Shown here in pieces: positions 1 through 32,316 of a stretch of 32,316 bases of DNA (position 1 is the first letter of the stretch; every line of letters begins with the position of its first letter). The position numbers and the translations under genes are program-made. This DNA comes from Flavobacteriia bacterium (lineage in GTDB: Bacteria; Bacteroidota; Bacteroidia; Flavobacteriales_D; Crocinitomicaceae), in assembly GCA_947446925.1 (NCBI GenBank), contig CANFHU010000028.1, positions 1 through 32,316 on the forward strand. Direction: 5' to 3'. The notes under the pieces are model-generated. The model saw only the letters and a program-made list of their open reading frames with translations, did not search any database and was not told where the DNA came from.

Positions 1-333
1 AATTTTCAAATTCCCCCCCAAAAAAAATCTAACACAGTTAGATCCCTCTGTGCCCTCTATCAATTCCATTCGTCAAAAAAATCTCCGAGTACTTTGTGTT
101 AAATTCCTCATAAACCTCAACACAATCGCCATCCTTACACTTCTCCCATGACCGCAGGTCTCTCAATATCCCTACCAACCCAACCATTTTACTCAATCTC
201 TCAATCGTAACCCCTTCTTCATTCTAACTTCACGCTTCATTACATACCTCATTAATTTGCAAATTTTACCCTGAGCTTGTCGAAGGGCTCCAAATTAATA
301 ATTACCTTAGCAGTTATATTTTAACAAACACAA
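1..333. other. Left-edge intergenic region, no gene seen
   Basis: No convincing coding region is visible on either strand in these 333 bases. The stretch holds a weak hairpin (ATCTAAC at 27-33, GTTAGAT at 37-43); read on the minus strand it is followed by eight Ts, so it could be a weak minus-strand terminator, although no minus-strand gene precedes it here. Positions 82-103 (CTCCG..ACTTTGTGTTAAA) resemble the end of the 137-bp repeat found at 18469-18756 and look like a decayed copy. A CCTGAGCTTGTCGAAGG element lies at 269-287. The promoter of the symporter gene should lie in the last ~50 bases, but no clear TANNTTTG box is seen there. Confidence 0.6.
269..287. repeat. CCTGAGCTTGTCGAAGG-type short repeat
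   Basis: The sequence CCCTGAGCTTGTCGAAGGG has complementary ends (CCCT/AGGG). A second version lies at 11161-11181 with ATCCT/AGGAT ends. Versions of this element are widespread between bacterial genes; that statement is from memory of genome data, and its function is not established. It sits 46 bases upstream of the symporter start. Confidence 0.6.
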
Positions 334-1839
334 ATGACCCCAACTTTAGTCGCTACCGTACTGATTTCCTACTTTTTAGTACTGATTTTAATCGCCTATC
401 TAACATCCAGAAATACCGACTCAGAAACTTTTTTTACCGGAAACAAACAAAGTCCATGGTATTTAGTGGCTTTTGGGATGATAGGTGCGTCTCTTTCTGG
501 GGTGACTTTCATCTCAGTTCCAGGAAAAGTGTTACACGAAAGTATGGCGTATTTCCAGATCGTATTGGGATATGTACTTGGGTATTTGGTGATCGCTAAA
601 GTGTTGATGCCCATTTATTACCGCATGAATGTGGTGTCGATTTACCAATATTTACAAGAAAGATTTGGGTTTATGACCTATAAAACAGGAGCAGGATTTT
701 TCATTCTTTCTAGAACCTTGGGTTCCGCCATCCGTTTGTATTTGGCAACTTTTGTACTCCAATTGTTTTTATTTCAAGATTTAGGGGTTCCTTATTGGGT
801 GACAGCCTTCGTAACAGTTGCTTTGATTTGGGTGTATACCTTTAAAGGCGGAATCAAAACGATTGTGTACACCGATACGTTCCAGACGTTTTTCTTGATA
901 AGTGCGGTGATTTTATGTACCGCTGTAATTGCAAATGTATTGGATGTCAATCTTTTTGGACTGTTTGATCTAATCTCCAAAACTAAAACAGAGGCAGGAA
1001 ATTCGATGACCAAAATATTCTTTTTCGACGACGTAAATTCGACTTTGTATTTCCCAAAACAATTTTTTGGTGGAATGTTTTTAGCGATTGCCATGACCGG
1101 CTTAGACCAAGATTTAATGCAGAAAAACTTGACCTGTAAGTCCTTGAAAGACGCACAGAAAAATATGTATTCGTTTACCACAATTTTGGTGTTTGTAAAC
1201 TTCTTGTTCCTAATTTTAGGTGGTGCTTTGTATGTTTTTGCGAATCAAAAAGGAATTGCTTTACCGATGAAAGAAGGGAACGTGGTAACAGACCATGTTT
1301 TCCCAACTTTGGCGCTTGGTAGTTTCGGAACCATTGCGGGGGTGTTTTTCTTGCTTGGAATCACAGCGTCTTCGTATGCTTCTGCAGATAGTGCGTTAGC
1401 GGCATTGACGACCGGTTTTTGTGTCGACTTCTTAAATTTCTATAAGCGCGACGAGAAACAAAAAAAGCGCTTACAATTGTATGTACACATCGCTTTTTCC
1501 CTCTTGTTTTTGTTTATTATTCTGGGGACAGAAGTGTATATTTCGAAAAATCCAGGCAGTGATTTAATTGGAACGATCTTAAAAATAGCATCGTATACCT
1601 ACGGACCTTTACTTGGATTATTTACATTTGGAATTTTTACCAAACGCCAAATTCGTGATCGTTATTCCTTGATAATTTGTGTTTTAGCGCCAATTATCTG
1701 TTTTTACATCGCGAGCAACTCCGAAAAAATGTTAAACGGCTACAAGTTTGGCTATGAATTACTGATTGTAAATGGAATCCTTACGTACTTTGGACTTTGG
1801 TTAATTTCGTTGGGATTAACAAAAAAAGAGATGCAGTAA
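334..1839 (+). CDS. Sodium:solute symporter (SSS family)
   Basis: Predicted inner-membrane Na+-coupled symporter of 501 residues, normal for the SSS family. About 13 hydrophobic segments alternate with short loops from residue 4 to the end. The N-terminal pattern (YFLVLILIAYLTSR.. then a FFTGNKQSPWYLVAFGM block near residues 33-50) and the small-residue stretch ASSYASADSALAALTT, in the position of the Na2-site helix, are typical of the family. The substrate cannot be read from sequence; sugars, amino acids, pantothenate and sialic acid are all transported by relatives. The ATG at 334 is the first reasonable start. A hairpin follows immediately after the stop, so the gene is probably transcribed on its own. 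Confidence 0.9.
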   Translation: MTPTLVATVLISYFLVLILIAYLTSRNTDSETFFTGNKQSPWYLVAFGMIGASLSGVTFISVPGKVLHESMAYFQIVLGYVLGYLVIAKVLMPIYYRMNVVSIYQYLQERFGFMTYKTGAGFFILSRTLGSAIRLYLATFVLQLFLFQDLGVPYWVTAFVTVALIWVYTFKGGIKTIVYTDTFQTFFLISAVILCTAVIANVLDVNLFGLFDLISKTKTEAGNSMTKIFFFDDVNSTLYFPKQFFGGMFLAIAMTGLDQDLMQKNLTCKSLKDAQKNMYSFTTILVFVNFLFLILGGALYVFANQKGIALPMKEGNVVTDHVFPTLALGSFGTIAGVFFLLGITASSYASADSALAALTTGFCVDFLNFYKRDEKQKKRLQLYVHIAFSLLFLFIILGTEVYISKNPGSDLIGTILKIASYTYGPLLGLFTFGIFTKRQIRDRYSLIICVLAPIICFYIASNSEKMLNGYKFGYELLIVNGILTYFGLWLISLGLTKKEMQ

Positions 1840-1860
1840 GGATGCTGTAATACAGCATCC
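1840..1860 (+). terminator. Hairpin, probable terminator of the symporter gene
   Basis: Perfect 10-bp inverted repeat GGATGCTGTA / TACAGCATCC around a single A, starting one base after the symporter stop codon. The T-rich tail is weak (CCATTTTAT), so it may work as a 3'-end stabilising hairpin as much as an intrinsic terminator. Confidence 0.6.
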
Positions 1861-1891
1861 CCATTTTATAAAATAAAATGTAAGAAAAACA

Positions 1892-3034
1892 ATGAAATTA
1901 CTACTCGCAGATAACGGCTTACACTTACGCTTCGCACCACTGACATTGACTCGTCCGTTGGGAAATCTACGTATCGGGATTCTAACAAACGATGAGCGTT
2001 GGGAAGAATTGTGTCCGGAAGCTGAAATCTTTTTTGAAACGGAAGATTACTTACAAACGAAATTTCCTGGAACAAACACGTATACCTGGAGAATCAATGC
2101 GGCAGTAATTCCATCAGAAGAATTAGTGGCAATCGCATACCAATTGTCCGAAGGAGATGTATTGATGTATGGAGAAACATGGATTTTGGAAGTAGGACAA
2201 AATCCTACGAACAAGATTAACTATGTTGGTGAACCCTTGGTGATTCTCGAAAATCGGTGGGATATTTTTCAACGCAATGGTGAAGTGTTACCTGCTGATT
2301 TTAATTTTCTTACGGAAGATAGAACATCCTGTGAAATCTCAAAAACAAACACAATTATTGGGGATATTAACCAGTTATTTGTGGAGGAAGGAGTGAAAAT
2401 CGAAGGATGTATTTTGAATACGCGCACTGGACCAATTTACCTAGGGGAAAATTCGGAAGTGATGGAAGGATCGATTATTAGAGGGCCTTTTGCACTAGGG
2501 GAAGAAGCCTGTGTGAAGTTAGCAACCAAAATTTACGGTCCAACAACCATTGGACCTCATTGTCGCGTTGGTGGTGAGGTGAATAATGTAGTTTTTCAAG
2601 CATATTCGAACAAAGGACACGACGGATTTTTGGGAAATGCAGTTCTTGGGGAATGGTGTAATTTGGGAGCAGATACGAATTCTTCCAATTTGAAGAATAA
2701 TTATTCCACCGTAAAAGCGTATTCCTACGAAACCGAGAAAATGGAGAACACCGACATTACGTTTATGGGATTAATCATGGGAGATCACAGTAAGAGCGGT
2801 ATCAATACGATGTTTAATACGGCAACGGTTGTAGGAGTTTCTACAAATATCTATGGCGCAGGATTTCCGGATAAAAATGTAAAGTCCTTTACATGGGGAG
2901 GAGCAGAAGGAGTGGTTCCGTTTGATTTAGAGAAAGCAATCCAAGTGGCAGAAGCAATGATGGAACGTCGCCATGTTACATTTACCGAGGGAGATCGTAG
3001 TATTTTTGAATATTTAAAAGCAAGCAAATTTTAG
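1892..3034 (+). CDS. GlmU-like sugar nucleotidyltransferase (Bacteroidota type)
   Basis: A 380-residue protein of the alternative GlmU family of Bacteroidota, predicted to make UDP-N-acetylglucosamine for the cell wall and LPS from glucosamine-1-phosphate. The N-terminal segment (LRFAPLTLTRPLGNLRIGIL, residues ~12-31) stands in for the usual LxxGxGTRM nucleotide-binding loop; this variant is the mark of the family. From about residue 155 the chain shows hexapeptide-repeat character (I/V-G-x-x patterns such as IIGDI, IYGPTTIGPHCRVGGEV), the left-handed beta-helix acetyltransferase fold. ATG at 1892 starts right at the conserved first strand. The stop codon overlaps the GTG of the next gene by one base, so the two are translationally coupled. 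Assignment by family resemblance; which of the two GlmU activities are retained is not proven. Confidence 0.85.
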   Translation: MKLLLADNGLHLRFAPLTLTRPLGNLRIGILTNDERWEELCPEAEIFFETEDYLQTKFPGTNTYTWRINAAVIPSEELVAIAYQLSEGDVLMYGETWILEVGQNPTNKINYVGEPLVILENRWDIFQRNGEVLPADFNFLTEDRTSCEISKTNTIIGDINQLFVEEGVKIEGCILNTRTGPIYLGENSEVMEGSIIRGPFALGEEACVKLATKIYGPTTIGPHCRVGGEVNNVVFQAYSNKGHDGFLGNAVLGEWCNLGADTNSSNLKNNYSTVKAYSYETEKMENTDITFMGLIMGDHSKSGINTMFNTATVVGVSTNIYGAGFPDKNVKSFTWGGAEGVVPFDLEKAIQVAEAMMERRHVTFTEGDRSIFEYLKASKF

Positions 3035-4875
3035 TGAAAGCATTATTAGAAATTTACAGACAGACATTTAAATATAAGGGAACAGCTGTATTAGTGATTG
3101 TTTCCAACTTACTTTTTGTCATTTTTAACCTTATTTCATTGGTATTATTTATACCATTTCTACAATTATTATTTAGAGATCCGAAAGAGAAAGTAGAATT
3201 GGTTGCACAACCTTTCTACCACGGAGGATTTTTAGATTTTTTCACGTATTGCTCGAAGGTTTTTCAGTACGAAATGCAACAAATGGTACTACGGGATCCG
3301 AAAGATGCCTTATTGTTCATTTGTATTACCATGCTTTTTGCTTTCTTTTTTAAGAATTTATTTCGCTACATGGCTGTATTTCATCAATCTCAATTACGCA
3401 TGGCGGTAGTACGTGATTTGCGCGATAAATTGTTTCAAAAAGCAATGAAATTACCACTTTCCTTTTATACGAATGAGAAAAAAGGAGATATCATGTCGCG
3501 TATGAATTCCGATGCTAATGAAATTGAAGTCGCTGTAATTGCCATGTTGGAATTAATTTTTAGAGAACCAATTTCGTTAATTACATATTTAGCAGTGTTG
3601 ATTTATTGGAGTCCTTCCTTAACCTTATTCTCCTTGATTTTGTTGCCGATTTCTGCGTTAATTATCGCGTTAATTCGTAAAAGTTTAAAGCGTACCGCAA
3701 AAAATCAACAAGAACAAATGGGGGTCCTTTTCTCTGTATTGGAAGAAAATTTATCCGGAATACGTATTATAAAAGCGTTTAATGCTGTTCCATATGTGAA
3801 TTCTATTTTCGCTACGATTAATCTGAAGCATCAAAAATTAACGACTTTAACATTTAGAAAAAAAGATTTATCCTCTCCTTTAAATGAGTTTTTAGGATCC
3901 ATTGTATTGATGGGAATTGTTTGGTATGGTGGAAATATGATCTTGGATACGCAGAGTGCTTCCAAATTAACTGGAGAGGAGTTCTTGACATTTATTATTG
4001 TTTTTTCCCAATTATTACGACCAATTTCGAGTATCGCATTCAATATTGGAGCACTGAATAAAGCCGAAGTGTCACAGGATAGAATCAATGAAATTTTACA
4101 TGCAGATGAGAAAATTTATGAATCAGAAAATCCGATTCCACTTCCGGTATTAAAAAATGGAATTACATATAAAAACATTCGTTTTAAATATAAAGAGGAA
4201 TGGGTATTGAAAGATATTGATTTATATATTCCACAAGGTAAAACGGTTGCATTAGTAGGGGAGTCTGGAAGTGGAAAATCTACCATTTCTGATTTATTAC
4301 CTCGTTTTTATGACATCCAAGAAGGGGAGATTTTATTTGATGATGTTAACATAAAAGACGCATCTATTACCGATTTAAGGAGTCATATAGGTATGGTGAC
4401 TCAAGAATCCATATTATTCAACGATACGGTGCGAAATAACATCGCTTTTGGATTGACCACCGCAAAAGAGGAAGAAATTATCGAAGCAGCAAAAATCGCC
4501 AATGCTCATGATTTTATTATGTCTTTGGAGAATGGTTATGATACGAATATTGGAGAACGTGGAAATAAATTATCTGGTGGACAAAAACAGAGAGTAAGTA
4601 TCGCACGTGCGGTATTACGAAATCCATCGATTTTGATACTAGATGAGGCTACTTCTGCGTTAGATACAGAAAGTGAAAAATTAGTGCAAGATGCTTTAGA
4701 AAAATTAATGCAAAATCGAACTTCATTGGTTATTGCGCATCGATTGAGTACCATAAAAAATGCAGATTTAATTGTCGTTTTACAAAAAGGAAAAATTGTC
4801 GAACAAGGAACGCACAATGAATTGATTGATAAGAAAGGTTTCTACTTTTCATTGTGTAATATGCAAGGAATGTAA
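3034..4875 (+). CDS. MsbA-type ABC transporter, fused permease and ATPase
   Basis: A 613-residue ABC half-transporter predicted to act as a homodimeric lipid or drug exporter in the inner membrane. Residues ~1-350 form six membrane helices with the LPLSFYTNEKKGDIMSRMNS coupling segment typical of MsbA-like exporters. The ATPase domain has Walker A GESGSGKST (409-417), signature LSGGQ (513-517), Walker B ILILDE ending at D537/E538 and the H-loop histidine H569 (IAHRLS), so it is complete. The start is GTG at 3034, sharing its G with the preceding TAG; no better start lies nearby. One base separates its stop from the next gene. Linkage to a GlmU-like enzyme fits a role in export of lipid A core or another envelope lipid, but this is inference. 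Confidence 0.92.
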   Translation: MKALLEIYRQTFKYKGTAVLVIVSNLLFVIFNLISLVLFIPFLQLLFRDPKEKVELVAQPFYHGGFLDFFTYCSKVFQYEMQQMVLRDPKDALLFICITMLFAFFFKNLFRYMAVFHQSQLRMAVVRDLRDKLFQKAMKLPLSFYTNEKKGDIMSRMNSDANEIEVAVIAMLELIFREPISLITYLAVLIYWSPSLTLFSLILLPISALIIALIRKSLKRTAKNQQEQMGVLFSVLEENLSGIRIIKAFNAVPYVNSIFATINLKHQKLTTLTFRKKDLSSPLNEFLGSIVLMGIVWYGGNMILDTQSASKLTGEEFLTFIIVFSQLLRPISSIAFNIGALNKAEVSQDRINEILHADEKIYESENPIPLPVLKNGITYKNIRFKYKEEWVLKDIDLYIPQGKTVALVGESGSGKSTISDLLPRFYDIQEGEILFDDVNIKDASITDLRSHIGMVTQESILFNDTVRNNIAFGLTTAKEEEIIEAAKIANAHDFIMSLENGYDTNIGERGNKLSGGQKQRVSIARAVLRNPSILILDEATSALDTESEKLVQDALEKLMQNRTSLVIAHRLSTIKNADLIVVLQKGKIVEQGTHNELIDKKGFYFSLCNMQGM

Positions 4876-4876
4876 T

Positions 4877-7267
4877 ATGAAGAAAACAAAGTTCCATCGT
4901 ACATCGAATGCCGTAAAATGCGTTTTACTATGGATACTTATGTTCACTTTTCAAGCGCGCGCGCAATTAATGACCAAGGTAGATAATGCAGACAATTTGG
5001 TACAAAATGTTTTGTTGGGACCAGGGGTAAAAGTTTCAAACATTAAATACAATGGTGCTTCAGTTGCTCTAGGATTCTTTGATGGTTCCAAATCAAATAT
5101 TGGTCTCAAAAGTGGAATAGTTATGACAACTGGAACTGTTATCGGAAATGATGGGCCGCGAGGTCCTAATAATTCTGCCTCTGCAGGGATGGACAATGGA
5201 TTTTTGGGAAATTATTTATTAGATCAAATTATTGCGAAGGAAACTCCTTCTGGAAATTCACCGAAAAGTACCTTTAATGCTGCGTCTTTAGAAATTCAAT
5301 TTATCCCGATGGCGGATACCGTGAAGTTTAATTATGTTTTTGGTTCAGAAGAATATCCAGAGTTTGTTGGTTCAGAATTTAATGATTTATTCGCTTTTTT
5401 TATTGCAGGTCCAGGAATTACCGGACAAAAAAACATCGCATTATTACCCAATGGTACGCCTGTAACCATTAATAATGTAAACGATCAAGGTAGCCCGAAT
5501 GCAAAGTATTATGTGAATAATAAATTTGGTCAAACAGTGCAATACGATGGGTTTACGCGTGTATTAACAGCCATGTCTCGCGTAGAGTGTGGTAAAACAT
5601 ATACTTTAACCATCACGATTGCGGATGTTGGGGATGCTGCATTTGATTCTGGTTTATTTTTACAAGCAAATAGTTTATCTGCAAAAGTGGATTTAGTTGC
5701 AACTCAAAAATTATCCAAAGAATTTTTTAAAGATACTATCACAATGGCAGAAGGGTGTACTTCTGGCAGAATTACCGTGCGAAAATTACCCGGATCCAAA
5801 AATATAGCGTATAAAATACCTATTATCTACAAAGGTTCTGCTTCTATAGGTGTAGATTATACCACTTCTACTCCTAGCGAATTGATTTTACCTGTTGGAA
5901 AAGATTCCGTATCATTTGATATTACTACCCTTCAAGATAATATAAAAGAAGGGTTAGATTCCATAATCATCGATCTAATGTTTCCGGATGCTTGTGGAAA
6001 TACCTATGCAGAGAAAAAGGTGTTATACATTAAAGATATTGAACCAATAAAAATTACGATGCTGGATGATACGGTATATTGCGAAGGGGAAATCGTTACT
6101 TTAAATCCAATTTGTACCGGTGGGTTAGAGCCGTATTCCTACCTTTGGAATACTGGAGACAAGAAAACTGCGATAAGTGTTTCACCTACAAGTACGCAAC
6201 AATTCGATGTATCTGTATCGGATGTTTGTTTTAACACGACGAAAAAAACAAATACGGTGATTGTAATGAAATACAAACCATTACGCGTTGCGCCTCTTGC
6301 GAATATTTCCGAAATTTGTCCGTATTTACCCACTAAAGTAATGGCAAATGCATCCGAAGGTGCAGGTTTTTATACCTATGCCTGGAGCGATGGCAAAAAA
6401 ATAGTAGATGTCCATCAAGAAGCGATGGTAAAACCACCTAAAACTACGAATTATACGGTAACCGTTACCGATCGATGCGGGGAAAAAACAAGTACTTCTT
6501 TTCTTTATACGATAACAAGTCCACCTTTAATCACCAAGATTTCACCAGATACTACTGTGTGTAAAGGAGATTCAGCAGTGCTTTTCGCAAGTGCAACAGG
6601 AGGATTGGGTAAATATACCTTTACATGGATTCCATCAAACGATACTACGAACTCAATGGTTGTTAAACCAGTTTCTTCCAGTGAATATTTTGTGTTTGTG
6701 GGGGATGAATGTAAAACCTTTACAGTTCGTGACACAGTTACTGTATACGTGAATAAACCGCCTGTGAGTTTTAGTTATTTTGGAACACCAATTGTAAATC
6801 AATCTATTGATTTTATTAATCATTCTCCAAAGTATCCTAAATATACTTGGGAGTTTGGTAATGGCAGCATAGCAGAAACTCGAAATGCATCGGTGGTATA
6901 CACAGATTCTAGTGTGTATGATGTAACGTTAACGATACAAGATTCTGCAGGGTGTAAAAATTCTACCACCCAAAAATTACAAATATATTATCCGTATTCT
7001 TTGTATATTCCAAACGCATTTACTCCAAACGGGGATGGGGTTAACGATTATTTTATGCCAGTGCTTACTTCGGTAGTTACGGTGGAATTTTCAATTTTCA
7101 ATCGTTGGGGAGAAGAAATTTATTATTCGCGCGACATGCGCCCACGTTGGGATGGAACCTATAATGGCGTGCTCTCGCCAAATGATATATATACATATAA
7201 AATTCAGGTAGTTAATATTCTAGAGAAATTGGAAACCTATACTGGACATGTTTCTCTCTGGAGATAA
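4877..7267 (+). CDS. Secreted choice-of-anchor L / Calx-beta / PKD protein with T9SS type B sorting domain
   Basis: A 796-residue cell-surface or secreted protein. ATG 4877 was chosen over an in-frame start 17 codons upstream because it begins a normal signal peptide (MKKTKFH.. hydrophobic core, ARAQ cleavage region) and lies one base after the ABC transporter stop. Domains in order: choice-of-anchor L domain (roughly 20-240, with the hallmark YVFGSEEYPEFVGSEFND near 151-168), a Calx-beta-like segment (~270-400), two or three Ig/SprB-like modules with CEGE..C and C-K-G-D-S patterns, a PKD-like domain (~630-705, YTWEFGNG) and a C-terminal gliding-motility/T9SS type B sorting domain (~710-796, IPNAFTPNGDGVNDYF ... 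FNRWGE ... YTYKIQV). Export would be by Sec, then the type IX system. Role unknown: adhesion or matrix is plausible. Confidence 0.9.
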   Translation: MKKTKFHRTSNAVKCVLLWILMFTFQARAQLMTKVDNADNLVQNVLLGPGVKVSNIKYNGASVALGFFDGSKSNIGLKSGIVMTTGTVIGNDGPRGPNNSASAGMDNGFLGNYLLDQIIAKETPSGNSPKSTFNAASLEIQFIPMADTVKFNYVFGSEEYPEFVGSEFNDLFAFFIAGPGITGQKNIALLPNGTPVTINNVNDQGSPNAKYYVNNKFGQTVQYDGFTRVLTAMSRVECGKTYTLTITIADVGDAAFDSGLFLQANSLSAKVDLVATQKLSKEFFKDTITMAEGCTSGRITVRKLPGSKNIAYKIPIIYKGSASIGVDYTTSTPSELILPVGKDSVSFDITTLQDNIKEGLDSIIIDLMFPDACGNTYAEKKVLYIKDIEPIKITMLDDTVYCEGEIVTLNPICTGGLEPYSYLWNTGDKKTAISVSPTSTQQFDVSVSDVCFNTTKKTNTVIVMKYKPLRVAPLANISEICPYLPTKVMANASEGAGFYTYAWSDGKKIVDVHQEAMVKPPKTTNYTVTVTDRCGEKTSTSFLYTITSPPLITKISPDTTVCKGDSAVLFASATGGLGKYTFTWIPSNDTTNSMVVKPVSSSEYFVFVGDECKTFTVRDTVTVYVNKPPVSFSYFGTPIVNQSIDFINHSPKYPKYTWEFGNGSIAETRNASVVYTDSSVYDVTLTIQDSAGCKNSTTQKLQIYYPYSLYIPNAFTPNGDGVNDYFMPVLTSVVTVEFSIFNRWGEEIYYSRDMRPRWDGTYNGVLSPNDIYTYKIQVVNILEKLETYTGHVSLWR

Positions 7268-7309
7268 GGTGAATTAATAATAAAGGCGTTTAAAATTAAA
7301 CAAGGTAAA

Positions 7310-8878
7310 ATGAAGTTTGGCATTGGTATTTTAGCTTTCCTAGTAGCAGGTAAGATTTTTGGACAAGTAAACGTAGAACAAAAGAATTGGCACAATACGG
7401 ATGCTGTGGGTTTGCATACAGAAAAAGCGTATTTATTATTAGCGAATAAACCATCCACGCCTGTTTTAGTTGCAGTTATCGATTCTGGAGTGGATTGTGA
7501 ACACGAAGATTTAGTTGGTAAAATTTGGACAAATTCAAAAGAAATTCCGAATAACCAAATCGATGATGATGGGAATGGATATGTAGATGATATTCATGGG
7601 TGGAATTTTTTAGGAAACGCAAAAGGAGAAATGCAAGAGTATGCGTGTTTTGAAAAAGTACGTATGTATCGTGCCTTAAGAGATAAATATGAGCGATTAA
7701 AGGAAAGTCAAATCAAACAAGAAGATAGAGACGAATATGCATTTTATTTGAAGGTGAAAAATGAAGTGTCGAGTGAAGTTGCAGAGTATAAGGGATATCA
7801 AAAACAATACGAGCAACTACCAATGCTAATAAAATATATTCCTCAGGTAGTAGCACAGATTTTAGGAAAACCAGATTATACATTGGAAGATTTGGAAAAA
7901 TGGAAACCTACAGATGCGGAAGGAAAAGAGGTGAAGATGTTAGCGGAAGCAATTTTGAATGGAGGTTTAAATTTAGAAGTGATCGAAGAACAAACAGAAC
8001 AAGTGAATGCGGCATTGAAATACCAGTTAAATATAGACTATAATGATCGTGAATTTGTGGATGACATACCAAGTGATTTTACGCAAGTAAAATATGGAAA
8101 TAATAACGTGGAAGGAAAGGATTCCAACCATGGAACACATGTTGCAGGAATTATCGCGGCGATAAGAAACAATAATTTAGGTTTAAATGGAATTGCAGAC
8201 AATGCACAAATCATGGTGTTACGTGCAGTGCCTAATGGCGATGAACAAGATAAAGATGTTGCTTTAGCCATTCGATATGCTGTGGATAATGGCGCTAAAA
8301 TCATCAATATGTCTTTTGGAAAAGGGTATTCACCATTTCAAAAAGAAGTATACGAAGCTTTGGCATATGCAAGTAGTAAAGATGTGTTGTTAGTACATGC
8401 TGCTGGAAATGACAGCAAAAATATAGATGTTGAACCAAATTTCCCAACACCTTTATATACGTTTCAAAAAGAGAAATTGCCATTATTTCTAACCATCGGT
8501 GCATCTACAAAAAATGCTAAAAAACATTTGGCAGCAGATTTTTCCAATTATGGTAAAGTTCAAGTGGATGTTTTTGCTCCGGGTAAAGATATTTACAGTA
8601 CAATTCCGAAAAGCATGTACAAAAAATACGATGGAACTTCCATGGCTGCTCCAATGGTTGCAGGTGTTGCAGCGTTATTAAAGTCTTACTTTCCAAGTTT
8701 AACGATGCTACAAATCAAAAATAACATACTTTTATCTGCTAAGTATTATGGTAAAACGAAACAAATTATTCCAGGAACAGAAAATACCACACGATTTAGC
8801 GATTTATCTGTAACAGGTGGGGTTGTTGATTTAGTAGAGGCTGTAAAATTGTGTGAAGTGGAGGTAGGTAAAAAATAG
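7310..8878 (+). CDS. S8 family (subtilisin-like) serine protease
   Basis: A 522-residue exported subtilase. The first ~19 residues form a signal peptide (MKFGIGILAFLVAGKIFGQ). The catalytic triad is visible as D58 in AVIDSGVD, H274 in SNHGTHVAG and S444 in GTSMAAPMVAG, with the oxyanion asparagine N367 in AAGND. About 215 residues separate D from H, far more than in subtilisin; the insert (~100-265) is charged and partly coiled-coil-like. Such inserts are common in Bacteroidota subtilases. No T9SS C-terminal sorting domain or pro-domain is apparent, so a periplasmic location is more likely than the cell surface. It follows the T9SS protein after 42 bases and may be in the same transcript. A perfect palindrome follows the gene. 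Confidence 0.92.
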   Translation: MKFGIGILAFLVAGKIFGQVNVEQKNWHNTDAVGLHTEKAYLLLANKPSTPVLVAVIDSGVDCEHEDLVGKIWTNSKEIPNNQIDDDGNGYVDDIHGWNFLGNAKGEMQEYACFEKVRMYRALRDKYERLKESQIKQEDRDEYAFYLKVKNEVSSEVAEYKGYQKQYEQLPMLIKYIPQVVAQILGKPDYTLEDLEKWKPTDAEGKEVKMLAEAILNGGLNLEVIEEQTEQVNAALKYQLNIDYNDREFVDDIPSDFTQVKYGNNNVEGKDSNHGTHVAGIIAAIRNNNLGLNGIADNAQIMVLRAVPNGDEQDKDVALAIRYAVDNGAKIINMSFGKGYSPFQKEVYEALAYASSKDVLLVHAAGNDSKNIDVEPNFPTPLYTFQKEKLPLFLTIGASTKNAKKHLAADFSNYGKVQVDVFAPGKDIYSTIPKSMYKKYDGTSMAAPMVAGVAALLKSYFPSLTMLQIKNNILLSAKYYGKTKQIIPGTENTTRFSDLSVTGGVVDLVEAVKLCEVEVGKK

Positions 8879-8895
8879 ATTAATAGTTTAATTGT

Positions 8896-8945
8896 TTTAT
8901 TACTTTGTAGGGATAGGGCATGCCCTATCCCTACAAAGTAATAAA
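8896..8945. repeat. Perfect 50-bp palindrome
   Basis: Every base from 8896 to 8920 pairs with 8921 to 8945, with no unpaired centre (..GATAGGGCA|TGCCCTATC..). The core GTAGGGATAGGGC and its complement are GC-rich while the flanks are AT-rich. It lies 18 bases after the protease stop and could end transcription in either direction, but it has no separate T-tract and looks like a mobile or REP-like palindromic unit. The rest of the gap, 8946-9088, shows no convincing gene. Confidence 0.85.
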
Positions 8946-9088
8946 TAAAACATATCTATATAAATAAACATAAACTGTAAATTTCGCTGAGATCCTCAAC
9001 CGTTCCAGTCAAATATACACTGACTATTAGATGTAAGTATGGACCATGTAAGGTGACTTTTTTGTTCAAAACATCTACTTCCATCACC

Positions 9089-9119
9089 TTGTATTTCAAA
9101 ACCAAAATCACTATTTTTG
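9089..9119 (+). promoter_or_regulatory. Probable Bacteroidota-type promoter of fbaA
   Basis: A TTG at 9089-9091 and TATTTTTG at 9112-9119 are separated by 20 bases, matching the TTG/TTTG - spacer - TANNTTTG pattern used by the primary sigma factor of Bacteroidota. The predicted start of transcription is around 9125, some 20 bases before the fbaA ATG. Confidence 0.6.
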
Positions 9120-9144
9120 TACCCGAAAACACAAATTTATAACT

Positions 9145-10215
9145 ATGAGTCATTCGATTAAACCAGGGGTTGCTACTGGAGATGAGGTGCAAAAAATATT
9201 TCAATACGCAAAAGAGAAAGGCTTTGCACTTCCTGCGGTGAACGTTACAAGTTCAAGTACAGTAAATGCAGTGTTAGAAACTGCTGCTAAATTAAAATCA
9301 CCTGTAATTATTCAGTTTTCAAATGGTGGTGCCTTGTTTAATGCAGGAAAATCCTTGGATAATACAGACGAAAAAGCAGCAATTGCTGGAGCAGTAATTG
9401 GAGCAAAACAAGTTCACGCTTTGGCTGAATTATATGGTGCAACAGTTATATTACATACCGATCACGCAGCGAAAAAATTATTGCCTTGGATCGATGGTTT
9501 ATTAGATGCTTCGGAGAAATTTTATGCAGAAACTGGTAAATCTTTGTATTCTTCACACATGATTGACCTTTCGGAAGAACCAATTGCAGAAAATATCGAA
9601 ATCTGTAAAGAATATTTAGCACGTATGTCTAAAATCGGTATGACGTTAGAGATTGAGTTAGGTATTACCGGTGGAGAAGAAGACGGAGTAGATAATTCGG
9701 ATGTAGATAGTTCTAAATTATATACACAACCAGATGAGGTAGCTTTTGCATACGAAGAATTAATGAAAGTTAGTCCTCGTTTTACCATTGCTGCAGCGTT
9801 TGGGAATGTACATGGTGTATACAAACCTGGAAACGTAAAGTTGACTCCGAAAATTTTGAAAAATTCGCAAGAATTCGTTCAACAAAAATTCAATACAGGA
9901 AATAATCCAGTGGATTTCGTTTTCCACGGTGGTTCCGGTTCTACAGTAGAAGAAATTCGTGAGGCAATTGGCTATGGTGTGATCAAAATGAACATTGATA
10001 CAGATTTACAATTTGCGTATACGGAAGGAACTTTAAATTATGTGTTGAAATACCAAGATTACTTGAAAACACAAATTGGAAATCCAGAAGGAGAAGAATT
10101 ACCAAACAAAAAATACTACGATCCACGTAAATGGATACGTGAAAGTGAATTGACGTTTATTAAGCGTTTGTCGCAATCGTTTGAAGATTTAAACAATGTT
10201 AACACATTAGGATAA
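9145..10215 (+). CDS. fbaA: Class II fructose-1,6-bisphosphate aldolase
   Basis: Cytoplasmic Zn2+-dependent aldolase of glycolysis and gluconeogenesis that splits fructose-1,6-bisphosphate into dihydroxyacetone phosphate and glyceraldehyde-3-phosphate. The 356 residues resemble E. coli FbaA along the whole length: HTDHAAKKLLPW (D106/H107, catalytic Asp and zinc His), SSHMIDLSEE, LEIELGITGGEEDGVDN, FGNVHGVYKPGNV, FHGGSGS and KMNIDTDLQ. All blocks are intact. ATG 9145 gives an N-terminus in line with the family, and a promoter lies just upstream. The accD start follows nine bases after the stop, a pairing common in Bacteroidota, so the two are probably one transcript. Confidence 0.97.
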   Translation: MSHSIKPGVATGDEVQKIFQYAKEKGFALPAVNVTSSSTVNAVLETAAKLKSPVIIQFSNGGALFNAGKSLDNTDEKAAIAGAVIGAKQVHALAELYGATVILHTDHAAKKLLPWIDGLLDASEKFYAETGKSLYSSHMIDLSEEPIAENIEICKEYLARMSKIGMTLEIELGITGGEEDGVDNSDVDSSKLYTQPDEVAFAYEELMKVSPRFTIAAAFGNVHGVYKPGNVKLTPKILKNSQEFVQQKFNTGNNPVDFVFHGGSGSTVEEIREAIGYGVIKMNIDTDLQFAYTEGTLNYVLKYQDYLKTQIGNPEGEELPNKKYYDPRKWIRESELTFIKRLSQSFEDLNNVNTLG

Positions 10216-10224
10216 AACAAGACT

Positions 10225-11070
10225 ATGAGTTGGTTTAAAAGAAATAAAGAGGGAATTACTACAACTACTTCAGAGAAAAAAGAAACTCCTGAAGGATTGT
10301 GGCATAAATGTCCAAATTGTAAAACGGTATTTACACAAGCAGATTTTATCAAAACAAATTATGTATGTGATCGTTGTTCCTACCACGAAAGAATAGGTTC
10401 GGAAGAGTATTTTCAAATTTTATTTGATAACGGTGCTTACACAGAAATTGATGCGAATTTGACTTCCGGGGATCCATTAAATTTTGAGGATACAAAAAAA
10501 TACACAGATCGTATTGCTGCTTCTCAAAAAAGTACCGGACTAACAGATGCTTTACGTACCGGGTATGGAAAAGTAGAAGGGTTAGATTTAGTGATTTGCT
10601 GCATGGATTTCGCATTCGTTGGAGGGTCTTTAGGTTCTGTGATGGGTGAGAAAATCGCGCGCGGTATAGATAAAGCAATTGAATTAAAAGCAGCATTTAT
10701 GATCATTTCTAAGTCTGGAGGTGCGCGTATGATGGAGGCTGGTTATTCTTTAATGCAGATGGCAAAAGTAAGTGGTAAATTAGGTCAATTGTCCGAACAT
10801 AAATTACCTTACATTTCGTTCTTGACAGATCCAACAACAGGTGGTGTAACTGCATCTTTCGCAATGTTGGGAGATATAAATATCGCTGAACCAAAAGCAT
10901 TGATTGGTTTCGCTGGACCACGTGTTGTGAAAGAAACGATTGGTCGTGATTTACCAGAAGGTTTCCAAACTTCCGAGTTTGTTTTAGAGCACGGTTTCTT
11001 AGATTATATCATAGAACGTTCTGAATTAAAGAAAACAATTGCACTTTCTTTGCGTTTGTTTAAAAATTAA
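10225..11070 (+). CDS. accD: Acetyl-CoA carboxylase carboxyltransferase subunit beta
   Basis: The beta subunit of the carboxyltransferase half of acetyl-CoA carboxylase, which transfers carboxyl from biotin to acetyl-CoA in the first step of fatty acid synthesis; it works with AccA. The 281-residue protein has the N-terminal zinc ribbon C29-x2-C32 ... C48-x2-C51 followed by the crotonase-like domain with [12 protein letters not shown] and [11 protein letters not shown] and the [13 protein letters not shown] block. Length and motifs are normal for bacterial AccD. It lies nine bases after fbaA and ends in a strong intrinsic terminator, which closes this two-gene unit. Confidence 0.97.
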
Positions 11071-11088
11071 GACAAAAAGTTAATATTG

Positions 11089-11121
11089 AGAGGTCATTCC
11101 ATCGGGGTGACCTCTTTTTTT
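11089..11121 (+). terminator. Intrinsic terminator of fbaA-accD
   Basis: Inverted repeat AGAGGTCA (11089-11096) / TGACCTCT (11108-11115) with an 11-base loop, followed by a run of seven Ts to 11121. It lies 18 bases after the accD stop. Confidence 0.9.
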
Positions 11122-11160
11122 ATACCTAATTTCGTGCATGAAGTCTTAAGTGTGTCGTGT

Positions 11161-11210
11161 ATCCTGAGCTAGTCGAAGGATGTGTATTTCTCGGTGTGCT
11201 TTGTGTGAAA
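11161..11210. repeat. Second CCTGAGCT..GTCGAAGG element plus decayed 137-bp-repeat end
   Basis: Positions 11161-11181 carry ATCCTGAGCTAGTCGAAGGAT. Relative to the copy at 269-287 the outer stem has changed on both sides (CCCT/AGGG to ATCCT/AGGAT), so pairing is kept. Positions 11189-11210 (TCTCGGTGTGCTTTGTGTGAAA) resemble the 3' end of the 137-bp repeats at 18469-18756. No gene lies between the terminator and the next ATG. Confidence 0.5.
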
Positions 11211-11223
11211 CAAAAAAAGGTAA

Positions 11224-11769
11224 ATGAAATTAGTTAGTAAAGTAAATCAAAAAATAAGCAGCTGGACCGGAGGTACAACCACCGAATTACTAATATTTCC
11301 TGAGAATTCATCTGTATCAGAACAGAATTTTGACTATCGTATCAGTACAGCGAAAGTGCTTGTTGAGAAAAGCGAATTTACATCTTTCCCAAATTTTAAC
11401 CGCAAATTAGCGATTCTCGAAGGGAAGTTGAAAATACAACATAATCAATCCGAATGGTATTTTTTGGAAATAGGTGATCAAACAGAATTCAGTGGTGATT
11501 GGAAAACGAGGAGTGAAGGGCAGGTGGTCGATTTTAATGTGATTTACAACGATCATTACCTAGTAGACATGCATTTTGTCAATCTATTAAATGGAGTGAG
11601 TTATACGGAAAATATCGAGTTGTTAGGTTTTTATTGTACAAACGGTATGGGGCGTATACATGGAAAAGCGTTTCAAGTAGGTGATTTTGTCTGTATTCAA
11701 GAACCTGTTTTAGAAGTTGAAACCTCTGTAGATGCACGTTTTATACAAGTGAAAATAACTAAATTATAA
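11224..11769 (+). CDS. HutD/Ves family cupin-like protein
   Basis: A 181-residue protein of the HutD/Ves family, a double cupin-like fold. The family signature is visible near the N-terminus as SSWTGGTTTELLIFP (residues ~12-26), followed by FDYRISTAKV and FTSFPNFNRKLAILEGKLKI, which match the conserved core. In other bacteria HutD is linked to histidine utilisation, with a proposed regulatory or ligand-sensing role, but no hut genes occur here and the biochemical function is unproven. No signal peptide is seen, so it should be cytoplasmic. It stands alone between the accD terminator and the lipoprotein gene. Confidence 0.75.
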   Translation: MKLVSKVNQKISSWTGGTTTELLIFPENSSVSEQNFDYRISTAKVLVEKSEFTSFPNFNRKLAILEGKLKIQHNQSEWYFLEIGDQTEFSGDWKTRSEGQVVDFNVIYNDHYLVDMHFVNLLNGVSYTENIELLGFYCTNGMGRIHGKAFQVGDFVCIQEPVLEVETSVDARFIQVKITKL

Positions 11770-11833
11770 CGATAGTTTTAGTTGTTTATATTTTTTTTTA
11801 AGTTTTTGATTTTTAATTTTTTAATTTTTTTAT

Positions 11834-13171
11834 ATGAAGTATAAGTTTATTTATTTTTTGCTCTTTTTCAGTCTTTTATTAGGTGCGTGTGGCACGACAA
11901 AATATGAGTCTGCTGCTGTCGAAATAGATCAGTCCTATCAAACTGCTGGATCGGTTCGTTTCTCGGTAGACCTCATTAAAGAAAATGGACGTATTAAGCG
12001 AATTAAACCTAATAAAAATAGAGGTAAATGGTCTAATATTCAGTTTAGTGGAGAAAATGTTATTGGTGTAAGTCGTGGAAATTTAAAATATGGTATGGCT
12101 AATTTAACTAAAGAGAACCATACGATAAAAGTGCGAATGGCCAGTGATAAGTATGGGTTTCAAAAAGATTTTTTTGTGAAAGTTCCATATGTGGTTGGTA
12201 TCAATGTTCGAACAAAGTCAATTGAATTAAATAATCCAACGGAGTTAGAATATGATTTGGTGTTAAATACAGGGGAAGTGATTCCGAGAGACCCTCGTCA
12301 TTTTCCAAATGAATTATTTGAAAACCATTCTGAGACAATGGTTCAGTTTAAAGACGGTAAAATACAAGTGGATAGTTACGTTCCTTTGATTAATAAAAAG
12401 TTAGCAGTGTGTTTTATACATAAATTAACCCGTGATACATTATGGAATACCAAGTTAGATATTCAATATCCGAATGAAATCAACGTAAATCATGCTGGTG
12501 AGAATGGGAAGGATGGTTCCAATGGTTCTTCAGGTGTGAGCGCATCGCAATCTGGATCCAATGGAGCAAATGGTTCGAATGGCGGAAATGGGGGTGATAT
12601 ATCTTTGTATTTACAATACTACGGCGTGGAAGGGAATGATTTTGTAATCGCTACGGTGGATAGGGATGGACAGTACCGTCGTATTTTCTTACCTAAAAGT
12701 ACAGGTAGAATTTATGTAGATGTTCGTGGTGGTAAAGGCGGAAATGGTGGGGAAGGAGGAAGTGGGAAAGACGCAGCTTATCCGGTGACTACAACTGTAA
12801 ATGGCAAGACCACAACTACAAAGCCATCTGTTTATGGTGGCGACGCTGGTAATGGTGGTGACGGTGGTCATGGCGGTAGAGGTGGAAATGTGTATGTGTA
12901 TATGGAAGATCAGTTAATTGATTTTCGAAATAATATTCAGGTAGAAGTAAAAGGTGGAGTTTCTGGTATTCCAGGTAGGTCAGGAAATGCCGGTAGAGGG
13001 ATAAATGCGAAAGGACAATTAGGTGGATGGTTTAATTATAATAATGGTAAATCAGGCACTGCTGGACGTGTTGGATTAAGTGGTTCGGATGGCAGAATAG
13101 AAGGTCCTGTTTTGTTAAAGAAAGAAGAACTATATAAGCGTTTTACATTTTTAAATAAAGTAAATCAATAA
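11834..13171 (+). CDS. Lipoprotein with glycine-rich collagen-like tracts
   Basis: A 445-residue predicted lipoprotein of unknown function. The N-terminus has a lysine-bearing head, a hydrophobic core and the lipobox LLGAC with the lipidated cysteine at residue 19. Residues ~20-210 are an ordinary beta-rich region without recognised motifs. Three low-complexity tracts follow: NGKDGSNGSSG..NGANGSNGGNGG (~220-255), GGKGGNGGEGGSG (~299-311) with GGDAGNGGDGGHGGRGG (~333-349), and GIPGRSGNAGRG (~377-390), with short beta segments such as GNVYVYM between them. They are Gly-Xaa/Gly-Gly repeats, partly collagen-like. The stop overlaps the next ATG by one base, a tight coupling with an acyl-CoA reductase that is hard to explain. 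The upstream 64 bases are very T-rich (T9 at 11791-11799). Confidence 0.8.
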   Translation: MKYKFIYFLLFFSLLLGACGTTKYESAAVEIDQSYQTAGSVRFSVDLIKENGRIKRIKPNKNRGKWSNIQFSGENVIGVSRGNLKYGMANLTKENHTIKVRMASDKYGFQKDFFVKVPYVVGINVRTKSIELNNPTELEYDLVLNTGEVIPRDPRHFPNELFENHSETMVQFKDGKIQVDSYVPLINKKLAVCFIHKLTRDTLWNTKLDIQYPNEINVNHAGENGKDGSNGSSGVSASQSGSNGANGSNGGNGGDISLYLQYYGVEGNDFVIATVDRDGQYRRIFLPKSTGRIYVDVRGGKGGNGGEGGSGKDAAYPVTTTVNGKTTTTKPSVYGGDAGNGGDGGHGGRGGNVYVYMEDQLIDFRNNIQVEVKGGVSGIPGRSGNAGRGINAKGQLGGWFNYNNGKSGTAGRVGLSGSDGRIEGPVLLKKEELYKRFTFLNKVNQ

Positions 13172-14214
13172 TGAACAAGTCACAAGTTATTACTGCATTT
13201 GATGCTTTAGGTAAAGTGTTATTATCTATTGGAAATCAAAAAGAATGGGTAGGGTATGAGTTAGGTGTTACGCAGGAAGAGTACGAGAAATTACAAGCAC
13301 TTGTACGACGACAATTTTATTTAAATGGTTGGTTTACGGAGGCGGCTGTTTTGCATGTTTTTAAAGGTTGGGGTGCGCAGTTGACGAAAGCCAATTTAGA
13401 GCAATTTTCAACGGATTATACGTTTACGGAATCTCCAAAAAAAGTAGGTGTAATCATGGCTGGTAATATTCCATTGGTTGGATTCCATGATTTTTTATGT
13501 GTGCTACTTTCTGGAAATGCGATTGTAATCAAATTGAGTTCGGATGATAAAACGTTATTGCCTGCTTTAATCGCATTGTTGAAAAATTTCGCGCCAGATT
13601 TGGGAGAGCGTATTACAGTTTCGGAAGCAAAATTAGGCGAGGTGGATGCGATTATTGCCACAGGTAGTGGAAATTCTATGCGTTATTTCGAAAGTTATTT
13701 CGGTCATTTACCACATGTGTTTCGTAAAAATAGAACTTCCGTGGCTGTTTTGACTGGTGAAGAAACAAAAGAGGAGTTAGAAGCGTTAGGTGCAGATATT
13801 TTTACCCATTATGGATTAGGATGTCGTAATGTTTCGCATTTGATTCTTTCAAAAGATTTTGAATTAAATCGTTTTTTTGAAGCGATTATGACACAAGCGG
13901 ATGTTGTGAATCTGCATAAATATGCAAATAACTACGATTATAATAAGGCTATTTATCTAATGAATCTTGAAGAAATTTTAGATAATGGTTTTGTGTTGTT
14001 GAAAGAATCGGAAGAGTTATTTTCTCCTTTAGCCATGCTTTTTTACCATCGCTACGAAAATTTTTCAGAGGTGGAAAGGTATTTGGAAGAACATAAAGAA
14101 GATATTCAAGCGATTATTGGGCGAAATTATCTTCCTTTTGGTGTTGCGCAATGTCCAGGGCTTGTTGATTTTGCAGATGGGATAGATACGATGGCGTGGT
14201 TGAATAGTTTTTAG
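13171..14214 (+). CDS. LuxC-type acyl-CoA reductase
   Basis: A 347-residue protein of the LuxC acyl-CoA reductase family (aldehyde dehydrogenase superfamily), predicted to reduce acyl-CoA to aldehyde with NAD(P)H. The family blocks are visible: KVGVIMAGNIPLVGFHDFL (~91-109), SGNAIVIKLSSDD, and the active-site region HYGLGCRNVSHL with nucleophile C218. It is shorter than LuxC of luminous bacteria (~480 residues), as expected for the Bacteroidota branch, and no lux genes are present. It starts one base inside the stop of the lipoprotein gene. The physiological substrate is unknown; roles in lipid or quinone-related metabolism are possible but cannot be read from the sequence. Confidence 0.82.
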   Translation: MNKSQVITAFDALGKVLLSIGNQKEWVGYELGVTQEEYEKLQALVRRQFYLNGWFTEAAVLHVFKGWGAQLTKANLEQFSTDYTFTESPKKVGVIMAGNIPLVGFHDFLCVLLSGNAIVIKLSSDDKTLLPALIALLKNFAPDLGERITVSEAKLGEVDAIIATGSGNSMRYFESYFGHLPHVFRKNRTSVAVLTGEETKEELEALGADIFTHYGLGCRNVSHLILSKDFELNRFFEAIMTQADVVNLHKYANNYDYNKAIYLMNLEEILDNGFVLLKESEELFSPLAMLFYHRYENFSEVERYLEEHKEDIQAIIGRNYLPFGVAQCPGLVDFADGIDTMAWLNSF

Positions 14215-14279
14215 TTTCTAAAAGAAAAGATATTTCTATCATTATGCTTAAATTCGCGTAGCATTAGAACAAAAAGCAT

Positions 14280-16712
14280 ATGAAAGTATCTTATAACTGG
14301 TTGAAAGACTATATAAAAACAGATCTTACACCAACGAAAATCAGTGAAATATTGACTGAAACAGGTTTGGAAGTAGATGGAATTGAGAAGATTGAAGGAA
14401 TCAAAGGTGGTTTAGAAGGTGTTTTTGTTGGAGAGGTACTTTCGTGTGAAAAACATCCAGATGCGGATAAATTAAAAGTTACAACTGTAAGCGTTGGTGG
14501 TGAACCGTTACAAATCGTATGTGGTGCACCTAATGTTGCTGCAGGACAAAAAGTGATATGCGCTACGGTTGGCGCGATATTGTATCCGACGCCAGAAGAA
14601 GTGTTTAAAATAAAAGCATCAAAAATTCGTGGAGTTGAGTCCTTGGGGATGTTGTGTGCGGAAGACGAACTTGGTTTAGGTAAATCGCATGCTGGAATTT
14701 TGGTTTTACCGGAAGATACAAAAGTTGGTACGCCTGCTGCAACGTATTTCGAATTAGAAGAAGATTATCAAATAGAAATTGGGTTAACACCAAATAGGGC
14801 AGATGCGATGGGGCACATTGGTGTAGCGCGTGATTTAGTGGCGTATCTAAATGTGCATCATGCTGCCGGTTTGACGTTGGAGTTACCTAAGGTTCTTAGT
14901 TTGAAAGCAGTAAATAATGATGTTCCTATTGTTGTTGAAATCGTAGAAAAAGAAATTTGTCCTAAATATTTAGGTGTAAGTTTACAAAATGTTTCTGTAA
15001 AGCCTTCACCTGCTTGGTTGCAAAAAAGATTGCGTGCGGTTGGTTTGAGTCCGATTAATTCTGTTGTGGATTGTACGAATTACGTAATGCGTGAATTAGG
15101 AACGCCTTTACATGCATTTGATGCATCGAAATTAAAAGGAAAAGTACACGTTAAGTTTGCAAACGCAGGCGATAAATTTGTGACATTGGATGGGGTAGAG
15201 CGTACCTTGCAGGAAGATGATTTAATGATTTGTAATGCAACAGATTATTTAGCAATTGCGGGTGTTTTTGGTGGGTTGGAGTCAGGAATTTCAGATACCA
15301 CAACGGATATCTTTATAGAATCTGCTTATTTTAATCCAGTTTCTGTGCGTAAAACGGCGAAACGTCATGGATTGAATACGGATGCAAGTTTCCGTTATGA
15401 GCGTGGTGTGGATCCTCACTTGACTCAATATGCTCTAGAGCGCGTTGTTTCCTTAATTCAAGAAGTATGTGGTGGAGAGGTTGCGATGGAGCCAGTTTCT
15501 CTAGTTTCGAATGATTTTCCAGTGACTCAGATTGATTTTAGTGTTGCGCGTTGCAATGCATTGATTGGAGCGGAGATTCCAGAAGCGACCATTGAATTGA
15601 TTTTAAAAAATCTAGATATTCACGTAGTTTTAAAAAATGAAAGTATTTGGAAATTAGAACTTCCTGCATACCGAGTGGATGTTTTACGTGAAGTAGATGT
15701 AATTGAAGAAGTGTTGCGTATTTATGGATTTAACAATGTTCCACTTCCTGAAAAATTGAATACCACGATTACGTTGCGTACAAAACCAGACTTAGAAAAA
15801 GTGCAGGCTTCCTTGTCTGAATTTTTAGTTGGGTTTGGATGTAATGAAATGATGAACAATTCGTTAACTTCTTCTATTTATAGTAAAAGTTTCGGTAACG
15901 AAGCCTTTAGTGAAGCGCAAAATGTGGCGATGTTAAACCCTTTAAGTCAAGAGTTGGATGTAATGCGTCAGACTTTAATTTATAGTGTGTTGGAGGTGGT
16001 TGCGCACAATCAAAATAGACAAAATGCAGATGTGCGCTTGTTTGAATTTGGGAAAACGTATCAAAAGGTTGGCGAAGAATATAAAGAGAATAAGCGTTTG
16101 TTAGTAGCTATTTCAGGTAGAAAAGAAACGGAGCAATGGAATAATCCGGCTACAAAAAATTCTTTTTATACGATTAAAGGATTAGTTGCGGGGATTGTAC
16201 AGCGTTTAGGGTTGGATTCATTTATGTCGGAAGATGTATTGGAAAATAGTTTGTTAAACGACGGTGTTTCTTTGTTTGTTTTGAAAAAGAAAGTGGGAGA
16301 AATTGGTTGGGTGTCTCCAAAAGTGCGTAAGCATTTTGGTGTTAAACAAGAAGTATATATCGCTGATTTGGATTGGGATGCATTGACGGAACAATTGAAG
16401 TTAGTGAAAGTAGTTTATAAAGAACTACCTAAAACGTTTGAAGTACGTCGCGATTTCTCTTTCTTATTGAATGAAATTGTGCGTTTTAAAGATATTGAAA
16501 AGATATCCTTAGGGGTTGATCGTAAAATATTGAAGAAAGTGCGTTTGTTCGATGTGTATGAAGGCAAGAATTTAGAAGAAGGCAAAAAATCATATGCGGT
16601 TTCGTATCACTTCCAAGATGCGGAGAAAACATTGAAAGACGAGCAAGTGGATGGAGTGATGGAGAAGATTCGTAAAGAATTGGAAGTGAAGTTGGAAGCA
16701 CAATTAAGGTAA
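14280..16712 (+). CDS. pheT: Phenylalanine-tRNA ligase beta subunit
   Basis: The large subunit of the alpha2beta2 enzyme that charges tRNA-Phe; the alpha subunit (pheS) is not in the window. The 810 residues are full length. Domains: N-terminal MKVSYNWLKDYI start, EMAP-type tRNA-binding domain (~40-150, GEVLSCEKHPDADKLKV), B3/B4 editing region (~210-400), B5 domain (~405-480), the synthetase-like core (GCNEMMNNSL, NPLSQELDVMRQTL, RLFEFGKTY) and the C-terminal anticodon-binding FDX-ACB domain (~715-810, ELPKTFEVRRDFSFLL). The separation of pheT from pheS is common in Bacteroidota. ATG 14280 directly begins the conserved first helix. Confidence 0.97.
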   Translation: MKVSYNWLKDYIKTDLTPTKISEILTETGLEVDGIEKIEGIKGGLEGVFVGEVLSCEKHPDADKLKVTTVSVGGEPLQIVCGAPNVAAGQKVICATVGAILYPTPEEVFKIKASKIRGVESLGMLCAEDELGLGKSHAGILVLPEDTKVGTPAATYFELEEDYQIEIGLTPNRADAMGHIGVARDLVAYLNVHHAAGLTLELPKVLSLKAVNNDVPIVVEIVEKEICPKYLGVSLQNVSVKPSPAWLQKRLRAVGLSPINSVVDCTNYVMRELGTPLHAFDASKLKGKVHVKFANAGDKFVTLDGVERTLQEDDLMICNATDYLAIAGVFGGLESGISDTTTDIFIESAYFNPVSVRKTAKRHGLNTDASFRYERGVDPHLTQYALERVVSLIQEVCGGEVAMEPVSLVSNDFPVTQIDFSVARCNALIGAEIPEATIELILKNLDIHVVLKNESIWKLELPAYRVDVLREVDVIEEVLRIYGFNNVPLPEKLNTTITLRTKPDLEKVQASLSEFLVGFGCNEMMNNSLTSSIYSKSFGNEAFSEAQNVAMLNPLSQELDVMRQTLIYSVLEVVAHNQNRQNADVRLFEFGKTYQKVGEEYKENKRLLVAISGRKETEQWNNPATKNSFYTIKGLVAGIVQRLGLDSFMSEDVLENSLLNDGVSLFVLKKKVGEIGWVSPKVRKHFGVKQEVYIADLDWDALTEQLKLVKVVYKELPKTFEVRRDFSFLLNEIVRFKDIEKISLGVDRKILKKVRLFDVYEGKNLEEGKKSYAVSYHFQDAEKTLKDEQVDGVMEKIRKELEVKLEAQLR

Positions 16713-16731
16713 TTAAGTAATTTATAAAGAA

Positions 16732-16920
16732 ATGAAAAATATTTGGAGTTCAAAAAAAAATGTAAAATGGATTTTTTTTATTGCTTTTATTAATTTAATT
16801 CCAGGTTTTTCAAGTGAAAAACCAAGATTAGTCCCAAGTGAGGTTAAGTTATGCATTGGGTTGGTTTTTTTAGTTTACGGATTATTAAGTTTAATCTTTC
16901 GTCCTAAAGAGGTAGAATAA
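16732..16920 (+). CDS. Small two-helix membrane protein, unknown function
   Basis: A 62-residue ORF starting 19 bases after pheT. The sequence shows a positive head (KNIWSSKKNVK), a hydrophobic helix (WIFFIAFINLIPGF), a short loop and a second helix (LCIGLVFLVYGLLSLIF), then a charged end. That layout suits a small inner-membrane protein. No family is recognised. It could be co-transcribed with pheT. Confidence 0.6.
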   Translation: MKNIWSSKKNVKWIFFIAFINLIPGFSSEKPRLVPSEVKLCIGLVFLVYGLLSLIFRPKEVE

Positions 16921-16971
16921 TTTCGATTTAATGATTCTATCAATAGATTAGAAGCATATATAATAATAAAT

Positions 16972-16979
16972 TATCTTTG
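16972..16979 (+). promoter_or_regulatory. TANNTTTG -7 box in front of pyrR
   Basis: TATCTTTG fits the Bacteroidota -7 consensus. It ends only five bases before the ATG at 16985, so the transcript would start at or within a few bases of the start codon. A matching TTTG at the -33 position is not clear (TTAG at 16948-16951 is the closest). Confidence 0.45.
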
Positions 16980-16984
16980 TGGTA

Positions 16985-17539
16985 ATGGAAAAACAAGTCA
17001 TTTTAAATGAAAAGCAATTTGAGTTAACCTTAAATCGACTTTGTTATCAGTTAATTGAGAATCATAATCAATTCGAAGATACGGTGTTAATTGGTTTGCA
17101 ACCAAGAGGAGTGAATGTCCTAAACCGTTTAAAAATCCGCTTGGAGCAAATTTTAGGGAAATCCGTTGTGTGTGGTGCGTTGGATATTACGTTTTACCGT
17201 GACGACTTTAGAAGACGTGAGCGTCCGATTATTCCAAGTGCCACAAATATTGATTTTATTGTTGAAAATAAGCGTGTTGTCTTGATTGATGACGTTTTAT
17301 ATACTGGGCGTACGATTCGTTCTGGAATAGACGCGATGATGGCGTATGGTCGACCAGCAAGTGTGGAGTTATTGGCTTTGGTGGATCGTCGTTTTAAGCG
17401 TCAATTGCCAATTCAAGCAGATTACGTTGGAAAAACCATCGATACCTTAGCGACCGAACGTGTAAACGTGGAGTGGAAAGAGGTAGAGGGAGAAGATAAA
17501 ATAGTACTTTTTACACAAGAAAGAGAGAGCAATGGATAA
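16985..17539 (+). CDS. pyrR: Bifunctional pyr operon regulator / uracil phosphoribosyltransferase-like PyrR
   Basis: A 184-residue protein of the PyrR family, a type I phosphoribosyltransferase that in Firmicutes binds pyr mRNA and controls attenuation and has weak uracil phosphoribosyltransferase activity. The PRPP-binding motif VVLIDDVLYTGRT (98-110) is complete, as are LIGLQPRGV and the LDITFYRDDFRRRE segment. An in-frame GTG two codons upstream is less likely than ATG 16985 because it overlaps the promoter-like box TATCTTTG. It overlaps pyrB by eight bases, so the two are co-translated. Whether it still regulates by RNA binding in this phylum is not known from the sequence; no obvious attenuator hairpin precedes it. 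Confidence 0.93.
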   Translation: MEKQVILNEKQFELTLNRLCYQLIENHNQFEDTVLIGLQPRGVNVLNRLKIRLEQILGKSVVCGALDITFYRDDFRRRERPIIPSATNIDFIVENKRVVLIDDVLYTGRTIRSGIDAMMAYGRPASVELLALVDRRFKRQLPIQADYVGKTIDTLATERVNVEWKEVEGEDKIVLFTQERESNG

Positions 17540-18461
17540 TTTAAGTGTAGAACATTTAATAGGGATTAAAGACCTAACGGAAAACGACATTCAGTTGATT
17601 TTCAAGACTGCAGATAGTTTTAAGGAAATTATCAATCGTCCAATTAAGAAGGTGCCTTCGTTGCGTGATATTACCATTGCGAATTTGTTTTTTGAGAATT
17701 CAACCCGTACAAGACTTTCTTTTGAATTAGCACAAAAACGTTTATCAGCCGATGTAATCAATTTCAGTGCGGCTTCGAGTTCTGTGAAAAAAGGAGAAAC
17801 CTTAATTGATACGGTAAATAACATCTTGTCTATGAAAGTAGATATGGTGGTGATGCGTCACCCAAACCCAGGAGCAGCACATTTCTTATCCACGAAAGTG
17901 AAGGCAAAAATTATCAATGCAGGGGATGGAACACACGAACATCCAACACAAGCCTTATTAGATGCATATTCCATTCGTGAGCGTTTGGGGGATGTAGCTG
18001 GTAAAAAAGTAGTGATTGTGGGTGATATTTTACATTCACGTGTTGCGCTTTCGAATATATATTGTTTGCAAAAATTAGGTGCTGAAGTGATGGTTTGTGG
18101 ACCAACTACCTTAATCCCAAAATACATTCAAGATCTTGGAGTAAAAGTTGAACATAACTTACGTAAAGCATTAGATTGGTGTGATGTAGCAAACATGTTG
18201 CGTATTCAATTGGAGCGACAAGATATTAAGTATTTCCCATCCTTACGTGAGTACTCGATGCAGTATGGATTGAACAAAGAAATCTTAGAATCTCTCGATA
18301 AAGAAATCGTTGTGATGCACCCAGGACCAATCAACCGTGGCGTAGAAATCACGAGTGATGTTGCGGATAGTAAACAATCGATTATCCTAGATCAAGTAGA
18401 GAACGGGGTAGCTGTTCGTATGGCAGCAACATATTTATTGGCTTCGAAAATAGAAAGGTAG
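17532..18461 (+). CDS. pyrB: Aspartate carbamoyltransferase catalytic subunit
   Basis: Catalyses carbamoyl phosphate + aspartate to carbamoyl aspartate, the committed step of pyrimidine synthesis, in the cytoplasm. The 309-residue protein is standard length. The carbamoyl-phosphate site STRTR (57-61, in FFENSTRTRLSFE), the HEHPTQALLDAYSI block (from residue 135) and the MHPGPINRGVEI block near the C-terminus are intact. It starts inside the 3' end of pyrR (eight-base overlap). No regulatory subunit pyrI follows. The stop is seven bases before the first 137-bp repeat. Confidence 0.97.
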   Translation: MDNLSVEHLIGIKDLTENDIQLIFKTADSFKEIINRPIKKVPSLRDITIANLFFENSTRTRLSFELAQKRLSADVINFSAASSSVKKGETLIDTVNNILSMKVDMVVMRHPNPGAAHFLSTKVKAKIINAGDGTHEHPTQALLDAYSIRERLGDVAGKKVVIVGDILHSRVALSNIYCLQKLGAEVMVCGPTTLIPKYIQDLGVKVEHNLRKALDWCDVANMLRIQLERQDIKYFPSLREYSMQYGLNKEILESLDKEIVVMHPGPINRGVEITSDVADSKQSIILDQVENGVAVRMAATYLLASKIER

Positions 18462-18468
18462 TTTTTTT

Positions 18469-18605
18469 ATCACAAAGGCCACGAAGACACAAAGAAACAC
18501 AAAGGAGTAGTTGATTTGACTCGGAGGTTCTTTTGAGTTTAACTTTGTGTACAAAGTCTAATTCTCCGTGCACTTTGAGTAATTCTTAGTGACTTTGTGT
18601 TAAAA
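18469..18605. repeat. 137-bp direct repeat, copy 1
   Basis: Identical base for base to 18620-18756, with a 14-base spacer (151-bp period). The first ~38 bases (CACAAAGGCCACGAAGACAC..) are an imperfect reverse complement of the last ~39 (CTCCGTGCACTTTGAG..GACTTTGTGTTA), and the middle contains ACTTTG-TGTA-CAAAGT (18542-18557), so each copy can fold into a long imperfect hairpin. No coding potential is apparent. Confidence 0.95.
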
Positions 18606-18619
18606 ATGAGTAGCTGTTA

Positions 18620-18756
18620 ATCACAAAGGCCACGAAGACACAAAGAAACACAAAGGAGTAGTTGATTTGACTCGGAGGTTCTTTTGAGTTTAACTTTGTG
18701 TACAAAGTCTAATTCTCCGTGCACTTTGAGTAATTCTTAGTGACTTTGTGTTAAAA
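18620..18756. repeat. 137-bp direct repeat, copy 2
   Basis: Perfect second copy of 18469-18605. Together they fill most of the 412-base gap between pyrB and the STAS gene. Perfect identity points to recent duplication or ongoing homogenisation. Confidence 0.95.
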
Positions 18757-18847
18757 TAAAGTTTGAAACCATTTTAAAACCCATGTAATTAACATTTCAT
18801 TGTTTGTTTGATTTTAAAAACCATGAAGCACACATCTTATTATCGTG

Positions 18848-18855
18848 TATATTTG
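18848..18855 (+). promoter_or_regulatory. TANNTTTG -7 box upstream of the STAS gene
   Basis: TATATTTG matches the Bacteroidota -7 consensus, 18 bases before the ATG at 18874. No good -33 TTTG lies at the right distance. Confidence 0.45.
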
Positions 18856-18873
18856 GCATAATTATTAAGAATT

Positions 18874-19215
18874 ATGAATTTCGTTGTTACAGAAAATACA
18901 CATTTTGCGCTCGTAACGTCCAAAGTGGATAAATTGGATGCTTCCAACGCTTCGGATCTGAAAAATGAATTAATCATCTTGAATAAAAAAGGGATTAACT
19001 CTATCGTTATTGATTTATCTGCAACAAAATACTGTGATTCATCTGGTTTAAGTGCAATTTTAGTAGCAAATCGTTTGTGTAAAGATACTAATGGCAAATT
19101 TGCATTAAGTGGATTACAAGCAAACGTAACAAAAATGATTGCTATTTCGCAATTGGATAAGGTATTATCTATCACAGCATCGCTAGAAGAAGCAACCGCG
19201 TTGATGGCGAACTAA
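18874..19215 (+). CDS. STAS-domain anti-sigma factor antagonist
   Basis: A 113-residue single STAS domain resembling SpoIIAA/RsbV. The phosphorylation site loop reads YCDSSGLSAIL: D55-S56-S57-G58, with S57 in the position of the SpoIIAA phosphoserine. In known systems the unphosphorylated form binds an anti-sigma kinase and frees the sigma factor; no kinase or sigma factor gene is in the window. ATG 18874 is preceded by a TANNTTTG box, and the rnz start follows the stop after two bases, so the two are co-transcribed. This pairing with ribonuclease Z recurs in Bacteroidota. Confidence 0.88.
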   Translation: MNFVVTENTHFALVTSKVDKLDASNASDLKNELIILNKKGINSIVIDLSATKYCDSSGLSAILVANRLCKDTNGKFALSGLQANVTKMIAISQLDKVLSITASLEEATALMAN

Positions 19216-19217
19216 TT

Positions 19218-20129
19218 ATGTCGTTTCAACTAACCATTTTAGGTTCTGGAGCAGCTTTACCCACTGCATTTCGTAAGCCAACATCCCAATATATTAATTG
19301 TAATGAACGACACATTTTGATAGATTGTGGAGAAGGAACACAGTCGCAAATTCGTATTGCCGGAATAAAACTGCAAAAAATTACCCATATATTAATTTCA
19401 CACCTACATGGCGACCACTATTTTGGGTTGGTGGGCTTATTAAGCACCATGCATTTATTGGGGCGCGACCAAGGAGTAACGATTTACGGGCCGGAAGAAT
19501 TGGAACGTATCGTGCGTTTACAACTGGAAGTAGGGCATGCGAAACTAGGTTTTTCGTTGGAGTTTGTTTCGTTAAATGGCAAAGAACATCGCCTTTTGTT
19601 TGAGGATAAAAGTCTTGAAATTCATACATTTCCATTAAAACATAAAATACCAACCAACGGATTTATAGTCAAAGAAAAGCCGAAAGAACGTTCCATCATT
19701 GGTGAAGCATTACGCGAATCCGGCGTTTCCTTGATGGCTGTACCTTATTTTAGACGCGGAGAAGATTTTATAAGCGAGGAAGGTGAAACATTTTATGCAG
19801 ATGATTTTACCTATGCGCCAAAGCCTTCCAAATCTTATGCATTTTGTTCCGATACTATTTATACCGAAAGTATTGTTCCTTACATAAATGGGGTGGACGT
19901 CTTATATCACGAAGCGACATTTACCGAAAAAGAAGCCGTTCGCGCGAAAGCAACCATGCATTCCACCGCAAAACAAGCAGCGACCATTGCGCAAAAAGCA
20001 GGTGTTGGTCGTTTGTTACTAGGTCACCTAAGCGCCAGATTTGATGGGGTAGAAGCCCATTTGAAAGAGGCGAGTCCTGTGTTTGAGAATGTGGTGGTGG
20101 TGAGTGATTTTGATGTGGTGGAGATTTGA
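19218..20129 (+). CDS. rnz: Ribonuclease Z
   Basis: Zinc-dependent endonuclease that matures tRNA 3' ends, of the metallo-beta-lactamase fold. The 303-residue protein has the metal-binding motif SHLHGDHYFGL with H62, H64, D66 and H67, the N-terminal LTILGSGAALPT strand, HKIPTNGF, and the later SDTIYTE and YHEATF and LLGHLSARF blocks, so it is complete. It begins two bases after the STAS gene. It is the last + strand gene before the - strand defence island and marks the likely left boundary of that island. Confidence 0.96.
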   Translation: MSFQLTILGSGAALPTAFRKPTSQYINCNERHILIDCGEGTQSQIRIAGIKLQKITHILISHLHGDHYFGLVGLLSTMHLLGRDQGVTIYGPEELERIVRLQLEVGHAKLGFSLEFVSLNGKEHRLLFEDKSLEIHTFPLKHKIPTNGFIVKEKPKERSIIGEALRESGVSLMAVPYFRRGEDFISEEGETFYADDFTYAPKPSKSYAFCSDTIYTESIVPYINGVDVLYHEATFTEKEAVRAKATMHSTAKQAATIAQKAGVGRLLLGHLSARFDGVEAHLKEASPVFENVVVVSDFDVVEI

Positions 20130-20154
20130 GAATTTTTTGTAAACTATAAATCTT

Positions 20155-20170
20155 CCCTCCTGGAGGAGGG
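20155..20170. terminator. GC-rich hairpin after rnz
   Basis: CCCTCC / GGAGGG around a TGGA loop, 25 bases after the rnz stop, followed by another GGGAGG stretch at 20177-20182. No T-tract, so intrinsic termination is uncertain; it may be a repeat. The rest of 20130-20257 holds nothing recognisable. Confidence 0.4.
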
Positions 20171-20257
20171 ATAAGAGGGAGGTGACAGTATTCGAAACAC
20201 TAACATAGTATAGAAATTCGGTATTTCCGTTTTTCTTTAAGAAAATAATCATTTTTG

Positions 20258-20282
20258 AGTATGTCGGAAATTCCGACATACT
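20258..20282. repeat. 25-bp palindrome with CGGAAATTCCG core
   Basis: Perfect 12-bp arms (AGTATGTCGGAA / TTCCGACATACT) around a single A. It lies between the convergent ends of rnz and the RhuM remnant. The core CGGAAATTCCGAC recurs at 20684-20696 on the other side of the remnant. It may be a bidirectional terminator, a protein-binding operator or a mobile-element end. Confidence 0.75.
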
Positions 20283-20286
20283 GAAT

Positions 20287-20520
20287 TCATTTATAGGTTT
20301 TACCATCAGAGGCAGTTGTTTCCATTTTGGAAATAACTGAAATTTCATTCAATTCACCAGACTCAATAATATTTTTATGATGTTTACTTATTGCAGGAAC
20401 CTCTACGCCAAAAAGTTGAGCTATATTTTTTTGAGTTAACCAAAAACTTTCATTATGATAAGTTACATTTATGTTAACATTACTGCTTTCTGTTTGGTAA
20501 AATATGATTTGGTTTTCCAT
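20287..20520 (-). pseudogene. Truncated RhuM-family protein remnant
   Basis: A 77-residue ORF matching only the N-terminus of the RhuM/virulence-protein family: MENQIIFYQTE start, then ESFWLTQKNIAQLFGV (~24-39), AISKHHKNIIESGELNE and SKMETTASDGKTYK. Full-length members are around 300 or more residues and continue after DGKTYK with the YNLD..ISVGYRV block. Here a stop follows at once, and the 25-bp palindrome begins four bases later, so the 3' two-thirds is missing. RhuM genes are often found inside type I restriction-modification operons, which agrees with the neighbourhood. The fragment might still act as a small DNA-binding protein, but a broken gene is more likely. Confidence 0.75.
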
Positions 20521-20902
20521 TTTTGGTATGTATTTTTAAATTAGTTTTTGATTATTTATTAATCTAATTTAATGATTAAAATTTAATTTATTGCTTTGAT
20601 GGGTATTTTTTTTGATTTGTTCAGAACTTAGATAAGTGTAATAAAAGTAGGGTAGATGTCAGTTTTAAAATGTTTTAACTTGACGGAAATTCCGACGAAT
20701 TGATTTTACTAATCATGACCTTTACAATTGAAGATAGATAAATTTTACAGTGCAAAAGTTCTTTATGAGGATCATTCAGGGATTAAAAACATCGTTGATC
20801 CTCCATATAAAGTTACTCCATCTCGAAAGTTTGATTTTTTGTAATAGTCTCAAACATGATAGAAATTCAATTCATTTTTTTAATACACTGTAGAATTGTA
20901 GA
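20521..20902. other. Intergenic region between RhuM remnant and HIRAN gene
   Basis: A 382-base AT-rich gap. It contains the palindromic core CGGAAATTCCG at 20684-20694 (shared with 20265-20275) and a short + strand reading frame at 20728-20844 described separately. No promoter could be assigned with confidence. Confidence 0.6.
20728..20844 (+). pseudogene. Possible 3' fragment of an unknown gene
   Basis: A + strand frame of 38 codons ends ..YEDHSGIKNIVDPPYKV then TPSRKFDFL and a stop. Its residue composition looks more protein-like than random AT-rich sequence, but it has no good start (TTG only) and no family is recognised. It could be the remnant of a gene lost at the island edge, or chance. 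Confidence 0.2.
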
Positions 20903-21559
20903 TTATAAAAACTCAACAGATATAAAAACACGTTTTAAAACCCCATTTCTTTCTATATGATGAACCTTAATTTTTGGTATGAAATTCGTTTTATAAAAAA
21001 CTTTTGAATGAATCAGTTTCATATAACCTAATTCAATATCTCTGATATACAAAAGCACAGCCTTTTTATCAAATGGATTTGTTGGTTCTAATTTATATGA
21101 TAAAGTGTCTCCCACATTTAGCGAATCAGAAGAAATTTGTCTCGATGAAAGACCAGAAATTTCAGATATAAACTTTAAGTTTTTTGAAGAATTAAAATTA
21201 GTTAAAAACTCAAAATTATCTGTAGGTAAAATTCCTTGCGTTTGAGAAAGCATATAATAAATGTCCTTTTTTTTAGATTGGTCTACTTTCCAAAAAGTAT
21301 AAAAATCATTTAAATCATTTCTTTCAATTTTTGGTATTCTTTGACCAAATATAGAAAGTACATTTTCCGTATATGTTTTTTCCAAGTCTGGAAATCCTGT
21401 ATAAAGCTTAAAACCTTCTTTTTTAGCTTTTTCAACTCCCTCTGTAAGATAATTAAAAGTAATTCCATTCGAAGAACTATATCGAATTATGCCAATAGGA
21501 ATCCTTCTAGAACCTTGTCCTTTTCTCCAAATAAGGTATATGTTTCCAATTCTTGACAT
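20903..21559 (-). CDS. HIRAN-domain protein with HipA N1/HipS-like N-terminus
   Basis: A 218-residue protein directly downstream of the HipA-like kinase; its ATG shares one base with the kinase stop (TAATG). The N-terminal half (~4-120: IGNIYLIWRKG..ITFNYLTEG..GFPDLEKTYTENVLSIFGQRIP..RNDL..ILPTDNFEFL) has the layout of the HipA N-subdomain 1 / HipS family: short beta strands, an F-x-Y segment, a P-L-x-x-x-Y turn and a terminal G-x-x-x-D-x-F-E-F. Residues ~130-218 resemble a HIRAN domain (ISGLSS..LNVGDTLSYKLEPTNPFDKKAV..ELGYM), a fold known to bind DNA ends or 3' single strands. The inference is a partner or inhibitor of the kinase that also senses DNA. No helix-turn-helix is seen. The assignments rest on pattern resemblance. 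Confidence 0.6.
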   Translation of the reverse strand: MSRIGNIYLIWRKGQGSRRIPIGIIRYSSSNGITFNYLTEGVEKAKKEGFKLYTGFPDLEKTYTENVLSIFGQRIPKIERNDLNDFYTFWKVDQSKKKDIYYMLSQTQGILPTDNFEFLTNFNSSKNLKFISEISGLSSRQISSDSLNVGDTLSYKLEPTNPFDKKAVLLYIRDIELGYMKLIHSKVFYKTNFIPKIKVHHIERNGVLKRVFISVEFL

Positions 21560-22647
21560 TATAAATGTAATATTCTAACTACTCGCAAAGATACCAAATT
21601 AATAATGAATTTTTTTCGAATATCAGGTAATTTCGATGAATTCAAATGATCTGGCAATTCTCTATCAATATTTTGAATTAATAGGGTTAAATCATTTAAA
21701 TTAAAATTTATTTTTATTCGATCTTGTATACTGTTAAATATCTCCGGGTATAATTCTTTTATTTTAAACAGCACATCAAAATGTTTTGGTTTTTTTCCAT
21801 TTTCTAAACGTATTTCAGACAAACCTTTTGATGCATATTTACCAAGTAATTCAGAAGAACTGTTGTAACCTATTATTTTATCGTCATCAAGTTCTCTTCC
21901 TAAACAACACCCACTGTCATAAATTGGTGAAAATAAGGAATTAGCAAAATTACTCTGATTTAATAATGTATTTCTTTTAATTCCATTTTCTCTTTCTTCA
22001 TCGAACTTACGTAATTGATGTATTAATTTCATAAAAAAATGATGAAATTTTGCTTTTATTTTATTTATAACATCATTCTCAGAATTTATTTTTCGGTTTA
22101 ATTCATCTAATTTTTCTTGATATAATGTTATAAATCCCCAGTTTTCTTGGTGTCTATCAGAATTACCAATTAAAGCATCAAATATCATCATTTCAATTAT
22201 TTTATTTTCTGCATCTTTTAATTGAAAAGTATCAAGTGAGTCTATAATAAAATCTAATGTGTATCTATTTTCATCTGTGTTTGGATTATAATTTGCATCA
22301 TAACCTCTCAAGTATTCTATACCTTCTGTTAAAGTATCTGTTGAATTCTTTATCATAGATTTTGATAAACATCCTAAAGGTTGTTTGGATGATTTATCAT
22401 AAGCTATATTATAATCTAATAAATCAAATCCAAACCACTGACCAATTTTTGAAGCAATTATTTCACTCCAAAACTCAAGAGGATACCTTATACTTCCTTC
22501 TTTCGTTTCTTTTGAACCTTTAAAAAAATAATTTTTATCATTTTCAGGATTAACATAAATTTTCTTAGAACGAGTACCACCTGTACTTGAATATGGATTA
22601 ATACTCCAGTTTGAAATGTCCGTAAATGTTGGTATGTAATTATTCAT
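21559..22647 (-). CDS. HipA-like serine/threonine kinase
   Basis: A 362-residue protein kinase-like protein of the HipA C-terminal type. ATG 22647 is preferred over two in-frame TTG codons just upstream. Key residues are present: ATP-binding lysine K43 in NYFFKGS, the catalytic loop IGNSDRHQENWGF with D164, H166 and N169, and the metal-binding aspartate D244 in IYDSGCCLG. A charged, partly coiled-coil insert (~175-235) separates the last two. The HipA N-terminal subdomain 1 is missing from this chain; its equivalent seems to be the next gene, as in split HipBST systems. HipA and HipT toxins phosphorylate aminoacyl-tRNA synthetases and stop growth; the target here is unknown. Very AT-rich, last intact pair of the defence operon. 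Confidence 0.75.
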   Translation of the reverse strand: MNNYIPTFTDISNWSINPYSSTGGTRSKKIYVNPENDKNYFFKGSKETKEGSIRYPLEFWSEIIASKIGQWFGFDLLDYNIAYDKSSKQPLGCLSKSMIKNSTDTLTEGIEYLRGYDANYNPNTDENRYTLDFIIDSLDTFQLKDAENKIIEMMIFDALIGNSDRHQENWGFITLYQEKLDELNRKINSENDVINKIKAKFHHFFMKLIHQLRKFDEERENGIKRNTLLNQSNFANSLFSPIYDSGCCLGRELDDDKIIGYNSSSELLGKYASKGLSEIRLENGKKPKHFDVLFKIKELYPEIFNSIQDRIKINFNLNDLTLLIQNIDRELPDHLNSSKLPDIRKKFIINLVSLRVVRILHL

Positions 22648-22708
22648 CAACAAGTATTATGCTTTTATTTATATGAAATTTATATTTTAAGTTAATAATT
22701 AAAACTCG

Positions 22709-24160
22709 TTAAATACCAAATCTTTTCACATTTTCTAAAATCCTTTTTATTTTATTTTGTTCCATTCCAATTTTTGAAAATAGAATGGATAAAAACAAAT
22801 ACTGAGATAAATTAAAAAGATCGTGAATTTTAAACTGACCCTCTAAATCTCTTTCACTTTTGTGATTTATATGTGACAATGAGTTGCTTATATTTTTTAA
22901 TTTTTCAGAAGCCGTTGTAAAATCAGATTCGTCAATGTAAAATGAAATGACTTCTTTATTTTGATTTAAATAATGTTTTAATATTGTGACTAATTTAATT
23001 TCCGATTTTTCATTTTTATCACCTTTTTTAGAAGGTTTTAAACTATCGTGAATAAAATTAAAATCTTCAATAGTAATTACGGAATTATTTTTAAGTTTCT
23101 TTAAACAATCAATAACTTTTGTTTTTTGAGGATTAAAATCATTTAAGTAATTAGTGTAAGTAATTTCATTATCTTTTTTATAAAACGCTTCAATTACTTG
23201 AACAATGTTTAAAATAATATTCGTGTATTCACTGAAATAAAGAGATCTATTTCCGTTCTTCCATATTGGTTTTATAGTGTAATTAAATAAACTAATACAG
23301 GATTCGAAATCATCATATATTGAAAACCATTTTTTGAAAATATTTTCTAATTCAACATCAGAAAAATTCCATAAATTAATATTTGTTTTATCAGATGTGA
23401 TTGATTCGAATTGAATTTGTTTTAAATGATTTTTGATGTAAACATTACATTCTATTCTGATATCTTTCAGATAATAACATTCTAAAATCTGAAGTTCTTT
23501 CCCTGATAATAAAAATAATAATTGTTCTAATTTTGAATGAATTTCTAATTGCTCATTAATTGAAATCGATTGCTTTGTTTCTATTTTAACAAAAAACTTA
23601 GTTTCAGAATTTGAATAATTATATAAATCTGTACTGAGTTTATTTTTATTGCAAATACTAATCTTGTAATCATCTAATTCAAAAATCCGATCATTAAGTT
23701 TATTAATTAATAATACTCCTTCTTGATTTATATAATTGTAAACTATTGTATTAGAGTAAAATGAATTCGGTAGGTTGTATCTCAAATATAGATTGTCAAA
23801 TATTTTATTATTTATATCTGTCAAATGAATTTTTTCAATGATTATCTGTATATCAATTACAATTTTATATAAGCCGGTTCCTATTTGATTTTCTGTGTAA
23901 AAAACATTAGAAAAATCAATTAACGAAATTTTTCTGCTTATATGATTTATTTCACCTAAAATTACTTGAGAAGGTTCTATTTTATTAATTTCATTATGAA
24001 TGATTTGTTTCCCATCAAAATGTATATTCGAATAAATTTCAAGTTTAAAATTATTATTGAGAGTATCAATAAATAATTCTCCAGGTAATTTAATATTTGG
24101 AAATTGAGGTAAAAACCAATTCCCTCTCATGATAGTATAATTATTTTGTTTACTTGTCAT
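22709..24160 (-). CDS. ApeA-like HEPN-domain anti-phage protein, catalytic Arg replaced
   Basis: A 483-residue cytoplasmic protein one base after hsdS. The N-terminus (MRGNWFLPQFPNIKLPGELF, ~11-30) matches the ApeA N-terminal domain pattern G-x-W-x-L-P..P..x-G-x-L, and the last ~150 residues are helical with a HEPN-like motif near the end. ApeA is a known abortive-infection protein whose HEPN ribonuclease uses R-x4-6-H. Here the motif reads S425-N-S-L-S-H430, so histidine is kept but the arginine position is serine (codon AGC, one base from an arginine codon). Either the protein is inactive, it works without RNase activity, or the Arg comes from elsewhere. Very AT-rich. Family call from pattern resemblance. 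Confidence 0.6.
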   Translation of the reverse strand: MTSKQNNYTIMRGNWFLPQFPNIKLPGELFIDTLNNNFKLEIYSNIHFDGKQIIHNEINKIEPSQVILGEINHISRKISLIDFSNVFYTENQIGTGLYKIVIDIQIIIEKIHLTDINNKIFDNLYLRYNLPNSFYSNTIVYNYINQEGVLLINKLNDRIFELDDYKISICNKNKLSTDLYNYSNSETKFFVKIETKQSISINEQLEIHSKLEQLLFLLSGKELQILECYYLKDIRIECNVYIKNHLKQIQFESITSDKTNINLWNFSDVELENIFKKWFSIYDDFESCISLFNYTIKPIWKNGNRSLYFSEYTNIILNIVQVIEAFYKKDNEITYTNYLNDFNPQKTKVIDCLKKLKNNSVITIEDFNFIHDSLKPSKKGDKNEKSEIKLVTILKHYLNQNKEVISFYIDESDFTTASEKLKNISNSLSHINHKSERDLEGQFKIHDLFNLSQYLFLSILFSKIGMEQNKIKRILENVKRFGI

Positions 24161-24161
24161 T

Positions 24162-25328
24162 TTAACCCACCTTCACCTGCCCATTCATCAACATTGGCAA
24201 TAACCAATCTCTTAATTCTGAAAGTTTTTGGTTTTCAATTTTATTTTTTTCTAAATTCTTAAAAATTGAGTCTGTTAGATTATCATATTTTTCAATAAAT
24301 ATTTCATTTTGAAAAATTGGGGTTTTTCTTAAACTACCTAATCCAATAAATTTTTGAATGCTACCTGAAACTACATTTTTCATATATCTTTCCATATCTA
24401 TGGATTTCAAAAACATATAAATAAAGTTTTTATATTTTAAAATATGTGATGTTTTGAATATTGCAACATTTTTCACAGCAAACTCAATTACAGTCTCCTC
24501 AACCTTGTATATTGTACCAATATTACCAATCATTGAAAATAGAATATCACCAGTTTCTACTTGACTGCGTTTATTTATGGAATCATAATCTTCTTTTGAA
24601 ATCAGGTTTGCCTCATTAAAATCTAATCCTGTAGCTTTTAAATTTTTAGAAGTAATTAATGGAAAACCTTTATCTTTTGATTTTGGAGAATCATGTGTAC
24701 CATCTTTAACCTCTATAATTTTATCCAACTCTTTCACCTCCCATCCCTCAGGTATCTCTCGCTTCAACTCCTCACTCCAAACCATTTTACCACCAGAACT
24801 TTTGTAAGGCTTACCATCTTCGTTTGGGAAATCAAACTGCACGAACCAATAATCATATATGAGTTTAGCCATGGCTTCTAACTCTGAATTTATTTTATTG
24901 TTGAGTTCTATTTTGGCATCGAGGTCGGAAAGGACTTTGGCGATTTGGGATTGAGATTTTAATTCGGGTAATTGAACTTTAATATCGTAATATGCTCCAA
25001 AAGTCATACTTGGTACTCCTGTTCCAGAATTTAAATAACTTAAATCTAATTGCTTTAAATAATTATATAAGTAATAAGCATTAGCCTTTTTCTTGTCAAC
25101 AATAGAATAATAGATTGTATCAACAGTCCAAAATGGTTTATTTGTATACTGAATATTTGAAAGTGTTCCTTTTCTAGGTAATAGAATACTTTCATCTTCG
25201 TATAAAGATTGATTTCCAAACCTCATTATTCCTCCACTACCAAAAATAGGGATTCCTCCATTTTCGATATGTTTATGATCTTTACCGTTTTTTATTTCAA
25301 GTAAATCTTTAAGAATATATTTATTCAT
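24162..25328 (-). CDS. hsdS: Type I restriction-modification specificity subunit S
   Basis: The 388-residue subunit that sets the DNA target of the HsdR2M2S complex. Two target-recognition domains are visible: TRD1 about 1-125 (IPIFGSGGIMRFG, a common start of TRDs, and SGTGVPSMTFGAYYDIKV), then the central conserved helix (LPELKSQSQIAKVLSDLDAKIELNNKI, ~116-145, extended to WFVQFDFPNEDGKPYKSSGG), TRD2 about 200-335 (IEVKDGTHDSPKSKDKGFPL start) and the C-terminal helix (ENQKLSELRDWLLPMLMNGQ). Both halves are intact, so a bipartite target is expected. Its ATG overlaps the end of the small ORF at 25321-25419 by eight bases (ATGAATAA). The bases contacted cannot be predicted by eye. Confidence 0.93.
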   Translation of the reverse strand: MNKYILKDLLEIKNGKDHKHIENGGIPIFGSGGIMRFGNQSLYEDESILLPRKGTLSNIQYTNKPFWTVDTIYYSIVDKKKANAYYLYNYLKQLDLSYLNSGTGVPSMTFGAYYDIKVQLPELKSQSQIAKVLSDLDAKIELNNKINSELEAMAKLIYDYWFVQFDFPNEDGKPYKSSGGKMVWSEELKREIPEGWEVKELDKIIEVKDGTHDSPKSKDKGFPLITSKNLKATGLDFNEANLISKEDYDSINKRSQVETGDILFSMIGNIGTIYKVEETVIEFAVKNVAIFKTSHILKYKNFIYMFLKSIDMERYMKNVVSGSIQKFIGLGSLRKTPIFQNEIFIEKYDNLTDSIFKNLEKNKIENQKLSELRDWLLPMLMNGQVKVG

Positions 25329-25419
25329 ATCTCAACCCTTTCAAATTAGTTTCAATATCTTGCTCCAAGACTTTCGATTCTGCAACCGTAATTTCTGTAT
25401 ATCGTTTATATTGTTTCAT
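25321..25419 (-). CDS. Small ORF coupled to hsdS (paralog of the 27475-27627 ORF)
   Basis: Encodes 32 residues: an MKQYKRYTE head, AESKVLEQDIETNLK helix, and an LRYE end. The stop overlaps the hsdS ATG by eight bases, exactly as its paralog at 27475-27627 overlaps the AlbA-domain gene. The 77 bases at 25343-25419 align without gaps to 27551-27627 with eight mismatches. The helix also matches the last residues of HsdM. It may be a leader peptide that couples translation, a tiny HsdM-tail mimic, or a scar of recombination. The overlap and preserved reading frame argue that it is at least translatable. Confidence 0.5.
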   Translation of the reverse strand: MKQYKRYTEITVAESKVLEQDIETNLKGLRYE

Positions 25420-25483
25420 TTTCATTAGTTTTATCTTGCCCAAATTCTGCCGTCCATTTCGTTAATTTTTCTAATAATTGCTC
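25406..25483 (-). pseudogene. 3' stub of a second DUF1016 nuclease gene
   Basis: Twenty-five codons (..LLEKLTKWTAEFGQ..NENETI, stop) reproduce the C-terminus of the intact DUF1016 gene at 27614-28651 (..LLEEKLTKWTAEFGQ..ENETL, stop). An in-frame stop lies just before it, so the rest of the gene is gone. It overlaps the start of the small ORF at 25419 in the same way as the intact gene overlaps its small ORF. Confidence 0.75.
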
Positions 25484-25521
25484 TTAGTTAAATCATATCT
25501 TGTGTTTTTTTATCAAAGTTT

Positions 25522-25550
25522 GAATTGTGAATGCGCTACTTTCGTAATTC
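25522..25550. repeat. 29-bp hairpin element, degenerate copy
   Basis: GAATTGTGAATGCG / CTTTCGTAATTC: 13-bp arms and 3-base loop, the same geometry as 28341-28369 and 28668-28696, with two mismatches and two G-T pairs. It lies 39 bases upstream of the DUF1016 stub, comparable to the copy just before the intact DUF1016 gene. Confidence 0.65.
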
Positions 25551-25583
25551 AAAACATCACTTTATATTGCTTACGAAGTACTA

Positions 25584-27482
25584 TTATTTCATGTTTTCGC
25601 TTAATTGATTCGTTACATAGGCTTGTTCAGGATGGTTTGTCATCTCAGGATAAAGGAATTTTAGTGATTTATTTTTTATCAAAGGTTTAATAAATTCCCT
25701 GAATAGGTATTTTTCGCTTTTACCAATAATTTTTGCTAGTTCACTCAATCTAAATGCTTTTAATTCACATAATTCCAAGATAATATGCTCTATCTGAGTT
25801 TTATCAAAGATACGTTGTGGTAAAAGAGTTATTTTCTCAAGAATTTTAGTAAGTTGTATTTGTGAATCTTGAGGTAGTGCACTTAGGTCAATAGGTAGTG
25901 CACTAAGATTATTAGGTAGTGCACTAAGATCATGAGGTAGTGCACTAAGATCTTGAGGTGGTGTTATTATGGGGTGAATTGGTGAAGTCGTAATATCCGT
26001 GTGTAAGATTCCGCCAGGAACGTAATAAGTGGCTTTTCCTTTTCCTTTTACAGTTAATAGGTTATAGGATTTCAATAATCTCAATTCATTACTTGCTTTT
26101 AATGAATCACAATCTGACATTTGTCGGTAGGTTTGATTATCGATAGCTCCAATTTCACGAACAAAAATAAGTGCTTGTTTTTGACTGTCTGTAAGTTCGA
26201 AATTTTCAAATTGTCTCAACCATACTAAATCTTTTTCATCTAAAAAGTGATGTAAAAGTAATCGCATCACAAATTGATTTCCACTACGGTCTGAATCAAA
26301 AGTAGGTGGGGCTAAATGTGCTTGCGTCATTAATTTACGCATAGCCCTTATACCAGAACCTTTCGTTTCAGCTAAGTTTGTTTCATGGAAAACTGCTGCT
26401 ATAAAAGGATTTCTAGTTTCACTTCCAGGTTCTCCTAATCTTTCTTCTGATTTAAGGGAATAACCAGGATTAATAATTTCAATTCTATTGTCGTAACGAA
26501 TTATCTGTATGGGACGATGTTCTCTATAGGAACGGTGCATCACAGCATTCACAATAGCTTCACGTAATGCTTTGGTAGGTAAACCAGTAGGTGTAGCTTG
26601 TAAACCATCATCTGGCAAAAGAAACCCTTTAGGTAAATCTGCATTAATTGCATCCATTAAGCGGTAAATCAAGGTAAGCAATGGACCCCGCATGTCTATG
26701 GTCGTAAAGCGTTCATCAGGATCTTGTATCCATGTATTTCCGGGAACTCTAATATAATCAATTCGGAGCATAGGATAGAACGACCTAAGTGCTTTAGAAT
26801 TACCAAATAAAACTAACCCTGAAAGATTCAATTCATTCTTGTTTTCTCTATTTAAACAACCTAATGCTTGTAATAATTCATTATCGTCATAACTTAATTC
26901 TTCGGCAAAAGGATTCACTTTTTCTCTTAATGAACGGTATTTTTTTAAAGCAGTTTCATCTAAATCTTGGGAAATAGAAGATCCATTTATTGGATTTTGA
27001 TCATAACTAGTTGTATCTGCATAAAAAATATGTAAATCATCTTCTGTACAATGTTGATCTGTTGAAGCAATTCTTCGGTAAGCACCTTTAGGCAGACCTT
27101 CTGACTTGAAAAATATCGGTTTTTGATTATGTGGAACTTCGTGTACTAGAATTTTTATTACCGTGTCACCATTAATTTTTTCAACCGTTACCTTTGGACG
27201 TAATGGAATATTAAACATGGTGCTACAACGAGAAACAAAATCACGTTGAAACTTATCTGGATCGGAAATATGATTTGTTTTATATTCAGGAAATAACGAA
27301 CTATTTTCTTCTGCAACTCCTAATAAAATATAACCACCACCTAATCCTGGTTCATTTGAAAAAGCACAAACTGTTTCCATAACAGAACGCGAGCTTTCAT
27401 GTCCACCTTTTGCTTCAATCCAATCACATTCATCTTGTTGATTAAGTAATTGAAAAAGTTCTAAAGCACTATATTCATTCAT
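25584..27482 (-). CDS. AlbA_2-domain / GHKL-type ATPase-domain putative transcriptional regulator
   Basis: A 632-residue cytoplasmic protein. The N-terminal AlbA_2 domain (Schlafen-like, ~5-150) shows ECDWIEAKGG and VCAFSNEPGLGGGYILLGV. A GHKL-like ATPase region follows at ~295-400 (ALREAIVNAVMHRSYREHRPIQI, then IEIINPG, then ETKGSGIRAMRKLM), then winged-helix-like segments. Proteins of this build occur often in type I RM operons and other defence islands; their role is unsettled (regulator or effector). Residues ~509-537 are a four-fold DLSALP heptad from 21-bp DNA repeats. The ATG overlaps the end of the small ORF 27475-27627 by eight bases (ATGAATGA). It interrupts the usual hsdM-hsdS adjacency. 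Confidence 0.85.
   Translation of the reverse strand: MNEYSALELFQLLNQQDECDWIEAKGGHESSRSVMETVCAFSNEPGLGGGYILLGVAEENSSLFPEYKTNHISDPDKFQRDFVSRCSTMFNIPLRPKVTVEKINGDTVIKILVHEVPHNQKPIFFKSEGLPKGAYRRIASTDQHCTEDDLHIFYADTTSYDQNPINGSSISQDLDETALKKYRSLREKVNPFAEELSYDDNELLQALGCLNRENKNELNLSGLVLFGNSKALRSFYPMLRIDYIRVPGNTWIQDPDERFTTIDMRGPLLTLIYRLMDAINADLPKGFLLPDDGLQATPTGLPTKALREAIVNAVMHRSYREHRPIQIIRYDNRIEIINPGYSLKSEERLGEPGSETRNPFIAAVFHETNLAETKGSGIRAMRKLMTQAHLAPPTFDSDRSGNQFVMRLLLHHFLDEKDLVWLRQFENFELTDSQKQALIFVREIGAIDNQTYRQMSDCDSLKASNELRLLKSYNLLTVKGKGKATYYVPGGILHTDITTSPIHPIITPPQDLSALPHDLSALPNNLSALPIDLSALPQDSQIQLTKILEKITLLPQRIFDKTQIEHIILELCELKAFRLSELAKIIGKSEKYLFREFIKPLIKNKSLKFLYPEMTNHPEQAYVTNQLSENMK
25873..25956. 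repeat. Four 21-bp tandem repeats inside the AlbA-domain gene
   Basis: Units start at 25873, 25894, 25915 and 25936, each beginning GGTAGTGCACTAAGAT or a close variant; a decayed fifth unit (GGTGGTG) follows. On the coding strand each gives a seven-residue block x-D/N-L-S-A-L-P. A unit is a multiple of three, so copy-number change would lengthen or shorten a linker without a frameshift. Confidence 0.93.
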
Positions 27483-27627
27483 ACTTCAAGTTCTTCAAAT
27501 TATTCTCTATCTCTTGTTCCAAGACTTTCGATTCTGCAAACAATACTTTTAAATTAGTTTCAATCTCTTGTTCCAAGACTTTCGATTCTTCAATCGTATT
27601 TTCTCTGTATCGTTTATAGTGTTTCAT
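27475..27627 (-). CDS. Small ORF bridging DUF1016 and AlbA-domain genes, duplicated HsdM-tail helix
   Basis: Encodes 50 residues: an MKHYKRYREN head, then two copies of an ESKVLEQEIE(T/N)NLK helix, ending NLKNLKYE. The last ~28 residues nearly equal the last ~28 of HsdM (ETNLKxLFAESKVLEQEIEN then NLKNLK), and the 81 bases 27483-27563 align with the hsdM 3' end 28753-28833 with eight mismatches. The ORF overlaps the DUF1016 gene by 14 bases at its start and the AlbA gene by eight at its end. It is predicted to be an amphipathic coiled-coil peptide. HsdM C-terminal helices contact HsdS in type I enzymes, so a decoy or assembly modulator is conceivable; a recombination scar is the alternative. 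Confidence 0.55.
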   Translation of the reverse strand: MKHYKRYRENTIEESKVLEQEIETNLKVLFAESKVLEQEIENNLKNLKYE

Positions 27628-28651
27628 TTTCTTCTGTATTATTTTGTCCGAATTCTGCCGTCCATTTTGTTAATTTTTCTTCCAATAATTTCTTCTCTGG
27701 TAAATATAAACTATATTCTGTTGCGTAAATACTTGTGTCTTTCGGTAAAGTTAATTCCACCATCACGGCATTTTTTGTTTGGCAAAGTAGAATACCTATC
27801 GTTGGTTTTTCATCGGGCAATTTTTCAAAACGATCGTAGTAATTCACATACATCTGTAATTGTCCTAAATCTTGGTGGGTCATTTTTTGTGTTTTTAATT
27901 CAATCACCACGAAACAACGCAAGAGGCGGTTATAAAAAACCAAATCAGCAAAAAACTCATCGTCTTCAATAAGCAAGCGTTTTTGCCGTGCTACGAAAGA
28001 AAATCCATTACCTAATTCCAACATAAATTGTTGCAGGTGTGTAATTAGTGCATTTTCTAAATCTTTTTCATAGTAATGTGGCATTTTCTCCAACCCTAAA
28101 AACTCCAATAGCATTGGGCTTTTAATAATTTCGTTAGGATGTTCGGGAAGTTTTTCTTTTCGTGCAACCGCCATCACGGTATCTTTATCGCTACTCATTA
28201 GTAAACGTTCATACAAACTGGCATGTACTTGTCGTTCTAATTCTTTTCCATTCCAAGCATTTTTCACCGCTTCTAATTCGTAAAACTCCCGTTTGTGCTC
28301 ATCTTTCATTGTAATTAGCAATCTGTATTGACTCCAATTCAATTGCGAACGCACCGCGTTCGCAATTGGGTAAGTTCTGTAAAATTGCCTACATTGCTCC
28401 AAAATTCTTACTGAAAATCCACTTCCATATTCTTTTTCAATTTCACTTGCTAAATTTTTTATTAGGTAAGTTCCATATTCCGCACGATCTTTCCCTTCTT
28501 GTTCTTCTAGGAAAATGCGTTCACCCATTTCCCAATACATTTTAACACGGTAAAATTCAACACTTCGAACAGCTTCTTTTCGGGCATTTGTGATAATATT
28601 TCTGATGTCAGAAACGAAACTATTAAATTTATTATTTTGTATTTGCGTCAT
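27614..28651 (-). CDS. DUF1016 / YhcG-family PD-(D/E)XK nuclease-domain protein
   Basis: A 345-residue protein with the N-terminal DUF1016 helical domain (~12-170, including FYRVKMYWEMGERI and QLNWSQYRLLI) and a C-terminal PD-(D/E)XK nuclease-like domain (~190-335) in which D236 (FFADLVFYN) and E251-L-K253 (VVIELKT) form the expected metal-binding core. Members of this family are common next to type I RM genes and are thought to be nucleases, but their role is not settled. Residues 95-104 (PIANAVRSQL) are encoded by a 29-bp hairpin element using GC-rich codons unlike the rest of the gene. The start lies 93 bases after the hsdM stop, with another hairpin copy between. It overlaps the following small ORF by 14 bases. 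Confidence 0.88.
   Translation of the reverse strand: MTQIQNNKFNSFVSDIRNIITNARKEAVRSVEFYRVKMYWEMGERIFLEEQEGKDRAEYGTYLIKNLASEIEKEYGSGFSVRILEQCRQFYRTYPIANAVRSQLNWSQYRLLITMKDEHKREFYELEAVKNAWNGKELERQVHASLYERLLMSSDKDTVMAVARKEKLPEHPNEIIKSPMLLEFLGLEKMPHYYEKDLENALITHLQQFMLELGNGFSFVARQKRLLIEDDEFFADLVFYNRLLRCFVVIELKTQKMTHQDLGQLQMYVNYYDRFEKLPDEKPTIGILLCQTKNAVMVELTLPKDTSIYATEYSLYLPEKKLLEEKLTKWTAEFGQNNTEENETL
28341..28369. repeat. 29-bp hairpin element inside the DUF1016 gene
   Basis: Perfect 13-bp arms CAATTGCGAACGC / GCGTTCGCAATTG around ACC. It encodes residues 95-104 in frame. The GC-rich core contrasts with the AT-rich gene. Confidence 0.9.
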
Positions 28652-28667
28652 AAATAATCCATTTTAT

Positions 28668-28696
28668 CAATTGTGAACGCGGCGCGTTCGCAATTC
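28668..28696. repeat. 29-bp hairpin element between hsdM and the DUF1016 gene
   Basis: Arms AATTGTGAACGC / GCGTTCGCAATT around GGC (one G-T pair; the outermost bases of the 29-bp unit, C and C, do not pair). It lies 16 bases upstream of the DUF1016 ATG. Its right arm is identical to that of the copy at 28341-28369. Confidence 0.85.
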
Positions 28697-28744
28697 AAAA
28701 TCAACATAACTCACTAATAAATAAACTATTAAAATTACCGGTGA

Positions 28745-30367
28745 TTAATTGAACTTCAAGTTTTTTAAATTATTCTCAATCTCTTGCTCCAAGACTTTCG
28801 ATTCAGCAAATAACGCTTTTAAATTAGTTTCAAAACCATTCAACTTCGCTTTAAACTCTTCTTCGGTAATATCTACATAATCAATTTTTACTTCAAAGTA
28901 TTGTCCTGCGCTTAACGAATAGTTTTTCTCTTTGATGGCATCGTAGGAAACGACTACTGAAAAATCTTCAATTGCTTCTTTTTTATTGAATGTATCAATG
29001 ATTTTGTCTTCCTCTTCGGTTGAAAGAACCGTTTTTTGGTTTTTCCCTTCTTTAATCGTTGTACCCAAATTAGATGCATCAATTAAGACCACATCGCCTT
29101 TGTTTTGTTTGTCCAAGAAAATCACAGAAACGTTGGTACCCGTAGTCGCAAAAATATTACTAGGCATACTTACTACACCAGCCAACATTTTATCTTCCAC
29201 CATTTTCTCACGGATTTTACGGTCAATACCGCTTTGCGCAGTTATAAATCCTGTCGGTACAACAATGGCTGCTTTACCGTTTTCTTTTAAGGAATACATG
29301 ATGTGTTGCAGGAACATCAAGTAAATTGCCATCGATTCTTTTTTCGCTTTCGGTATGTTTGGTATTCCTGCAAAAAAGCGGTCTTTATTTTCTTTTGAAT
29401 CTAGTTCGGCACTGTAATCAGAAAAATCTAATTTAAAGGGTGGGTTAGAAACGATGAAATCAAACTTTTGTAAATTTCCGTTTTTGTCTTTGTGATAAGG
29501 TTCTAAAATGGTATTTCCTTTTACAATGTTTGGAATAGAGTGTACTAAATCATTCAAAATTAAATTTAAACGCAATAAATTCGAAGACTTTTGCGAAATA
29601 TCTTGCGAGTAAATTGTACACTTATCTTCTCCGATTTGGTGTGCTAAATTCATTAACAACGTACCCGAACCAGCAGAAGGGTCGTAACACATCGCATTTT
29701 TCACTTCACCTTGTACAAGACATCTCGCCATGATTTTGGCTACTGCATGAGGCGTAAAATATTCAGCATATTTACCGCCGCTATTCGTGTTGTAATCTTT
29801 GATTAAATATTCAAAAATCGTTGCGTAGAAGTCAAATTTCTCATGAAATATATGTTCAAAACTGAAATTAATCAATTTGTTAATGATTGCTTTGCAGAAT
29901 TCATCACGTTTATCTGTCACATATTTACTAATGTTTTCAAAAAGCGTAATTTTCTCACCACCTTCGGTAATCACAGAGAAAATCGCACTGTTTTCTTTCG
30001 CAACATCCAATAGGGTATTATCAAACAACTCTGCAAAATTTGCTTCGTTTTGTCTTTCAAAAAGGGTAGCAATAAATTGAGTTGGCTTTAAAATCGCAGT
30101 ACTTTCGTTCAATTGCAAAGTCAACATTTCAAAATCATCCGCAGAATAATTTTTCAATTCTTCCGCCCAATTGCTTGCATTCGCTAAACGGGACTCTATT
30201 TTTTGAACTTCGTGTGCGAATTTATCGTTTAAGAATTTGTACAAGAAAACTTGGGTGATAATTTTAAATTCATTCCCATCGTTTCCTAGTCCGTAGTTAG
30301 CACAAACGCTTTTTAAGTCGTCTATCAGTGCTTTTGTTTGTGATTCAAATTGTACTGTTGTAGTCAT
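28745..30367 (-). CDS. hsdM: Type I restriction-modification DNA methyltransferase subunit M
   Basis: A 540-residue N6-adenine methyltransferase subunit of the HsdR2M2S complex, using S-adenosylmethionine. The N-terminal helical domain (~10-180) is followed by the catalytic domain with motif X-like GGKYAEYFTPHAVAKIM (197-213), motif I DPSAGSGT (229-236) and motif IV NPPF (308-311), all intact. The C-terminus ends in a coiled-coil helix (FETNLKALFAESKVLEQEIE then NNLKNLKFN), the region that docks on HsdS; its coding sequence recurs in the small ORF at 27475-27627. The ATG lies two bases after the hsdR stop, so R and M are co-transcribed with R first. Confidence 0.96.
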   Translation of the reverse strand: MTTTVQFESQTKALIDDLKSVCANYGLGNDGNEFKIITQVFLYKFLNDKFAHEVQKIESRLANASNWAEELKNYSADDFEMLTLQLNESTAILKPTQFIATLFERQNEANFAELFDNTLLDVAKENSAIFSVITEGGEKITLFENISKYVTDKRDEFCKAIINKLINFSFEHIFHEKFDFYATIFEYLIKDYNTNSGGKYAEYFTPHAVAKIMARCLVQGEVKNAMCYDPSAGSGTLLMNLAHQIGEDKCTIYSQDISQKSSNLLRLNLILNDLVHSIPNIVKGNTILEPYHKDKNGNLQKFDFIVSNPPFKLDFSDYSAELDSKENKDRFFAGIPNIPKAKKESMAIYLMFLQHIMYSLKENGKAAIVVPTGFITAQSGIDRKIREKMVEDKMLAGVVSMPSNIFATTGTNVSVIFLDKQNKGDVVLIDASNLGTTIKEGKNQKTVLSTEEEDKIIDTFNKKEAIEDFSVVVSYDAIKEKNYSLSAGQYFEVKIDYVDITEEEFKAKLNGFETNLKALFAESKVLEQEIENNLKNLKFN

Positions 30368-30369
30368 AA

Positions 30370-32316
30370 TTATGCTGTTCTTCCGTAAAATTCATTCATA
30401 TATTCTCTAACCACCATGGAGTTTACACGTTTTGAAGCGTCTAAATCCATGGCTATATTTTGTTTTTGTTTGAATTGCTCCAATACAATACGCATAATCA
30501 TACGCTCCACATAACTCTCATTTTCGAGTACCTGGGCGTTTTGTTGTATTTGGTTATCAATTTCGTTTTTCAATCCTTGTAAGGCTTCAAAAAGTTTACT
30601 TTCGCTATCCGTTAGTGGGTCTTTCTCCATCAAACGTTTGTGTAAACGTGCATATTTTTCGTCGTTATCGTATTTAGCACGCAGTAATTGATTTTTGCGT
30701 TCCAACTCTTTGGCTTGGTCGTAAATTGCTTGTAATGCTTTGATGTTCGCTTCCATTTCTTCTTTGGAAACCTCGTTCAAATTCTTTTTCTTAAACAATC
30801 GTTCTAACTCTTCACGTAACGAAATAAATTGAGGGTCTTTTTGGTCAAAGTTACCACCTAACATTTCACGAGTTCGTTGAAGTACATTTTTAAGATGGTC
30901 AGCCAGTACCATTTCTTCTTCTTTCACCTTTACAAAAGCAAAAAGCACATCTTCCAAGGCGATGTTTAACAAATTAGAGGTGTCAATATTTGTTTCTAAT
31001 GCTTCTTTGGTATTTATCAAAGAAAGATGATTGTTAGCCTCTCTTGACAGTACATTCAACATTCTGAAATCTAAATTTTCAAGTGATTCATAATTACCTG
31101 AAAGTCGAATAAGGTTGTATAAGCTTTTCGCATTGTTTAAGGCTTTCACCAAACGTTGCATTTCGCCTTTGTCTTTTATTTGCGTGATTTGCTGAGAAAA
31201 GACTTCTGCATTTGTAGTATCGTAATGAAATAATGTTTCTTTTATTTCTTTGATTTCGTCGTTTATCTCCGTCTGAGATTTGAATAATTTCGAATAATGT
31301 TCGATTTCATCTCCTAATTCAGATTGTAATTCTCGAAAATAATCTTGATTTGTTTTGTCGAATTCTTTCTGAATGTCCGCAAAATCTACCACATAACCAT
31401 AACGAAAGTCTTTATAGGTTCGGTTAACACGTGTCAATGTTTGAAGTAAATTGTGCGCTTTAATCACTCTTCCTATGTATAATTTTTTTAAACGAGGTGC
31501 ATCAAAACCAGTTAAAAGCATATTATAGACAAACAGAAAATCAATTTTGCCGTCTTTAAAATCTTCAACTTGATCTTTACGTTCTTGCTTGGTGCCGATA
31601 TCGTGTAAAATTAAAGCCGCAGTTTTGACCTTACTTTCTACTTTTTTGGATTTACCATACGGAAGGCCTTCATCTGCCGCCATCATGGAATCACCAGTTA
31701 AGGAAACAACCTTGGTGTATTTGTGTTGAAATATCTCAAATAATTGTTTTGCTTGGTCTGAACTATCACAAACAACCATTCCACCAATGGTATTATCATT
31801 CATAGCAATACGTGCTTTTTCAAAATCTTGCACAATATAGTCCAGCATTGGTTCTACAAATTTTGGATGAGCATATACAATTTTACGGTCTCCATCACCT
31901 TGCAGAATTTTGATTCCATCCAATGCCGATTTCATTTCCATTTTGTAATCGGTTTCTATCTCCTCACGTATCAAGCGAAGTGTATAACCATCTGCAATAG
32001 ATGAATTGTAATAGTACTTATGAATGTAATCTCCAAATAAGAGTTTTGAATTATATTCTTGACCTAAAAGCGGTGTCCCTGTTAATCCAATTTTAATTGC
32101 ATTTACATCAGATTCTTCCAAATTCGCTAAAAAACTTCCTTTTGGATTATAACTTCTATGAACTTCGTCTAAGAAATAAATTCGTTGAATATTGAGGTTG
32201 TAATCTTTGTTGCGAACCACATTCGGATCATCAGCAAATTTTTGAATATTTACTACTGTAATCTCAGGCTTCCCAGAATTGTTGTGAATAACACTTGTCG
32301 ATTTAATGTCTTTCGC
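30370..32316 (-). CDS. hsdR: Type I restriction endonuclease subunit R, C-terminal part (cut by window edge)
   Basis: The frame stays open to the right edge, giving 648 residues of the translocase/nuclease subunit; the N-terminal nuclease domain and Walker A lie outside. A GTG at 32218-32220 is internal and not the start. Visible helicase motifs: DEVH box in YFLDEVHRSYNP, GLTGTPLLG, then LLTGFDAPRL and the motif VI block QTLTRVNRTYKDFRYGYVVDF, so the motor looks active. The C-terminal ~300 residues are long charged helices (EEMEANIKALQAIYDQAKEL) of the kind that bind HsdM. The product cleaves DNA at a distance from the HsdS-defined site after ATP-driven translocation. Confidence 0.95.
   Translation of the reverse strand, partial: AKDIKSTSVIHNNSGKPEITVVNIQKFADDPNVVRNKDYNLNIQRIYFLDEVHRSYNPKGSFLANLEESDVNAIKIGLTGTPLLGQEYNSKLLFGDYIHKYYYNSSIADGYTLRLIREEIETDYKMEMKSALDGIKILQGDGDRKIVYAHPKFVEPMLDYIVQDFEKARIAMNDNTIGGMVVCDSSDQAKQLFEIFQHKYTKVVSLTGDSMMAADEGLPYGKSKKVESKVKTAALILHDIGTKQERKDQVEDFKDGKIDFLFVYNMLLTGFDAPRLKKLYIGRVIKAHNLLQTLTRVNRTYKDFRYGYVVDFADIQKEFDKTNQDYFRELQSELGDEIEHYSKLFKSQTEINDEIKEIKETLFHYDTTNAEVFSQQITQIKDKGEMQRLVKALNNAKSLYNLIRLSGNYESLENLDFRMLNVLSREANNHLSLINTKEALETNIDTSNLLNIALEDVLFAFVKVKEEEMVLADHLKNVLQRTREMLGGNFDQKDPQFISLREELERLFKKKNLNEVSKEEMEANIKALQAIYDQAKELERKNQLLRAKYDNDEKYARLHKRLMEKDPLTDSESKLFEALQGLKNEIDNQIQQNAQVLENESYVERMIMRIVLEQFKQKQNIAMDLDASKRVNSMVVREYMNEFYGRTA

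Follow-up and report, generated by a model that had tools for sequence, protein, structure and literature searches.

Why does the 3' end of hsdM recur in short open reading frames further down the same operon? The question is raised by the window, a stretch of 32,316 nucleotides from a Flavobacteriia bacterium (contig CANFHU010000028.1), which holds a type I restriction-modification locus with hsdR, hsdM and hsdS adjacent, on one strand and encoding the expected domains. hsdR (T1R_D3-like/SWI2_SNF2 domains) runs off the window edge, hsdM (28745..30367, on the minus strand like all features below) encodes an N6_Mtase protein of 540 aa, and hsdS (24162..25328) a Methylase_S protein of 388 aa. 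Two accessory genes are inserted, the first (27614..28651) for a 345-aa protein with DUF1016_N and YhcG_C domains of the PDDEXK nuclease family, the second (25584..27482) for a 632-aa protein with SLFN_AlbA_2 and HATPase_c_4 domains. In a related locus, L043, a counterpart of the second, 70% identical, begins right in the hsdM overlap. The nearest relative is L005 (hsdM 96%), the sequence of which stops 29 nt past hsdM.

Two small reading frames and two repeats

The small frames are sORF1 (27475..27627, 50 codons) and sORF2 (25321..25425, 34 codons from its ATG). A preliminary description of this DNA had reported an 81-nt repeat, and the segment 27483..27563 within sORF1 indeed aligns without gaps to the 3' end of hsdM (28753..28833) with 73 of 81 positions identical (90%, 8 mismatches), both encoding ETNLK-x-LFAESKVLEQEIENNLKNLK in one frame. 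It was likewise right that sORF1 overlaps the genes on both sides: it shares 14 nt with the end of the DUF1016 gene and 8 nt, ATG included, with the start of the 632-aa gene. The description was incomplete in that it missed sORF2, which overlaps the hsdS ATG by 8 nt, a second repeat of 140 nt (25333-25472 versus 27541-27680, 86%) that spans the end of DUF1016 together with the small frame, and the composite nature of sORF1. sORF1 resembles sORF2 in its first half and the hsdM 3' end in its second, and the similarity to hsdM ends at an 18-nt stretch, TTGAAACTAATTTAAAAG (28816..28833), that matches exactly between the two; sORF1 is thus composite, and this stretch is the likely crossover zone. 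What remains of a DUF1016 3' end lies upstream of sORF2, with approximate limits 25426..25495, of which the ungapped repeat reaches 25472. hsdM itself ends in LKFN* and has lost the customary overlap ATG (TATGA), and the hsdM-hsdS joint of the window is carried by sORF2 instead of hsdM.

Chance or low complexity as the source of the similarity between sORF1 and hsdM was ruled out by searches with an hsdM-tail profile built without window sequences, in which sORF1 scored E 8.9e-12 among 56,674 six-frame peptides and E 1e-11 among 64,181 peptides from 121 loci, and by a search of its own genome with the sORF1 peptide, in which the matches ahead of one at E 1.02 were sORF1 itself, sORF2 and the hsdM tail.

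Tail copies at insertions in related loci

The usual geometry of the joint was determined from all related loci in which hsdS is visible, 113 in number. In 97 of them the hsdS ATG lies inside or touches the hsdM stop, with overlaps of 8 nt (70 loci), 11 nt (15), 4 nt (7), more (3) or 1 nt (2). No hsdS among the 113 starts 1-100 nt past the hsdM stop, and the remaining 16 start more than 100 nt past it, each with something inserted.

The preliminary description had suggested looking for the repeat at insertions in relatives, and among the 17 insertion loci that reach hsdS (window locus included, L023 added) at least one copy of the hsdM 3' end stands before the next gene in 11. Seven were detected by the profile at E<0.01 (the window, L013 and L024 with two copies each, and L007, L023, L043 and L141), the copy of L131 scored E 0.11, and those of L053, L066 and L084, the last decayed, were recognised by eye. 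No copy was present in six insertion loci, three with RhuM-like inserts (L027, L122 and L124) and three distant ones (L166, L168 and L169). A scan of 121 loci gave 11 profile matches outside hsdM with an E of 0.5 or below; every one was located downstream of hsdM, on the same strand and in an insertion locus. Small ORFs unlinked to hsdM, which the preliminary description had named as evidence against its proposal, were sought in genome scans, and every clear match in a short frame (E<1e-3) adjoins hsdM. These scans give no support to an orphan small-protein family (short-frame matches with E up to 0.002): a short-frame match in G571 proved to be a frameshifted hsdM directly before hsdS, and two matches in G1184 are interrupted by a stop and due to chance.

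Across the 12 copies compared, the similarity extends 24-109 nt upstream with a variable 5' edge, whereas the 3' edge is fixed on the next ATG; a decayed copy is the one exception. A constant-length, transposon-type target-site duplication was rejected on these grounds. The 24 nt before the ATG agree with the own hsdM end at 16-24 positions, compared with a mean of 8.2 (SD 2.5, maximum 16) for 279 other gene starts; two of these belong to the L084 locus, the copy of which is decayed. Several observations count against reading the copies as joints. Compared with the hsdM of their own locus, sORF2 and the L007 copy reach just 16 of 24, which equals the control maximum; they reach 22 and 23 of 24 against other hsdM tails, but as the best of 120. 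The hsdS start of L084 lies some 110 nt past the decayed copy, and in L007 a DUF1016 gene follows 5 nt after a shrunken ATPase-type ORF with no copy between. On the favourable side, L131 has 159 nt without any gene of at least 70 aa, spanned by a 57-codon ORF that starts from the hsdM overlap and ends in the tail copy.

The copies could also be what is left of a second, full hsdM after tandem duplication of the operon and subsequent deletion, which would place tail and hsdS after an inserted gene without the need of a precise event. This origin is very improbable, as no copy exceeds 109 nt of best match (ungapped comparison of 200 nt upstream, 12 copies) and sORF2 is preceded by a remnant of DUF1016, not of hsdM.

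Bridging frames and the case for a retained start region

We favour, with a probability of about 70%, the reading that sORF1 and sORF2 are recombination copies of the hsdM 3' end that were kept because they carry the start region of the next gene and couple its translation to the gene upstream. Recombination would have placed accessory genes between hsdM and hsdS, leaving the tail copies behind. Whatever gene follows hsdM in this family normally has its start codon within the last hsdM codons, and an entering accessory gene may often take over that ATG. The displaced gene would then hold on to a short segment of the hsdM tail that used to precede it, because this segment encodes the start region of the displaced gene. 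Kept as a mini-ORF that ends on the next ATG, the segment would be open to ribosomes finishing the upstream gene, and hsdS or a further accessory gene may in this way remain translationally coupled along the operon.

The geometry is consistent with this proposal. Of 10 gaps measuring 30-160 nt, 9 contain an ORF that links the stop upstream with the following start, compared with 6 of 80 control gaps (Fisher p 7e-8), a contrast to be read with the facts that the bridge definition (12 codons or more, limits within 15 nt) was chosen after the offsets were known and that most copies were found via their open frame. L066 fails the test, and sORF2 lies 256 nt from the preceding gene and is uncoupled to it. 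The L066 copy has a frameshift and the L053 copy is read in a different frame, but a stop-start overlap of 4 nt is preserved in each. Codon choice before the hsdS ATG was tested at three positions: TTG makes up 50 of 62 TTA/TTG codons at position -7, compared with a gene-body share of 44% (p 3e-9), AAG 25 of 50 Lys codons at position -4, compared with 24% (p 5e-5), and the bias at position -16 is weak (p 0.03). A start-region signal was sought through nucleotide conservation in the 77 loci of the 8-nt class; overall, third positions close to the ATG show no greater conservation (mean 0.47 versus 0.67 bits further upstream), and the codon bias alone stands out. A need of hsdS for any start region would preserve the tail piece without coupling as such.

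The preliminary description had offered a junction scar from insertion next to hsdM as one explanation. Its link to insertions holds, given where the copies recur, whereas plain debris does not describe copies that normally end on the next start codon within an ORF that usually bridges. Inert debris of illegitimate recombination, kept merely through youth and with no role in translation, would fit the variable 5' edges and the decay of the first L024 copy and of the L084 copy, and the copies of L007 and L013 are closer to hsdM tails of other lineages than to their own, as fresh recombinants could be. It is nevertheless unlikely in view of the normal retention of the ATG-proximal part, the excess of bridging frames over controls, and the stop-start overlaps that outlast frame loss in L066 and L053.

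The second earlier explanation was mimicry of the HsdM tail by a peptide: the helix made from sORF1 and sORF2 would bind HsdS or the HsdM-HsdS interface and tune enzyme assembly. The EcoKI model places the HsdM C-terminus near the HsdS N-terminus (PMC3510504), and sORF1 differs from the hsdM tail mostly synonymously (over 26 codons, 7.0 differences are synonymous and 1.0 nonsynonymous; pN/pS 0.03 with the last two codons left out). Among ten copies, pN/pS ranges from 0.00 (L024 versus L023) to 1.13 (L141), and the pooled value of 0.26, compared with 0.15-0.27 for hsdM-hsdM tail pairs, does not demonstrate relaxed constraint in the copies. The high values of L141, L023 (0.76) and L131 (0.67) speak against the peptide, as do the six insertion loci without any copy. 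Moreover, L066 and L053 retain the DNA and lose the peptide, and the first of the two L024 copies has an early stop, which together make a case against a conserved peptide. The copies do not have the shared length, conserved start and intact frame expected of a conserved small protein family: besides the frameshifted and stopped ones, the copy ORFs range from 17 to 57 codons with varied N-termini. The peptide reading thus finds little support, and we regard it as quite unlikely.

A further reading, which we put forward tentatively and consider possible rather than probable, is that the hsdM 3' end acts as a portable joint that makes type I restriction-modification operons modular. Accessory genes would arrive as units of gene plus tail or tail plus hsdS, exchanged by recombination at short stretches of tail identity. 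Every unit would supply the start region for the gene that follows it, and genes could be stacked between hsdM and hsdS without uncoupling the operon.

Relation to known restriction operons and translational coupling

If true, the favoured reading would account for restriction operons gaining extra genes without loss of hsdS control, with a copied gene end working as a translation joint. The tail copy also provides a sequence mark for locating past insertions. Homology alone is insufficient ground to annotate such mini-ORFs as new proteins.

Accessory genes in such operons are familiar; the rlo genes of Campylobacter are restriction-linked accessory genes of type I restriction-modification operons. 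Prevotella intermedia has a single gene between hsdM and hsdS (PMC5608340), and RhuM-like genes occur in restriction-modification loci (PMC3710099). The loci studied here likewise have genes inserted in the operon, of RhuM, DUF1016 and ATPase families; the excerpts of those two accounts describe no tail copy at the junction. Nor is an hsdM tail copy at insertions described in the titles and abstract openings that our literature search covered, with few subscription papers in its scope.

The ordinary joint has close parallels in EcoKI and Staphylococcus xylosus, where translation of hsdM and hsdS is coupled with overlaps of 1 nt (PMC3510504) and 8 bp (PMC10030836), respectively. The stop-start overlap with the hsdS start within the hsdM end is shared with both and the 8-nt overlap with S. 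xylosus; unlike in either, the overlap segment is here duplicated as a separate mini-ORF before further genes. For the origin of Type IB systems, the HsdM C-terminal tail was proposed to have moved into HsdS (PMC3510504). In both cases a copy of the hsdM 3' end finds new use where hsdM meets hsdS; in that proposal the tail is fused into the HsdS protein, whereas here it is free, often short or out of frame, and stands before non-hsd genes too. A further parallel is the trp-type stop-start translational coupling cited in the same article (PMC3510504), with which the proposed mechanism would share reinitiation at an ATG overlapping the upstream stop, and from which it differs in that the upstream frame is a mini-ORF derived from a copied gene end.

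The hsdM-hsdS joint and the window locus

Loci were pooled from 80 hsdM loci kept out of 534 relatives, 60 further genome regions and the window. The 60 regions were hand-picked from matches to a sequence profile of hsdM tails (tail profile), mostly strong ones with room downstream and some distant ones; L161 was included solely for checking two odd matches. After removal of 18 duplicates and of two loci without an hsdM end, L125 (frameshifted hsdM) and L161, 121 loci were left, with gene starts taken, uncurated, as the first ATG of the open frame. An hsdS gene was seen in 113 of them, and in 97 of these 113 its ATG lay within or touching the hsdM stop, with overlaps of 8 nt (70 loci), 11 nt (15), 4 nt (7), 14 or 20 nt (3) and 1 nt (2). 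hsdS started 1–100 nt past the hsdM stop in 0/113 loci and farther off in 16/113. The usual hsdM end, Lys-Tyr-Glu-stop (TATGAnTAA), contains the ATG of the next gene.

The window makes up contig 28 of 50 in its source genome (G000); within the named collection, the hsdM genes most similar to its own come from Flavobacteriales, Flavobacteriia and Crocinitomicaceae MAGs (96%, 92% and 90%). The minus-strand order is hsdR, hsdM, a DUF1016/YhcG nuclease gene, the 50-codon sORF1 (27475-27627), an SLFN_AlbA_2/HATPase_c_4 gene (ATPase gene), a DUF1016 3' remnant, the 34-codon sORF2 (25321-25425) and hsdS. The 81-nt repeat of the hsdM 3' end in sORF1 reported in the preliminary description was borne out (73/81 identities, gapless), as was the overlap with both neighbours, which amounts to 14 nt upstream and 8 nt downstream. 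Beyond that description, we found the tail-derived sORF2 before hsdS and a 140-nt repeat (86%) linking the DUF1016 remnant to sORF2. Within the ATPase gene, a 21-nt tandem repeat (AGGTAGTGCACTAAGAT...) at 25872-25976 encodes repeated LSALP units. Downstream of hsdS, 21559-24160 holds two genes of 483 aa (without Pfam match) and 364 aa (sub-threshold HipA_C match).

Tail copies at insertion loci

Insertions between hsdM and hsdS were assigned to 17 loci, namely the 16 with a distant hsdS start and L023, whose contig stops 147 nt into a next gene resembling an HsdS start by eye; L047 (short of hsdS), L042 and L083 (ambiguous) and four contigs ending too early were left outside. Copies of the hsdM 3' end (tail copies) were present in 11/17 and were not found in L027, L122, L124 and the distant L166, L168 and L169. 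When both strands of the 121 loci were scanned uniformly with the profile, 11 matches up to E 0.5 fell outside the hsdM ends, and each of them lay on the hsdM strand and downstream of that gene: those with E<0.01 were in the window (3 in 2 ORFs), L007, L013 (2), L023, L024, L043 and L141, and the L131 copy had E 0.11. Copies in L053 (E 1.8 in a separate profile scan), L066 and L084 were recognized by eye, as was the stopped copy that comes first in L024. The inserts of L013 and L141 match Pfam Virulence_RhuM, and by comparison with them L027, L122 and L124 were judged to hold RhuM-like genes. The inserted gene starts inside the hsdM overlap in L007, L013, L023, L024, L043, L066, L084, L124, L141 and L169.

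A bridging ORF, which spans the upstream gene's stop to the next gene's start, was defined as ATG-started, at least 12 codons long, starting no more than 15 nt from the upstream stop and ending on the next ATG, in gaps of 30-160 nt. It was present for 9/10 copies vs 6/80 control gene pairs of the same loci (Fisher p 7e-8), with limits chosen after the copy offsets were known and most copies found via their open frame, though without a start codon requirement. For L131 the hsdM stop served as upstream stop; sORF2 (256 nt) and L053 (preceding gene overlapping hsdS) fell outside the gap range, and L066 had no bridging ORF as defined.

In the window and L013, every gene after the first insert is preceded by its own tail copy. 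The first copy of L024 has a premature stop, with an independently starting Bro-N gene behind it, and the second precedes hsdS. Contrary cases are L007, where 5 nt and no tail copy separate the DUF1016 gene from a shrunken ATPase-type ORF ahead of it, and L053, where two inserted ORFs overlap each other. L023 holds a DUF1016 gene closely similar to that of L024, followed by an intact tail copy. Both loci look like stages of a single insertion, without and with a further gene that entered later, so that the 11 copy-bearing loci are not all independent events. The L007 ORF between hsdM and DUF1016 (3653-3931, 92 aa) has its start, as the ATPase gene does, within the hsdM overlap (MNEYY), matches residues 449-551 of the window's 632-aa ATPase gene and also has LSALP-like units. 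In L047 (5865-8551), three DUF1016-type genes follow hsdM in a row, the first in a short form and the third preceded by a bridging ORF, which gave no match to the tail profile.

Tail-profile scans of 395, 399, 397, 98 and 128 genomes (overlapping sets) gave short-frame (<100 aa) matches with E<1e-3 for the two window sORFs, G710, G012, G1023 and G571. Apart from G571, each has an hsdM tail upstream of it on its contig, at a distance of 3.5 kb or less; G571 was rejected as a free short ORF, being a frameshifted hsdM. Small ORFs unlinked to hsdM tails, which the preliminary description had named as evidence against its reading, were absent among these six matches. A G165 short-frame match (E 0.003) likewise lies behind its own hsdM, and two G1184 matches (E 0.007) were dismissed as chance.

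A palindrome in DUF1016 genes

Several DUF1016 genes contain a 27-bp near-perfect palindrome (AATTG...CAATT) of two sequence types, at codons for I-V-V-P-L-A-R-Q-L or equivalent. It occurs in the window at 28341-28367 and 28669-28695, decayed at 25523-25549, and in L007, L008, L013, L047, L053, L066, L182 and L183. None was seen in the DUF1016 gene of either L023 or L024. The window and L066 have a second palindrome just outside the DUF1016 gene, and in L053 it lies beside hsdM with no DUF1016 there. When four of the palindrome-bearing genes were recoded at random with synonymous codons, such a palindrome appeared in 3 to 41 of 2000 recodings, so part of it is explained by the protein sequence. 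The DUF1016 protein might bind the palindrome or have it as its target.

Origin and role of the tail copies

When the 48 nt upstream of the ATG were compared with all 121 hsdM ends, the copy's own hsdM came first or tied for sORF1, sORF2, L043, L053, L066 and L141; it came second for L024 and L131, and sixth for L023. Other lineages matched better than the own hsdM for L007 (40 vs 31 of 48) and both L013 copies (41 and 43 vs 32); with 24 nt only, the own hsdM of sORF2 drops to rank 42. Ungapped similarity to the best hsdM reaches 24 nt (L053) to 109 nt (L141) upstream, and its 3' edge is the next ATG, a pattern that fits crossovers whose position varies in front of a gene needing its start region kept. 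In sORF1 the hsdM similarity opens with 18 identical nt and the first half resembles sORF2, so that this ORF appears to show the joint directly; alternatively, an internal 54-nt duplication may account for this detail.

The preliminary description had considered either an insertion scar or a peptide mimicking the HsdM tail. For ten in-frame copies, compared with the best or a chosen hsdM match and with the last two codons omitted, pooled pN/pS was 0.26 (single values 0.00 to 1.13); hsdM-hsdM tail pairs gave 0.15 (85-97% identity, 39 pairs), 0.22 (80-85%, 107) and 0.27 (75-80%, 190). These values do not distinguish between a selected peptide and a recently copied piece. In L066 and L053 the reading frame is lost and the stop-start overlap kept, which speaks for a DNA joint. 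The tail copies are genuine and recur across loci; the best explanation is a recombination joint retained so that the following gene is translated, with coupling as the inferred function.

Tail copies at insertions were not mentioned in the titles and abstract openings of the literature searched. A gene lying between hsdM and hsdS has been recorded in P. intermedia (PMC5608340) and RhuM-like genes in R-M loci (PMC3710099), and for Type IB systems it has been proposed that the HsdM tail was duplicated and transferred into HsdS (PMC3510504). The hsdM-hsdS overlap with coupled translation is known from EcoKI (PMC3510504), and coupling was inferred from an 8-bp overlap in S. xylosus (PMC10030836).
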